Assembly (NCBI GenBank): GCA_029858565.1
Contig: JAOUEV010000021.1
Location: 1 to 50,489 of the forward strand
Origin: Nitrospirota bacterium
GTDB taxonomy: Bacteria; Nitrospirota; UBA9217
Direction: 5' to 3'
Length of the DNA stretch: 50,489 nucleotides
The position numbers were made by a program, and so were the translations under genes. The notes under the pieces were generated by a model. The model did not search any database and had not been told where the DNA came from. It saw only the letters and a program-made list of their open reading frames with translations. Below are positions 1-50,489 of this stretch, one piece after another. The stretch's first letter is position 1. Each line of letters opens with the position of its first letter.

Positions 1-360
1 ATAAAAAACCGGCACATCACCATACTGTCCTCTGATACGGTTTTCAGCCGCCTCATTCCAGCTTATCCCGGTGATAGATGTAACGAGATCAATGCGCAAA
101 GGAGGATGGCCGAGCTGTACAACCTTGCCCGCAAGTGAAACATCCTCAAGCGTGAGACCGAGTGAGCCAAAACCGAAATCATTGAGCGCCTGGAGAATTT
201 TATTGCCGTTCTCTTCATCAGGCCGAACGAATATATCAAGATCACCGGTATATCGCGGAGAGCCATGGAATGCAAGCGCGTGCGCACCAACTATCATATA
301 GTCGACTTCACGCGCGTTGAATAACGCGAGCAATTCTTTGAAGTCTTTGTTCGCTTCCAT
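1..360 (-). CDS. Nucleotidyltransferase-fold protein, 3'-truncated by window edge
   Basis: Reading the minus strand from the ATG at 358-360 gives 120 open codons that run off the left end. Residues 22-45 contain the pattern IVGAHALAFHG followed by RYTGDLDIFV, the Gly-x-x-Ala/Asp-x-Asp signature of pol-beta-like nucleotidyltransferases in the DUF6036/AbiEii-like group. An RIDLVT stretch further on is consistent with the third acidic residue. The start overlaps the end of the small gene upstream by 53 nt, so the two are probably translated together. Relatives occur in toxin-antitoxin-like pairs and as orphan genes, and the C-terminal half is missing, so no substrate is claimed. The nucleotidyltransferase fold is well supported; the biological role is not. 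Confidence 0.75.
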   Translation of the reverse strand, partial: MEANKDFKELLALFNAREVDYMIVGAHALAFHGSPRYTGDLDIFVRPDEENGNKILQALNDFGFGSLGLTLEDVSLAGKVVQLGHPPLRIDLVTSITGISWNEAAENRIRGQYGDVPVFY

Positions 361-490
361 GGCGCTCCTTCCTGAGTCGTTCGACCGCACTGACGCGCTC
401 CTCTGGCGGACGGGACAGCCAGTAGGTCAGGTTTTCCTTGATCTCGGATAGGTCCTGGAGGTTCCCTTTATGTATTATCTTCTGAATCAT
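308..490 (-). CDS. Small conserved protein paired with the nucleotidyltransferase (60 aa)
   Basis: This 60-residue protein is rich in Arg, Glu and Leu and predicted mostly helical (SEIKENLTYWLSRPPEERV is typical). It starts 1 nt after the purL stop codon and overlaps the following nucleotidyltransferase start by 53 nt, so it is likely the first gene of a two-gene cassette co-transcribed with purL. From memory, short proteins of this type often precede DUF6036-like nucleotidyltransferases in bacterial genomes. The pairing suggests a partner or antitoxin-like subunit, but no DNA-binding or catalytic motif is visible. It could be a translational coupling leader. The function is unknown. Confidence 0.6.
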   Translation of the reverse strand: MIQKIIHKGNLQDLSEIKENLTYWLSRPPEERVSAVERLRKERHGSEQRLQRIARVIQRA

Positions 491-491
491 G

Positions 492-3400
492 TTATTTCTT
501 CTCGCACCACTCCCTGGCGTTCTGGAACATCCTGAGCCACGGCGATACGGTATGCGCCCGCCTCATCTGTTCGGGCATCCAGCCCCACTGCCAGGGAAGG
601 ATCGCCCGCTCCGGATGGGGCATCATGGCGAGATGCCTGCCGTCGGGCGAACAGAGCCCGGCGATCCCCGCGGGCGAGCCGTTCGGGTTGAACGGATAGG
701 ATTCGGTGATGTTCGAACTGTCGTCAACGTACCTGACCGGCGCCAGTTCTGCCTCGGCCTTGCTGAACATTCCCTTGTCCGGGAAATAGGCAAGACCCTC
801 GCCGTGGGCGACCCAGATCCCGAGCACCGCGTTCTCCATGTTGCTGAACATGATGGCCGGGCTCTTGACGATCTTGACGGTGGAGAAGCGCGATTCGAAC
901 CTGCCCGATCTGTTATGGATGAAGCGCGGCTGCAGCTCGTCGCTGATCCCGCGCCAGGGCACCCAGCCAAGGAGCGCCATGAGCTGACAGCCGTTGCACA
1001 CGCCGAGGCTGAAGGTGTCCGGACGGTTGTAGAACCGCTCGAACTGTTCCCATACCTGCTTGTTGAACCGGATGCTCGCTGCCCACCCTTTTGCCGAGTC
1101 GAGCACGTCCGCGTAGCTGAACCCGCCGACAAAGACCACGCCGCGGAAGCTGTCCAGGGTGATGCGGCCGGTCAGCAGATCGGTCATCATCACATCCCAG
1201 GGTTCGAACCCGGCAAGATAGAACGCCGAGGTCATCTCGCGGTCGCCGTTCGAACCTTCCTCGCGGATGATCGCGACCTTCGGCTTCCCTGTCCGCTCCA
1301 GGAGCTCGGCGTCCGTGGGCTTCGGGGTAAAGGGAACAACAAAGGTCGGTCCTTTGCGGTCGTAGCTGTTCTTCCGCTCCTCGCGGATGCAGTCGGGATT
1401 GCGCTGGAACAGATCGAGCTTGTGGCTCGTCTCCTCCCAGATATCCCGGAGCAGGAGCATGTCCTCATCAAGCACGCTTTTCCAGCCGAAGCAGAGCTTG
1501 ATCCGCTTTTCCTGCTGCGACTTGCCGATCTCGTAATAGGGTACTCCCGCTTTTTTCAGGATGTCGAATATCACTGCCTCGTTCTCAGGCTGATACTCGA
1601 TCACCAGGCCTGCTTCCTCGGAAAAGAGCGCTGACAGGGGGTCTGAGGTATGGGCGTCCTCCGCGGGGATGTTCACGTCAAGACCACAGTTGCCGGAGAA
1701 GGCCATCTCGAGCAGCGTGGTCACAAGTCCGCCGTCCGAGCGGTCATGTCCGGCAAGGACCAGCCGCTGTTTCACCAGCTCCTGCACGGCATTGAATCCC
1801 CGCTTCAGGAGATCAGCGTCATCTATGTCCGGACTCTCGTTCCCCACCTGGCCGAAGACCTGTGCAAGCGCTGACGCGCCAAGACGGTTCTTGCCGCCCG
1901 AAAGATCAATGAACAGCAGCTTGCCCCATCCCGGCATCTTGAGGTCCGGGGTCACGGTCCTGGTGATATCCGGACAGGTGACATAGGCCGAGATCACCAG
2001 CGTGCCCGGCGACTTCACGGTCTCCGACGTGCCGTCGGGATTGGTCACTTTCGCGGCCATGGAAAGGCTGTCCTTGCCGCCGTCGATCGCCATGCCCAGG
2101 GAGATCATGAGGTCCCGCATGGCAACGGCCGCGTCATAGAGTCTCGCGCCTTCACCCGGCAATTTGGGCGCCCACATCCAGTTGCCCGAGCAGCGGATGT
2201 CCGCAAGTCCGCTCGTTTCCGCCCAGACAATGTTCGTGAGCGCTTCAGCAACGCTCATGCGCGCCATGGCAGCAGGCGAGATCAGCTCCTTCACCGGCTG
2301 CTCGCCGATGGAGCAGGCAGCGCCGGTCGTGCCGAAGTGGGATTGCGCTATCACCGCAACGTCGGACACCGTAAGCTGCAAAGGACCGGCGCACTGCTGC
2401 CGGGCTATCAGGCCGGTCACGGACCGGTCCACCTTGTTCACCAGGAACCGTTTGGACCCCACGGACAGAAGCCGCAGCACGCGATCGAGCGCCGAACGGA
2501 TCGTCAGGTCTTTCGGCAATGTAAGCGGCGGGAGCTGGTCTTTCTTCCGGTCGAGCTTGAAGGTCTTCTGCGGCATGTCGCCCAGGACCTTGGCAAGATC
2601 GAGGTTCACCGGCGTGGTGCCGTCGGACTCGTCGTGCAGCACCACATATCCGTCGCCGGTGATGTGGCCGACAAAAGCGACCGGCACCTTCTCGCGCTTG
2701 CACAGGTCCTCGAAGATCTGCGCGTCATTGGACCTGAGCAGCAATGCATTCTGTTCCTGATATTCAGCGCCCCAGATCTCGAGCACCGACAGGGTCTCGT
2801 CGCCGACCGGGATCTTCCTGATCTCGAGCCGCGCGCCTGCAGGGTGGACGATCTCCTTCAGCACGTTGCAGTTCCCGCCTGCTCCCTGGTCATGGATGCT
2901 CACGATGGGATTGCGGTCCCCGAGCTCGGAGCAGGCGCGGATCACCCGGTTCAGTTTCTGCTCCATTTCCGCGTCCCCGCGCTGCACCGCGTTGAAATCC
3001 AGCTCCGCGATGTTCTCGCCCTGGATCATGGACGAGGCCGCGCCGCCGCCCATGCCGATGCGGTACGCGGGACCGCCGACCTTCACGACCAGCATGCCCT
3101 TGTCCGGCTCGGATTTGGAACGGTGCAGGTTGTCCATCTGGCCGATGCCGCCGGAGAACATGATCGGCTTGATCCACTCGCGCCGCTCGCCGGTCGGCAG
3201 CCGCAGACCAAAGGACCTGGTGAATCCCTGGATCATGGGTTCGCCGAACTTGTTGCCGTAATCCGACGCGCCGCTGCTGGCGTCGATCTCGATCTGGAGC
3301 GGAGTCGCAAGGTTGGACGGATAGAGGAACGACGCGTCTTCCCAGGGAAGTTCGTACCCCGGGATGCGGAGATTGCCCACGCAGTAGGCCGCGGTGCCGG

Positions 3401-4442
3401 CGACCACGAGGCCCGCGGTGCCCGTTGCCTGCACGTCGCGGATGCGTCCGCCCGTGCCGGTCTCGGCTCCCGGAAAAGGCGCGACACCGGACGGGAAGTT
3501 ATGGGTTTCGGCGGTGAAAATGATATCGTAGGTCCGCCTGGTCTCGCGGAATGCCGAAGGTCTGCCGATCTGCTCGGGAACGATGGTCGTTATCTGATGC
3601 CCCTTGATGGAGCTCGAGTTGTCGCTGAAGGCGATGATGCTGTTGTTCCTGTTCGCTTCCCAGGTGGCTTTCACGATCTTGAAGAGCGTGTCCGGCACTT
3701 CCCTGTTGTCAACGATCAGTTTGCCGCGGAAGAACCAGTGGCGCGAGTGTTCGCTGTTGGACTGGGAAAGGTCAAAACACTCGACGTTGGTCGGGTTCCG
3801 CTTGATGTCCTTCACGAACAGGTTGGTGTAATAGTCCAGGTCCCAGTCGTCCATGCCCAGGCCCATCTCGCGGTTGATCTTCTCCAGCGCCGTCCTTCCC
3901 TCTTCCATAAGCGGTATGGTCTTGACCGGTTCGGGCTTGATGCCGGTCTCGAAGGTCTTGAGCGCTTCGGGATAGGGGCACTCGGTCATCCGATCGTGGA
4001 CCAGGCTGAGGAACGTTTTCTGCTGTTCATTGGTGAGCGATGTTTTTTCCGCGAGTTCGAGACGATACCTGCGGGACCGCTCGATACGCATGATCTTGGC
4101 AAGACCGCAAGCCTGGCACACGGAGACCGCGTTCGCTGACCAGGCGGTCGTGAAGTTCATGCGGGGACCGACCTCAAGAATCGAGTGCGGAGCGCGGAGT
4201 GCGGAGTGCGAAATGAGGAACGATGCTTCGGAGAACTGGCTCGGTTCGAAGGTCTCGGCCAGGAGCCAGCGGAGCAGCCGGGATTCTTCGGCGGTGAGCG
4301 GCGATGTCGAAGCGATGTTGTAGCAGAACTCGGTCGTGATCGCGGCGAGGTCCCGGGAGACCCGCTCCTTCACGGTCTCGAGAAGCGCGGAAGTCTGGAA
4401 CGAGGAGAGTGCCGGTGTGCGAAAGAGATGAAATAGGACCAT
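492..4442 (-). CDS. purL: Phosphoribosylformylglycinamidine synthase, single-chain PurL
   Basis: This large single-chain FGAM synthase (about 1316 aa) catalyses the ATP- and glutamine-dependent conversion of FGAR to FGAM, the fourth step of purine synthesis. It has an N-terminal PurS-like region, two AIR-synthase-like halves (ETHNFPSGVAPFPGAETG, then a central region with GGKDSLSM), and a C-terminal class I glutaminase. The glutaminase nucleophile is the first Cys of GVCNGCQ (about residue 1149), with His and Glu in MPHPER near the end. The reading frame is open to 4538, but the ATG at 4440-4442 (MVLFHLFRTPAL) fits the family N-terminus better. About 95 residues in, an in-frame stretch (SHSALRAPHS) is encoded by the dispersed heptamer repeat. 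The downstream small gene starts 1 nt after the stop. Confidence 0.96.
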   Translation of the reverse strand: MVLFHLFRTPALSSFQTSALLETVKERVSRDLAAITTEFCYNIASTSPLTAEESRLLRWLLAETFEPSQFSEASFLISHSALRAPHSILEVGPRMNFTTAWSANAVSVCQACGLAKIMRIERSRRYRLELAEKTSLTNEQQKTFLSLVHDRMTECPYPEALKTFETGIKPEPVKTIPLMEEGRTALEKINREMGLGMDDWDLDYYTNLFVKDIKRNPTNVECFDLSQSNSEHSRHWFFRGKLIVDNREVPDTLFKIVKATWEANRNNSIIAFSDNSSSIKGHQITTIVPEQIGRPSAFRETRRTYDIIFTAETHNFPSGVAPFPGAETGTGGRIRDVQATGTAGLVVAGTAAYCVGNLRIPGYELPWEDASFLYPSNLATPLQIEIDASSGASDYGNKFGEPMIQGFTRSFGLRLPTGERREWIKPIMFSGGIGQMDNLHRSKSEPDKGMLVVKVGGPAYRIGMGGGAASSMIQGENIAELDFNAVQRGDAEMEQKLNRVIRACSELGDRNPIVSIHDQGAGGNCNVLKEIVHPAGARLEIRKIPVGDETLSVLEIWGAEYQEQNALLLRSNDAQIFEDLCKREKVPVAFVGHITGDGYVVLHDESDGTTPVNLDLAKVLGDMPQKTFKLDRKKDQLPPLTLPKDLTIRSALDRVLRLLSVGSKRFLVNKVDRSVTGLIARQQCAGPLQLTVSDVAVIAQSHFGTTGAACSIGEQPVKELISPAAMARMSVAEALTNIVWAETSGLADIRCSGNWMWAPKLPGEGARLYDAAVAMRDLMISLGMAIDGGKDSLSMAAKVTNPDGTSETVKSPGTLVISAYVTCPDITRTVTPDLKMPGWGKLLFIDLSGGKNRLGASALAQVFGQVGNESPDIDDADLLKRGFNAVQELVKQRLVLAGHDRSDGGLVTTLLEMAFSGNCGLDVNIPAEDAHTSDPLSALFSEEAGLVIEYQPENEAVIFDILKKAGVPYYEIGKSQQEKRIKLCFGWKSVLDEDMLLLRDIWEETSHKLDLFQRNPDCIREERKNSYDRKGPTFVVPFTPKPTDAELLERTGKPKVAIIREEGSNGDREMTSAFYLAGFEPWDVMMTDLLTGRITLDSFRGVVFVGGFSYADVLDSAKGWAASIRFNKQVWEQFERFYNRPDTFSLGVCNGCQLMALLGWVPWRGISDELQPRFIHNRSGRFESRFSTVKIVKSPAIMFSNMENAVLGIWVAHGEGLAYFPDKGMFSKAEAELAPVRYVDDSSNITESYPFNPNGSPAGIAGLCSPDGRHLAMMPHPERAILPWQWGWMPEQMRRAHTVSPWLRMFQNAREWCEKK
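4183..4216. repeat. Heptamer repeat array inside purL
   Basis: On the plus strand about four near-perfect tandem units of GCGGAGY, then a GCGAAAT unit, lie inside the purL reading frame. The same 7-nt unit recurs in intergenic spacers between 32 and 42 kb. Here it is translated on the minus strand as SHSALRAPHS without breaking the frame. Confidence 0.75.
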
Positions 4443-4604
4443 ATTCGTCTGAAAAGATTCCTTCGGGGAAATTGTTCTCCGGCGCGACCCTGGCCCTGTC
4501 GGGCGTTCCACTGTTATCCGGCGACGCGACGGGGGCAAGGCTTCTGCCGCTCAGCAGGGACGGCACTAACGCGCTCAAGCATATCTTGATCCGGCGTCGG
4601 GTAA

Positions 4605-5006
4605 TTACTGCCGGTCGGACAGCGACACGACCTTCTGCTCCGAGGCCTTTTTCTCGCCGGCCATCTCGCATTTGCCGTCGAAGGTCACGCCTTCCTCGAT
4701 GATCAGCTTGGGGGTCTTGATGGTTCCCTCGACCACCGCCGGCGCGAGCAGGTGGACCTTCTGTGCCGCGATGATGTTGCCTGCGACCTTGCCGCTGGAG
4801 ATGAGCGTGCCCACGGAAATATCGCCGTGCAGGCTGGCCTCGTCTCCGGCGATCAGCGTGTCCTTGGAAAGGATCTCGCCCTCGATCTTGCCGTCAACGC
4901 GGATCGTTCCGCCGAAGCTCAGCACGCCCTTGAACTCGGTCCCCTTTCCGAGGAACGCCGTGATCTCGGCATGCTCCGCGGAAACACCTGTTGTCTTCTT
5001 TAACAT
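4605..5006 (-). CDS. Bactofilin family polymer-forming cytoskeletal protein
   Basis: This 133-residue protein has a central domain (about residues 18-115) of short valine/isoleucine/glycine strands such as GTIRVDGKIEGEI and GKVAGNIIA, the right-handed beta-helix pattern of bactofilins (DUF583). The N-terminus is short and uncharged in part, and the C-terminus (GEKKASEQK) is a charged, disordered tail, as is common in the family. Bactofilins form nucleotide-independent filaments that scaffold cell-wall or chromosome-segregation factors. The gene lies 17 nt downstream of parB on the same strand. In myxobacteria, bactofilins position ParABS, so a segregation role is a reasonable inference. The start ATG has a GAGGAG ribosome-binding site. 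Confidence 0.93.
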   Translation of the reverse strand: MLKKTTGVSAEHAEITAFLGKGTEFKGVLSFGGTIRVDGKIEGEILSKDTLIAGDEASLHGDISVGTLISSGKVAGNIIAAQKVHLLAPAVVEGTIKTPKLIIEEGVTFDGKCEMAGEKKASEQKVVSLSDRQ

Positions 5007-5023
5007 GAACTCCTCCTCAATAT

Positions 5024-5875
5024 TTATCCGATCTTCTCCAGGATCCGCTCCAGTTCGTCTGCGGAATAATACTCGATCACGATCCTCCCGCCTTTGGCCT
5101 TTGCCTCGACGCTTACCTTGGTGCCGAGCGACTTTCTGAGCCGCTCTTCGACCGCCTTGTATTCCGATCCCGGGGCAGGTTTCTTTTTCTTTTCATCAGC
5201 CGGATGCTTGAGCTTTGCGGCCAGCGCTTCGGCCTCGCGAACGGACAGTCCTTTCTTCACGATCGCGTTCGCCGCAGCGAGCTGGTCCCGGTGGCGTTCA
5301 AGCGACAGGAGCGCCTTGGCATGTCCCAGAGAGATCGCGCCCGATGCCAGGTGCTGCTTGATCTCCTTGGGCAGGCCGAGGATCCGGAGGAAGTTCGTGA
5401 TCGTGGAGCGTTCCTTGCCGACCCGCTTTGCCAGGTCCTCCTGGGTGAGCTTGAACTCGTCCTGCAGGCGCTTGAACGCCTCGGCCGCTTCCAGGGGATT
5501 CAGGTCCTCGCGCTGGATGTTCTCGATCAGCGCCTGCTCGATCAGCTCACGCTTGCTCGCTTCGCGCACCAGGGCGGGGATGGTCTTCAAACCCGCGAGC
5601 CCTGTCGCCCGCCACCGCCGCTCGCCGGCGATCAGTCCGTAGTTCGATCCGATGCGGTGCACGATGATCGGCTGGATCACGCCCTGCTCTTTTATGGACG
5701 CGGCAAGTTCCTTGAGCTTGTCGTCGTTGAAGGTCTTCCGGGGCTGGAACTCGTTCGGAACGATCTTGTCCAGCTCGATCTCCATGATCCCGAGGGATTT
5801 CTTTTCTTTTTCCCCGAGCACCGAAAGGTCCGGGATCAGGGCGCCAAGCCCTTTACCGAGCGCCTGCTTTTGCAT
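5024..5875 (-). CDS. parB: Chromosome partitioning protein ParB
   Basis: ParB (283 aa) is a CTP-dependent clamp that loads at parS and spreads on DNA to organise the origin for ParA-driven segregation. Visible features are the ParA-contacting N-terminal KGLGALI (residues 8-14), the CTP-binding GERRWRA box (84-90), the [14 protein letters not shown] segment (118-131), a helix-turn-helix (about 143-166) and a C-terminal dimerisation region. The start overlaps the parA end by 23 nt, giving translational coupling. Two copies of its expected target site lie within 2 kb upstream, at 6710 and 7850. It is of usual length with no missing motifs. Confidence 0.97.
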
Positions 5876-6629
5876 GGCTCAATACCTCTTTTGCAAGATC
5901 AAGATAGCTCTGGGCGCCGCGCGACCGGATATCGTACAGCAGCACCGGCTTGCCGTGGCTCGGCGCTTCGCTCAAGGTGACGTTCCGGTTGATCACGGTC
6001 TTGTACACCTTGCTGCCGAAATACTTTCGCACTTCTTCCGCCACCTGTTCGGCAAGATTGTTCCTGCCGTCGAACATGGTGAGCAGCACACCCTCGACCT
6101 GGAGCCCGGGATTCAGGTCCTGTTTGATCAGCTTCACCGTGTTCATGAGCGCGGACAATCCTTCGAGCGCGTAGAACTCACACTGCACCGGTATCAGCAC
6201 GCCGTCAGCCGCGGTCAAGGCATTCACGGTCAGGAGCCCGAGCGACGGCGGACAGTCAATGAAGATATAGTCATACTGGTCGCGGAAGGACTCGATGGCT
6301 TTTTTCAAAACCCGCTCGCGGGCGATCATCTGGATCAGTTCGACCTCAACTCCGACCAGATCGATCTTTGCCGGGACCACGTCGAGCCAGGTGAAATGGG
6401 TGGTGTGCTTGATCTCCCCAAGGGACCGTTTGCCCGTAAAAAGGTCGTAGGTGCTGCCCGTTGCCTGGATCTTGTCGATCCCCATGCCGCTTGACGAGTT
6501 TCCCTGGGGATCGGCGTCGATCAGCAGCACCTTCTTCTCAGCAGCCGCGAGCGAGGCAGCTATGTTCACGGCAGTGGTCGTTTTCCCGACCCCGCCCTTC
6601 TGGTTTGCTATGGCAATGACCTTGCCCAT
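5853..6629 (-). CDS. parA: Chromosome partitioning ATPase ParA (Soj)
   Basis: ParA (258 aa) is a deviant Walker ATPase that binds DNA non-specifically and moves ParB-parS complexes. The deviant Walker A motif KGGVGKTT is at residues 11-18, followed by DADPQGN and the Walker B-like [15 protein letters not shown] ribosome-binding site lies 4 nt before the ATG. The parS site at 6710-6725 sits about 80 nt upstream of this start, so ParB bound there could affect parAB transcription (inference). Length and motifs are those of chromosomal Soj proteins rather than of plasmid ParA with an N-terminal helix-turn-helix. Confidence 0.97.
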
Positions 6630-6709
6630 CTATCCTCCGATGTCGTTGAAAGCCGGACTACTTTACCATAGGAAAGGTGCAAAGAAAAGAAGAAAGTCGG
6701 CGGTTGAAT

Positions 6710-6725
6710 TGTTCCACGTGGAACA
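6710..6725. promoter_or_regulatory. parS site 1
   Basis: TGTTCCACGTGGAACA is a perfect 16-bp palindrome matching the chromosomal parS consensus (TGTTNCACGTGNAACA class). It directly abuts the stop codon (6726-6728) of the Clp1-like kinase gene and lies in the gap before parA. Confidence 0.93.
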
Positions 6726-7796
6726 TCACCATTGCCCGATCTCCGCTCCCGCGGGATTTACCCGGAGAGAGCCGAAGGAGAGATTGCGGACCGCTGCCGG
6801 GTCCTTGAGCGGCGTGACCACGCGCAGTATCTGTTCCTTAAGATCCATGTCCCGTATGATCCCCATGTCGAGACAGTAATTGCGATCATCGTTCAGCCCG
6901 ATCAGCAGGTAGTCGAGTTCCGATTTTTTCAGCACCGTGACCTCGCGAACACCGTACTGCTCCTTTGCTGTGTACAGCTCATCCATTGCGTATTCACCTT
7001 CAGTGACCACAAAGAGCCGGTCCGCGGAAAGTTCCGCATGTACCACGATGCTCTGCAGGATCTTGGACAGCCGGTTCACATCGCGGAACCCCAGCCTCTC
7101 GCCCGTCCCCAGGCCGGGTCCATGGATGCCCACATCGGAAAGCGCGATATCCAGATAATCAGCGCCGCGGAAATACTCCTTGAACCTCTGTTCGCGAATT
7201 GCTTTTCGCGCCTCTGTTGTCGATATCTTTGCGTCCTGAGAGACCGGCAGCCTCTGAATAAGAACGCCTGCGCGCTGGGACAGCGGTGCGACCAGATGTT
7301 CTACCTCGCTCTTTTGCTGGATCGCCACAACATACCGGGGAGCGATCATATCGATCTCGTGATACTTCAGCTCCCTGCCTGCACCGCCGCTCACGAGTCC
7401 GCAGGTGTTGATGATCACAAGGTCCGGCCCCAGGGTCATGGCCCTGTTATAAAGTTTCTGGATCGAGGAGATCGCCTCAAGCAAATGACCGACCGGGCTG
7501 GTGTTGCCAATAAAACCCATGACCAGCGGCTTCTTTCTCTTTAAAAGCTCCGCTGCATCGGTGTAAAGGCCCAGAGAATAGGCTGCCGGCGGGCCAAGGA
7601 ACGGTTGACCGGGATCTGCGTCGATCCAGGCTACCCGACGGGCCCTGCGACAGAAGTATCCGGCAAGATAGACGCAAAAGGTGGTCTTGCCGGATCCGGG
7701 CGCGCCGATGACCATGACCGGCCCGCCGCCGGCCGCGATCTCCTCTGCAGCCTCCCGCCATTCAGCAGGTATATGAAAAGTTGATTCCGGCATCAT
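6726..7796 (-). CDS. Clp1/Grc3-like polynucleotide 5'-hydroxyl kinase
   Basis: This 356-residue P-loop protein has Walker A GAPGSGKT (residues 31-38) and the DADPGQP box (59-65), which is diagnostic of the Clp1_P/Grc3 polynucleotide kinase family. Family members phosphorylate RNA or DNA 5'-hydroxyl ends in eukaryotic and archaeal RNA processing; bacterial members are poorly studied. A further conserved block is GFIGNTSPVGH (about 94-104). The C-terminal part is not obviously any known domain. It sits between rsmG and parA on the same strand, bracketed by the two parS sites. A role in RNA end repair is inferred from family only, and NTPase activity on another ligand is possible. The alternative ATG one codon later makes little difference. 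Confidence 0.8.
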   Translation of the reverse strand: MMPESTFHIPAEWREAAEEIAAGGGPVMVIGAPGSGKTTFCVYLAGYFCRRARRVAWIDADPGQPFLGPPAAYSLGLYTDAAELLKRKKPLVMGFIGNTSPVGHLLEAISSIQKLYNRAMTLGPDLVIINTCGLVSGGAGRELKYHEIDMIAPRYVVAIQQKSEVEHLVAPLSQRAGVLIQRLPVSQDAKISTTEARKAIREQRFKEYFRGADYLDIALSDVGIHGPGLGTGERLGFRDVNRLSKILQSIVVHAELSADRLFVVTEGEYAMDELYTAKEQYGVREVTVLKKSELDYLLIGLNDDRNYCLDMGIIRDMDLKEQILRVVTPLKDPAAVRNLSFGSLRVNPAGAEIGQW

Positions 7797-7849
7797 AATA
7801 AGTCTATCTGTGGCACTGAGGACGCTTACGCTTAAGTCCGCAAAAGGAA

Positions 7850-7865
7850 TGTTCCACGTGGAACA
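7850..7865. promoter_or_regulatory. parS site 2
   Basis: A second exact copy of TGTTCCACGTGGAACA, directly abutting the rsmG stop codon (7866-7868) and 54 nt upstream of the Clp1-like kinase start. No other copy was seen in the window. Confidence 0.93.
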
Positions 7866-8510
7866 TTACGACTTCTTCCTGAAAACCCAGATGGTCCTGC
7901 GGTAATCGGAAAAAGGAAGCACCAGCTCGGTCCGAGACTCCCTGATCATTCCGAAGGAATCTACTATATCATCTGCAATCGTTTCCTCTGGTCCCCTGCT
8001 CAGCACCATCAGGCCGCCGGGCTTCAGGAATCTTCTGCCTTCATGCAAGGCCGAGGGCATATCGGAAAAAGCCCGGGCTGTCACAACATCATACTGTTCA
8101 ACATAGGACGCCGGCAGACCATCAGTTCTTTTGTCCGCGACCTCGGCGTTCTGCAGTCGCAACATGCGGACCATGTGCCTCAGAAAGGCCGCCTTTTTTT
8201 GCACTGACTCGACCATGGTAACTGCAAGACCGGGAATGGCGATCTTGAGCGGCAGGGCCGGGAATCCTGGTCCTGACCCCATGTCCAGCAGCCTTGTTCC
8301 TGCGCTGGGTTCAAATCCTTTCAAGTAGGAAAAGGAGTCTAAGAAATGCTTGATAACGATATCCTGCTCTCCCTTGATGGAGGTCAGGCTGATCTTGCGA
8401 TTCCATTTTTCCAGCTCGACCAGGTAGAAAAGGAACTGATCAACCTGTTCATCGGTCAGGTCAAGACCAAAGGTCTTAGCACCATCGGTCAGTTTGCGCC
8501 GGAGCGTCAT
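7866..8510 (-). CDS. rsmG: 16S rRNA m7G527 methyltransferase RsmG (GidB)
   Basis: RsmG (214 aa) methylates N7 of G527 in 16S rRNA using S-adenosylmethionine. The SAM-binding loop LLDMGSGPGFPALPL, the KHFLDS segment and the VVTARAFSD motif are as in characterised RsmG. The frame is open for 23 more codons upstream, but the ATG at 8508-8510 has a GGAGG ribosome-binding site and lies 1 nt from the mnmG stop, giving the usual protein length, so it is chosen. The mnmE-mnmG-rsmG-parA-parB order is the classic origin-proximal arrangement. The 3' end abuts parS site 2. Confidence 0.96.
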   Translation of the reverse strand: MTLRRKLTDGAKTFGLDLTDEQVDQFLFYLVELEKWNRKISLTSIKGEQDIVIKHFLDSFSYLKGFEPSAGTRLLDMGSGPGFPALPLKIAIPGLAVTMVESVQKKAAFLRHMVRMLRLQNAEVADKRTDGLPASYVEQYDVVTARAFSDMPSALHEGRRFLKPGGLMVLSRGPEETIADDIVDSFGMIRESRTELVLPFSDYRRTIWVFRKKS

Positions 8511-8511
8511 G

Positions 8512-10389
8512 TCAGGACCTCCCCCGCTTGCGCTTTTCCAATGCGACAAGAAGAAGCGAGATGGCCGCGGGCGTAACACCGGATATGCGCGATGCCTGTC
8601 CCAAGGATACCGGCCTGACGTGCTTGAGCTTCTGCTTTACTTCCGACCCCAGGCCGGTGATGCTGTCATAGTCCATGTCTTCCGGAAGGTCCTTCTGCTC
8701 CAGCGATGCGAACCGTTCCACCTGGCTCATCTGGCGCTGAATATATCCTTCATACTTGATCTGGATCTCCACCTGCTCAGCTGCATCGTCCTTCAGCGGG
8801 TGGTCAGTCGGGCTTATCACCGAGATATCGCCATAGGACAGCTCCGGTCTTTTCAGAAGCTGCTCCAATGCCGCGTCACTTGATAAGGCGTTCGAACCTC
8901 GCTGTTCCAGGACCGCGTTTACCTCTGCCGACGGTTTGACCCAGGTCTTCTTGATGCGCTTCAGCTCGCGCTCTACCGACTGGCGCTTCTCAACGAACTG
9001 CTGGTAATCGACTTCGGACACCAGACCGATCTCCCTGCCCCGGTCCCGCAGCCTTATATCCGCGTTATCCTCGCGCAGGATGAGGCGGTACTCTGCGCGG
9101 GAAGTGAACATGCGATAGGGTTCGTTCGTGCCCCTGGTGACGAGATCGTCGATCAACACACCAATGTAAGCGTCAGCGCGTGCGAGAATGAGCGGTTGCC
9201 GCTGCTGAACCTTGAGCGCGGCATTGATCCCCGCCATCAATCCTTGCGCAGCCGCCTCTTCATATCCTGAAGTGCCGTTGATCTGTCCGGCAAAGAACAA
9301 TCCTTCGATCTTTTTGGTCTCGAGCGTGTGCCTGATCTGCATGGGCGGCGCGTAGTCGTATTCGATCGCGTAGGCCGGACGCATGATCTCCACTTCCTCG
9401 AGACCGGTTATGGAACGGTACATTTCTGTCTGCACTTCAACCGGGAGACTTGTTGAAACGCCATTGGCATAATACTCTTCTGTATCCAATCCCTCGGGCT
9501 CCAGGAACACCTGATGACGCTCTCGCTCTGAGAAGCGCATGACCTTGTCTTCTATAGAGGGACAATATCTCGGCCCTATTCCCTTGATAACACCAGCGTA
9601 AAGTGGCGACTTGTCCAGATTATTTTTTATTATTTCATGTGTAAGTGGGTTGGTATACGTCAAATAGCAAGGAAGCTGCTGTAGCGGGTGGGTTTTTTCA
9701 CTAAAGGAAAAGAATGGTGCAGGATCATCTCCCGGCTGGATCTTCATTCTAGAAAAATCTATGGTTCTTCCGTTCAGCCTTGCTGGTGTGCCTGTCTTCA
9801 ATCTGCCGAGCTCAAAGCCCAGCTGACGAAGACTATCAGACAATCCCAGGGAAGGAAACTCGCCTGCACGCCCGGAAGGATAATGGGAAAGGCCGATATG
9901 GATGAGACCTTTCAGAAAGGTGCCTGTTGTGATGATCACGGTCGAAGAAAGATACTGAACGCCGATGTTCGTCTCAACCCCGCTGACACGCTGGCCCCCA
10001 ACCAGGAGCTTTTCGACCATACCCTGCTTCACATCGAGCCCGGTCTGTTTTTCCAGCGACTCTTTCATTGCCGCGCGATAGCGCTGCTTGTCCGCCTGGG
10101 CGCGAGTTCCCCGCACAGCAGGTCCTTTGCTCTTGTTCAGGGTCCGGAACTGGATTCCCGTGCGGTCGGTGATCTTCGCCATCTCGCCGCCGAGCGCGTC
10201 GATCTCCTTGACGAGGTGCCCTTTCGCAAGTCCGCCGATGGCCGGATTGCAGGACATCTGGCCGATCGTGTCCAGGTTCATGGTAAGCATGAGCGTGCTG
10301 CAGCCCATGCGCGCCGACGCCAGGGCGGCCTCGCACCCCGCATGTCCCGCGCCGATCACAATGACGTCGTATCTCTTTTGCGTATACAT
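8512..10389 (-). CDS. mnmG: tRNA uridine-34 carboxymethylaminomethyl enzyme MnmG (GidA)
   Basis: MnmG (about 625 aa) works with MnmE to install the cmnm5 group on wobble U34 of tRNAs, using FAD, NADH, methylene-THF and glycine. The N-terminal FAD motif IGAGHAG and the following SCNPAIGG and GTFLKG blocks are present, as is the C-terminal ISGVTPAAISLL MnmE-binding region. A GTG at 10414-10416 overlaps the mnmE stop. The ATG at 10387-10389 has an AAAAGG ribosome-binding site and gives the normal seven residues before the FAD strand, so it is preferred. It is followed after 1 nt by rsmG. Confidence 0.96.
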   Translation of the reverse strand: MYTQKRYDVIVIGAGHAGCEAALASARMGCSTLMLTMNLDTIGQMSCNPAIGGLAKGHLVKEIDALGGEMAKITDRTGIQFRTLNKSKGPAVRGTRAQADKQRYRAAMKESLEKQTGLDVKQGMVEKLLVGGQRVSGVETNIGVQYLSSTVIITTGTFLKGLIHIGLSHYPSGRAGEFPSLGLSDSLRQLGFELGRLKTGTPARLNGRTIDFSRMKIQPGDDPAPFFSFSEKTHPLQQLPCYLTYTNPLTHEIIKNNLDKSPLYAGVIKGIGPRYCPSIEDKVMRFSERERHQVFLEPEGLDTEEYYANGVSTSLPVEVQTEMYRSITGLEEVEIMRPAYAIEYDYAPPMQIRHTLETKKIEGLFFAGQINGTSGYEEAAAQGLMAGINAALKVQQRQPLILARADAYIGVLIDDLVTRGTNEPYRMFTSRAEYRLILREDNADIRLRDRGREIGLVSEVDYQQFVEKRQSVERELKRIKKTWVKPSAEVNAVLEQRGSNALSSDAALEQLLKRPELSYGDISVISPTDHPLKDDAAEQVEIQIKYEGYIQRQMSQVERFASLEQKDLPEDMDYDSITGLGSEVKQKLKHVRPVSLGQASRISGVTPAAISLLLVALEKRKRGRS

Positions 10390-10412
10390 GTAAACCTTTT
10401 CAATTGTTCTCT

Positions 10413-11783
10413 TCACTTTCCTATGCAGAAATCCCGGAACACCCGCTCCAATATGTCCTCGGTATAGGTCGCGCCGATGATCGTGCCGATATGATCAAGT
10501 GCGTCTCGCAGGTCCAGTGCGATGAACTCCGGTGAGGCGTTGTTCCGCTCAGAGATCGCCGCCTTTTCCGCGCTGTTCAGCGCTTTTTCCAGCGCCTGCT
10601 TGTGGCGGGTGTTCACGGCCCAGGCGTGCTCGCCCGGAGCACCCTGTTCTCCCAGCGCCATGCGTGATATGGCTTTCCTGAGCTCATCAAGTCCCTGCCC
10701 GCTCTTGCAGGAAACATCTATCTGCACTTCCGGCCGCGCAAGTTTCTCGAGCTTCCTCGGAACATCCGCCTTGTTGATGACGACGACCGTGTTCTTTCGG
10801 CTTACTTCCTCAAGTATCTGACGGTCGCCGTCATGGAGCGGCTCGGAGCCGTCCAGCACGAGCAGTACCAGATCAGCGCTTGCAAGCGCGGCGACGCTTC
10901 TTTTCACGCCTTCCTGTTCCACCAGATCATGGGTGTCGCGGATCCCGGCGGTATCTATTATCCGTACCGCTATTCCGTTGATGGTGATGCTTTCCTCGAT
11001 GATGTCCCTTGTTGTTCCCGGCATGGAGGTCACGATAGCGCGATCCTCCCTAAGGAGGCTGTTCAACAACGACGATTTTCCCACATTCGGACGTCCCACG
11101 ATCGCTGTCGCGAGCCCCTCCCGCATGATCTTTCCAAATGCAAAACCGCTGATAAGCCCCTTGATGGTCAAGGCTACAGACTCGATCTCTTTTCCCAGCG
11201 GCCGTCCCTCCGGGGTCTCGATGTCCTCCTCGGGAAAATCCACACCTGCCTCTACTCCGGCCAGGAGACCGATAAGCTTCTGGCGGAGATCCTCGACCTC
11301 ACGGGAAAGACCTCCCTTGAGCTGCTCCTGCGCGGCCCGGTTGCTCGCGTCCGTCCGCGCCTTGATAACGTCCATAACAGCTTCCGCCTGCGCAAGATCT
11401 ATCCTGCCGTTCAGAAAAGCCCGCTTGGTGAACTCTCCCGGCTCCGCCTGCCGCGCACCTTCAGCGATCACCAGACCGAGCGTTCTTTCCAGGGCCACTG
11501 GCCCGCCATGGCCATTGACCTCCACCACATCCTCGCGCGTATAGGTGCCGGGTCCTCGCATGATCGTTACCAGCGCCTCGTCAACGATCGTCCGGTCTTC
11601 AGGATCGATGATCCGTCCGTAATGGATCGTATGGCTTGGGACCGTCAACAGGTCCTTTGGTCTCGATGGATGAAAAAGTTTTTTCGCGATCACGATCGAA
11701 TCGTTTCCGCTGATCCTTATGATCCCGATGCTCCCGTGGCCGGGAGCAGTTGAGACCGCACAGATCGTATCCTGGTCGCTCAT
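10413..11783 (-). CDS. mnmE: tRNA modification GTPase MnmE (TrmE)
   Basis: MnmE (456 aa) is the GTPase partner of MnmG in wobble-uridine modification. It has an N-terminal folate-binding domain, helical regions and an inserted G domain with GRPNVGKSS, DTAGIRD and NKAD. It ends with the conserved C-terminal CIGK whose Cys is needed for modification. It is first in the minus-strand run. No good Shine-Dalgarno is visible, and an extended -10-like hexamer (TGGTAATAT on the minus strand, hexamer at 11790-11795) ends 6 nt before the ATG, which suggests a leaderless mRNA. The usual upstream neighbours rpmH, rnpA, yidC and jag are absent. Confidence 0.97.
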   Translation of the reverse strand: MSDQDTICAVSTAPGHGSIGIIRISGNDSIVIAKKLFHPSRPKDLLTVPSHTIHYGRIIDPEDRTIVDEALVTIMRGPGTYTREDVVEVNGHGGPVALERTLGLVIAEGARQAEPGEFTKRAFLNGRIDLAQAEAVMDVIKARTDASNRAAQEQLKGGLSREVEDLRQKLIGLLAGVEAGVDFPEEDIETPEGRPLGKEIESVALTIKGLISGFAFGKIMREGLATAIVGRPNVGKSSLLNSLLREDRAIVTSMPGTTRDIIEESITINGIAVRIIDTAGIRDTHDLVEQEGVKRSVAALASADLVLLVLDGSEPLHDGDRQILEEVSRKNTVVVINKADVPRKLEKLARPEVQIDVSCKSGQGLDELRKAISRMALGEQGAPGEHAWAVNTRHKQALEKALNSAEKAAISERNNASPEFIALDLRDALDHIGTIIGATYTEDILERVFRDFCIGK

Positions 11784-11830
11784 GGGGCCATATTACCACA
11801 AAGGCTGAGGCCTAAACATCGCTTTTTGGC

Positions 11831-11858
11831 TGTGACAGTAACGAAAATATGCTAGAAT
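11831..11858 (+). promoter_or_regulatory. pgi: Possible sigma-70 promoter in mnmE-pgi divergent gap
   Basis: TGTGAC and TAGAAT are separated by 16 nt. The -10 is good and the -35 is weak. It would transcribe the small open frame at 11874 and pgi. Confidence 0.4.
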
Positions 11859-11873
11859 AACAACACGATTGCC

Positions 11874-12011
11874 ATGGGCTCCCGGGAACTGAAAAAGATC
11901 GCCGTGCAGTTCTTGCTTGAACAACTTCAACTTTGCATCGGCCAGCAGCTCGCAAAAGGCGAGAACGCGTGCAATATCATCGATGAGAGCGATAAGGTCA
12001 TCACCTTTTGA
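11874..12011 (+). CDS. Possible small protein upstream of pgi (45 aa)
   Basis: An ATG at 11874 opens a 45-codon frame (MGSRELKKIAVQFLLEQ..., ending KVITF) in the 281-nt gap between mnmE and pgi. The composition is protein-like, with an amphipathic helix and no rare-codon runs, and the likely -10 at 11853 puts the transcript start only about 10 nt before the ATG. No ribosome-binding site is visible and I know no homologue. It may be a small protein, a leader peptide, or chance. Confidence 0.3.
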   Translation: MGSRELKKIAVQFLLEQLQLCIGQQLAKGENACNIIDESDKVITF

Positions 12012-12064
12012 CACGAACGACAGTCCACGCAACCAGTATTCCAGAACGACACAGGTGACCCAAT

Positions 12065-13651
12065 ATGGACAACAAGGCATTGTGGGAACGCTTTAAGAAA
12101 CATCTCTGCATCTGCCCCGATATCGGGCTTTCGCTCGATATCAGCAGAATGAACTTTCCCGGCGATTTCTTTGATCGTCTTGAACCGCAGATGCAAAAAG
12201 CCTATGCTGCCATGCAGGCGCTCGAGTCCGGTGCCATTGCCAATCCTGACGAGAACCGCATGGTCGGTCATTACTGGCTTCGGGCTCCCGAGCTTGCTCC
12301 TTCCCAAGAGATTTCCAACGACATCTCGAACACGCTTGTTGCGATCAATGACTTTGCGTTCGCGGTCCATGCGAGCAAGATCAAGCCCCGCAAGCATGGC
12401 CGGTTCAGCAATTTCATATCCATCGGCATCGGTGGTTCTGCGCTCGGTCCGCAGTTCCTGTCCGACGCACTCAGTACCTCCTCCAATATCCTCTCCCCGT
12501 ATTTCCTGGACAATACCGATCCTGACGGTTTCGATCGACTTCTTACCCGTATCCGGAACCAGCTTGACGATACCCTGGTCATCGTTATATCGAAAAGCGG
12601 GGGTACCATTGAGACCCGGAACGGGATGATCGAAATCTCCCAGGCATTTAGAAAAGCTGGTCTTGCTTTTGAGCGCCATGCAGTAGCAATAACAGAAGTG
12701 GGGAGCGCCCTGGATGTTTTAGCTAAAAATGAGTCCTGGATAGCGAGATTTCCTATGTGGAATTGGGTAGGTGGGAGATCATCCATAACTTCGGCTGTTG
12801 GTCTGCTTCCCATGTCCTTGCAGGGGATAGATATCAAGGAGTTTCTTATGGGTGCAGCGCTCTGTGACAAGCGTACGCGCAATACCAATACATCTCAGAA
12901 TCCTGCAGCCCTGCTTGCGCTCATGTGGTATTACGCGACCTCGGGCAAGGGCGCTAAAGACCTGGTGATCCTTCCCTATAAGGACCGGCTGCAGCTTCTT
13001 TCACGCTATCTTCAACAGCTGATCATGGAATCTCTTGGCAAGGAAAAGGACCTTGACGGCAAGATCGTCAACCAGGGACTTTCAGTGTACGGCAACAAGG
13101 GAACAACAGACCAGCATTCCTATGTTCAGCAGCTGCGTGACGGTGTGAACAATTTCTTTGCAACCTTTATTGAGGTCCTCCATGACCGCGCAGACCCCTC
13201 GCCCATGGTCGGTCCCGAGGTTACCAGCGGCGATTACCTCAGTAGCTTCCTCCTTGGCACCCGCAATGCCTTGCATGAGAACGGACGGGAATCCATCACT
13301 ATCACTCTGGACAGGATAGATGCCAGAACACTGGGAGGGCTGATCGCCTTGTTCGAGCGCGCCGTCGGATTCTATGCCTCCCTGATCAACGTGAACGCCT
13401 ACCACCAGCCCGGGGTCGAGGCCGGCAAAAAAATGGCAAGTGCGATCATTTCGCTTCAGGGAGAGGCACTCGATATTCTGAAAAAGAACCCCGGCAAGCC
13501 TTTTTCCGCCGATGATATCGCACGGGCGCTTGGTAAAGAGGATCAGACCGAAGCGATCTTCAAGATCCTTCTCCATGCGTCCATGAACGTGGACCATGGC
13601 ATCAAACGAACTTCTGCTGACCTGTCCCGGGAAACATTTTTCGAGTCCTGA
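12065..13651 (+). CDS. pgi: Glucose-6-phosphate isomerase
   Basis: Phosphoglucose isomerase (528 aa) interconverts glucose-6-phosphate and fructose-6-phosphate in glycolysis and gluconeogenesis. Sugar-phosphate-binding [10 protein letters not shown] and SKSGGTIET, the catalytic region [11 protein letters not shown], and the second PGI signature [15 protein letters not shown] are all present. The last 70 or so residues form an extension ending in a small helical region ([16 protein letters not shown]) that resembles a winged-helix end, seen in some bacterial PGIs. An AGGTGA ribosome-binding site precedes the ATG. Two membrane-protein genes follow closely on the same strand. Confidence 0.96.
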
Positions 13652-13660
13652 GGTGAACAC

Positions 13661-14164
13661 ATGCTGAGTATGATCGCAAAGCTCCTGAAAGTGCTGAACT
13701 CCGAGGCCGATCCCTTCCAGATCAGCGTTGCTCTGGGTCTCTCGATGATCACCGGCTTCCTTCCGCTGTTCACGCCGCTGAACCTGCTCATACTTCTACT
13801 CGTGCTTGTTCTGCGAGTGAACATCTCTTCGTATCTTCTTGGCTCCGCCTTCTTCGCGGGAATTGCATGGTTCCTGGACCCGATCTTCCACCGCATCGGG
13901 CTTGCCGTCCTGACCGCGGGCGCGCTCGAAGGATCCTGGACAGCCCTGTATAACACGGTTCTCGGCCGTCTCCAGCGTTTTAACAATTCCGTGGTCATGG
14001 GAAGTGTTATCTTCTCTGCACTGTTCTTCGTCCCGCTCGTACTGCTTTTGAACATAGCCATCCGGAAATACCGCGACCACGTTCTTCTGTGGGTGAAAAA
14101 GACCCGGTTCATGCAAATTCTTATGGCAAGCAAATTCTATGATCTCTACGAAAAACTGTCCTGA
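13661..14164 (+). CDS. TIGR03546-type membrane protein (DUF2062-like)
   Basis: This 167-residue protein has a strongly hydrophobic N-terminal half (about residues 24-72, two or three membrane segments) and another membrane helix at about 112-135. It then has a basic cytoplasmic tail. Size, pattern and the next gene match the TIGR03546 family, which always travels with TIGR03545. No function is known for the pair. It starts 9 nt after pgi with an AGGTG site, so it is probably co-transcribed with it. Confidence 0.8.
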   Translation: MLSMIAKLLKVLNSEADPFQISVALGLSMITGFLPLFTPLNLLILLLVLVLRVNISSYLLGSAFFAGIAWFLDPIFHRIGLAVLTAGALEGSWTALYNTVLGRLQRFNNSVVMGSVIFSALFFVPLVLLLNIAIRKYRDHVLLWVKKTRFMQILMASKFYDLYEKLS

Positions 14165-14178
14165 GATGAGGGATTCTT

Positions 14179-15933
14179 ATGAATAAATGGATACGCTGGT
14201 GGGGACTTATCGCTTTTGCCGCTTTTTGCGGTCTGATCATCATCTTCTGGCTCTTTTTCGTTGACGGCTTTGTTCGCAACATGGTCGAGCGTGCAGGCTC
14301 GGCCGCGGCAGGCGCTGAAGTGAACGTATCAAGCGCCAGATTGACCATCTCGCCGCTTGGCATTGCACTTTCGGGCATCCAGGTAACGGACCCCAAGGTC
14401 CCCTCCACGAATTCCCTTGAGATCGGTCGTGTCGCTTTCTCCCTGGACGGCCTTAATCTGCTCCGTCGCAAGATCATCATCCAGGAGATGTCCGCAGATG
14501 GGCTCCTTTTTGGAACGGCCCGAAAAAAACCCGGATTCGTCATTCTCCCGGACACCCCGGCCGTTCAGGAGAAAAAAACCTCCTCCTTCGCGCTTCCCTC
14601 CTTCGCCATACCCGATGTGAAACAGATTCTTCAGACCGAGGTCTTCGAATCGGTTAAGCTTATTGACGACGCTAACGCAGATGTTCAGAAGACAGCGGCT
14701 TCCTGGCAAAAGCGGATGAGTGAACTGCCCAGCAAATCCTCCCTGGACTCCTACCGTACCCGGCTTGACAAGCTGAAGATATCATCCAGGTCCAGCCTGA
14801 AGGACCTTACATCCGCATCCCTTGATGCAAAGAAGATCAAAGAAGACCTGGACCGGGATCTTGAGCGTCTGAAAAGTTCAAAGACCGCCCTGAGCGCTGA
14901 CCTTGCCTCACTGAAGGAACTTGTTGCAAAGGCAGAACGTGCTCCGCTGGAGGACATACGCCGGATCAGGGACAAGTACAGTATTTCGCCATCAGGTCTT
15001 CAGAACATGAGCCAGGCCCTCTTTGGATCAAAGGTCGTTTCCTGGTTCGATAGCGGACTTGTTTGGTACAACCGCATCACTCCGCTGATCGCTGGATCCG
15101 GGGAGGGCAAGGGAACGGTAAAAGTTTCTAAACCGCTTCGCGGCAAGGGCGTTGATGTGCGGTTTCGCGAGCATGCTCCCTTGCCAGACTTCCTCATCCG
15201 TAACGTCAACACCTCTATGAAGCCCGAGGCCGGTTCCTTTGCCGGAACGATCAGGAACATCACTCCTGACCAGGACATCATCGGCATTCCTCTTACGTTC
15301 AAGTTCGACGGCTCCGGTATGAAAGACCTTCGCACCATAACGCTCAGCGGCGGTTTTGATCATATCCTGTCCGCATCTTACAAGGATACGATACAGGTGG
15401 AGGTGCTCGGATATCGCGCCGGAGATATGGTGCTTTCCGGGAACAAGGAACTCCCGATCACACTTCAGGATGGACTGATGGATTTAGAGTTCAAAGGCCT
15501 TCGCACATCCAAAGGACTGAGCGCCACGCTGTCAGCCACCTTCAGGTCCGTCCGGATCAACACCGGCAATCAAGGTAACAGCGGAATGATCCTCTCGTCG
15601 CTCAGGAGCGCCCTTTCCCGGGTCACGGCCTTTAAGCTCTCTGCGGACATCAGCGGCGAACCTGGCAATTATGATGTGAAGGTCTCCTCTGATCTCGACA
15701 GGGTGTTCAAGGATGCCGTCGGGAGGATGGTTCAGGAGCAGAGCGTAAAACTGGAGAAGGATCTTAAAGCAGCGGTTCAGGCAAAGACCGAAGGAAAGGT
15801 GAAAGACCTGAAAGCAAGTTTAGGCGGGCTGAACACCGCTGGCGCGAACATCGACGCTGTACAAAACGAGCTGAACACGCTTCTGCAGGAGGCAAAACAA
15901 AAGGCCGAGGGGAAGGTTAAATTGTCTTTGTAG
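14179..15933 (+). CDS. TIGR03545-type protein, AsmA-like membrane-anchored
   Basis: This 584-residue protein has one N-terminal membrane helix (about residues 10-28). An envelope-facing body follows, with an AsmA-like start (VNVSSARLTISPLGIALSGI) and a long charged coiled-coil (about 185-260). Ser/Thr/Gly-rich beta repeats come next, and a second helical region rich in Lys and Glu ends the protein. The pairing with the preceding TIGR03546 protein supports the TIGR03545 assignment. AsmA-like proteins are often involved in lipid transport between membranes; that role is an analogy only. The stop lies 2 nt from the convergent aminotransferase stop. Confidence 0.82.
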   Translation: MNKWIRWWGLIAFAAFCGLIIIFWLFFVDGFVRNMVERAGSAAAGAEVNVSSARLTISPLGIALSGIQVTDPKVPSTNSLEIGRVAFSLDGLNLLRRKIIIQEMSADGLLFGTARKKPGFVILPDTPAVQEKKTSSFALPSFAIPDVKQILQTEVFESVKLIDDANADVQKTAASWQKRMSELPSKSSLDSYRTRLDKLKISSRSSLKDLTSASLDAKKIKEDLDRDLERLKSSKTALSADLASLKELVAKAERAPLEDIRRIRDKYSISPSGLQNMSQALFGSKVVSWFDSGLVWYNRITPLIAGSGEGKGTVKVSKPLRGKGVDVRFREHAPLPDFLIRNVNTSMKPEAGSFAGTIRNITPDQDIIGIPLTFKFDGSGMKDLRTITLSGGFDHILSASYKDTIQVEVLGYRAGDMVLSGNKELPITLQDGLMDLEFKGLRTSKGLSATLSATFRSVRINTGNQGNSGMILSSLRSALSRVTAFKLSADISGEPGNYDVKVSSDLDRVFKDAVGRMVQEQSVKLEKDLKAAVQAKTEGKVKDLKASLGGLNTAGANIDAVQNELNTLLQEAKQKAEGKVKLSL

Positions 15934-15935
15934 CA

Positions 15936-17084
15936 CTATGGTTCCCTGTCGAGTATCCTGTCCAGCTCTTTGAAACAGAAAACAATCTCTTCCTTCGTGT
16001 TATAGAAGTGCGGTGAAATCCTGACCCCACCGGCACGAACGTTCACCATGATGCCTTTCTCGCGCAGCGCATTGCGAAGCGCGTCGGGGTCAAAAGGTCC
16101 GCAAACGGTCACATTGCCTCCGCGCGCACTCCGCTCACGGGGCGTCTTGATCTCAAAACCTCTCCTCTCTGCCTCTTCGATGATGACATCTCCGAGTCCA
16201 AGGACCTGTTCCTCAATATTTTCTATCCCTACTTCGTTCAGCAGCTCTATGGCTGCTCCAAGGCCGATGATCCCCATGACATTCAATGATCCTTCTTCGA
16301 ACCTTTGCGCGTCTTTCTTCAGATCAAACTGCGGTCGCTCAAATTCGAATTGCTGCTGAACGCTTTTCCAGCCAACAAGGGCCGGTTCGATCACTTCCGT
16401 CAGCCCTCTTCTGCAAAAGAATATTCCGATCCCCTCCGGACCGAGCAGCCACTTGTGCGCATCAGCCGCCAGAAAATCGATATTGAACGCATCAACGTCC
16501 ATAGGTATCACCCCAAGACTTTGTATCGCATCTACACAGAACAACATTCCCTTTTTTCTGCACAAATCGCCTGTGCGCTTAAGATCCATCCTGAACCCGT
16601 TCGTGAACTGGACCGAGCTGATGGACAAGAGACGTGTTCTTGCGTCAACCTGTTGTTCAATATCATCCAGCATGATGCGTCCTTCTCTTGAAGGTATCGT
16701 TCTTACTTCAACTCCTTTTCTCCTGAGATGCTCCCAGGGATACCGGTTGGAAGGGAATTCCTTTTCATATATGATCACATTGTCGCCCTGGTTCCACGCC
16801 ATTCCCTCTGCAACAATAGACAAGCCATGCGATGTGCTTCTGACAAAAGCCACCTCATCGGTCTCCGCTCGCAGCAAGTCTGCACATTTTTTCCTGATAT
16901 CAACGATCTTCCGGAACCATTGTGGATAGAGAAAAGCGCCGTTCTCCGCAGATTCCGACAAGAATCCGCATATCGCCTTTTCTACCCTCCTGGATATTGG
17001 CGCCACTCCCGCATGATCAAGATAAACAAACCGTCCTGTTATGGGGAACTCATTTCGGTATTTGTCTACGTCGTCCTTTTCCAT
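15936..17084 (-). CDS. Class V (NifS-like) PLP-dependent aminotransferase
   Basis: This 382-residue PLP enzyme has VDAIQSLG (Asp185 binding the pyridine nitrogen), AADAHKWLLGPEGIG (Schiff-base Lys211) and an early RSTSHG phosphate-binding block. It belongs to the cysteine desulfurase/isopenicillin-N-epimerase-like branch of fold I class V enzymes. The active-site Cys loop expected in true IscS/NifS is not evident, so it may be a SufS-like desulfurase, a selenocysteine-lyase-like enzyme or another lyase. The start overlaps the upstream GIY-YIG gene by 35 nt. Sulfur-carrier genes lie 2-5 kb away, which makes a sulfur role plausible but unproven. Confidence 0.85.
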   Translation of the reverse strand: MEKDDVDKYRNEFPITGRFVYLDHAGVAPISRRVEKAICGFLSESAENGAFLYPQWFRKIVDIRKKCADLLRAETDEVAFVRSTSHGLSIVAEGMAWNQGDNVIIYEKEFPSNRYPWEHLRRKGVEVRTIPSREGRIMLDDIEQQVDARTRLLSISSVQFTNGFRMDLKRTGDLCRKKGMLFCVDAIQSLGVIPMDVDAFNIDFLAADAHKWLLGPEGIGIFFCRRGLTEVIEPALVGWKSVQQQFEFERPQFDLKKDAQRFEEGSLNVMGIIGLGAAIELLNEVGIENIEEQVLGLGDVIIEEAERRGFEIKTPRERSARGGNVTVCGPFDPDALRNALREKGIMVNVRAGGVRISPHFYNTKEEIVFCFKELDRILDREP

Positions 17085-17343
17085 GTTTTCTCAGATACCC
17101 TTCCTTTTCTTCACGCGAAAGCTGCTTGATGGCGAATTCTTTTTTTAATGCGTCCGACCGGTCTTTACATCGACGTGTATGAACAAGCGTTACCGGCCTT
17201 CTGCTTCGCGTGTACCGTGATGCCGTTCCCTTGTTATGCCGTTCTATTCTCTTTGAAACGTCATTCGTGATCCCCGTGTAGTACGTACCATCGGAGCACA
17301 AGATCATGTAAAGATGCCATTTTCCCGCGGGTTTCTTTTCCAC
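17050..17343 (-). CDS. GIY-YIG nuclease-domain protein (YhbQ/UPF0213 type)
   Basis: This 97-residue single-domain protein has LYMILCSDGTYYTGITND, which carries the GIY-YIG signature as YMI...YTG. It then has a conserved Arg helix (KRIERHNKG), TRSRRPV and a KEFAIKQLSREEK segment. The set is typical of the small YhbQ/UPF0213 proteins, some of which have DNA endonuclease activity. The C-terminus is very basic. It overlaps the downstream aminotransferase start by 35 nt and is divergent from the Nudix gene across a 78-nt gap. Confidence 0.93.
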   Translation of the reverse strand: MEKKPAGKWHLYMILCSDGTYYTGITNDVSKRIERHNKGTASRYTRSRRPVTLVHTRRCKDRSDALKKEFAIKQLSREEKEGYLRKHGKGRRRQIPK

Positions 17344-17421
17344 GTTCCGATTCTATCCCTGCGCGGCTTTTATGGCAAGGTGATTCTGGACAGGCCCTGC
17401 TTTTCCCGGTAATATGGGTCT

Positions 17422-17859
17422 GTGCGAAAAGGCATTGACTATATCGGTGTCGGTACCGGCGCAATTATCGTGAACACGGAGGGAAAGCTGTTCCTGGCCA
17501 AGCGAGGCAGGGAGTCGCGTAATGAACGCTACAAATGGGAGTTTCCCGGCGGCAGTGTGGAGTTTGGCGAACATCTGCAAGATGCCTTGATCAGGGAGAT
17601 ACGCGAGGAATACGGCGTTGTTATTCAGATCGATCAGCTACTTGACGTGGTGGATCATATCATTCCCCAGGAACACCAGCACTGGATATCCCCTACCTTC
17701 CTCTGCCGGGTCGCGAACGGTATTCCTCATATCATGGAGCCGCATAAATGTGATGCCATCGGATGGTTCGGGCTGCACGAGATCCCCGTGAATGAGCTTA
17801 CCATTGCTTCTCGCAAGAGTCTTGAAAGCTATCAAAAATCTCTTTTGAGAAAAGAATGA
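17422..17859 (+). CDS. Nudix hydrolase
   Basis: This 145-residue protein contains a complete Nudix box from Gly44 to Gly65 (GSVEFGE, then REIREEYG), which binds the metal and the diphosphate substrate. The start is a GTG. Substrate cannot be read from the sequence; candidates are oxidised or non-canonical nucleoside triphosphates or ADP-ribose. It overlaps the next gene, an adenylate-kinase-like protein, by 4 nt (ATGA), so the two are probably co-translated and may act on related nucleotides. Confidence 0.92.
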   Translation: MRKGIDYIGVGTGAIIVNTEGKLFLAKRGRESRNERYKWEFPGGSVEFGEHLQDALIREIREEYGVVIQIDQLLDVVDHIIPQEHQHWISPTFLCRVANGIPHIMEPHKCDAIGWFGLHEIPVNELTIASRKSLESYQKSLLRKE

Positions 17860-18563
17860 ACGGTTCTTATTTAAACCCGCTTGACATGGATAATTATCTA
17901 TCTCTTCCTGTTGACGCGATCCTTCTCTTTGGTCCTACGGGCGCTGGAAAAAGTCCGCTTGGTGATACTATCGCTTGCCGCGGATTCTTTGGCCGTCGTG
18001 CCTATCATCTCGATTTCGGTTCTGAGCTCCGCTCCATTGCGAACGCCAACCGATCTTCTTCCCGCTATTCCGATTCTGAACTTGCTTTTGTGCGCGGTGT
18101 TCTTGATCGCGGACTCCTGCTCGAGAACGAGCACTTTGTCCTTGCCCGAAAGATCATTTCGCTCTTTCTCGAGCGCTCTTGTTTTGCCTCCGGTGACATT
18201 CTTGTTCTGAACGGCATCCCTCGCCATGTCGGCCAGGCAAAGGACCTTTCCACAATAGCCATTGTTCATGCCCTGATCGTGCTCGACTGCTCTTTGGATT
18301 CGATCTTATGCCGTTTAACGAGTAATGTGGGTGGTGACAGAACAGGAAGAATCGATGACCACAAGGATCTTGTTGGCCGTAAATTGCAGATATTTATTGA
18401 AAGAACGCAGCCGCTTATAGAACACTACGCTCAGGAAGGCAGTATGATATATCGCCTTCCGGTAACCGATGCTTCAACAACCACTGATGCCTATACCGCC
18501 CTGACCTCACTTGCCACCGCGTATCCACCAGTCACCTTTATCGCTGAACCACCACAACGATGA
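17856..18563 (+). CDS. Adenylate-kinase-like nucleoside monophosphate kinase
   Basis: This 235-residue P-loop protein has GPTGAGKS at 26-33. NGIPRHVGQA (119-128) is the counterpart of the adenylate kinase DGFPRT-QA motif, and GRIDD (164-168) is the counterpart of its R-x-DD lid motif. FIERTQPLIEHY is also typical of the family. Residues differ from canonical Adk at several places (Asn for Asp in the NMP-binding motif), so specificity is uncertain. A second adenylate kinase elsewhere in the genome is likely. Its last 57 nt overlap the convergent HD-domain gene. Confidence 0.75.
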   Translation: MNGSYLNPLDMDNYLSLPVDAILLFGPTGAGKSPLGDTIACRGFFGRRAYHLDFGSELRSIANANRSSSRYSDSELAFVRGVLDRGLLLENEHFVLARKIISLFLERSCFASGDILVLNGIPRHVGQAKDLSTIAIVHALIVLDCSLDSILCRLTSNVGGDRTGRIDDHKDLVGRKLQIFIERTQPLIEHYAQEGSMIYRLPVTDASTTTDAYTALTSLATAYPPVTFIAEPPQR

Positions 18564-19079
18564 GTCTGTTTTCAGGATTACCGCGGCAAGTTCTTTTGCT
18601 GATTTCGTTCTCAGTCTTTTGAGCGAGAATTCAAGCCATTCTTCAGCATAGGCGTTTCCAATATCCTTCCGTTCCTTCAGTGACAGAATAAAGTCGAGCT
18701 GGTCCGCGTCTTTGGCTATTTTCGCTTCCTTGGTGCTTTCCGCTTCGAATTCCTCTATTAGTTCCTTGATCTCGCTGCCAAAGGGAAGGGGCGACGCCAT
18801 GTCATTAACCGCCTTCCCAACATCCACGGAAACATACTTCTTATTCACGTAATTCTGATCACCGGTTCGCGCCTCGGGAAGATCATGGAACATGCACATT
18901 TTCACAATCCTGTCCACATCCACATCATCGGCCATTCGTCCTAATGCATAACCTATGTAGACCGTCCGGAAAATGTGCTCCGCCACAGATTCCGCGCCGG
19001 ATCCAAGAAACTGATACCCTGTTCGCGGTGTTCGTTTCAGCATCCCTGCTTCAAAGAGAAAATTTGCAATATTCTTCAT
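18507..19079 (-). CDS. HD-domain phosphohydrolase (YfbR/HDDC2-like)
   Basis: This 190-residue protein has the metal-binding His35, the His65-Asp66 pair in MFHDLPEARTGD, and a later Asp124 in KDADQLD, the full HD signature of the COG1896 family. Characterised members dephosphorylate deoxyribonucleoside 5'-monophosphates. Its 3' end overlaps the end of the convergent kinase-like gene by 57 nt. That is notable because one enzyme would add and the other remove a phosphate from nucleotides. DsrE lies 25 nt upstream on the same strand. Confidence 0.9.
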   Translation of the reverse strand: MKNIANFLFEAGMLKRTPRTGYQFLGSGAESVAEHIFRTVYIGYALGRMADDVDVDRIVKMCMFHDLPEARTGDQNYVNKKYVSVDVGKAVNDMASPLPFGSEIKELIEEFEAESTKEAKIAKDADQLDFILSLKERKDIGNAYAEEWLEFSLKRLRTKSAKELAAVILKTDSSLWWFSDKGDWWIRGGK

Positions 19080-19104
19080 TTTGGGTCTCTTGCTGCTCCG
19101 TTCA

Positions 19105-19473
19105 TCAGAACGTCAATCCCTGCCGTTTCATAAGAAGTTCTCCAAGATACGATCCAGGTTTCACTTCCGCGTTCTTGATGAGTTCGGCGCCTTCCAACCC
19201 ATAGGGTTTTACGCATGATGCACAGACATAGAACTTGCAGTCAAAATCCTCGACCAGGCTTTTCATCAGTTCTGCTACAGGAGAGAACGCCTTCTGGAAC
19301 TGGATCGATTCAGCAAAACCTTTCTTTGCAAGATATGCTGCTTCATTCATCAAGAAGAAATCTATCTTGGCATCAAATGCAGCCATATTCGTGGCGAGTT
19401 GAAGAGCCCCTGCGGCTTTCTCGATCGCATTATAGGACGTTGTCAGTATGAACACGAACTCTTTGTTTTCCAT
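19105..19473 (-). CDS. DsrE family sulfur-relay-like protein
   Basis: This 122-residue protein has the alternating strand-helix pattern of the DsrE/YchN fold. Conserved Cys residues lie in the FYVCASCVKPYGL loop, the likely sulfur-accepting site, followed by a short C-terminal helix. AAGGAGC precedes the ATG. DsrE-type proteins carry persulfide or act as sulfurtransferase subunits. A separate DsrE2-TusA pair is 1.3 kb further on. The cargo and partners of this copy are not known. Confidence 0.88.
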   Translation of the reverse strand: MENKEFVFILTTSYNAIEKAAGALQLATNMAAFDAKIDFFLMNEAAYLAKKGFAESIQFQKAFSPVAELMKSLVEDFDCKFYVCASCVKPYGLEGAELIKNAEVKPGSYLGELLMKRQGLTF

Positions 19474-19778
19474 GGTGTTGCTCCTTTTCCTGCGGAGATA
19501 TAATGAGATGTCTTATGGAGTTATGAGCGCGCTTTTCTGCATAGCTGTTATTAGTATCCTGTAATAAAGATAATTAGTAGTAGTAACAGTAGTACCTGTG
19601 GAATCGTGGGTAGATCCTGCAACGGAATGAAAACAGAAGAAAAAAATGTCTCAATAAGTCCGTAGACGGGGGTCTAACAAACCGTTGGTCAGTGTTGAAA
19701 ACTTCACGAAGAGTTCTGTCCACAGGGTTATGAAACAATTACCAACAGAGAACTGTGGATGGGGGTCCTAACCTGTTG
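19474..19778. other. 305-nt gap between DsrE and HIT genes
   Basis: No gene is seen. It holds an imperfect direct repeat of about 25 nt around GGGGGTC-TAAC (near 19664 and 19754) and a short AGT triplet run (near 19573). It also holds three loose DnaA-box-like 9-mers (19716 CTGTCCACA, 19739 TTACCAACA, 19754 TGTGGATGG), each with one or two mismatches. Promoter elements for the dsrE gene are not clear. Confidence 0.4.
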
Positions 19779-20132
19779 TTATCCCGGAGGCCAGGCAAAA
19801 GGACGGCCGGACAATAGATGCAGATGAATATGGAAAACCGTCTGACCAGCGTCCCGTCCGTTGTTGATCACCATTCGATAACCGCTCTTATCAAGCCCTT
19901 TCTGTGCTGCGATGGTCTTTGCTACGAAAAAGAGATGGCCAATGATCTCCCGGTCCGCAACTGTTATCCCATGAATATCAGCAATATGTTTTTTGGGAAC
20001 GATCAGCATGTGAATCGGCGCCTGGGGATTCAGATCCTCGAACGCCAAGGAATGCTCGTCCTCGTGGACGATCCTTGCGGGGATCTTTTTTTCTATGATC
20101 TTGCAAAAAATGCACTTTTGATCAAGGTCCAC
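19779..20132 (-). CDS. HIT family (Hint-type) nucleotide hydrolase
   Basis: This HIT protein (117 aa) has the CIFCKII zinc-like N-terminal pair, the GYRMVINNG strand and the catalytic triad HIHLHLL near the C-terminus. Hint-type enzymes hydrolyse nucleoside phosphoramidates and adenylates. The longer frame begins at 20210, but the GTG at 20130-20132 is preceded by AGGAGG at the right spacing, and VDLDQKCIFCKI is the usual N-terminus, so GTG is chosen. HisI lies 189 nt upstream on the same strand. Confidence 0.93.
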   Translation of the reverse strand: MDLDQKCIFCKIIEKKIPARIVHEDEHSLAFEDLNPQAPIHMLIVPKKHIADIHGITVADREIIGHLFFVAKTIAAQKGLDKSGYRMVINNGRDAGQTVFHIHLHLLSGRPFAWPPG

Positions 20133-20321
20133 CTTTTCCTCCTGGTAGCTATGAAAAATAATCCGAAAGCGACAGAACCCAACGTGCCGATGATTAACGG
20201 AATATTCCAAGAACCGGGGATTTGCCTGTGAGCCTAGCGGGGAAAGATATTATCATGCATATCTTCCTTGGGCCCACCGCTGTGGTATCCAAGGCAGTGC
20301 AGGCTTTCGCCAGCACGCAGA

Positions 20322-20645
20322 CTATCCCGAAAAACTTCTATAGAAACAGCTTCTCGATCCCGTATGGCATGCAGGACCGGTCTGCTCGACCTTGATAAGC
20401 AGAGTATCCTGGTCGCAATCATACAGGATCTCCTTTACCTGCTGCACATGACCAGATGTCTCTCCCTTTTTCCAGAACTTCTGGCGAGACCGGCTCCAGT
20501 ACCAGGTAAAGCCGCTGTCAACAGTCTTCTTGACCGATTCCGCGTTCATATAGGCGACCATCAGGATCTCGTTGGTCTTCCAGTCCTGGACAACGGCGGG
20601 GATCAGCCCTTTGTCGTCATATTTCAGGTCGTTCGGTATTTTCAT
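20322..20645 (-). CDS. hisI: Phosphoribosyl-AMP cyclohydrolase
   Basis: HisI (107 aa) opens the adenine ring of phosphoribosyl-AMP in the third step of histidine synthesis. The Mg-binding DCDQD (76-80) and zinc Cys77, Cys93 (GPACHTG) and Cys100 (SRSCFY) are present, as is the [16 protein letters not shown] substrate loop. It is the single-domain form without HisE. No other his gene is nearby, so the pathway is dispersed in this genome. The 189 nt between it and the HIT gene show no further gene. Confidence 0.96.
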
Positions 20646-20685
20646 GCCCGTTTTTTATCACAGTATCCGGAAAAAGTCCAGAGCA

Positions 20686-20716
20686 ATAAAAAACCGGTTC
20701 TTGAAAAGAACCGGTT
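20686..20716 (-). terminator. Rho-independent terminator after dsrE2
   Basis: An 11-bp inverted repeat AACCGGTTCTT/AAGAACCGGTT (20692-20702 and 20706-20716) with a 3-nt loop is followed, on the minus strand, by a U-rich run. It ends the tusA-dsrE2 transcript. Confidence 0.85.
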
Positions 20717-20745
20717 CTCGGATGTTTCGAATTGGACACGTCGTA

Positions 20746-21219
20746 TCAGATGAACAGGTTGATATCTGCATCTGCCGCAAGGTCCATCCAGCTTGCCGCA
20801 CCGCCAAACTCAACGCCTTCGATGATGTCCGATTGTTTGTACCCCATGACGTCCATAGTCATCTGGCAGGCAATGAGCTTGATCCCGCTCTCCTTGGCCA
20901 TATCCAGCAGCGTCTGGATCGTTGCAACGCCGTGTTTCTTGAACATGGATTTCATCATGGCCGTTGCCATTGCCTCCATGCCCGGCATGGAAGAGACCAG
21001 CGTGGGAATGGGAATCGGCATTGGCATGGCGGGATTGCCGAGCGGTGATACCTTGAGACTGTCAGCATTGTTCTTCTTTATGATCTCCAGACCGTAGAAC
21101 GTGAAAAAGATAGTGACATCCACATCCATGGCCGCGGCTGTTGTTGCGAGAATGAGCGGCGGATAGGCCATGTCCAGGGAACCCTTGGACGCAATGATCG
21201 TCATTTTTTTGTTTGCCAT
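20746..21219 (-). CDS. DsrE2-type peroxiredoxin-like sulfur carrier protein
   Basis: This 157-residue protein matches the DsrE/DsrF/DrsH-like DsrE2 family. It has an N-terminal strand with IIASKGSLDMAYPPLILA, a Met/Pro-rich middle, and the conserved Cys in CQMTMDVMG followed by EGVEFGGAASWM. The C-terminal Ile is typical. DsrE2 proteins are often encoded next to TusA and take persulfide sulfur from it. Here tusA begins the same transcript 12 nt upstream. A terminator follows. Confidence 0.92.
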   Translation of the reverse strand: MANKKMTIIASKGSLDMAYPPLILATTAAAMDVDVTIFFTFYGLEIIKKNNADSLKVSPLGNPAMPMPIPIPTLVSSMPGMEAMATAMMKSMFKKHGVATIQTLLDMAKESGIKLIACQMTMDVMGYKQSDIIEGVEFGGAASWMDLAADADINLFI

Positions 21220-21231
21220 GGTAATCGCTCC

Positions 21232-21474
21232 TTAAGCGGACTTTTTTATAAAGAAGGTGAACATTCCACCAGCCTCTTCAACCTTGAGAATCTCGTTGCC
21301 GGTTCGTTTTGCCCACGATGCCATGTCATTCTTTGAACCCGGGTCCGTGGTCTCTACCTTCAAAACCTGGTCCTTTGCCATTACTTCCACAGCCTTCTTG
21401 GTCTTCAAGATCGGCAGGGGACAGCTCATGCCTTTTGCATCCAGAACCTGATCAACTTTGATATCAGCGCACAT
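21232..21474 (-). CDS. tusA: TusA-family sulfur carrier protein
   Basis: This 80-residue TusA-fold protein has the sulfur-accepting CPLPILKTKKAV motif and the TTDPGSKNDM segment. TusA passes persulfide sulfur in tRNA thiolation or in dissimilatory sulfur pathways; the neighbouring dsrE2 favours the latter. The ATG at 21472-21474 has GGGAGG 8 nt upstream and is preferred over a TTG 18 nt earlier. An inverted repeat lies just upstream, so regulation at this promoter is likely. No Dsr sulfite reductase gene is in the window. Confidence 0.92.
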   Translation of the reverse strand: MCADIKVDQVLDAKGMSCPLPILKTKKAVEVMAKDQVLKVETTDPGSKNDMASWAKRTGNEILKVEEAGGMFTFFIKKSA

Positions 21475-21499
21475 ATTCTTGACCTCCCGCAATTAACGA

Positions 21500-21519
21500 A
21501 ATGATAACTTACTATCATT
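21500..21519. promoter_or_regulatory. Inverted repeat upstream of tusA
   Basis: AATGATA-N6-TATCATT, a 7-bp inverted repeat between the tusA start and its -10. It may be an operator or an RNA stem in the leader. Confidence 0.45.
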
Positions 21520-21536
21520 GTTGAAACACTCGTTTT

Positions 21537-21565
21537 ATATTATAAGAGAATAGTTTCAAAGTCAA
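21537..21565 (-). promoter_or_regulatory. tusA: Sigma-70 promoter of tusA-dsrE2
   Basis: On the minus strand, TTGACT at 21560-21565 and TAATAT at 21537-21542 are 17 nt apart (TATAAT at 21539-21544 is an alternative). Predicted transcription starts about 55 nt before the tusA ATG. Confidence 0.55.
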
Positions 21566-21880
21566 GCATTTTTATACAAGCCGCTCCATCAGGATCCCTC
21601 GTTTTCGGTTTCCGGAAAAAGACCTTGCCAGACCACAGAGGTTCTGGTATAGTCTTGCTTCGTTGATTGTTGATAAGTTCCCGCCAAAATGCGCTCAACA
21701 ATAAGTGTAATCAAAGAGATTTATGATGCGCTGCTAGAAGGCAGGAAATACAGGGTCAGGAAAATCGGATTATTACCCTCTCTTGTATGGTATAACACCT
21801 TAAAAAGATGAGGCTTAATGCGTTATCAACAGCTGTGGATAAGTATGTTTGTAACCTGTCGTGTTTTTTCGAGGTAACCT
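21566..21880. other. Candidate chromosomal replication origin (oriC)
   Basis: This is the gene-free stretch before dnaA. It holds DnaA boxes at 21668-21676 (TGTTGATAA, minus), 21823-21831 (TTATCAACA, plus) and 21834-21842 (TGTGGATAA, minus, a perfect box). The last two are 2 nt apart and inverted. An AT-rich stretch near 21531-21580 could be the unwinding element. Genes diverge from here, and parS sites are 14 kb away. GC-skew was not computed. Confidence 0.65.
21788..21796 (+). promoter_or_regulatory. dnaA: Extended -10 promoter of dnaA
   Basis: TGGTATAAC (TGn extension plus TATAAC), about 80 nt before the dnaA ATG. The two downstream DnaA boxes would lie in the leader, consistent with autoregulation. 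No clear -35 is seen. Confidence 0.5.
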
Positions 21881-23212
21881 ATGGATTTTGCAAAGGTCTG
21901 GGAAGAGATATTATTCCTCATTGAGAGCAAGATGTCGAAACAGGGATTCGACACCTGGTTCGCTCAATCCCACTTGCTTTCCTTCGACGGTTCGAAAATG
22001 ATCATTGAAGTTCCGAGCAAATTTCATCGCGACTGGATCCGGGAAAGGCACTGGAACATCCTGACCGATGTCATCAAAGAGGTCACGAAGAAGGAACAGA
22101 TTGAGATCGACTTCGAGGTGCCTCCCCAGGAACAGCCAAAAAAAGCACCGAAACAGACCAAGGAAGAAAAGAAAGAAGAGCGACAGGAAAAAACCAACCT
22201 TCTCGAGAAAAAGTACACTTTTAACACGTTCGTGGTCGGCCCGAGCAACCAGTTCGCCCACGCATCCGCCAAGGCCGTTGCAGAGGCGCCGGGAAGAGCC
22301 TATAATCCGCTTTTTATTTACAGCGGCGTCGGACTGGGAAAGACCCACCTGGTGAACTCGATCGGCCACTTCGTCCAGAGCAAATCGCCGAAGGCGCGGG
22401 TTGCATACCTCTCCTCGGAACAATTCACCAATGAGCTCATCACTCACATCAGCCGCCAGAAGATGGATGATTTCCGGCAGCGATTCCGTCACATGGATAT
22501 CCTGATCATCGACGATATCCAGTTCATTGCCGGCAAGGAGCGGACCCAGGAAGAGTTCTTTCATACTTTTAACTCGCTCTATGAGGCACAGAAACAGATC
22601 GTTCTTACCAGCGACCGCCAGCCCAAGGAGATACCCGATATCGAAGAGCGGCTCCGATCGCGCTTCGAGGCAGGTCTTATCGCGGACATCCAGGCGCCCG
22701 ACCTTGAAACGCGTGTGGCGATCCTGAAGAGAAAAGCGGAGGTCCAGAATATCCGCCTGCCCGATGATGTGGCAAAATACCTGGCCACCATGCTCAAGAA
22801 CAATATACGCGAGCTTGAGGGCGGCCTCATGCGCATCGGCGCAATCGCTTCACTGACCAACACGGATATCACGGTGGACCTTGCGAAGAACGAGCTTCGC
22901 CACTTGATCGATACCCGCGAGAAGATCATTACACACGAATTGATCCAGAAGGTCGTTGCTGATTCCTTTGGCGTGAAACCTTCGGACCTCAAGTCCAAGC
23001 GGCGTACCAAGAACGTGGTCCTTCCCCGGCAGGTAGCTATGTATCTTTGCAGAACCCTGGCGGGCGCATCGCTTCCCGAGATCGGAAATTTCTTCGGCGG
23101 AAAGGACCATAGCACGGTCATCCACGCCTATAAGGTGATCGAGGAAAAGAAGGAAAAAGATCCCGATCTTAAGGACCGGATAGAGCTCTTGATAAAGCAG
23201 CTAAGGTCTTGA
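21881..23212 (+). CDS. dnaA: Chromosomal replication initiator DnaA
   Basis: DnaA (443 aa) binds DnaA boxes and unwinds oriC. It has domain I (about 1-80), a charged linker rich in Lys and Glu (about 85-108), the AAA+ domain with Walker A GVGLGKTH (149-156) and Walker B IDDIQF, and a C-terminal DNA-binding domain. That domain carries the KDHSTVIHAYK signature that reads the box. GAGGT precedes the ATG. It is of normal length. It lies directly downstream of clustered DnaA boxes and 87 nt before dnaN. Confidence 0.98.
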   Translation: MDFAKVWEEILFLIESKMSKQGFDTWFAQSHLLSFDGSKMIIEVPSKFHRDWIRERHWNILTDVIKEVTKKEQIEIDFEVPPQEQPKKAPKQTKEEKKEERQEKTNLLEKKYTFNTFVVGPSNQFAHASAKAVAEAPGRAYNPLFIYSGVGLGKTHLVNSIGHFVQSKSPKARVAYLSSEQFTNELITHISRQKMDDFRQRFRHMDILIIDDIQFIAGKERTQEEFFHTFNSLYEAQKQIVLTSDRQPKEIPDIEERLRSRFEAGLIADIQAPDLETRVAILKRKAEVQNIRLPDDVAKYLATMLKNNIRELEGGLMRIGAIASLTNTDITVDLAKNELRHLIDTREKIITHELIQKVVADSFGVKPSDLKSKRRTKNVVLPRQVAMYLCRTLAGASLPEIGNFFGGKDHSTVIHAYKVIEEKKEKDPDLKDRIELLIKQLRS

Positions 23213-23299
23213 TTTACTTCTGTTTTTACAGCCTGATTTGTCTTGCTATTTGGATAATGTTCTGATAGTATTGACAAACTCCCAAGGGAGGCTTGTTGC

Positions 23300-24415
23300 A
23301 TGAAACTACGCATAAAGAAAGACGAAATCCTCAGGGGATTGCAGAGGATCCAGGGTGTGGTGGACAAGAAGAACACCATGCCCATCCTGTCGAACATGCT
23401 TCTCTCCGCCGACACCAAGGGCGTGGAGATCGTGGCAACCGACCTCGAGATCGGTCTTCGCGGACGCTATGTCGCCGATGTTGAACAACCCGGCGCCGTG
23501 ACGGTCTCTGCAAAGAAGATGTACGAGATCGTTCGGGAACTGCCTTCTGAGGACATTCAGATCAGGGCGGAAGAGAACAACTCGGTCAAGATCGTCTCAG
23601 GTCAGTCGCAGTTCAAGCTTGTAGGCCTGCCCAAGGAAGAATATCCCAGCATGCCCGATGTGGCGGAAGAGGGCATGATATCCATCGCCGGGGAAACTCT
23701 GCGCGACATGATCAGAAAGACGATCTATGCGTCGGGCGAGAACGATGCCCGGTATGTTCTGAATGGCCTGTTCCTCCATCTATCGCCCGCGAAGAGCGGG
23801 CTGAACATCCGGATGGTCGGCACCGACGGACACCGGCTTTCATTGATCGACCGGACCGTCGATGCCACGCACAAGGAAGAGAGCGTCATTATTCCCAAGA
23901 AGGCCATGCTCGAGCTGAGACGGCTTCTTGAGGAGGATGCGTCGCAGGAGGGGTTCCAGATCGGCCTGAGCAAGAACCACGCGCTCTTCAAGCGTGACGG
24001 TCTCGTCATGGTATCCAAGCTCATAGACGGGAATTATCCCAACTATCAGCAGGTCATCCCCGCCAAGAACACGAAACTGGTCGCTGTTTCCCGTGACCTT
24101 TTCACGCACGCGGTAAAGCGCGTTTCGATCCTTTCCAAGGAAAAGACGAACGCCGTTAAGCTGCAGCTCGAAAAGGGCACGCTTCTTCTGTCCACGAACA
24201 ATCCCGAGGTCGGGGAGGCGAATGAGGAGATCGCCGTCGACTACCAGGGAGATGGGCTGACCATCGGTTTTAATTCCCGGTACCTGCTCGATGTGCTTAT
24301 GGCAATGGATACGCCGACCATTACCCTGGAGCTGCACGATCCCCTCAGCCCGTGCCTGGTGAAGGAAGAGGGTAGCGACTCCTATAGATGCGTTGTCATG
24401 CCGATGCGTGTCTAG
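23300..24415 (+). CDS. dnaN: DNA polymerase III beta sliding clamp
   Basis: DnaN (371 aa) is the ring-shaped clamp that tethers DNA polymerase III. Three pseudo-repeated domains are apparent, and the protein ends in the family-typical MPMRV. Near the start, MPILSNMLLSA and VATDLEIG are conserved. GGGAGG precedes the ATG. It is followed after 111 nt by gyrB rather than recF, and a terminator-like hairpin lies in that gap. Confidence 0.97.
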   Translation: MKLRIKKDEILRGLQRIQGVVDKKNTMPILSNMLLSADTKGVEIVATDLEIGLRGRYVADVEQPGAVTVSAKKMYEIVRELPSEDIQIRAEENNSVKIVSGQSQFKLVGLPKEEYPSMPDVAEEGMISIAGETLRDMIRKTIYASGENDARYVLNGLFLHLSPAKSGLNIRMVGTDGHRLSLIDRTVDATHKEESVIIPKKAMLELRRLLEEDASQEGFQIGLSKNHALFKRDGLVMVSKLIDGNYPNYQQVIPAKNTKLVAVSRDLFTHAVKRVSILSKEKTNAVKLQLEKGTLLLSTNNPEVGEANEEIAVDYQGDGLTIGFNSRYLLDVLMAMDTPTITLELHDPLSPCLVKEEGSDSYRCVVMPMRV

Positions 24416-24474
24416 CAGTCGCGCAGGGAGCACGACAAGCACGGCCCGGGAATGCCGGGGCATAAATTGTTCTC

Positions 24475-26929
<2,455 letters not shown>

Positions 26930-26932
26930 CCT

Positions 26933-27562
26933 ATGCTGAACACCAATGATGCAACTCGGCCCCGCGGTACGCAGTCCGTCGGCAATAGGCTCCTCCTGAC
27001 AGGTCTGCTGATATTGAGCGTGCTGTTCTGCGCTGCATGCGGCGTGAAACACGTTCCGGTCCCGCCGCCGGATGACGAATACAAGACACTGAACGACCGG
27101 AGCGCCGTCCTGATCAATCAGGGTTTGTACGAAGACGCGTTGGAGGCGGTGGAGCGGTCCCTGGCGATCAAGCCGGACTACTCTATTGCCTGGAACAACA
27201 AAGGCGTCATTCTCCTGAATCTCGGCAGAATGGAAGAAGCGCTCGAGGCTGTTGACCGGGCTATTGAGATCGATCCTTTGAACGCCATGGCATGGAGCAA
27301 CAAAGCCATGGTTTACGGTAACACCAATCGGATGGCTGAAGCGCTTCAGGCCATGGACCGCGCGTTGCTCCTTGAGCCCGCGAACGGGCTGCTCCTCTTT
27401 AACAAGGCCTGCTACCAGGCGCTTTCCGGAGACCGCGAGGGAGCGATCAATAGCCTGGAGAAAGCGATACAGCAGGATTCCCGGATCAAGCCCCTTGCCG
27501 CGCGCGAAGAGGACCTCAAGAGCCTGCGAGACGAACCCCGGTTCAAAAAAATCACTCAATAG
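26933..27562 (+). CDS. TPR-repeat lipoprotein between gyrB and gyrA
   Basis: This 209-residue protein has an N-terminal signal peptide with a hydrophobic core (residues 20-33) and a lipobox ending at Cys36 (FCAAC). A proline-rich spacer follows, then three to four tetratricopeptide repeats (LINQGLYEDALEAVERSLAIKP and following units). It starts 3 nt after the gyrB stop and ends 14 nt before gyrA, so it is part of the gyrase operon. TPR lipoproteins are protein-binding scaffolds at the envelope. No link to gyrase function is implied by the fold. Confidence 0.88.
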   Translation: MLNTNDATRPRGTQSVGNRLLLTGLLILSVLFCAACGVKHVPVPPPDDEYKTLNDRSAVLINQGLYEDALEAVERSLAIKPDYSIAWNNKGVILLNLGRMEEALEAVDRAIEIDPLNAMAWSNKAMVYGNTNRMAEALQAMDRALLLEPANGLLLFNKACYQALSGDREGAINSLEKAIQQDSRIKPLAAREEDLKSLRDEPRFKKITQ

Positions 27563-27576
27563 CTTCCAGGTAGAGA

Positions 27577-30063
27577 ATGATGGAACCCCTTGAAATAAAA
27601 ACACAGATCAATATCGAACAGGAGATGAAGACCGCCTACCTCGATTACTCCATGAGTGTGATCGTGGGACGGGCGCTGCCTGATGCTCGCGACGGCCTGA
27701 AGCCGGTGCACCGGCGGATCCTCTACGCCATGTTCCGCGAGGGGCTCCTGCACAACAAAAAGTATTCCAAGAGCGCTGGCGTTGTCGGTGAAGTTCTGAA
27801 GAAATACCACCCTCATGGCGACAGCGCGGTCTATGACACGATGGTGCGCATGGCCCAGGACTTCAACATGCGCTATCTGCTCGTAGACGGCCAGGGGAAT
27901 TTCGGGTCCATTGACGGCGATTCCGCGGCAGCCTATCGCTACACCGAAGCCCGGCTTACCAAGCTGGCGGAAGAACTGCTCGCGGACATCGATAAGGAGA
28001 CAGTTGATTTCGTTCCGAACTTTGATGACACCACGGTGGAGCCCTCGGTGCTTCCCACGAAGGTCCCGAATCTCCTGATCAACGGTTCTTCGGGAATTGC
28101 CGTGGGCATGGCAACGAACGTTCCTCCGCACAATCTCGGCGAGATCGTCGACGGTCTGGTGATGCTCATCGACAATCCCGACGCGACCGTGCCGGAGCTG
28201 ATGACCGTCATCAAGGGCCCCGACTTCCCGACTGCCGGGTTCATTCACGGGTTCGAGGGCATCCGCCAGGCCTACACGACCGGCCGCGGCATCATCCAGA
28301 TGCGTGCGCGGGCCACTATCGAGGAAATGAAGGGCGATCGCGAGTGCATTGTCATCACCGAGCTTCCGTATCAGGTGAATAAGCGCCGCCTGCTTGAGCG
28401 TATCGCCGAGCTGATCCATGATAAGAAGATCACCGGGATCTCCGAGATCCGCGATGAATCGGACCGCGAGGGCATGCGGGTCGTCGCAGAACTAAAAAAG
28501 GGCGAGATCTCCACGGTTATCCTGAACCAGCTTTACAAGCACACGGATCTTCAGGCGACCTTTGGCGTGATCATGCTGGCACTGGTGAACAACCAGCCGC
28601 GAATCCTGAACCTCCGCAAGCTGCTGACCCATTTTCTCCAGCATCGCCGCGAGGTCGTTATTCGCCGGACCAAGTTCGATCTTCGCAAGGCCGAGGAGCG
28701 TGCCCATGTCCTGCAGGGCCTCAAGATCGCGATCGAGAACATCGACGCGGTGATCGCGCTGATCAAGGCTGCGGCAAACACCGATGAAGCCAGGGTCGGG
28801 CTGATCAGGGAATTCAAGCTATCGGAGATCCAGGCCCAGGCGATCCTGGAGATGCGGCTGCAGCGACTTACCGGGCTCGAGCGCGACAAGATCGTCGCCG
28901 AGTACGAAGAAGTTCTGAAGGAGATCGCTCGGCTGAACGAGATCCTGGGCTCAGAAGCCCTGGTCATGCAGATCATTCGCGATGAGCTGTTGTCGCTCAA
29001 GGCCGAATACGGCGACGAACGCCGGACCGAGATCGTGGCGGCGACCACGGAGATCGGCATCGAGGACCTGATCAAGGACGAGGAGATGGTGATCACCATC
29101 TCCAACGCGGGCTATATAAAACGGAATCCCCTGACGCTCTATCGCGCCCAGCGCCGCGGCGGCAAGGGAAAGATCGGGATGGAGACGCGGCAGGAGGATT
29201 TCGTTCGGCGGCTGTTCATGGCCACGATGCACAGCTATATCCTTTTCTTTACGAGCAAAGGCCGGGTCTACTGGCTCAAGGTGCACCAGATCCCCGAAGC
29301 GGGCCGTCAGGCAAAGGGCAAGGCCATCGTGAACCTGATCCAGATCGGCCAGGACGACCGCGTGACCGCCGCGCTCCCCGTTCGGGTGTTCACTCCGGAC
29401 CACTTCATTCTCATGGCCACCAAGAAGGGCATTGTCAAGAAAACGGAGTTGGAGGCCTACAGTCATCCCCGGCCGTCGGGCATCATTGCCGTGACGCTCG
29501 AGGAGGGCGACGAGCTGATCGCCGCCGAGGTGACCGATGGCAAGCGCGACGTGTTCCTCGGCACGCGGGACGGCCTTTCGATCCGGTTCAACGAGGCCGA
29601 TGTCCGCGAGATCGGGCGTACCGGAAAAGGCGTCATCGGCGTGCGGCTGGATGAGGGGAACGAGGTCGTTGGCATGGAGATCGTTCGGGATGACTCGACC
29701 ATCCTGACGGTGACCGAGAACGGATTCGGCAAACGAAGCACGCTCGAGGACTATCGCAGCCAGTCGCGGGGCGGCAAGGGCATCATCACGATCAAAACCA
29801 CGGAAAAGAACGGCCGAGTCGTCGGCATTTCCCAGGTGTCCGAGGACGATGAGATCCTTCTTATCACCAAGGACGGAAAGATCCTGCGCACAAAAGCGAA
29901 GGATATTTCCGTGCAGGGCAGGAACACGCAGGGTGTTCGTCTCCTGGAGACCGAGGGAGGCGACCGCGTGGTCAGCCTGGCCAAAGTCGTGGAACGGGAT
30001 GATGAAAAAGAAGCAGCGGCGGACAAGGAGACTCCTGAACCGCCGGTGGTCGGGAACGCCTAG
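27577..30063 (+). CDS. gyrA: DNA gyrase subunit A
   Basis: GyrA (828 aa) is the DNA cleavage and rejoining subunit. The catalytic Tyr is Tyr122 in [11 protein letters not shown]. The quinolone-resistance region has Ser83 and Asp87 ([10 protein letters not shown]), the residues of susceptible enzymes. The DNA-wrapping beta-pinwheel domain contains the GyrA box QRRGGKG (about 520). The pinwheel has several repeats ([12 protein letters not shown]) as in true gyrase rather than topoisomerase IV ParC. The C-terminus ends in an acidic tail. BamD-like lipoprotein follows 2 nt later. Confidence 0.97.
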
Positions 30064-30065
30064 GT

Positions 30066-30857
30066 ATGGTGCGAAGCCTGATCTTTCTGGTCATGATGAT
30101 CGCATCGCTGTCGGCCTGCGAATTGCTGGACAAACAAGCGACCGCTGATTATGAGACAGCGACCAAGACCTTATCCGCAGGGGAGTACCAGAAGGCATCG
30201 ACGCTTTTCCTGGTCATGGTCAAGAACCACCCCTTCAGCCCACTGGCAGATAATGCGCTCTATTGGGCAGGAGTAACCCAGTTCCTGTACCTCGGCGAAA
30301 CGGAACGGGCGCTCCAGTCGTTTCGCCTGCTGCTCAAGAAATACCCGCGCCGGGATATGGCGCCGGCAGCGCAGCTCTATATCGCTGAGATCTATGAGCT
30401 CGGTTATAATGATTATCCCCGGGCAATCGAGGAATACCGCAGGGCATCGGAATATTCCGATCGCGAGGTCCGCGAAAGAAGCCTCTACAGCCTTGCCGAC
30501 AACCTTTTTCGCGTGGGCAAGATCGATGAGGCCCGCGATACCTGGCTTCGTCAGATCAAGGAAAACCCCAAGGGAAGACGGGCGGATCTCGCGCTCTATC
30601 GGCTTGGAACAACGGCGTACTCCAAGGGACAGCTCGCTGAAGCGGAAGGGTACTACCGCAGGGCCCTGGCGATCAGCAAAGACAAGGAGCTTGCGGTCAA
30701 GGCGAAGTTCGCTCTTGCCCAGTGTCTTGAGGCGGGAGAGAACCTGAAGGATGCGCTCGCGATCTACAAGGAGCTGGAACCGGAATATGGCAACCGAGAG
30801 GCCATTCTGATCAAGATCAGAGCCCTTGAAACACGGATTCACAAGAAAAGCTATTGA
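30066..30857 (+). CDS. BamD/YbgF-like TPR lipoprotein
   Basis: This 263-residue protein has a short signal peptide with a lipobox ending at Cys18 (LSAC). TPR-like repeats follow: YETATKTLSAGEYQKASTLF, then units around SPLADNALYWAG and ERALQSFRLLLKKYP. The pattern resembles BamD/outer-membrane lipoprotein YfiO and CpoB/YbgF, which assist outer-membrane assembly or peptidoglycan-Tol coordination. It is five-plus repeats long, longer than BamD. It starts 2 nt after gyrA and is 27 nt before serS. Membrane location is well supported; the exact role is not. Confidence 0.82.
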   Translation: MVRSLIFLVMMIASLSACELLDKQATADYETATKTLSAGEYQKASTLFLVMVKNHPFSPLADNALYWAGVTQFLYLGETERALQSFRLLLKKYPRRDMAPAAQLYIAEIYELGYNDYPRAIEEYRRASEYSDREVRERSLYSLADNLFRVGKIDEARDTWLRQIKENPKGRRADLALYRLGTTAYSKGQLAEAEGYYRRALAISKDKELAVKAKFALAQCLEAGENLKDALAIYKELEPEYGNREAILIKIRALETRIHKKSY

Positions 30858-30884
30858 CATATCACAGGGAGCGTGTTACTTTTT

Positions 30885-32186
30885 ATGCTCGATTTAAAGA
30901 TTGTCAGAGAACGGACAGAAGAGGTAAAACAGGGACTCCGAAGGCGCGGCATCGAGCTTGACCTGTCGGAGTTTCTCGCGCTGGACGAGAAACGGCGAGT
31001 ATCGCAGCAGGACGCCGACGAACTCCGCCGCAAGCGGAACACGGTCTCCGAGCAGATCGGGAAGCTCAAGAAGAGCGGTCAGCCGGCGGAAGACCTGATG
31101 ACCGAGATGCGGTCGGTCGGTGATTCGATCGCCAAGCTCGAAGCGATCATACGTGAAGCGGAAGAGTCGCAGCGAAATCTCCTGCTTACCATCCCGAACA
31201 TCCCTCATGGAACCGTGCCGGAGGGGAAGGATGAAACGGCCAACGTAGAGATAAAACGCTGGTCGCCCCAGGGAACCGAGCCGGCCAAGCTGTCCTTCGA
31301 ACCAAAGCCACATTGGGACCTAGCCGAGTACCTTGACATAATCGATTTTGACCGGGCTACCAAGATCACGGGTGCCCGATTCGCTCTTTATAAAGGTGCG
31401 GGGGCGCGGCTGGAGCGGGCGCTGATCAATTTCATGCTTGACCTCCACACGGAAGAGCATGGGTATCTTGAAGTGCTTCCGCCGTTCATGGTCAACCGAA
31501 CGAGCATGACCGCCACGGGACAGCTTCCGAAGTTCGAGGAAGAGCTGTTCAAGGTAGAGAACGGAACCTATTTCCTGATCCCTACGGCCGAAGTGCCGGT
31601 AACCAACATTCACCAGGAAGAGATCCTGGGTGACGAGGTTCTTCCGGTGAAGTATACTGCCTATACGCCCTGCTTCCGGCGAGAGGCCGGCTCTTATGGT
31701 AAGGACACCCGCGGACTGATCCGGCAGCATCAGTTCAACAAAGTAGAGCTGGTAAAGTTCGCCAGACCCGAGGACTCCTATCGGGAGCTCGAGACGCTTC
31801 TTCTTGACGCGGAAAATGTGCTGCAACGCCTGCAGTTGCCCTATCGCGTCATAACGCTCTGCGCCGGCGATATGGGGTTTTCCGCGGCAAAAACCTATGA
31901 TATCGAAGTATGGTTGCCGGCGCAGAACAGGTATCGGGAGATCTCCTCGTGCTCCAACTTTGAGGACTTCCAGGCGCGGCGCGGCAATATCAGGTATCGC
32001 CCCAAGGGAAGCAAGAAGACGGAATTCGTCCATACGCTGAACGGTTCAGGGTTGGCGGTCGGGCGGACGGTCGTGGCGATCCTTGAGAATTATCAGCAAT
32101 CCGACGGTACGATCATGGTTCCCGAGGCGCTCAGGCCGTACATGGGCGGAATGGAGCGAATCGTCCGGAGAGGCGGGAATCCGTAA
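30885..32186 (+). CDS. serS: Seryl-tRNA synthetase
   Basis: SerRS (433 aa) charges tRNA-Ser. An N-terminal coiled-coil arm (residues about 25-105) contacts the long variable arm of tRNA-Ser. The class II motifs are motif 2 [15 protein letters not shown] with HQFNKVE and motif 3 [18 protein letters not shown]. The frame is open from a GTG at 30873, but MLDLKI at 30885 is the family N-terminus. Four serine tRNA genes follow within 2 kb, as noted in the findings. The 5' neighbour is the BamD-like gene. Confidence 0.97.
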
Positions 32187-32245
32187 TTGAGGATTGCGGT
32201 ACGCGGGTTTTGGATCTTGAAATCCGAAAACGTCAATCCGAAATA
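32187..32245. repeat. Heptamer-type degenerate repeat
   Basis: GGATTGCGG, GTACGCGGGTTTTGG and the complementary ATCCGAAA/CAATCCGAAA occur in tandem just after serS. This is the same motif family as in the purL insert. Confidence 0.5.
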
Positions 32246-32250
32246 GAAAC

Positions 32251-32336
<86 letters not shown>

Positions 32337-32337
32337 A

Positions 32338-32372
32338 ATATTTATGCGGATCTCGGAATGGATACGGAAAAG
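32338..32372. repeat. Heptamer-type degenerate repeat
   Basis: TTATGCGGATCTCGGAATGG occurs in the spacer after tRNA-Ser(TGA). Confidence 0.5.
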
Positions 32373-32433
32373 CACGTTGCAGATCCTGTTCATTCTTCAG
32401 TTAATGCGCAAGCTACAATCCAAGGTTAAATAC

Positions 32434-32523
32434 GGAGAGGTGGCCGAGAGGCTGAAGGCAGCTGCCTGCTAAGCAGTTGTGGGGGTAACCTCACCCCGGG
32501 TTCGAATCCCGGCCTCTCCGCCA
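32434..32523 (+). tRNA. tRNA-Ser(GCT)
   Basis: This is a 90-nt tRNA with encoded CCA, acceptor stem GGAGAGG/CCTCTCC and a long variable arm. The loop CTGCTAA gives anticodon GCT, decoding AGC/AGU. Confidence 0.95.
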
Positions 32524-32581
32524 TTTGATCGATAGCATAAGGCTTTCGAAACAGCTCAAAAATTCGAAGGAGGATGCAGAA

Positions 32582-33091
32582 ATGAAAAGGATAGTCGCGG
32601 CAGTGCTTGTTGCCGGTCTTATGGTCTCGTTTGCCGGCTGCAAGAAGAAGGAAGAGAAACCGCAGTTGCCCCCGGGTCATCCGAGCACCGAAGGTGGAAT
32701 GCCGCCGGCGGGGATGCCTGATATGCCGAAGGTCGACCGGAAGGTCGTTGTACCCAAGGAAGTGGCCGCAAAGTGGAAGGCTGTAAAGGTCACGATCGAG
32801 GACAAGGCCGCAAAATCGTCGAAGGAATATACGATCAGCGTGGGCGGCGAGCAGGCGGTTCCCAACACGAAATTCACCGTGAAGGTGCTCGCGTTCCTGC
32901 CGGATTTCCGCATGGGTGAGAAGGACATCACCTCCGCGTCGGACAAGCCGAACAACCCCGCAGCTCAGATCGCGGTGATCGAAGGAGGAAAGGAAGTATG
33001 GAAGGGCTGGCTCTATTCCATGCATCCCGGAATCCACCCCTTCCAGCATGAGAAGATCGGGCTGTCGCTGAACGGCGGCGTCTCGAAGTAA
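32582..33091 (+). CDS. Predicted lipoprotein, DUF2155-like
   Basis: This 169-residue protein has an N-terminal signal with a lipobox ending at Cys20 (VSFAGC), then a basic stretch, a Pro/Gly/Met-rich linker (about 28-55) and a single beta-rich domain. The pattern TVKVLAFLPDFRMG and GWLYSMHPGIHPFQHEK resembles the DUF2155 group of envelope lipoproteins. AGGAGG precedes the ATG, so the longer frame from 32525 is rejected. It lies between tRNA genes and is followed by a terminator hairpin. No function is known. Confidence 0.78.
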   Translation: MKRIVAAVLVAGLMVSFAGCKKKEEKPQLPPGHPSTEGGMPPAGMPDMPKVDRKVVVPKEVAAKWKAVKVTIEDKAAKSSKEYTISVGGEQAVPNTKFTVKVLAFLPDFRMGEKDITSASDKPNNPAAQIAVIEGGKEVWKGWLYSMHPGIHPFQHEKIGLSLNGGVSK

Positions 33092-33114
33092 GAACTGGAT
33101 CTGCCAACGACACA

Positions 33115-33147
33115 TGCACCGATGCCAGCGGCATCGGTGCATTGTTT
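33115..33147 (+). terminator. Hairpin terminator before tRNA-Arg
   Basis: TGCACCGATGCC/GGCATCGGTGCA (12 bp, perfect) with a 3-nt loop at 33127-33129, then TTGTTT. It ends the lipoprotein transcript before tRNA-Arg. Confidence 0.75.
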
Positions 33148-33149
33148 CT

Positions 33150-33226
33150 GCGCCCATAGCTCAGCTGGATAGAGCATCAGACTACGAATCTGGGGGTCAG
33201 AGGTTCGAATCCTCTTGGGCGCACCA
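33150..33226 (+). tRNA. tRNA-Arg(ACG)
   Basis: This is a 77-nt tRNA with encoded CCA and acceptor stem GCGCCCA/TGGGCGC. The anticodon loop ACTACGAA gives ACG, which must be deaminated to ICG at position 34 to read CGU, CGC and CGA. The deaminase gene tadA follows 8 nt later. Confidence 0.95.
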
Positions 33227-33233
33227 TTTTTCA

Positions 33234-33704
33234 ATGCAGACCGAACCGCGCAGGACAGATCAGGATTTCATGCGACTCGCCATTGCCGAGGCCGAACGGG
33301 CCGCGGCAGCGGGGGAGACGCCCATTGGCGCGGTCCTGGTCATTGATGATAAGGTCGTTGCTTCTGCGCACAATATGCGAGAGACCTGGCAGGACGCGAC
33401 TGCCCACGCTGAAGCCCTTGTGCTCAGGATGGCATCGACGAGCCTGGGTCGGTGGCGGCTGCCTGATGCAACGGTCTATGTGACCATGGAGCCCTGCCTT
33501 ATGTGCGCAGGTGCGCTGGTATTGGCAAGGATCGGCAGGCTGGTCTACGGCTGTCGTGATGAACGAGCGGGTGCGCTGGGGTCGGTATACGATGTTGTGC
33601 GCGACGGGAAACTGAATCACGTCTATCGCATTACGCCGGGCGTTCTCGAGACGGAGTGCCGCATGGTGCTTCAGGGATTCTTCGAGAAACTGAGGCAGAA
33701 ATAG
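33234..33704 (+). CDS. tadA: tRNA-specific adenosine deaminase TadA
   Basis: TadA (156 aa) deaminates A34 to inosine in tRNA-Arg(ACG). The zinc-deaminase signature is complete: His58-Ala-Glu60 in TAHAEA and Pro87-Cys88-x-x-Cys91 in MEPCLMC. The start is uncertain. The ATG at 33234 gives a full N-terminal helix similar to Escherichia coli TadA but has no ribosome-binding site within the tRNA-flanking sequence. An ATG at 33270 (MRLAIAEAER) has AGGA at the right spacing. The gene is directly downstream of its own substrate tRNA. Confidence 0.94.
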   Translation: MQTEPRRTDQDFMRLAIAEAERAAAAGETPIGAVLVIDDKVVASAHNMRETWQDATAHAEALVLRMASTSLGRWRLPDATVYVTMEPCLMCAGALVLARIGRLVYGCRDERAGALGSVYDVVRDGKLNHVYRITPGVLETECRMVLQGFFEKLRQK

Positions 33705-33725
33705 GGTCTCTCGGGTCAAATATTC

Positions 33726-33815
33726 GGAGAGGTGGCCGAGTGGCTGAAGGCGGCAGTCTCGAAAACTGTTGTGGGGGTAACTCCACCGGGGGTTCAAATC
33801 CCCCCCTCTCCGCCA
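33726..33815 (+). tRNA. tRNA-Ser(CGA)
   Basis: This is a 90-nt tRNA with encoded CCA, acceptor stem GGAGAGG/CCTCTCC and a long variable arm. The loop CTCGAAA gives anticodon CGA, decoding UCG. It begins 21 nt after tadA. Confidence 0.95.
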
Positions 33816-33828
33816 TATAAAACATTGT

Positions 33829-33925
33829 AGAATGCGGATTTCGGAATGAGAACCGGAAAGCGGTTCAGTTCCGAATTCAGAGCTTCTTCTGATCCGCAAT
33901 CCGAAATCTTTAAACCGAAATTGAA
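33829..33925. repeat. Heptamer-type repeats, facing copies
   Basis: AATGCGGATTTCGGAATG at the left and GATCCGCAATCCGAAATC near 33890 on the opposite sense, between two tRNA-Ser genes. Confidence 0.55.
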
Positions 33926-33929
33926 CAAC

Positions 33930-34017
33930 GGAGAGGTGGCCGAGCGGCTGAAGGCGCACGCTTGGAAAGCGTGTTTAGGGAAACCTAACGTGGGTTCGAA
34001 CCCCACCCTCTCCGCCA
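33930..34017 (+). tRNA. tRNA-Ser(GGA)
   Basis: This is an 88-nt tRNA with encoded CCA, acceptor stem GGAGAGG/CCTCTCC and a long variable arm. The loop CTTGGAAAG gives anticodon GGA, decoding UCC/UCU. It completes the serine set. Confidence 0.95.
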
Positions 34018-34020
34018 TTT

Positions 34021-34046
34021 TATACGCGGAATGCGGATTTCGGAAT
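34021..34046. repeat. Heptamer-type repeat
   Basis: ATACGCGGAATGCGGATTTC, then GGAATG, just after tRNA-Ser(GGA). Confidence 0.55.
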
Positions 34047-34088
34047 GAACATCCAAACTCCGGCATCAGCGGTCCGAATCATTACAGC

Positions 34089-34205
34089 GCTCATGGGCCC
34101 GGGTCCTGCGCAACTACGTCCTGTGAATCCCGTCAGGTCCGGAAGGAAGCAGCGGTAAGCGGGAACCGGGTGTGCCGCAGCAAACCCGGGTTCGTGAGCT
34201 TTTTT
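34089..34205 (+). ncRNA. ffs: Signal recognition particle RNA (4.5S-type)
   Basis: The conserved Ffh-binding core GTCAGGTCCGGAAGGAAGC lies at 34132-34150. Flanking arms GCTCATGGGCCCGGGT and ACCCGGGTTCGTGAGC (about 34089-34104 and 34184-34199) pair to a long stem. A run of six T follows, serving as terminator. The size (about 110 nt) is the short bacterial form. It sits between tRNA-Ser and dnaX, the same order as in Bacillus subtilis scr-dnaX. Confidence 0.95.
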
Positions 34206-34255
34206 CTTTTCCATCCTCGATGAAATAGGCATGCACTCTTGTTGCGACGTGAAGA

Positions 34256-34300
34256 GATTTTAATCCGCAACCTGAAATCCGCAATCGTCAATTGAGGTTG
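34256..34300. repeat. Heptamer-type repeat before dnaX
   Basis: AATCCGCAACCTGAAATCCG, then CAATCG, the complementary-sense copy of the dispersed motif, immediately before the dnaX ATG. Confidence 0.5.
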
Positions 34301-34302
34301 TT

Positions 34303-35958
34303 ATGAGCTATCAGGTTCTTGCGCGAAAATGGCGACCCCAGGTGTTCGAGGATGTCGTCGGCCAGGGGCATATCACCAAGACCCTCCAGAACGCCATCAG
34401 CACCAACCGCCTCGCCCATGCCTTTCTCTTTTCCGGTCCCCGCGGCGTCGGCAAGACCACGACCGCACGGATCCTTGCGAAAGCTCTCAACTGCAAGAAC
34501 GGACCGACCCCGACGCCGTGCGGAATCTGCGACGCATGCACGGAAACGGCGGCTGGCACATCGGTGGACGTCATCGAGATCGATGGTGCTTCGAACCGCG
34601 GTATCGAGCATATCCGCGAGCTCCGCGAGACAGTCAAGTATGCGCCCGTGGGCGGGAAGTACAAGGTCTATGTCATCGATGAAGTGCATATGCTCACGAA
34701 CGAGGCCTTTAATGCGCTTCTCAAGACCCTGGAAGAGCCGCCTCCGCGGGTGATCTTCATCTTCGCCACGACCGAACCTCAAAAGGTCCCGGCGACCATC
34801 CATTCCCGCTGTCAGCGCTACGGTTTCAAGCGCATCTCCCTCCAGGAGATCGCGTCAAAGCTTCGTCAGATCGCGGAGCGGGAAGGCATCACGGTCAGCG
34901 ACCGCGGCCTTACCATGATCGCCAGGGCGGCCGAAGGGAGCATGCGGGACTCCCAGAGCCTGCTCGACCAGGCCATATCATCGAGCGGGCTGACGATCAA
35001 GGATGAGGAGCTGCAAGGGATTCTCGGCGCTGTGGCGCAGGAGTCGCTGGTCCGTCTTGCTGACGGTCTGCTGGCGCGGGACGCGGCAGGATTGCTGAAA
35101 CAGGTGGATGCGCTTCTTGAGCAGGGCCAGGACATGCGCCAACTGCTTGCCGGCGTTGTGGAGCATGTACGCAACCTGATCATTGTCAAGGTGGCGGAGC
35201 AGTCGGCCTCGATCATCGAGATCGCCGCCGGCGACCTGGAACGCATCAAACAACAGGCGGCAACGACCGAGACCGAACGGCTCATCATGCTGTTCGACAG
35301 CCTGTCCCGGACCCTCGACGAACTGCGCTGGTCACCTCATCAGCGCTTCACGCTGGAGATCGGGCTGGTAAAGGCCTGCAACATCGCTCCGCTGAAGCCG
35401 CTGGCAGAGGTGCTTGATCACCTGAAGCATCTTGAGGCAGGCGGTGTGCGGATCGCTTCCGGCGGCGCATCCGCGCGTCCGGCGCCAACGACGGCTCACG
35501 ATCGCAGCGCCGCGTACGGCCATGGCGCACCAAAGCGGCCTGAGCAGGCTGCTCAGCATGGCCTCAACGTGACAACTTCGTCCGGCAAAGGAGTGTGGCC
35601 GCAGGTGATCGCCGCGGTGAAGCAAAGGAAACCCGGACTTGCCACCTTCCTTGCAGGCAGCGGTATCATTGAACAGACCGGTGATGCAATGGTCATCGGG
35701 ATCCAGGGAGCGCCGTTCACGCTGCAGCAGGTCGAAAAACAGGAAAGCAGGGAGCTGATCGGTCAGGCGGTCGAGGAGGTGTCCGGGACCAGGACCAAAC
35801 TTTCGTTCCGCCTCCTCACTGCGGACAAGGAGCGGGCGCCGCAGTCAAAAGCTGCTCCCGCAAAAAAAGCACCTGTTGAACAGGACCCGCTTGTCAACGA
35901 TGCCCTTTCCATCTTTAATGGAGAAGTGGTCGATCCAGGAGAACAGAGCAGAGGCTAA
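34303..35958 (+). CDS. dnaX: DNA polymerase III subunits gamma/tau
   Basis: DnaX (551 aa) is the ATPase motor of the clamp loader. Walker A GPRGVGKT is at 45-52, and the zinc Cys residues are 64, 73, 76 and 79. DEVHML and the SRC sensor (HSRCQRYGFKRI) are present. The C-terminal third is linker and tau-like region. Seven consecutive A at 35872-35878 are only about 27 codons from the end, so they are not a useful gamma-forming slip site. ffs-dnaX-ybaB-recR is a conserved order. Confidence 0.96.
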   Translation: MSYQVLARKWRPQVFEDVVGQGHITKTLQNAISTNRLAHAFLFSGPRGVGKTTTARILAKALNCKNGPTPTPCGICDACTETAAGTSVDVIEIDGASNRGIEHIRELRETVKYAPVGGKYKVYVIDEVHMLTNEAFNALLKTLEEPPPRVIFIFATTEPQKVPATIHSRCQRYGFKRISLQEIASKLRQIAEREGITVSDRGLTMIARAAEGSMRDSQSLLDQAISSSGLTIKDEELQGILGAVAQESLVRLADGLLARDAAGLLKQVDALLEQGQDMRQLLAGVVEHVRNLIIVKVAEQSASIIEIAAGDLERIKQQAATTETERLIMLFDSLSRTLDELRWSPHQRFTLEIGLVKACNIAPLKPLAEVLDHLKHLEAGGVRIASGGASARPAPTTAHDRSAAYGHGAPKRPEQAAQHGLNVTTSSGKGVWPQVIAAVKQRKPGLATFLAGSGIIEQTGDAMVIGIQGAPFTLQQVEKQESRELIGQAVEEVSGTRTKLSFRLLTADKERAPQSKAAPAKKAPVEQDPLVNDALSIFNGEVVDPGEQSRG

Positions 35959-36037
35959 GCCAAGGAACTCTGGCCATCGGCACGGGTACAAACCACCATT
36001 TAATTTTCTAATATCCCCATAATTCAGGCATTTTTTC

Positions 36038-36066
36038 TTGCAAAGCACCACGTTTTATTTTACTAT
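36038..36066 (+). promoter_or_regulatory. ybaB: Sigma-70 promoter of ybaB-recR
   Basis: TTGCAA and TACTAT are exactly 17 nt apart. The transcript would start near 36073, about 11 nt before the ybaB ATG, leaving no room for a ribosome-binding site. Confidence 0.7.
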
Positions 36067-36083
36067 GTTAGTCCTTAAACGCT

Positions 36084-36404
36084 ATGTCCAAGAATTTACT
36101 CAATAATCTGATGAAGCAGGCCCAGCAGATGCAGGAACGGGTCAAGAAACTCCAGGAAGAGGTCGGGAATAAGACCGTTGAGGCCTCTTCCGGTGGGGGT
36201 GTTGTCACGGTGGTTGTCAATGGGAAGCAGGAAGTTCTTTCCATTAAGCTCGATAAATCGGTTATCGACCCCAATGACATTGATATGCTCCAGGACCTGG
36301 TCACTGCTGCGGTGAATGAAGCTCTCCGGAAATCCCAGGACCTGATGAAGAACGAGATGGGCCGACTGACCTCGGGGATGGGCCTTCCTCCGGGATTGTT
36401 CTAA
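36084..36404 (+). CDS. ybaB: YbaB/EbfC family nucleoid-associated protein
   Basis: This 106-residue protein has an N-terminal helix rich in Gln and Met (LMKQAQQMQERVKKLQ), a beta-sheet with VVVNGKQEVLSI and a C-terminal helix. It ends in the family-typical GMGLPPGLF. YbaB/EbfC is a small DNA-binding dimer that sits between dnaX and recR in most bacteria and is linked to DNA repair. No clear ribosome-binding site is present, and the promoter is only about 18 nt upstream. Confidence 0.94.
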   Translation: MSKNLLNNLMKQAQQMQERVKKLQEEVGNKTVEASSGGGVVTVVVNGKQEVLSIKLDKSVIDPNDIDMLQDLVTAAVNEALRKSQDLMKNEMGRLTSGMGLPPGLF

Positions 36405-36436
36405 GTGCGGGTTTCGGATTGCGGATCGCAAAATGA
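36404..36436. repeat. Heptamer-type repeat at recR start
   Basis: AGTGCGGGTTTCGGATTGCG, then GATCGCAAAATG. The repeat runs up to and includes the annotated recR start codon. Confidence 0.55.
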
Positions 36437-37128
36437 CGGGCAAATCCGAACGTGATATGGAGAAGGATCAGGAAATTCCTTCGCCGGCCTCCGGCAGGAC
36501 CAAGCGGGAAAAAGCAGGCGATCAGGACGCCAGGATCTCCGGCAAAGCCCTCGGCCGGATGGTAGAATCCTTCATGAAGTTTCCGGGCATCGGCAGAAAG
36601 AGCGCCGAACGCCTCGCATTCTCCGTGCTCAGCATGCCGAAAGAAGAAGCCTCCGGCATTGCCCAGGCGATAATCGATCTTAAAAATAGCAGCCGCTATT
36701 GCGCGGTCTGCAACAATATCACCGAGGATGATGTCTGCGTCATCTGCCGCGACCCGCGAAGGGACGAGACCGCCCTGTGCGTCGTGGAAGAACCGAGCAA
36801 TATCCTCGTGCTGGAGAAGTCGGGCACTTTCCGAGGCAAGTACCACGCCCTGCTCGGCGCTCTCTCTCCCTTGGACGGCGTGGGACCGGAAGATCTCAAG
36901 ATCAACGGTTTGCTGGACCGCATCAAAGCCGGTGTAGTAAAGGAAGTGATCCTGGCCACGAATCCCACGGTAAAGGGCGAGACCACGGCCCTGTATCTTG
37001 CAAAGGTCATCAAGCCGCTGGGCGTCAGTGTTACCAGGATCGCCTATGGTTTGCCAGTAGGCGGAGATATTGAGTACGCTGACGAGAACACGGTCCAGCG
37101 GGCGCTTCAGGGAAGACGGGAAATGTAA
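36433..37128 (+). CDS. recR: Recombination mediator RecR
   Basis: RecR (up to 231 aa) is the ring protein that helps load RecA with RecF/RecO. It has the helix-hairpin-helix FMKFPGIGRKSAERLAF, the zinc finger CAVCNN...CVIC, and the Toprim domain with VVEEPSNI and the C-terminal GLPVGGDIEYAD. The first 35 or so residues (charged, low complexity) exceed the usual RecR N-terminus. The codons near 36433 come from the dispersed repeat, so a downstream start (ATG 36457) is possible. No ribosome-binding site distinguishes the starts. Confidence 0.94.
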   Translation: MTGKSERDMEKDQEIPSPASGRTKREKAGDQDARISGKALGRMVESFMKFPGIGRKSAERLAFSVLSMPKEEASGIAQAIIDLKNSSRYCAVCNNITEDDVCVICRDPRRDETALCVVEEPSNILVLEKSGTFRGKYHALLGALSPLDGVGPEDLKINGLLDRIKAGVVKEVILATNPTVKGETTALYLAKVIKPLGVSVTRIAYGLPVGGDIEYADENTVQRALQGRREM

Positions 37129-37130
37129 CT

Positions 37131-37180
37131 CCAATGCGGAATGGGTCGTGCGGAATGCGGAGTGAAGCACCGGTCTACGC
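37131..37180. repeat. Heptamer-type repeat before porG
   Basis: AATGCGGAATGGGTCGTGCG then GAATGCGGAGTG, several units of the 7-nt repeat in the recR-porG gap. Confidence 0.6.
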
Positions 37181-37228
37181 ACGCAGTATCCCTCACGGTT
37201 TCGAACTTTAGTTTGGGAGGAAAAACGT

Positions 37229-37804
37229 ATGGCAGAAATGATAGAGATACGATGGCATGGACGGGGCGGGCAGGGTACCGTCACCGCGGCCAAGGTTCTT
37301 GCGGACGCATGTCTATCCGGCGGCCGCAATGTGCAGGCTTTTCCGGAATACGGACCGGAACGGGCGGGCGCGCCGCTTCGCGCCTATAACCGCATCAGCG
37401 AAAAAGTGCTGCGGATGCATTGCCCGGTGCTGAATCCCGGCGTCGTATGCGTTGTGGACGCGACGCTGCTGGACGCAATCAACGTCGCCGAGGGCGCAAA
37501 GGACGACGCCGTGTTCATTGTCAACACGAGCAAGGATCCCAAAGACGTCCGCGAAAAGCTTAAAGCGAAGCCGTCCCAGAAGGTCTTCTGTATCGATGCG
37601 ACAAAGATCGCCATCGAAACCATCGGCAGGCCCATGCCGAACGCGCCAATGCTCGGCGCGGTGAACAAGGCCACGGCGATCGTGACCATGGAAGTGCTGC
37701 TCGATGACGTGAAGGGCAGTTTCGGCAAGAAATTCGCGCAGAAGATCATCGACGGGAATCTTGAAGCGGTGAAGCGCGGGTACGGGGAGGTACAAGAGGG
37801 ATGA
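37229..37804 (+). CDS. porG: Pyruvate:ferredoxin oxidoreductase gamma subunit
   Basis: The gamma subunit (191 aa) belongs to the four-subunit pyruvate or 2-oxoacid:ferredoxin oxidoreductase, which oxidises pyruvate to acetyl-CoA, CO2 and reduced ferredoxin. It starts with EIRWHGRGGQGTVTAAK, the Gly-rich motif of the subunit, and has FPEYGPERAGAPLRAYNR. GGGAGG precedes the ATG. It overlaps porD by 4 nt (ATGA). The genes are in the order gamma, delta, alpha, beta, as in many anaerobes. Confidence 0.95.
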   Translation: MAEMIEIRWHGRGGQGTVTAAKVLADACLSGGRNVQAFPEYGPERAGAPLRAYNRISEKVLRMHCPVLNPGVVCVVDATLLDAINVAEGAKDDAVFIVNTSKDPKDVREKLKAKPSQKVFCIDATKIAIETIGRPMPNAPMLGAVNKATAIVTMEVLLDDVKGSFGKKFAQKIIDGNLEAVKRGYGEVQEG

Positions 37805-38094
37805 AACAGATGAACTGGAAAGAGCTGCCCCACGCCGGCACGATCCTGAATGCCGGCAACACGAAGGACTACAAGACCGGTTCGTGGAGGACCTACAAGC
37901 CGCGCTGGATCGAGGAGAACTGCATCCAGTGCTTGTTCTGCTGGATCTACTGCCCCGACACGGCGGTGACGGTGAACGACGAGAAGATGACCGGCTTCAA
38001 CTACGACCACTGCAAAGGCTGCGGCGTATGCGCCATGGAGTGCCCGGGTAAAAAGGGCAACAAGGCCATCGTCATGGAAGAGGAGGGCAAATAA
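37801..38094 (+). CDS. porD: Pyruvate:ferredoxin oxidoreductase delta (ferredoxin) subunit
   Basis: This 97-residue subunit carries two [4Fe-4S] clusters that pass electrons to ferredoxin. The ligand Cys are 41, 44, 47 and 51 in CIQCLFCWIYCPD and 71, 74, 77 and 81 in CKGCGVCAMECPG. The ATG overlaps the porG stop. It is followed 1 nt later by porA. Both clusters are complete. Confidence 0.95.
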   Translation: MKQMNWKELPHAGTILNAGNTKDYKTGSWRTYKPRWIEENCIQCLFCWIYCPDTAVTVNDEKMTGFNYDHCKGCGVCAMECPGKKGNKAIVMEEEGK

Positions 38095-38095
38095 C

Positions 38096-39283
38096 ATGGC
38101 AATCACGTCGATCAAGACCGTTGCAGTGACCGGCAACCAGGCGGTTGCCGAGGCCTTCCGCCAGCTGAATCCCGATGTCATGCCGGCGTACCCCATTACC
38201 CCGTCAACGGGCATCATGGAGTCGTTCACCTCCTTTGTTTCGAACGGCAAGGTGGACACCGAAATGATCCTGGTGGAAAGCGAGCACAGTGCCATGAGCG
38301 CCGGGATCGGCGCGTCAGCCGCAGGCGGCCGCGTGGCAACGGCGACCTCCGCCCAGGGCCTGGCCCTTATGTGGGAAATGCTGCACATCGCTTCTGGCTA
38401 CCGGCTTCCGATCCTGATGGCGCTGGTGAACCGGGCGCTGTCCGCGCCGCTCAACATCCACGGCGATCACTCCGACGGCATGGGCATGCGCGACTGCGGT
38501 TGGATCCAGCTCTTCTGCGAGAACGCCCAGGAAGCCTACGACAACACCATCATGGCCTACCGGATCGCCGAGCACAAGGATGTGCGGCTCCCGATCGCGG
38601 TGAACATGGACGGATTCATCATCAGCCACTCCATCGAGAGCATGCAGTATATCACTGACGAGGACGTGAAGAAGTTCGTGGGCGAGTACATCCCCATGAA
38701 TCCGTTGCTCGACATCGACAACCCCAAGAGCATCGGCGCCCTGGTGCTGACGGACTACTACATGGAACACAAGCGCGCCCAGCACGAGGCTATGTTGAAC
38801 GTGAAGAAGGTGGTGCAGGACGTATCCGCGGAGTTCGCCAAGCTGACCGGCAGGAAATATGACCTCTTCGAGACCTATCGGCTGGAAGACGCCGATGTGG
38901 CCATCGTGGCGCTCAACTCCGCTGCGGGCACGATCAAGGACGAGATCGACCGCTACCGCGAAAAGGGCGTCAAGGTCGGGCTCCTGAAGCCCCGCATGTT
39001 CCGCCCCTTCCCCTACGAGGAAGTGGGCGCCGCGCTCAAGAACGCCAAGGCCATCTGCGTGATGGACCGGGCGGACTCCTACGGCGGGTACGGGCCGCTG
39101 TTCATGGAGATTGCCTCGGCACTGGCCCCCAGCAAGGGACCGGTGCTGTTCAACAAGATCTACGGCCTGGGCGGCAGGGACCTCATGCCTTCGCATGTTG
39201 ACGAAGTGATCGAGGAGACCGCAGAGGTCGCCAAGACCGGCAAGGTCAGGATGCTGAAAGATTACATGACGGTGAGGAGTTAA
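38096..39283 (+). CDS. porA: Pyruvate:ferredoxin oxidoreductase alpha subunit
   Basis: The alpha subunit (395 aa) has the YPITPST substrate-binding motif (residues 31-37). The ESEHSAMSAGIGASAAGGR stretch contributes the thiamine-pyrophosphate-activating Glu. Downstream, the domain II region KVGLLKPRMFRPFP is typical. The set with porG, porD and porB fits pyruvate rather than 2-oxoglutarate forms by order, though substrate cannot be proved from the sequence. It is 2 nt from porB. Confidence 0.95.
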   Translation: MAITSIKTVAVTGNQAVAEAFRQLNPDVMPAYPITPSTGIMESFTSFVSNGKVDTEMILVESEHSAMSAGIGASAAGGRVATATSAQGLALMWEMLHIASGYRLPILMALVNRALSAPLNIHGDHSDGMGMRDCGWIQLFCENAQEAYDNTIMAYRIAEHKDVRLPIAVNMDGFIISHSIESMQYITDEDVKKFVGEYIPMNPLLDIDNPKSIGALVLTDYYMEHKRAQHEAMLNVKKVVQDVSAEFAKLTGRKYDLFETYRLEDADVAIVALNSAAGTIKDEIDRYREKGVKVGLLKPRMFRPFPYEEVGAALKNAKAICVMDRADSYGGYGPLFMEIASALAPSKGPVLFNKIYGLGGRDLMPSHVDEVIEETAEVAKTGKVRMLKDYMTVRS

Positions 39284-39285
39284 TC

Positions 39286-40242
39286 ATGACCACGACCCAG
39301 GAAAAACCAATGACCCTGAAATCACTGTCCCATAAAAAGGACAACCTCTCCGGCGGACATCGCATGTGCTCCGGCTGCGGCGCGCCGACCGTTGTGCGGC
39401 AGGTGCTGCTGGCGATCGATGAGCCGGTGGTCATCGCGAACGCGACAGGCTGCCTTGAGGTCTCGACCTGCCTCTTTCCCTATACCGCCTGGCAGCTGCC
39501 CTGGATGCACAGCGCATTCGAGAACGCAGCTGCGACCGCGTCGGGCATTGAAACGATGTACCGGGCGCTTCGGAAAAAGGGCAAGATCAGCAAGGACATC
39601 AAGTTCATCGCCTTCGGCGGCGACGGCGGCACCTACGATATCGGATTCCAGGCCCTTTCCGGCGCCATGGAGCGCGGCCACCAGCTGCTCTATATCTGCT
39701 ACGACAACGGCGCGTACATGAACACGGGCATCCAGCGTTCGAGCGCAACGCCTTTCGGAGCCGATACCACGACCCAGCCGGTCGGGTCCAAGGTCCCGGG
39801 CAAGACCGTGCGTCGCAAGGACCTCACCCGCATCATGGCGGCCCATAACGTGGCATATGCTGCCCAGGCATCGCCGCACAACTGGAAGGACCTGATGACC
39901 AAGGTGAAGAAAGCCCTTGCCACGAACGGTCCCGCATACATGGGCATCATGGCGCCGTGCAACCGGGGCTGGCGCACCCAGACGAACGACTCCATCCTGC
40001 TGTCACGTCTTTCCGTGGAAACGTGCTATTGGCCGCTCTATGAGGTCGAGGGCGGCAAGTGGACCATCAACTACGACCCCAAGGACAAGAAGAAGCCGGT
40101 GACGGAGTTCCTGAAGCCCCAGGGCAGGTTCAAGCACCTCTTTGCCCCCGGAAATGAGCATTTGCTCGAACGTTTCCAGAATACCGTGGACGGTGACTGG
40201 GAGAGCCTTCAGAAGCTGGCGGCAACATTCGGAACCAAATAA
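39286..40242 (+). CDS. porB: Pyruvate:ferredoxin oxidoreductase beta subunit
   Basis: The beta subunit (318 aa) binds thiamine pyrophosphate and a [4Fe-4S] cluster. It has MCSGCG (cluster Cys pair), NATGCLEV, the TPP-binding FGGDGGTYDIGFQ and the YDNGAYMNTGIQ segment, and a conserved later Cys in MAPCNRGW. It completes the complex. A hairpin terminator lies 31 nt after its stop. Confidence 0.95.
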   Translation: MTTTQEKPMTLKSLSHKKDNLSGGHRMCSGCGAPTVVRQVLLAIDEPVVIANATGCLEVSTCLFPYTAWQLPWMHSAFENAAATASGIETMYRALRKKGKISKDIKFIAFGGDGGTYDIGFQALSGAMERGHQLLYICYDNGAYMNTGIQRSSATPFGADTTTQPVGSKVPGKTVRRKDLTRIMAAHNVAYAAQASPHNWKDLMTKVKKALATNGPAYMGIMAPCNRGWRTQTNDSILLSRLSVETCYWPLYEVEGGKWTINYDPKDKKKPVTEFLKPQGRFKHLFAPGNEHLLERFQNTVDGDWESLQKLAATFGTK

Positions 40243-40273
40243 CAGGTTCCTTAGAGTACGATCTTCACAACCC

Positions 40274-40303
40274 CAGCCGGGCTTTCGCCCGGCTGTGTTC
40301 GTT
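40274..40303 (+). terminator. Terminator after porB
   Basis: CAGCCGGGC-TTTC-GCCCGGCTG, a 9-bp stem with a stable tetraloop, followed by a T-rich stretch. Confidence 0.85.
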
Positions 40304-40330
40304 TCAGACCGCAGTGGTCCGAAAAACCCC

Positions 40331-40359
40331 TTGAAATTTCAGGGACAATGTGGTTAAAT
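40331..40359 (+). promoter_or_regulatory. mglB: Sigma-70 promoter of mglBA
   Basis: TTGAAA and TTAAAT with exactly 17 nt between them, about 50 nt before the mglB start. Confidence 0.7.
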
Positions 40360-40410
40360 GAGTAGCTATCAGGAGTGCGTCCGTTCAACGGCAGCGAGGA
40401 GAGAAATCAT

Positions 40411-40905
40411 ATGATCGGCTCCGATCTGGTGATGTATGAAGAGGAGTTCAAGCTCATAGATGCTGAGCTTCAGCGGCTGCTTGCCCAGTCCAATGCGAAG
40501 GTCGTGTTCCTTGTGGATAAGAACGGCCAGCTGATCGCTGCGACCGGCGAGACCGAGAACCTCGACACCACATCGCTCGCCTCACTCACAGCCGGCAACA
40601 TCGCGGCAACGGGCGGCATGGCGAAGCTCCTTGGTGAAAAGGAATTCTCGATCCTGTTCCACGAAGGACAGCGGGACAATATCCACATTTCCATTATAAG
40701 CCAGCGGGTCATCCTGGTAGTGATCTTTGACCAGCGTTCGTCCCTTGGCCTTGTCCGGCTACGGGTCAAGAAGAGCGCAGAGCTGCTTTCGGGCATCTTC
40801 AATCAGCTGTTGCAGAAGGTCGAAACCGGCAAGGGCGCAGCCAAGGGCGCTGATTCGCCGTTCGCGGAAATTACCGACGAAGACATTGATAAGCTCTTCG
40901 GATAA
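40411..40905 (+). CDS. mglB: Roadblock/LC7 protein, MglB-type GAP
   Basis: This 164-residue Roadblock/LC7-domain protein has LQRLLAQSNAKVVFLVDKNGQLIAATGE, the first half of the fold. An SLASLTAGNIAATGGMAKLLGE segment and the RSSLGLVRLRVKK strand follow. The ATG at 40411 has GAGGAG upstream and is preferred over GTG at 40375. It is immediately before the MglA gene (31 nt). MglB proteins are GTPase-activating partners of MglA. They set polarity in gliding bacteria, but such genes are widespread in non-gliders. The tail is acidic. Confidence 0.9.
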   Translation: MIGSDLVMYEEEFKLIDAELQRLLAQSNAKVVFLVDKNGQLIAATGETENLDTTSLASLTAGNIAATGGMAKLLGEKEFSILFHEGQRDNIHISIISQRVILVVIFDQRSSLGLVRLRVKKSAELLSGIFNQLLQKVETGKGAAKGADSPFAEITDEDIDKLFG

Positions 40906-40936
40906 CGCAGCCTGCTAAGGAAAGGGACTCGGATCC

Positions 40937-41533
40937 ATGTCGTTTATCAATTACTCGTCGAGAGAGATCAACTGCAAGATCGTGTACTATGGTCCCGGTC
41001 TGTGCGGCAAGACGACCAATCTCCATTACATTTACAAGAAGACGAATCCCGACAGCAAGGGAAAGATGATTTCCCTTGCCACCGAGACCGAGCGTACGCT
41101 GTTCTTCGATTTTCTTCCCCTGGCGCTCGGTGAGATACGCGGCTTCAAAACGCGCTTCCATCTGTACACCGTGCCCGGTCAGGTCTTCTACGATGCGAGC
41201 CGGAAACTCATCCTGAAGGGCGTCGACGGCGTGGTATTCGTGGCGGACTCGCAGGTCGAGCGCATGGAAGCGAACGTGGAAAGCGTTGAGAACCTTCGCA
41301 TCAACCTTTCCGAACAGGGATACGATCTCGACAAGGTGCCCTACGTGGTCCAGTACAACAAGCGGGACCTTCCGAACGTTGTTCCGGTTGCTGAGATGCG
41401 TGCTGCTCTCAATCCCAAGGGCGTGCCTGATTTCGAAGCCGTGGCATCCGAAGGCGGCGGCGTTTTCGATACCCTCAAGGCGATCGCCAAGCAGGTCATC
41501 ATGGAACTGAAGAAGGGACAGGAAGGCGGATAA
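40937..41533 (+). CDS. mglA: MglA-like small Ras GTPase
   Basis: This 198-residue GTPase has P-loop GPGLCGKT (19-26). The switch 2 region [17 protein letters not shown] carries the MglA-type Gln. The guanine-specific motif is QYNKRDLP. Together with the preceding MglB it forms a GTPase/GAP pair that sets cell polarity. No motility or pilus genes are in the window, so the output of the switch is unknown. Confidence 0.95.
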
Positions 41534-41540
41534 AACCGAG

Positions 41541-41568
41541 CGCGGAGTGCGGAATTAAGATCCTAGCA
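41541..41568. repeat. Heptamer-type repeat after mglA
   Basis: GAGCGCGGAGTGCGGAATTA, then AGATCC, the same 7-nt unit at 41541-41568. Confidence 0.55.
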
Positions 41569-41615
41569 GCGCAGAACAGTCCTTATAAGCCTCCTTATCC
41601 ATCGTAAATAACCCA

Positions 41616-41644
41616 TTGACAGGCAAAAGATGATATGGTATTTT
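41616..41644 (+). promoter_or_regulatory. Promoter of tRNA-Asn
   Basis: Perfect TTGACA and TATTTT with 17 nt between and a TGG just before the -10. It is 42 nt upstream of the tRNA. Confidence 0.75.
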
Positions 41645-41685
41645 GCCCGCCTGTAATAGCGTAATTCCTCAACAAAACCAATCAT

Positions 41686-41761
41686 TCCCGGATAGCTCAG
41701 TCGGTAGAGCGGGTGGCTGTTAACCACCATGTCGCAGGTTCGAGTCCTGCTCCGGGAGCCA
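41686..41761 (+). tRNA. tRNA-Asn(GTT)
   Basis: This is a 76-nt tRNA with encoded CCA, acceptor stem TCCCGGA/TCCGGGA and anticodon loop CTGTTAA, anticodon GTT. It has its own promoter and terminator. Confidence 0.96.
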
Positions 41762-41769
41762 GATATAAA

Positions 41770-41808
41770 AGGCCTGATTCTATTGACTAGAATCAGGCCT
41801 ATTCTTTT
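41770..41808 (+). terminator. Terminator after tRNA-Asn
   Basis: AGGCCTGATTCTA and TAGAATCAGGCCT (13 bp, perfect, loop TTGAC), then ATTCTTTT. Confidence 0.88.
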
Positions 41809-41856
41809 CGATCTGCGACTCTCAGCAAAACTGCAAGAATCATGGATCAATCCAGT

Positions 41857-41885
41857 TTGACATGGTGTGTCATAAGTGTTACACT
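41857..41885 (+). promoter_or_regulatory. Promoter/operator of the toxin-antitoxin pair
   Basis: TTGACA at 41857 and TACACT at 41880 are 17 nt apart. Two inverted repeats lie on the elements: TGACA-N5-TGTCA (41858-41872) and AGTGT-T-ACACT (41875-41885). These fit autorepression by the ribbon-helix-helix antitoxin, though binding is not shown. Confidence 0.65.
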
Positions 41886-41906
41886 AATTGCATGGAGGTA
41901 AAGAAC

Positions 41907-42131
41907 ATGCCTGTAAAAAATCCGCGGATAAACGTTGTACTGGAAAAACCGTTATACAGCACGATCGAACGTCTTGCATCGCGAGACGGGGTTTCTCTGT
42001 CTCTCAAGGTTCGGGACCTGGTGAAAGAGGCGATCGAAATGGAAGAGGATGTTGCGCTTGGGGCGTTTGCATCCAAGAGGGAAAAGACGTTCACGAAAGC
42101 GAAATCCCTGAAGCATGACGAGGTCTGGTGA
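41907..42131 (+). CDS. Ribbon-helix-helix antitoxin
   Basis: This 74-residue protein has an N-terminal RINVVLEKPLYSTIERLA stretch, a ribbon strand and helix typical of RHH repressors. A charged C-terminal tail (REKTFTKAKSLKHDEVW) follows, typical of the toxin-binding part of antitoxins. GGAGGT precedes the ATG at 41907, so the longer frames from 41862 and 41892 are not chosen. It overlaps the toxin gene by 4 nt. It is preceded by a promoter with inverted repeats, consistent with autoregulation. Confidence 0.88.
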   Translation: MPVKNPRINVVLEKPLYSTIERLASRDGVSLSLKVRDLVKEAIEMEEDVALGAFASKREKTFTKAKSLKHDEVW

Positions 42132-42409
42132 TTGTGTCCTTCGAGCGAAGATACCACCCAGAGATCAAGTCAGCGGATATTCCTCTGCTTGATGCGAAAA
42201 TAAAAGAGCGCATCAAGAAAGCCATTGAAACGCGACTTACTACGGAGCCGCAGCTCTATGGTGCGCCCTTGCGGAAAACACTCCATGGTTATTGGAAGCT
42301 TCGCGTCGGGGATTATCGGGTGGTCTTCAAAATAGCCGGAAACGAAGTATGGATTCTCGGGATCATTCATCGAAAGAAAGTCTACGACGCTATCGAGAAG
42401 AGATTGTAG
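42128..42409 (+). CDS. RelE/ParE-superfamily toxin
   Basis: This 93-residue protein has the RelE fold signature PLRKTLHGYWKLRVGDYRVVFKI and a final IIHRKKVYDAIEKRL (the last basic residues lie at the active site in RelE). The start is a GTG overlapping the antitoxin stop (GTGA). RelE-type toxins cleave mRNA in the ribosomal A site, while ParE-type inhibit gyrase; this one looks RelE-like by its GDYRVVF core. The pair is intact. Confidence 0.88.
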   Translation: MIVSFERRYHPEIKSADIPLLDAKIKERIKKAIETRLTTEPQLYGAPLRKTLHGYWKLRVGDYRVVFKIAGNEVWILGIIHRKKVYDAIEKRL

Positions 42410-42459
42410 CTAAGCTCTTCACATTTACCTTCCATCCGACCACCTGTATGCTGGCCGGC

Positions 42460-43821
42460 CTAATCCGCAGCCAATCCGAATTTTTTCAGCTTTCTCCAGA
42501 GCGACACACGGTCAATTCCCAGGATCTGTGAGGCCAATGTCCTGTTCCCGGCGACCTCGTTCAGCACCCATCGTATGTAGGCGAGCTCCTGCTCCTCCAG
42601 CGAGGGGATTCGTCCCTCTTTCTTGCGGAATGTCTTGATGTTCAGTTCCTTCAGGTCATCGGGAAGATGACCGAGCTCCACGGTCTTGCTGTTCGAGAGC
42701 GCGACCCCGCGCTCCACGATATTCTCCAGCTCCCGGACGTTGCCGGGGAAGTCATAGTTCATGAGCAGGCTGATCACGTCCTCGTTGATCTCGGTGACCG
42801 GCCTCTTCATGAGCGTAGCGTACTTCCTGAGGAAATAATAGGAGAGCAGGGGGATATCATCCTTGCGCTCGGCCAGCGGCGGGATGCGGAGCGATACAAC
42901 GTTCAGCCGGAAGTACAGGTCCTGGCGGAAAGCGCCGCTCTTAACGGTCTCCTGGATGTCCCGGTTCGTCGCGGCGACGAATCGCACATTGACCTTTACG
43001 GCCTCGGTGCCGCCAAGGCGCAGGATCTCCCGCTCCTGGATGACCCGGAGAAGCTTCACCTGCATGGAGGTCGGCATCTCGGTTATCTCATCAAGGAACA
43101 GCGTGCCTTCCGACGCCATCTCGATCAGGCCCTTTTTCGCGACAGCAGCGCCGGTAAATGCGCCTTTCTCATGGCCGAACAGCTCATTGGTCAGCAATTC
43201 CTCGTTAAAGGCGCCGCAGTTGATGGCGAAAAAAGGCCCTGCGGCGCGGCGGCTGTGGAGGTGGATGAACCGGGCGAACAACTCTTTGCCTGTCCCGCTC
43301 TCTCCGGAGATCAGCACATTCGTGTCTACCGGCGCAACTTGTCGCGCCACATCGAGCAGCCTTTGCATCCCCGGGTCCTGCGTGATGATCTTTACCTTGC
43401 CCTGGTAGGACTCGAGCTGTTCGCGCAGGTTGCGGTTCTCCTTCTTCAGGGCTACTTTGTGAACTGCTTCGGCGACCACCTTGCGGACATCATCAAGCTT
43501 GAAGGGCTTGGCAATATAATAGAAAGCGCCGTGCTTCATCGCCTCGACCGCCGACTCCAGCGTGGCAAAGCCCGTGATCATGATGACTTCGGTGTCCGGA
43601 TGGGCATCGCGGCATCGCTTGAGGACCTGGAATCCATCCACCTTTTCCATTTTCAGGTCGGTCAATACCACGTCGAAGGACATTTCTTCAAGCAGATTGA
43701 TCGCGTTCTGACCGCTCTGGGTCGCCGTGACCTCGTATCCTTCTTTCTTCATGACGTGTTCGAGATTCTTGAGCGCCACTCGCTCATCGTCGACAATGAG
43801 TATCTTAGCGTGAGTATTCAT
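42460..43821 (-). CDS. NtrC-family sigma-54 response regulator
   Basis: This 453-residue protein has a receiver domain (about 5-120) with DD11-12, phospho-acceptor Asp55, Thr83 and Lys105. Its sigma-54-interaction AAA+ domain (about 145-380) has GESGTGKE (173-180) and GAFTGA (220-225), the sigma-54 contact. It ends with a Fis-type helix-turn-helix (ASQILGIDRVSLWRKLKKFG). It is last in the minus-strand operon, 12 nt after the kinase gene, so it is the likely output. A sigma-54 promoter at 47740 drives the divergent operon and is the best candidate target. The target is inferred. Confidence 0.96.
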   Translation of the reverse strand: MNTHAKILIVDDERVALKNLEHVMKKEGYEVTATQSGQNAINLLEEMSFDVVLTDLKMEKVDGFQVLKRCRDAHPDTEVIMITGFATLESAVEAMKHGAFYYIAKPFKLDDVRKVVAEAVHKVALKKENRNLREQLESYQGKVKIITQDPGMQRLLDVARQVAPVDTNVLISGESGTGKELFARFIHLHSRRAAGPFFAINCGAFNEELLTNELFGHEKGAFTGAAVAKKGLIEMASEGTLFLDEITEMPTSMQVKLLRVIQEREILRLGGTEAVKVNVRFVAATNRDIQETVKSGAFRQDLYFRLNVVSLRIPPLAERKDDIPLLSYYFLRKYATLMKRPVTEINEDVISLLMNYDFPGNVRELENIVERGVALSNSKTVELGHLPDDLKELNIKTFRKKEGRIPSLEEQELAYIRWVLNEVAGNRTLASQILGIDRVSLWRKLKKFGLAAD

Positions 43822-43833
43822 TTCAATCCCTTC

Positions 43834-45339
43834 TCACTTCATCGGAAGCCTGATGAGGAACACCGTGCCCTTGCCTGCTTCGCTGTCCACGGCGATGCAC
43901 CCGTCGTGCTCATCGATGATCTCATGGACAATGAACAAACCAAGGCCCGATCCCCGACCAACGTCCTTGGTCGTGAAGAAGGGATCAAAAACCTTGGTAA
44001 GGATGTCCTCAGGGATGCCGCTGCCGGTATCGCGCACTTCGATATCCACCGTGTCATCCTCGAGCGTGCACTTGCCGTGATATTTGAGATAGTTGTAGAT
44101 ACCGCCGTCGTCTCCTACCTTGTCAATAGCGCGGTGAAAGCGGGCCGCGATTGTGATGGTCCCTTCCCCGGGGATCGCCTCGGCCGCGTTCTTCAGCAGG
44201 TTCAGGAAGACCTGCTGGATCCGCTGTTTGTCCGCGAGTATCTCTACATCTTCGGCGATATTGACCTGGATGGAGGCTTTCGCGGGTATCTGTCCCTTGA
44301 TGAAGCGGATGGTCTCGTTGATCAGTCCGCGGAGCGGGATCCGCTGTTTCTTGAACTCCCTGTCCCGGGAGAATTCGAGCAGCGAGCGGACGATGTTCCG
44401 CGCACGGTCGGTCTGCTCGTTGATCTGGTCGACCAGCTCCCGTTTGAATGCCGGATCCGCGCTGTCAAGCTCTTCCGCCAGGATCTGGCCTGACGAGGAT
44501 ATGTTGGAAAGAGGGTTGTTCAGCTCATGGGCCACTCCCGAGAGAAGCGTTCCCAGGGAAGCGAGCTTCTCCGACTGTACCAGGTGGCGCTGGCGGAGCT
44601 CAAGCTCGCGCAGCATCTTGTTGAAAGCGCGGGTCAGGGAAAGCACCTCGCGGTCCCGGGAATCGATCGGGATGTTCTCGAAGGTGCCTTCAGCGATCAC
44701 TTCCATGTTCCGCTCCATCAGCTTCAGCGGTTTCACGACCATGCGTTCAAGCACCTGGCCGATCACGATGACCAGTGCGATCAGGACCAGCAGGGAGATG
44801 AGCAGGAATCGCTGCGAGGCGGCAAGCAGCGCCTGGATGCTCGACCGTTCGTTCCGGGAGATCTCTTCGGCCACGGTCACGATATCCTTGCCGGTCTTGC
44901 GGATCTTTCCCTCCAGCCGGACCTTGAGCGCCTGATCCTCCGGCGTAGGTTTGGTTCGCTGACGGCGGATGAGCTTCTCGTACCGGTCCATCAGCTCCTG
45001 ATACTGGCGGAGGTCCTTGCGGAGCAAAACGATGACCTCGGGCGAGGCGAGGGCCGCGAAGCCGGCGCGACTGACGTCGAGGATCTCACCGGCCCGGAGG
45101 GCATAGCGCAGGTTTTCCGCGTAGTCCGACCGCTGCTCAAAGAGGAAATAATTCTTCTCGAACCGCCGGATCTCCAGGGTGGTATCGAAGAACTCGGAGA
45201 TCGTCTCGCCGACCATGATCTTCTTTTCAAGATAGCGAAGCTCCAGGAACGTGAAGGCCGAGAGACCGATGATCATGAGCACCACGGCGTAGTAACCAAG
45301 GCGGATCTTCTGGCGGATGCTGTGCTGGTATTTGATCAT
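43834..45339 (-). CDS. Membrane sensor histidine kinase
   Basis: This 501-residue kinase has two membrane helices (about residues 16-34 and 178-198) bracketing a helical, largely charged periplasmic region of about 140 residues. A HAMP domain follows (about 199-250), then HisKA with the phospho-acceptor His271 in GVAHELNNPLSNI. The HATPase domain has NLLKNAAEAI, DTGSGIP and GRGSGLGLFIV. The periplasmic part is rich in Arg/Glu/Leu (helical-bundle-like) with no known ligand pocket. It overlaps the Lon-hybrid gene by 4 nt (ATGA), so the two are tightly coupled. Confidence 0.96.
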   Translation of the reverse strand: MIKYQHSIRQKIRLGYYAVVLMIIGLSAFTFLELRYLEKKIMVGETISEFFDTTLEIRRFEKNYFLFEQRSDYAENLRYALRAGEILDVSRAGFAALASPEVIVLLRKDLRQYQELMDRYEKLIRRQRTKPTPEDQALKVRLEGKIRKTGKDIVTVAEEISRNERSSIQALLAASQRFLLISLLVLIALVIVIGQVLERMVVKPLKLMERNMEVIAEGTFENIPIDSRDREVLSLTRAFNKMLRELELRQRHLVQSEKLASLGTLLSGVAHELNNPLSNISSSGQILAEELDSADPAFKRELVDQINEQTDRARNIVRSLLEFSRDREFKKQRIPLRGLINETIRFIKGQIPAKASIQVNIAEDVEILADKQRIQQVFLNLLKNAAEAIPGEGTITIAARFHRAIDKVGDDGGIYNYLKYHGKCTLEDDTVDIEVRDTGSGIPEDILTKVFDPFFTTKDVGRGSGLGLFIVHEIIDEHDGCIAVDSEAGKGTVFLIRLPMK

Positions 45340-47339
45340 TGCTGCACCAGGACCTGCGGAACGATCTCGGCGACCGTGTCGGCCAGGATGATCGTAATGT
45401 CCGACCGGACGGCGGCGGGAAGCTCGTCCACGTCGCTCCTGTTCTTGAGCGGCAGCACGATGGTGCGGACCCCGGCCCGTCGGGCGGCAAGCACTTTTTC
45501 CCGCACACCTGCAACCGGCAGCAGTCTGCCGGTGAGCGTGATCTCGCCGGAAAGGGCGACATCCCTGCGGGCCGGACGGCTGGTCAGGAGCGACAGGATC
45601 GCGACCGCGATCGTGATGCCCGCCGAGGGTCCGTCCTTCTGGATAGCGCCGGAGGGAACATGAATATGGATGTCCTGGTTCTCGAAGAAGTCCTCGGGGA
45701 TGGCAAAGGTCCGGGCGTTGCTCCTGATATAGGAAAGGGCTGCCTGGGCCGATTCGCGCATCACGTCGCCGAGCGATCCCGTGATGATCAGCTCCTTCTT
45801 CCCTTTCATGGCAACCGCTTCGACAAAGATGATATCGCCTCCGGCTTCGGTCCGGACAAGACCGGTCGCGACGCCGATCCGGTCCGTTTCCTCGACAACG
45901 TCAACGTGATATTTCTTCCTGCCCAGGAACCGCTCAAGCTCCGCCGGCGTGACGGTCACGGATTTTCGGCCGCCGGAGCCGAGCGACTCCTTTGCGAGCT
46001 TTCTGCAGACCATGGCGATCTGGCGCTCCAGGCCGCGTATGCCGGCCTCCCGGGTGTGTTCCCGGATGACGTGCTCCAGGGCTGCCTGGGTAAAGACGAC
46101 CTGGTCCGGTGACAGGCCTTTTTCACGGACCTGTTTCGGCACCAGGAACCGCGAAGCGATCTCGAGCTTATCCTCGAGCGCGTATCCGGAGAACTCGATG
46201 ACCTCCATGCGGTCGCGCAGCGGACCGGGCATGGCCTCAACGACATTCGCCGTGACAATGAACATCACGCCGGACAGGTCAAAGGGAACATCGAGGTAAT
46301 GGTCAGTGAAGGCCCGGTTCTGCTCCGGGTCCAGGACCTCCAGCAGGGCCGACGCCGGGTCTCCCTTGAAGTCCGAACCGATCTTGTCCAGCTCATCGAG
46401 CATCAGAACGGGATTCGCAGAACCCACCCGCCGGATCTCTTCAATGATCCTGCCGGGCCGCGCGCCGGTGTATGTCCGGCGATGGCCGCGGATGTCCGCT
46501 TCGTCCTTCACCCCGCCCAGGGAGATGCGGGCGAAGTTCCTTCCCAGGGCAAGCGCTATGGACCTGCCAAGAGAGGTCTTTCCCGTGCCCGGAGGCCCGG
46601 CAAAGCAGAGCACGGTGCCTCGCGAGCCCGTTGCGAGCGATCGTTTTTCAAGGGCTTGCCGGACGGTTTCGCGCACTTCATCGAGCTTATAGGGCTTGGT
46701 GATGTAATGGAAGGCTCCCCGCTTCATCGCATCGATCGCTGACTGGACCGTGGCGAATCCGGTAACAATGATCACCCGGGTCTCGGGAAAGCGCTTCTTC
46801 ACCGATTCAAGAAGGTCCATGCCGCTTACCGGGCCCATGCGCAGGTCCGTCAGGACAACGTCGAACTCACCGGTCTCGAGAGCCTGGAGCCCTGATTCCG
46901 CGTCAGCGGCGGTTACGACCTCATAGTGCTCCCTGGTCAGGATATGAGAAAGGTTCTTTCGAGCGATCTCCTCATCGTCAATGACAAGGATGCGCGCCTG
47001 CCTGTTCATCCGCAGCACCTTGACCGCGAGGTGCTCCAGCACGCGCTCCTTGATCAGCTCGAGACCGAAATGGTGTTCATTCAGCACGCGCTCTGCGCGA
47101 ACGATGTCAAGGTTGTCCTCGGTGCGGTGGTTCCAGGGAAGGGAGAGCAGGTAGTCGATGTAGGTGAGGCCGATGGAGAACTCGGCGGACGACGGTCCGA
47201 TCTTCGACAGGACCTCGAGCTCCTGTACGGCAACAGGAGCGACCACAGGGGGCAGATGGGCATTTTCGATCCTCTGGCGCAGCTCTGCGAGGACCTGATC
47301 CTGTTCCTTGTCGGTATTTTTTTTATTAAAGAATCCCAT
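45336..47339 (-). CDS. Lon-type ATP-dependent protease with inserted receiver domain (REC-Lon hybrid)
   Basis: This 667-residue protein (numbering from the ATG at 47337-47339) is a Lon protease rearranged in two ways. It lacks the N-terminal substrate-recognition (LAN) domain, keeping only the short helical end with IDYLLSLPWN and NEHHFGLELIKERVLEHLAV. A full receiver domain (about 115-234) then follows, with DD121-122, phospho-acceptor Asp165, Thr193 and Lys215, inserted just before the AAA+ module. The AAA+ has GPPGTGKT (248-255), LMLDELDK and DPASALLEVLDPEQN. The C-terminal protease has the Ser572-Lys615 dyad (KDGPSAG and VREKV). Both motor and protease look active. The N-terminal frame from TTG 47381 is rejected. 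Confidence 0.93.
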   Translation of the reverse strand: MGFFNKKNTDKEQDQVLAELRQRIENAHLPPVVAPVAVQELEVLSKIGPSSAEFSIGLTYIDYLLSLPWNHRTEDNLDIVRAERVLNEHHFGLELIKERVLEHLAVKVLRMNRQARILVIDDEEIARKNLSHILTREHYEVVTAADAESGLQALETGEFDVVLTDLRMGPVSGMDLLESVKKRFPETRVIIVTGFATVQSAIDAMKRGAFHYITKPYKLDEVRETVRQALEKRSLATGSRGTVLCFAGPPGTGKTSLGRSIALALGRNFARISLGGVKDEADIRGHRRTYTGARPGRIIEEIRRVGSANPVLMLDELDKIGSDFKGDPASALLEVLDPEQNRAFTDHYLDVPFDLSGVMFIVTANVVEAMPGPLRDRMEVIEFSGYALEDKLEIASRFLVPKQVREKGLSPDQVVFTQAALEHVIREHTREAGIRGLERQIAMVCRKLAKESLGSGGRKSVTVTPAELERFLGRKKYHVDVVEETDRIGVATGLVRTEAGGDIIFVEAVAMKGKKELIITGSLGDVMRESAQAALSYIRSNARTFAIPEDFFENQDIHIHVPSGAIQKDGPSAGITIAVAILSLLTSRPARRDVALSGEITLTGRLLPVAGVREKVLAARRAGVRTIVLPLKNRSDVDELPAAVRSDITIILADTVAEIVPQVLVQQ

Positions 47340-47562
47340 GTCCAATGATCCAGGAAAACCGGTTTTCGCGCGAAGCCGCAAAGCCGCTAAAAAAGATTAA
47401 AGGAACAAGCCGTAGCAGCGGAAAAACAAGGAACATGTTCTGAGTACTGTATCCATTCATCTTAGCGAAGGGTCTGCCCAAGACATTTGTCCTGTTTTTC
47501 TTTGCGGCTTTGGGCGAGACAGAAAATGAATTTAGATAGCACTTAACAACGACCCGGCATCA

Positions 47563-47597
47563 GTTGCATTTTACAACGCCTAGCTGGTAAGTGCAAC
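47563..47597. promoter_or_regulatory. Candidate enhancer (UAS) inverted repeat
   Basis: GTTGCATTTTAC (47563-47574) and GTAAGTGCAAC (47587-47597) form an imperfect inverted repeat. A third related copy TTGCATTTGTAAACAAC is at 47650-47666. They lie 85-180 nt upstream of the sigma-54 promoter, the usual distance for an NtrC-type activator. Confidence 0.5.
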
Positions 47598-47739
47598 AGC
47601 GATTATTTCTCAATTTAACAATATGTTACATGATTCATTATAAAGACCATTGCATTTGTAAACAACACTGTCCGATTACTGTACCGGATACTGAACCTAT
47701 TACTTCTTAATATACAACACGTTCCGCATAAAGGGAACT

Positions 47740-47756
47740 TTGGCACGATGGTTGTA
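47740..47756 (+). promoter_or_regulatory. Sigma-54 promoter (-24/-12) of the Usp/TauE operon
   Basis: TGGCACG-ATGG-TTGTA closely matches the sigma-54 consensus TGGCACG-N4-TTGCA (GG and TTG present with correct spacing; one mismatch in the -12). It is about 40 nt before the first gene. Confidence 0.82.
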
Positions 47757-47795
47757 ATAGTAATAATAGAAAAACAATGAAAGGAGGGTTGACCT

Positions 47796-47966
47796 ATGAA
47801 GACCCTGTTAAAGAAAATGGAGACGATGTTCGCAGCATCAGCATTTGCCGAGGCCGGAGAACATGAGACCGCGCGCCAGATCCTGAAGGACGCTGAGCAG
47901 CGGAAGAACGATCGTCCGTCGCTTCAGGCGCGTCCATCCACCAGGCCGTCGCTGCGGGCGAACTAG
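47796..47966 (+). CDS. Small protein, first gene of sigma-54 operon (56 aa)
   Basis: This 56-codon gene has a strong AAGGAGGG ribosome-binding site. It encodes a helix with KKMETMFAASAFAEAGEHETARQI, followed by an Arg/Ser/Pro-rich basic tail (PSLQARPSTRPSLRAN). Residues about 5-30 resemble the N-terminus of the next protein (KQIEDSLAAVSFAEEGQQETAATL), so the two share a motif. It is the first gene after the sigma-54 promoter, 21 nt before the Usp-like gene. I recognise no named family. A coiled-coil regulator or partner is possible but not shown. Confidence 0.8.
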   Translation: MKTLLKKMETMFAASAFAEAGEHETARQILKDAEQRKNDRPSLQARPSTRPSLRAN

Positions 47967-47987
47967 AGCGCTGGAGCAGGTCGAACC

Positions 47988-48485
47988 ATGGACAGCCAGA
48001 AGCTCAAGAAGATCATGAAGCAGATCGAGGATTCCCTCGCAGCGGTCTCCTTTGCCGAGGAAGGCCAGCAGGAGACGGCGGCTACCCTGTTCCGGAGGGA
48101 GCGGAGACTGCTCGTCGCGGTGCGGGAAGGACATGTCGATCCAAAGACCCTGAAGTACGGCCTGAATACCGCTGTCAGGATCGGATCGCAGGTCGACATC
48201 CTCTATGTCACCGCCGAGGGCGGCGGCCACACGCGGATCGACAAGGACCTCGAGGAGTTCGATCGCGAACTTTCGGCAGCTGCCATTCCTCATCGCCTGG
48301 TCAGGAAGAGCGGCTGTCTGAAGCAGCAGATCATCGACTACACGAACAAGGAGCATGAGGTGCTCTTCGTGGTTGTCGAATCCCCCCGCAGTCTGGATGC
48401 GGACTGCTCGGGCAAGGACACCGCGCTGACAGAGTTGTGGAAAAAGCTGCGGTGTCCGCTTGTGGTGGTGTCTGAAGCGCAGTAA
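47988..48485 (+). CDS. Usp-like protein with N-terminal FAEEG motif
   Basis: This 165-residue protein has an N-terminal helix (residues 1-35, QIEDSLAAVSFAEEGQQETA) matching the 56-aa protein upstream. A Rossmann-like alpha/beta domain follows (RLLVAVREGHVDPKTLKYGLNTAVRIGSQVDILYV; then HEVLFVVVES and LRCPLVVVSE). It resembles the universal stress protein fold but lacks the canonical G-x2-G-x9-G[ST] ATP loop. It is in the sigma-54 operon, 21 nt after the 56-aa gene. Function is unknown; the shared motif suggests the two are linked. Confidence 0.75.
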   Translation: MDSQKLKKIMKQIEDSLAAVSFAEEGQQETAATLFRRERRLLVAVREGHVDPKTLKYGLNTAVRIGSQVDILYVTAEGGGHTRIDKDLEEFDRELSAAAIPHRLVRKSGCLKQQIIDYTNKEHEVLFVVVESPRSLDADCSGKDTALTELWKKLRCPLVVVSEAQ

Positions 48486-48516
48486 GCCAAGCAGCAAGCA
48501 CTAAGCGATAAGCATA
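48482..48516. repeat. AAGCNNN heptamer run at gene end
   Basis: AAGC occurs five times; the last four are exactly 7 nt apart. The run starts at the stop codon of the Usp-like gene. The unit differs from the GCGGAWT repeats. Confidence 0.45.
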
Positions 48517-48572
48517 ATCCTGTAAAAAGACTTTGAGCAGGTTCATTACATTCTCTTTAAGGAGGCATTATC

Positions 48573-48824
48573 ATGGCAGCAACAAGCAGCAAGAAAAAAC
48601 CGGTCACCGCGCTGGTGATCACCGGTATCGTGTCGATCGTGATGTACGGTCTGCTCCTGACCAAGCAGGAACTGATCAACAGCACCTTCGGCAAGGGCGG
48701 ATGGTTCGCATTCCTTCCGATCGTGACGGCATTCCTGTTCTCCTTCGTGCACGGAGCGTTCACCGGCCACTTCTGGACCGTGCTCGGCATCGAAGCGGCA
48801 AAAAAGAAGAAGGAGGTAAAGTAA
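48573..48824 (+). CDS. Small two-helix membrane protein
   Basis: This 83-residue protein has a basic N-terminus (TSSKKKPVTA) and two hydrophobic segments (about residues 12-29 and 44-66, the latter FLPIVTAFLFSFVHGAF). A Lys-rich C-terminus (AAKKKKEVK) follows, placing both ends in the cytoplasm. AAGGAGG precedes the ATG. It ends 1 nt before the TauE-family permease gene, so it may be an accessory subunit, but no family is recognised. Confidence 0.8.
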   Translation: MAATSSKKKPVTALVITGIVSIVMYGLLLTKQELINSTFGKGGWFAFLPIVTAFLFSFVHGAFTGHFWTVLGIEAAKKKKEVK

Positions 48825-48825
48825 G

Positions 48826-49908
48826 ATGCACGATATTGCGACGAATTTCATCAATCTTGATCTCATCACCATGCTGTACCTCTTCGGTGTCGGTTTCGTT
48901 GGCGGCCTGGTCTCCGGTTTCATCGGTTCGGGCGGCGCTTTTGTGCTTACCCCGGGCATGATGAGCCTGGGCGTTCCCGGTCTCATGGCAGTTGCGAGCA
49001 ATATGTGCCACAAGTTCCCCAAGGCGCTGGTCGGCGCGGTGAAGCGCGCCAAGTACGGCCAGGTGGACGTGAAGCTCGGGATCATTCTCGGCATCTCGGC
49101 TGAAGCGGGTGTGCTCTACGGCGCGCATATCCAGGAGAGCATCAAGAAGGCCTTTGGCGATGCCGGTTCTAACCTTTATGTCAGCGCCGCGTTCGTGGTG
49201 ATCCTTGCCACTGTGGGCGGGTTCGTTCTGCGCGACGCATGGAAGACCCATAAGTCCGGAACCGCACATGAAGAGGAAAAGGCAGGCAAGCTGGCCAAAT
49301 GGGTGCAGTCCATCAACATTCCCGGCACTATGGTCTACTTCAAGAGCCTGAACGCCAAGGTCTCGGTGCTCTTTACCATCCCCCTCGGGTTCGCAACCGG
49401 CATGCTGGCCGCGACGATCGCCGTGGGCGGATTCGTGGGCGTTCCGTCCATGATCTATGTTCTCGGCGCGCCGAGCATCATGGCGTCGGCAACAGAGCTG
49501 GTGATCGCCTTTGTGATGGGCGTGGGCGGATCGTTCAAGTACGCGCTTTCGGGCCTGGTGGACATCAGGCTGGCCATGCTGATCCTCGCGGGCTCGCTCT
49601 TCGGCGTTCAGCTTGGCGCGATCGGCACGACCTACGTGAAACCCTTCATGATCAAGATGGTGATGGGGGTGATCATGGTGATCGTGCTCTTCAGCCGTGC
49701 GCTCATGATCCCGGTCTATATGTCCCAGCTCGGCTTGATGGACAAGATGGGCGACATGACCGTGAAGGTGCTGAAGAACACCAGTTTTGCTATAATGATC
49801 GCAGCACTGGCGATCGGAGCGTTCATCATCATTAAGGCCTTTGTGGAAGGCCGCAGGGAAGAGAAGCTCCGCCTGGCGTCAGAAGCGCTGGAACATGGGA
49901 AAATATAA
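48826..49908 (+). CDS. TauE/SafE-family membrane permease
   Basis: This 360-residue integral membrane protein has about eight hydrophobic segments and the TauE/SafE hallmarks GGLVSGFIGSGGAFVLTPGM near the N-terminus and GMLAATIAVGGFVGVPSMIYVLG near the second half. TauE/SafE proteins are proposed exporters of sulfite, sulfoacetate or related anions. A soluble loop of about 50 residues separates the halves (about 135-175). The family is broad, so the substrate is uncertain. It lies in the sigma-54 operon and overlaps the following Usp gene by 14 nt. Confidence 0.88.
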   Translation: MHDIATNFINLDLITMLYLFGVGFVGGLVSGFIGSGGAFVLTPGMMSLGVPGLMAVASNMCHKFPKALVGAVKRAKYGQVDVKLGIILGISAEAGVLYGAHIQESIKKAFGDAGSNLYVSAAFVVILATVGGFVLRDAWKTHKSGTAHEEEKAGKLAKWVQSINIPGTMVYFKSLNAKVSVLFTIPLGFATGMLAATIAVGGFVGVPSMIYVLGAPSIMASATELVIAFVMGVGGSFKYALSGLVDIRLAMLILAGSLFGVQLGAIGTTYVKPFMIKMVMGVIMVIVLFSRALMIPVYMSQLGLMDKMGDMTVKVLKNTSFAIMIAALAIGAFIIIKAFVEGRREEKLRLASEALEHGKI

Positions 49909-50489
49909 GAAAATCCTTATAGCTGTCGATGGTTCTGAATCAAGCCGGAACGCGCTCCTGCAGGCGTTCCGGCTTGCTGTTGAAGAAAAGTGCTGGATCA
50001 CGGTCACGTCGGTCGTCCCGCCGGTCACCGGCGACCTGGACCTTACCGGCGTGTCGGACGTTCGCGCTTCCCTTGCCAAACCCTGCGAAGATGCCCTGAC
50101 CGAAGCACGCAGTCTCGCCGAGCAGGAGTGCATCCTGATCAAGACAGTGCGCGAGGAAGGCGAGACCTATGAGCGGATCGTGGACCTGGCAGATGCCGAG
50201 AACGCGGACATCATCGTCATGGGACGCAGGGGACTGCGCAGAATGGCGCGCGTTCTGGTCGGCAGTGTGACCGCGCGGGTGATCGGCCACACGCAGCGTG
50301 ATGTTCTTGTGGTCCCCGCGGGCTCGATCCTGGGCTGGAAGAAGATCGTGGTTGCCACGGACGGATCCCGGTTCAGCGCGAAGGCGACGGACAAGGCCAT
50401 CAGCTTTGCCCAGGCCTACGGCGGATCGCTCGCGGTCCTGTCGGTGGTCGATGTGCCGCCGGAGCTGTATGCCGAGGCGCCGCAGGCGG
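49895..50489 (+). CDS. Tandem universal stress protein, 3'-truncated by window end
   Basis: The frame opens at ATG 49895, overlapping the permease end by 14 nt, and is open for 198 codons to the window edge. A full Usp domain comes first (KKILIAVDGSES, then MGRRGLRRMARVLVGSV, which fits the ATP-binding G-x2-G-x9-GS motif). A second one begins at about residue 146 (KKIVVATDGSRFSAKA). Tandem Usp proteins bind ATP or AMP and act in stress or energy signalling. It is part of the sigma-54 operon. The C-terminus is not in the window. Confidence 0.93.
   Translation, partial: MGKYKKILIAVDGSESSRNALLQAFRLAVEEKCWITVTSVVPPVTGDLDLTGVSDVRASLAKPCEDALTEARSLAEQECILIKTVREEGETYERIVDLADAENADIIVMGRRGLRRMARVLVGSVTARVIGHTQRDVLVVPAGSILGWKKIVVATDGSRFSAKATDKAISFAQAYGGSLAVLSVVDVPPELYAEAPQA

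Follow-up and report, generated by a model that had tools for sequence, protein, structure and literature searches.

A predicted enhancer-dependent sigma-54 promoter between a kinase–regulator–Lon operon and a TauE/universal stress protein operon in Nitrospirota

The window, a stretch of 50,489 nucleotides forming contig JAOUEV010000021.1 of a Nitrospirota bacterium, ends in two operons that diverge from a common intergenic region. On one side lie genes for signalling proteins; on the other, downstream of a sigma-54-type promoter, five genes run to the contig end at 50489. The features on which the argument depends are as follows.

42460–43821, minus strand: NtrC-family response regulator, REC–AAA+–Fis helix-turn-helix, with GAFTGA and recognition helix LGIDRVSLWRKLK (Pfam PF00072, PF00158, PF02954)
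43834–45339, minus strand: membrane histidine kinase with HAMP domain, predicted partner kinase (Pfam PF00672, PF00512, PF02518)
45336–47339, minus strand: receiver–Lon fusion, first gene of the divergent operon (Pfam PF00072, PF00004, PF05362; NCBIfam lon TIGR00763 above cut-off)
47364–47525: MITE-like interspersed repeat, its inverted ends resembling AAGCCGCAAAGCCGC / CTTTGCGGCTTTGGGCG, that separates site 1 from the start of the divergent gene
47563–47577: predicted enhancer site 1, GTTGCATTTTACAAC, one mismatch from GTTGCAnnnTGCAAC, at -178 from the TGG
47587–47597, minus strand: predicted enhancer half-site 2, GTAAGTGCAAC (TGCAAC), retained by most type-A loci (defined below) ~28 nt past the start of site 1
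47649–47663: predicted enhancer site 3, ATTGCATTTGTAAAC, a degenerate palindrome with four mismatches at the conserved position -92
47712–47724, plus strand: IHF-like site, degenerate ATACAACACGTTC, three mismatches from WATCAANNNNTTR; near -29 in relatives
47741–47756, plus strand: sigma-54 promoter TGGCACG-N4-TTGTA (TGGCACGATGGTTGTA), from the motif and its conservation in orthologues
47796–47966, plus strand: first gene, 56-aa helical protein (KKMETMFAASAFAEAGEHETA) with ribosome-binding site AAAGGAGGG; orthologues in type-A loci
47988–48485, plus strand: 165-aa protein, a FAEEG helix as in the 56-aa protein followed by a Usp-like region; present in 10/14 family genomes; no match in Pfam or NCBIfam
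48573–48824, plus strand: 83-aa small membrane protein, no family match; orthologues in nearly all loci
48826–49908, plus strand: TauE/SafE (TSUP) permease (Pfam PF01925)
49895–50489, plus strand: universal stress protein (Pfam PF00582), truncated by the contig end

The product of 42460–43821 combines a REC domain, a sigma-54 AAA+ domain with GAFTGA (read in the ORF translation) and a Fis helix-turn-helix, the make-up of an NtrC-family bEBP. The receiver–Lon protein has a short N-terminal Lon remnant, an inserted REC domain, an AAA+ module and a Lon protease domain, with the Walker A motif at residue 248 and GPSAG at 570; in several relatives it is missing at the locus or placed elsewhere nearby. 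The first two products of the opposite operon are FAEAGE-type helical and Usp-like proteins. A first-pass annotation of 47340–47966, which corresponds to the intergenic region and the first small gene, had placed a Usp/TauE operon behind the promoter and an NtrC-type activator in the divergent operon. Both assignments are borne out by the Pfam matches, although the whole operon extends to 50489, and the helix of the activator co-segregates with the type of upstream site, as described below. BLAST finds one or other end of the MITE-like repeat at 19 further places in the genome. C144:14493–14664 resembles a copy of similar length; in some relatives site 1 lies far nearer the divergent gene. Elsewhere in the window, two small genes at 41862–42409 resemble a RelB/RelE-type toxin–antitoxin module and adjoin a tRNA-Asn gene (41686–41761), and four tRNA-Ser genes, all with different anticodons, are clustered with one tRNA-Arg gene at 32251–34017.

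The TGGCACG-N4-TTGTA promoter is present as originally proposed, its start at 47741 falling one base away from the 47740 first given. Across the 3.92 Mb of the genome the pattern TGGCACGNNNNTTGYW is found 7 times and its reversed control twice, which argues that the promoter match is not due to chance; the genome has a single rpoN gene. A sigma-54 promoter precedes the orthologous operons in ~70 loci, nearly all of those with enough upstream DNA, and in the -24/-12 element, which is of the enhancer-dependent sigma-54 type, GG and TG are nearly invariant across them. The -12 element of the window reads TTGT, not TTGC, and the usual C is absent in nearly all orthologues too: following TTG, most type-A promoters have A or T and most type-B promoters have G, C being rare, so that a non-C at this position is itself conserved. 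The sequence TTGTAATAG, at or just past the -12 element (47752–47760), is common to close relatives (L018, L034, L017) and other promoters of the same genome (contigs C46 and C86). Also on C46, at ~13.5 kb, a sigma-54 promoter, TGGCACGGGGATTGTAATAG, stands ahead of a rhodanese-like gene (ending in VVYCRVGNRSAFAAAYLARMGY).

Upstream of the promoter lies an array of two GTTGCAnnnTGCAAC palindromes with a half-site between them. The three repeats that had been claimed 85–180 nt upstream were located at 47563, 47587 and 47649, inside that range. When every 15-mer on the given strand of the window was scored with a weight matrix derived solely from relatives, leaving the window out, 47563 came first, at 18.7 bits against 10.3 for the next; the half-site came fourth and site 3 twelfth. 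A scan of the whole genome for the palindrome with up to two mismatches gave 88 places where the reversed control gave 42, and is too noisy to use, but among the six palindromes with one mismatch only the window site is near a matched sigma-54 promoter. Another of these one-mismatch type-A palindromes, C29:10652–10666, lies directly past a sigma-70-like promoter (TTGACC-N17-TATAAT) ahead of a putative lipoprotein gene, and is a possible extra target.

We compared 80 permease-encoding loci. Most are from Nitrospirota; a few carry the labels Desulfobulbaceae, Syntrophaceae, Sulfuricella and Candidatus Desulfobacillus. Among these loci two enhancer classes were recognised, type A, which includes the window, and type B. 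In type A, GTTGCAnnnTGCAAC usually occurs at about -178 to -182 and again at about -92, with the TGCAAC half-site ~28 nt past the start of the first. Site 1 was found with at most two mismatches in 25/28 loci (0.11 expected) and site 3 with at most three in 27/28 (0.29 expected), site 1 being placed elsewhere, mostly further upstream, in about a third of type-A loci. Among 14 diverse type-A loci, pairwise identity is 0.76 for site 1, 0.71 for site 3 and 0.66 for the promoter, against 0.24–0.29 for the flanks. The window and its relatives thus share conserved upstream activator sites ~80–200 bp from the promoter, the arrangement of an enhancer-dependent sigma-54 promoter. Lack of conservation of the repeats in relatives had been named at the outset as the finding that would count against this reading; instead, the promoter and the GTTGCAnnnTGCAAC sites are found again, at nearly constant distances, in distant Nitrospirota and in some other bacteria. 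The circuit read from raw sequence therefore appears to be real and old, its promoter and enhancers persisting where the flanking DNA has diverged to background.

Between enhancer and promoter, an IHF-like site is clear in relatives and degenerate in the window. Matches to WATCAANNNNTTR with at most one mismatch occur in 14/28 type-A loci (1.1 expected), mostly at -28 to -30, and in 18/35 type-B loci (1.8 expected), where they lie at -18. Four genes of the HU/IHF family are present in the genome.

Every type-A locus with a linked upstream regulator has a divergent NtrC orthologue with the helix DRVSLWRK or a one-residue variant, and the orthologues beside type-A sites are mostly 68–83% identical. 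In type B, represented by ~35 loci, a single GTTTCAnnnTGAAAC palindrome at -69 is preceded by a half-site GTTCAC, and the gene of the regulator, whose helix is SRTSLW(R/K), usually lies directly upstream in the same orientation. A strict positional table of site type against linked regulator type gives 23 A–A and 25 B–B pairs with two exceptions (48/50). Fisher's test gives p 6e-12, a value that is inflated by shared ancestry and overstates independence: most loci come from a single phylum, and the type-A and type-B regulators may be no more than two ancient lineages. In both exceptions (L093 and L097, an A regulator with a B call) a perfect A site is present at -146, together with a hybrid, GTTTCATTYTGCAAC, at -72/-70. 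This co-segregation lends strong inferential support to recognition of the type-A sites by the divergent regulator.

The same genome also contains a type-B circuit, on contig C137: it has a regulator type of its own, its B-type site falls at exactly -69, and an IHF-like site lies at -18. The type-B circuit (HK-EBP followed by Usp-like/TauE/Usp) shares with the window the target gene family, the sigma-54 promoter and the IHF-like site, but differs in its GTTTCAnnnTGAAAC plus half-site at -69, its helix SRTSLWRI where the window type has DRVSLWRK, and the usual position of its regulator, upstream on the same strand. Whether the two paralogous activators of this transporter and stress family are insulated from each other by a matched code, within the phylum and even one genome, is in our estimation an even bet; the pairs would be DRVSLWRK with GTTGCAnnnTGCAAC and SRTSLWRI with GTTTCAnnnTGAAAC, set in rigid geometries of -178/-92/-29 and -69/-18. 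If true, the code would offer a natural specificity-switch pair for regulators with a Fis-type helix-turn-helix, and the matched regulator and site pairs are material for testing the rules of DNA recognition in the NtrC family. A third paralogous FAEAGE/TauE operon lies on contig C86 of the same genome (L159, ~14.9–15.3 kb). It has TGGCACGCATGTTGTA and a sigma-54 regulator of its own (helix LGIYRQQLQRKIK); AACAAC/GCAACA elements are present upstream, without a palindrome that is clearly of the A or B type.

As a whole, the intergenic region is best explained as an enhancer-dependent sigma-54 promoter switched on by the divergent NtrC-type regulator, to which we assign a probability of roughly 0.9 on the strength of the sites, their geometry and conservation, the gene identities and the co-segregation of regulator and site. 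About two dozen NtrC-like regulators are encoded in the genome, and one of these, rather than the divergent one, might bind the sites of a promoter that is nonetheless sigma-54 dependent. We consider this very unlikely: it is the type of the divergent regulator that follows the type of the site across loci, the C137 regulator, one of its nearest paralogues, comes with a separate operon whose site differs, and the counterpart in Desulfovibrio vulgaris binds both operons (Rajeev et al., 2011; PMC3333781). Slightly less credible still is a scheme in which the palindromes serve mainly to autoregulate the divergent signalling operon, activation of the transporter operon being secondary. Site 1 does stand close upstream of the divergent gene in several relatives, and the D. 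vulgaris regulator DVU3305 binds its own operon, which is without a sigma-54 promoter (Kazakov et al., 2015; PMC4641369). However, the distances of the sites are near-fixed relative to the sigma-54 promoter, and in the window a repeat of ~160 bp stands between site 1 and the divergent gene.

The least probable alternative is that a sigma-70-type promoter on the same bases (TTGGCA-16-AATAAT, 47740–47767) drives the operon and that the sigma-54 match is coincidental. The bases agree with such a promoter at 10 of 12 positions, yet about one match of this quality is expected by chance in the region, and the orthologues do not keep the AATAAT; on these grounds the sigma-70 reading was rejected. The near-invariance of the -24/-12 GG and TG and the fixed distance of the enhancer sites likewise suit sigma-54.

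For the sigma-54 switch under the divergent regulator a course of events can be proposed, in which we infer the signal, the phosphotransfer, the looping, the gating of Lon and the transported anion. The HAMP histidine kinase would sense stress and phosphorylate the NtrC-type regulator (42460–43821), whose dimers would bind the two GTTGCAnnnTGCAAC palindromes and the half-site between them and then oligomerise. Looping of the DNA, assisted in relatives by IHF, would bring the regulator into contact with the sigma-54 polymerase at 47741, turning on the FAEAGE/Usp-like/TauE/Usp operon. The same kinase probably has the receiver–Lon protein, a protease gated by phosphorylation, as its second output, and site 1 with the half-site probably also permits autoregulation of the divergent operon.

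Classical promoters of the NtrC/NifA kind (glnA, nifH type) combine palindromic upstream sites, an IHF-like site, a -24/-12 element and an AAA+ activator with a Fis-type helix-turn-helix. The window shares the palindromic sites, the -24/-12 element and the activator type, and its relatives the IHF-like site as well. It differs in its recognition sequence, in the palindrome/half-site/palindrome array and, together with its relatives, in a -12 element of TTGT, TTGA or TTGG instead of TTGC.

A closer parallel has been described in D. vulgaris Hildenborough, where DVU3303 is a response regulator with a Lon protease, DVU3304 a kinase and DVU3305 a sigma-54 regulator (Rajeev et al., 2011; PMC3333781). 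By DAP-chip, DVU3305 binds its own operon and DVU3302-3298, which encodes membrane proteins and hypothetical proteins, UspA-type domains being present in some of them; orthologues were noted in Thermodesulfovibrio yellowstonii, Thioalkalivibrio and Dechloromonas, mostly with a Lon-type partner and a conserved site (PMC3333781). The same regulon was listed later (Kazakov et al., 2015; PMC4641369), and in a 2023 fitness study the patterns of DVU3303-3305 were very similar to one another, while DVU3299, a putative anion transporter, had a phenotype in chlorate (PMC10102598). Both systems encode receiver–Lon, histidine kinase and sigma-54 EBP together, beside a sigma-54 operon for Usp-type proteins and a putative anion transporter, of TSUP type in the window. 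DVU3305 is reported as GAFSGA, whereas the type-A regulators of the window and its relatives have GAFTGA. The window, set beside the published description, is therefore most likely the Nitrospirota version of the DVU3303-3305 circuit. The first-pass annotation had called the circuit self-contained: the activator gene does lie in the divergent operon, but self-containment was only inferred, and DVU3305 has additional targets, kdp and DVU2822-2825 (PMC3333781). The type of circuit having been described in 2011, the novelty here is modest, namely the full enhancer layout and, possibly, a site code of two paralogues. Even so, the comparison extends the three-component stress system of D. vulgaris across Nitrospirota, with a concrete predicted binding motif and geometry.

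Follow-up and report, generated by a model that had tools for sequence, protein, structure and literature searches.

A portable TPR-like helical module on candidate regulators at TauE/SafE transporter loci of sulfur-metabolising bacteria

Introduction

Tetratricopeptide repeats (TPRs) are helix-turn-helix units of 34 residues, recognised by the spacing of a small residue at position 8, an aromatic residue at position 11, G15, Y17, A20, and F24. Another kind of small module is the encapsulation peptide of bacterial microcompartments, a short helix that tags otherwise unrelated members of a single system. Universal stress proteins (Usps) bind nucleotide through the motif GxxG(8-10)G[ST]. Deletion of one Usp, TeaD, is reported to raise ectoine uptake and to leave teaA mRNA unchanged (PMC2964678), and FimV is reported to have three TPRs predicted to mediate protein interaction (PMC7033161).

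Transporters of the TauE/SafE (TSUP) family are described as abundant in sulfate reducers, with roles that could not be predicted (PMC5840216). In Desulfovibrio vulgaris, nine operons of TSUP or PSE transporters are reported to be sigma-54 dependent, with the substrate given as unknown (PMC4641369). A tauE homolog of Archaeoglobus is mentioned as having earlier been proposed to be a sulfite importer (PMC3949148). Here we describe a TSUP operon of a Nitrospirota bacterium, found in a stretch of 50,489 nucleotides (the window; contig JAOUEV010000021.1), and a helical module carried by two of its proteins.

Results

Two adjacent proteins of the window share a module

The plus strand of the operon encodes, in order, a small protein of 56 residues, a 165-residue protein, an 83-residue membrane protein (TM83), a TauE/SafE transporter, and an ordinary Usp, while a REC-Lon protein, a histidine kinase, and an NtrC-type regulator are encoded on the minus strand (Table 1). 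The assignment of the transporter is well above the PF01925 cut-off (119 bits vs 32.6). A sequence-only reading of the window had noticed related sequences at the start of the two adjacent genes, and this was borne out. Residues 1-31 of the 56-aa protein align without gaps to residues 6-36 of the 165-aa protein with a BLOSUM62 local score of 65, compared with 24.6 +/- 4.4 for shuffles of the small protein (highest 59; none of 2000 reached 65), and the second-best called gene of the window scored 39 against the small protein. The strings that had been quoted are indeed similar (11 of 24 residues identical), but their length is 24 residues and not 25 (residues 6-29 of the small protein and 11-34 of the larger). 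The module common to both proteins is about 33 residues long and follows KK[LF]ED.M.A[VI][AT]FAEAGE[FH]ETAREIL.

Neither protein matched a Pfam or NCBIfam family above cut-off (weak matches only) or a PHROGs family at E < 0.1, and no paper describing the helical module was found by text search of the open-licence literature. The motif is a portable family, unnamed in the libraries searched.

Table 1. Features of the window operon and of the genes on the opposite strand
Feature	Position	Strand	Evidence
NtrC-type sigma-54 response regulator	42460..43821	-	PF00158 E 7.7e-70, PF00072
Histidine kinase (HAMP, HisKA, HATPase)	43834..45339	-	Pfam
REC-Lon: receiver domain, then Lon AAA+ and protease domains	45336..47339	-	ORF opens at 47381, MGFFNKK taken as start
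Sigma-54-type promoter TGGCACGATGGTTGTA, 55 nt before start codon of small gene	47741..47756	+	9/10 of TGGCAC-N5-TTGC
Ribosome-binding site AAAGGAGGG	47780..47788	+	read from sequence
56-aa solo-motif protein: module and basic tail ending LRAN	47796..47966	+	
Motif copy 1, residues 1-32 of 56-aa protein	47796..47891	+	profile A2, E 9.9e-17
165-aa protein: motif and degenerate Usp-like domain lacking the nucleotide-binding motif	47988..48485	+	
Motif copy 2, residues 6-38 of 165-aa protein	48003..48101	+	profile A2, E 4.7e-14; modelled helices 3-24 and 28-36
TM83, 83-aa membrane protein, two hydrophobic segments	48573..48824	+	
TauE/SafE (TSUP) transporter	48826..49908	+	PF01925 E 3.4e-34
Ordinary Usp, truncated by window end, MGKYKK taken as start	49895..50488	+	PF00582 E 4.1e-40

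The motif is widespread and found on unrelated carriers

The profile search that had been suggested found homologs well beyond the pair, contrary to the lack of homologs that had been named as a refutation of the motif. Among 61 Nitrospirota genomes (that of the window and 60 relatives), the small protein as query had matches in 26 at E <= 0.1, and profile A2 found the motif in 24 at E <= 0.001. In a Desulfobacterota-centred sample the motif was present in 11 of 99 genomes. A scan of named genome contigs gave at least 594 pattern matches, and at least 238 stretches were confirmed. Nitrospirota were commonest among the scan records, followed by deltaproteobacterial lineages; the motif was also found in Actinobacteriota (L090, L101, L104, L107, L132, L160), Gammaproteobacteria (L134, L136), and a Deferribacteres bin (L145). 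From the confirmed stretches, the 80 loci that best matched one query were kept. Six of these contained only motif proteins identical to those of other loci, and counts are therefore given for 74 best-match loci. Iterated profiles collected at least 206 motif ORFs; 204 were distinct with a best E < 1e-4, 154 of them from the 80 loci and 50 from other loci.

The 204 ORFs were grouped by BLAST with the motif masked. In 60 the motif precedes a Usp-like domain, and in 31 it is inserted about 40 residues into one; a third Usp-like group has six members. Eleven are receiver domains with a C-terminal motif, eight are homologs of TM83 with an N-terminal motif, and three are PPDK-like proteins with the motif inside. 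The remaining 85 are nearly all solo or tandem motif proteins. Pfam searches of examples found Response_reg in L106 and L155, PPDK_N and PEP-utilizers in L122, and weak Usp matches in several others. Simple paralogy is disfavoured by the variety of domains that carry the motif and of the places where it sits in them.

The PPDK-like proteins lie at 3590-6256 (minus strand) of L122, 12649-14818 of L112, and 14696-16036 (minus strand) of L098, the last two placed with L122 by BLAST only, and each locus has a TauE gene. The motif-bearing TM83 homologs come from eight deltaproteobacterial or proteobacterial contigs; in Desulfobulbaceae-like contigs, TM83 with the N-terminal motif stands beside TauE (L108 2430-2780, L109 8550-8897, L149 8544-8891, and five others). 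Around 7098-8099 of L155, L158, and L161 there are adjacent pairs of receiver-type proteins in which one member appears degenerate and both have a C-terminal motif (weak in L161). A basic C-terminal tail, as in the window (47892-47966), is seen in many of the solo proteins, and 19 of 74 have LRA, LRV, or LRT near the C-terminus.

The module resembles a TPR hairpin and the tagged Usps are degenerate

The 165-aa protein was modelled with AlphaFold2 from 41 sequences (mean pLDDT 79.6). In the motif region the model has two helices with a short turn between them, at a pLDDT of 53-65 per block of ten residues; in the Usp fold that follows, most blocks are above 80 and many above 90. Over 214 motif segments, the conserved columns are A-3 (95%), F0 (97%), A+1 (99%), E+2 (98%), G+4 (90%), E+5 (84%), A+9 (93%), and R+10 (64%). 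The place of Y17 in the TPR signature is taken by F (43%), H (25%), or Y (4%), and that of F24 by L (50%) or M (26%). The spacing of A-3, F0, G+4, and A+9 equals that of the TPR signature. In Pfam, TPR families matched few of 18 motif members, with a best E of 0.0019 (0.032 for the 56-aa protein), and all fell below cut-off (TPR_14, 15.3 bits vs a gathering cut-off of 23.5). The best match in a profile search of the PDB was a TPR stretch of NprR (E 0.75). For the tandem protein of L122, modelled with only moderate confidence (pTM 0.43), one copy superposes on TPR3 of FimV at 0.6 A over 32 residues with 28% identity; this match has a VIA Z of 2.5, below several unrelated helical proteins, and a Foldseek E of about 4, and Foldseek found no match to the tandem model at E <= 0.001. 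Signature spacing and models support a TPR-like helical hairpin, which we do not call a TPR. The motif had earlier been read, tentatively, as a common docking helix. The model replaces the single helix with a helix-turn-helix, and the docking part of that reading is suggested by the recurrence of the motif, at one kind of locus, on several carriers that are unrelated.

The description of the 165-aa protein as Usp-like agrees with its fold but not with the Pfam cut-off. No Pfam family, PF00582 included, was matched above cut-off, and 22 of its 41 homologs had a Usp match at E <= 0.01. Of the 19 hits that a structure search with the model gave at E <= 0.001, almost all are labelled as universal stress proteins. 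The best PDB match was TeaD (3hgm; E 3.6e-6, TM-scores about 0.5, rmsd 7.8). The motif GxxG(8-10)G[ST] was absent from all 97 tagged Usps (60 N-terminal, 31 internal, six of the third group) and present in 75 of 88 untagged Usp neighbors. The tagged Usps have thus lost the nucleotide-binding motif.

Motif genes lie beside TauE and two-component regulators

Neighbors up to 6 kb from a motif gene were counted with our own HMMs, so that motif-bearing Usp, receiver, and TM83 proteins are included where the HMMs match. TauE was found in 60 of the 74 best-match loci, receiver domains in 59, histidine kinases in 55, Usps in 54, sigma-54 regulators in 48, and Lon C-domains in 17; TM83 was found in 19, an undercount with genes called as the longest ORFs of at least 90 aa. 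TauE was not found within 6 kb in 14 best-match loci. Some of these are short contigs, and others are 12-14 kb (L106, L118, L126, L127) or 16 kb (L121) long. In the genome of the window, all four motif proteins are at three TauE loci. This genome has about eight TauE genes (nine matches, of which two are probably fragments of a single gene). One locus of this genome is of a different type, with a solo motif protein, a GntR-UTRA regulator, and a 415-aa TauE (L081, C86, 11972-15072).

Motif operons are preceded by sigma-54-type promoters

Promoters were scored as the count of consensus letters of TGGCAC-N5-TTGC, with GG required, within 300 nt upstream. Groups of solo genes and Usp genes with an N-terminal motif were taken as motif operons (n=94), and 788 further genes from these loci, operon-internal genes among them, served as controls. 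A score of at least 8 was reached by 66 of the 94 motif operons vs 55 of the 788 controls, at least 9 of 10 by 35 vs four, and 10 of 10 by 15 vs none. Of the Usp genes with an internal motif, 19 of 31 scored 9 or more. The score of 9 was reached by one of 11 receiver-type genes, none of eight TM83 genes, and none of six genes of the third Usp group, and these may lie inside operons.

Genomes with the motif are enriched in dsrA

The dsrA gene was called by TIGR02064 over its cut-off. Among the Nitrospirota relatives, dsrA was found in 18 of 24 motif-positive vs eight of 37 motif-negative genomes (Fisher p 4.6e-5), and in the Desulfobacterota-centred sample in 11 of 11 vs 36 of 88 (Fisher p 1.4e-4); these p-values, which carry no correction for kinship, overstate independence, because 14 of the 24 motif-positive relatives belong to one family. 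From the contig scan, 20 motif genomes were chosen. Nineteen were searched, with the twentieth (G068) counted in the Desulfobacterota-centred sample, and 18 of the 19 have dsrA; 18 of the 19 are not labelled Nitrospirota, and the only one so labelled (G076) has a partial dsrA below cut-off. Six motif-positive relatives have no dsrA over cut-off (G004, G005, G013, G015, G053, G059), and in G059 the gene is in two pieces. Conversely, 36 genomes of the Desulfobacterota-centred sample and eight relatives have dsrA without the motif.

Discussion

We consider it somewhat probable that the motif is a portable docking tag on regulators of sigma-54-controlled TauE/SafE operons, in bacteria with a dissimilatory sulfur metabolism, reductive or oxidative. 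The histidine kinase and the NtrC-type regulator of the window probably act on the sigma-54 promoter. Once switched on, this promoter would drive all five plus-strand genes, from that of the solo-tag protein to that of the ordinary Usp. Tags on soluble regulators, and in some lineages on the small membrane subunit, would gather these proteins at the transporter by docking. The tagged pseudo-Usp might then regulate transport, by analogy with TeaD and TeaABC. The transporter substrate may be a sulfur oxyanion.

Another use of the same hairpin would be oligomerisation, in which hairpins pair into helical bundles and form homo- or hetero-oligomers with no separate receptor. Small residues recur at constant distances in the motif (A-3, A+1, G+4, A+9), which would suit such packing, as would the tandem copies in some proteins. 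So would a slight co-variation within loci, where solo and Usp motifs have a similarity of 0.473 vs 0.450 when shuffled (50 pairs; five of 2000 shuffles as high). However, the tandem model is of only moderate confidence, and the nearly invariant E+2, together with the conserved E+5 and R+10, suggests a specific surface. As the docking reading permits motif-motif contacts, the two overlap, and we regard oligomerisation by itself as rather unlikely. Far less credible is that the Usp-like gene was partly duplicated at its 5' end and left the small gene behind as a functionless copy. The two genes are adjacent and similar, but many genomes of several phyla have solo or tandem proteins, and where motif genes of the solo and Usp types form a group, a solo or tandem gene leads it in 82 of 97 cases. 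Upstream sigma-54 sites are enriched at such groups, and the motif is also found on unrelated carriers. We regard this origin as very improbable.

The REC-Lon protein raises a further alternative, already put forward as speculation in the sequence-only reading, in which the motif is a degron. A phosphorylation-controlled REC-Lon encoded at the same locus would then bind this degron and degrade the regulators that bear it. Relatives were searched with the N-terminal part and receiver domain of REC-Lon, a match having to cover both, and the strongest matches of up to 45 candidates scored per genome were listed. REC-Lon was found in at least 12 of the 61 relatives, all of them motif-positive, and among the matches listed in none of the 37 motif-negative ones (p 1.6e-6); the match in G010 is partial, at a contig end. 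In the best-match loci with a Lon C-domain gene near the motif, a receiver domain is in the same ORF in 16 of 17, some deltaproteobacterial contigs among them. The Lon N-terminal substrate domain was unmatched by Pfam in the REC-Lon of the window, which also speaks for this reading. A text search of the open-licence literature found no paper evidently on a receiver-Lon fusion. Against a degron, REC-Lon was not found in the other 12 of the 24 motif-positive relatives among the matches listed (up to 45 candidates per genome), ten of the 12 listed REC-Lon genomes are from the family of the window (two from another), TauE is a much commoner neighbor than the Lon C-domain, and the motif is also embedded in larger proteins and present on a protein of the membrane. 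A degron is improbable in our view, but REC-Lon may be a protease acting on the motif system.

Returning to the docking tag, a broader and more tentative proposal, which we hold to be slightly less likely than not, is that a one-repeat TPR-like tag defines a modular TSUP signalling assembly of dissimilatory sulfur metabolism in several phyla, to which receiver, pseudo-Usp, PPDK-like, membrane subunit, and solo adaptor proteins are recruited. If this is true, further components of the assembly could be predicted from the tag by itself. The tag marks a subset of TSUP transporters and their candidate regulators, and so gives a handle on which of these transporters belong to sulfur respiration. 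It also makes the assembly testable with small proteins.

Comparison with known systems

The promoter enrichment at motif operons agrees with the sigma-54 control described for TSUP operons of Desulfovibrio vulgaris (PMC4641369). Another likeness is to TPR3 of FimV (PDB 4mbq, 4mal), one helix-turn-helix unit with a length and signature spacing similar to those of the predicted motif hairpin. Unlike TPRs, the motif stays below the Pfam TPR cut-offs and, in the 56-aa protein, has no NCBIfam match; its carriers are Usps, receiver domains, a membrane protein, and PPDK-like proteins. The tagged Usp of the window resembles TeaD, the Usp of the TRAP transporter TeaABC, in being encoded beside a transporter. 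It differs in having no nucleotide-binding motif and in its neighbor, which is a TSUP transporter whereas that of TeaD is a TRAP transporter; TeaD presumably has no tag. Like the encapsulation peptides of microcompartments, the motif is found on unrelated proteins of one system. No shell protein stood out among the genes listed, and an encapsulation peptide is a single helix, whereas the motif is a predicted hairpin.
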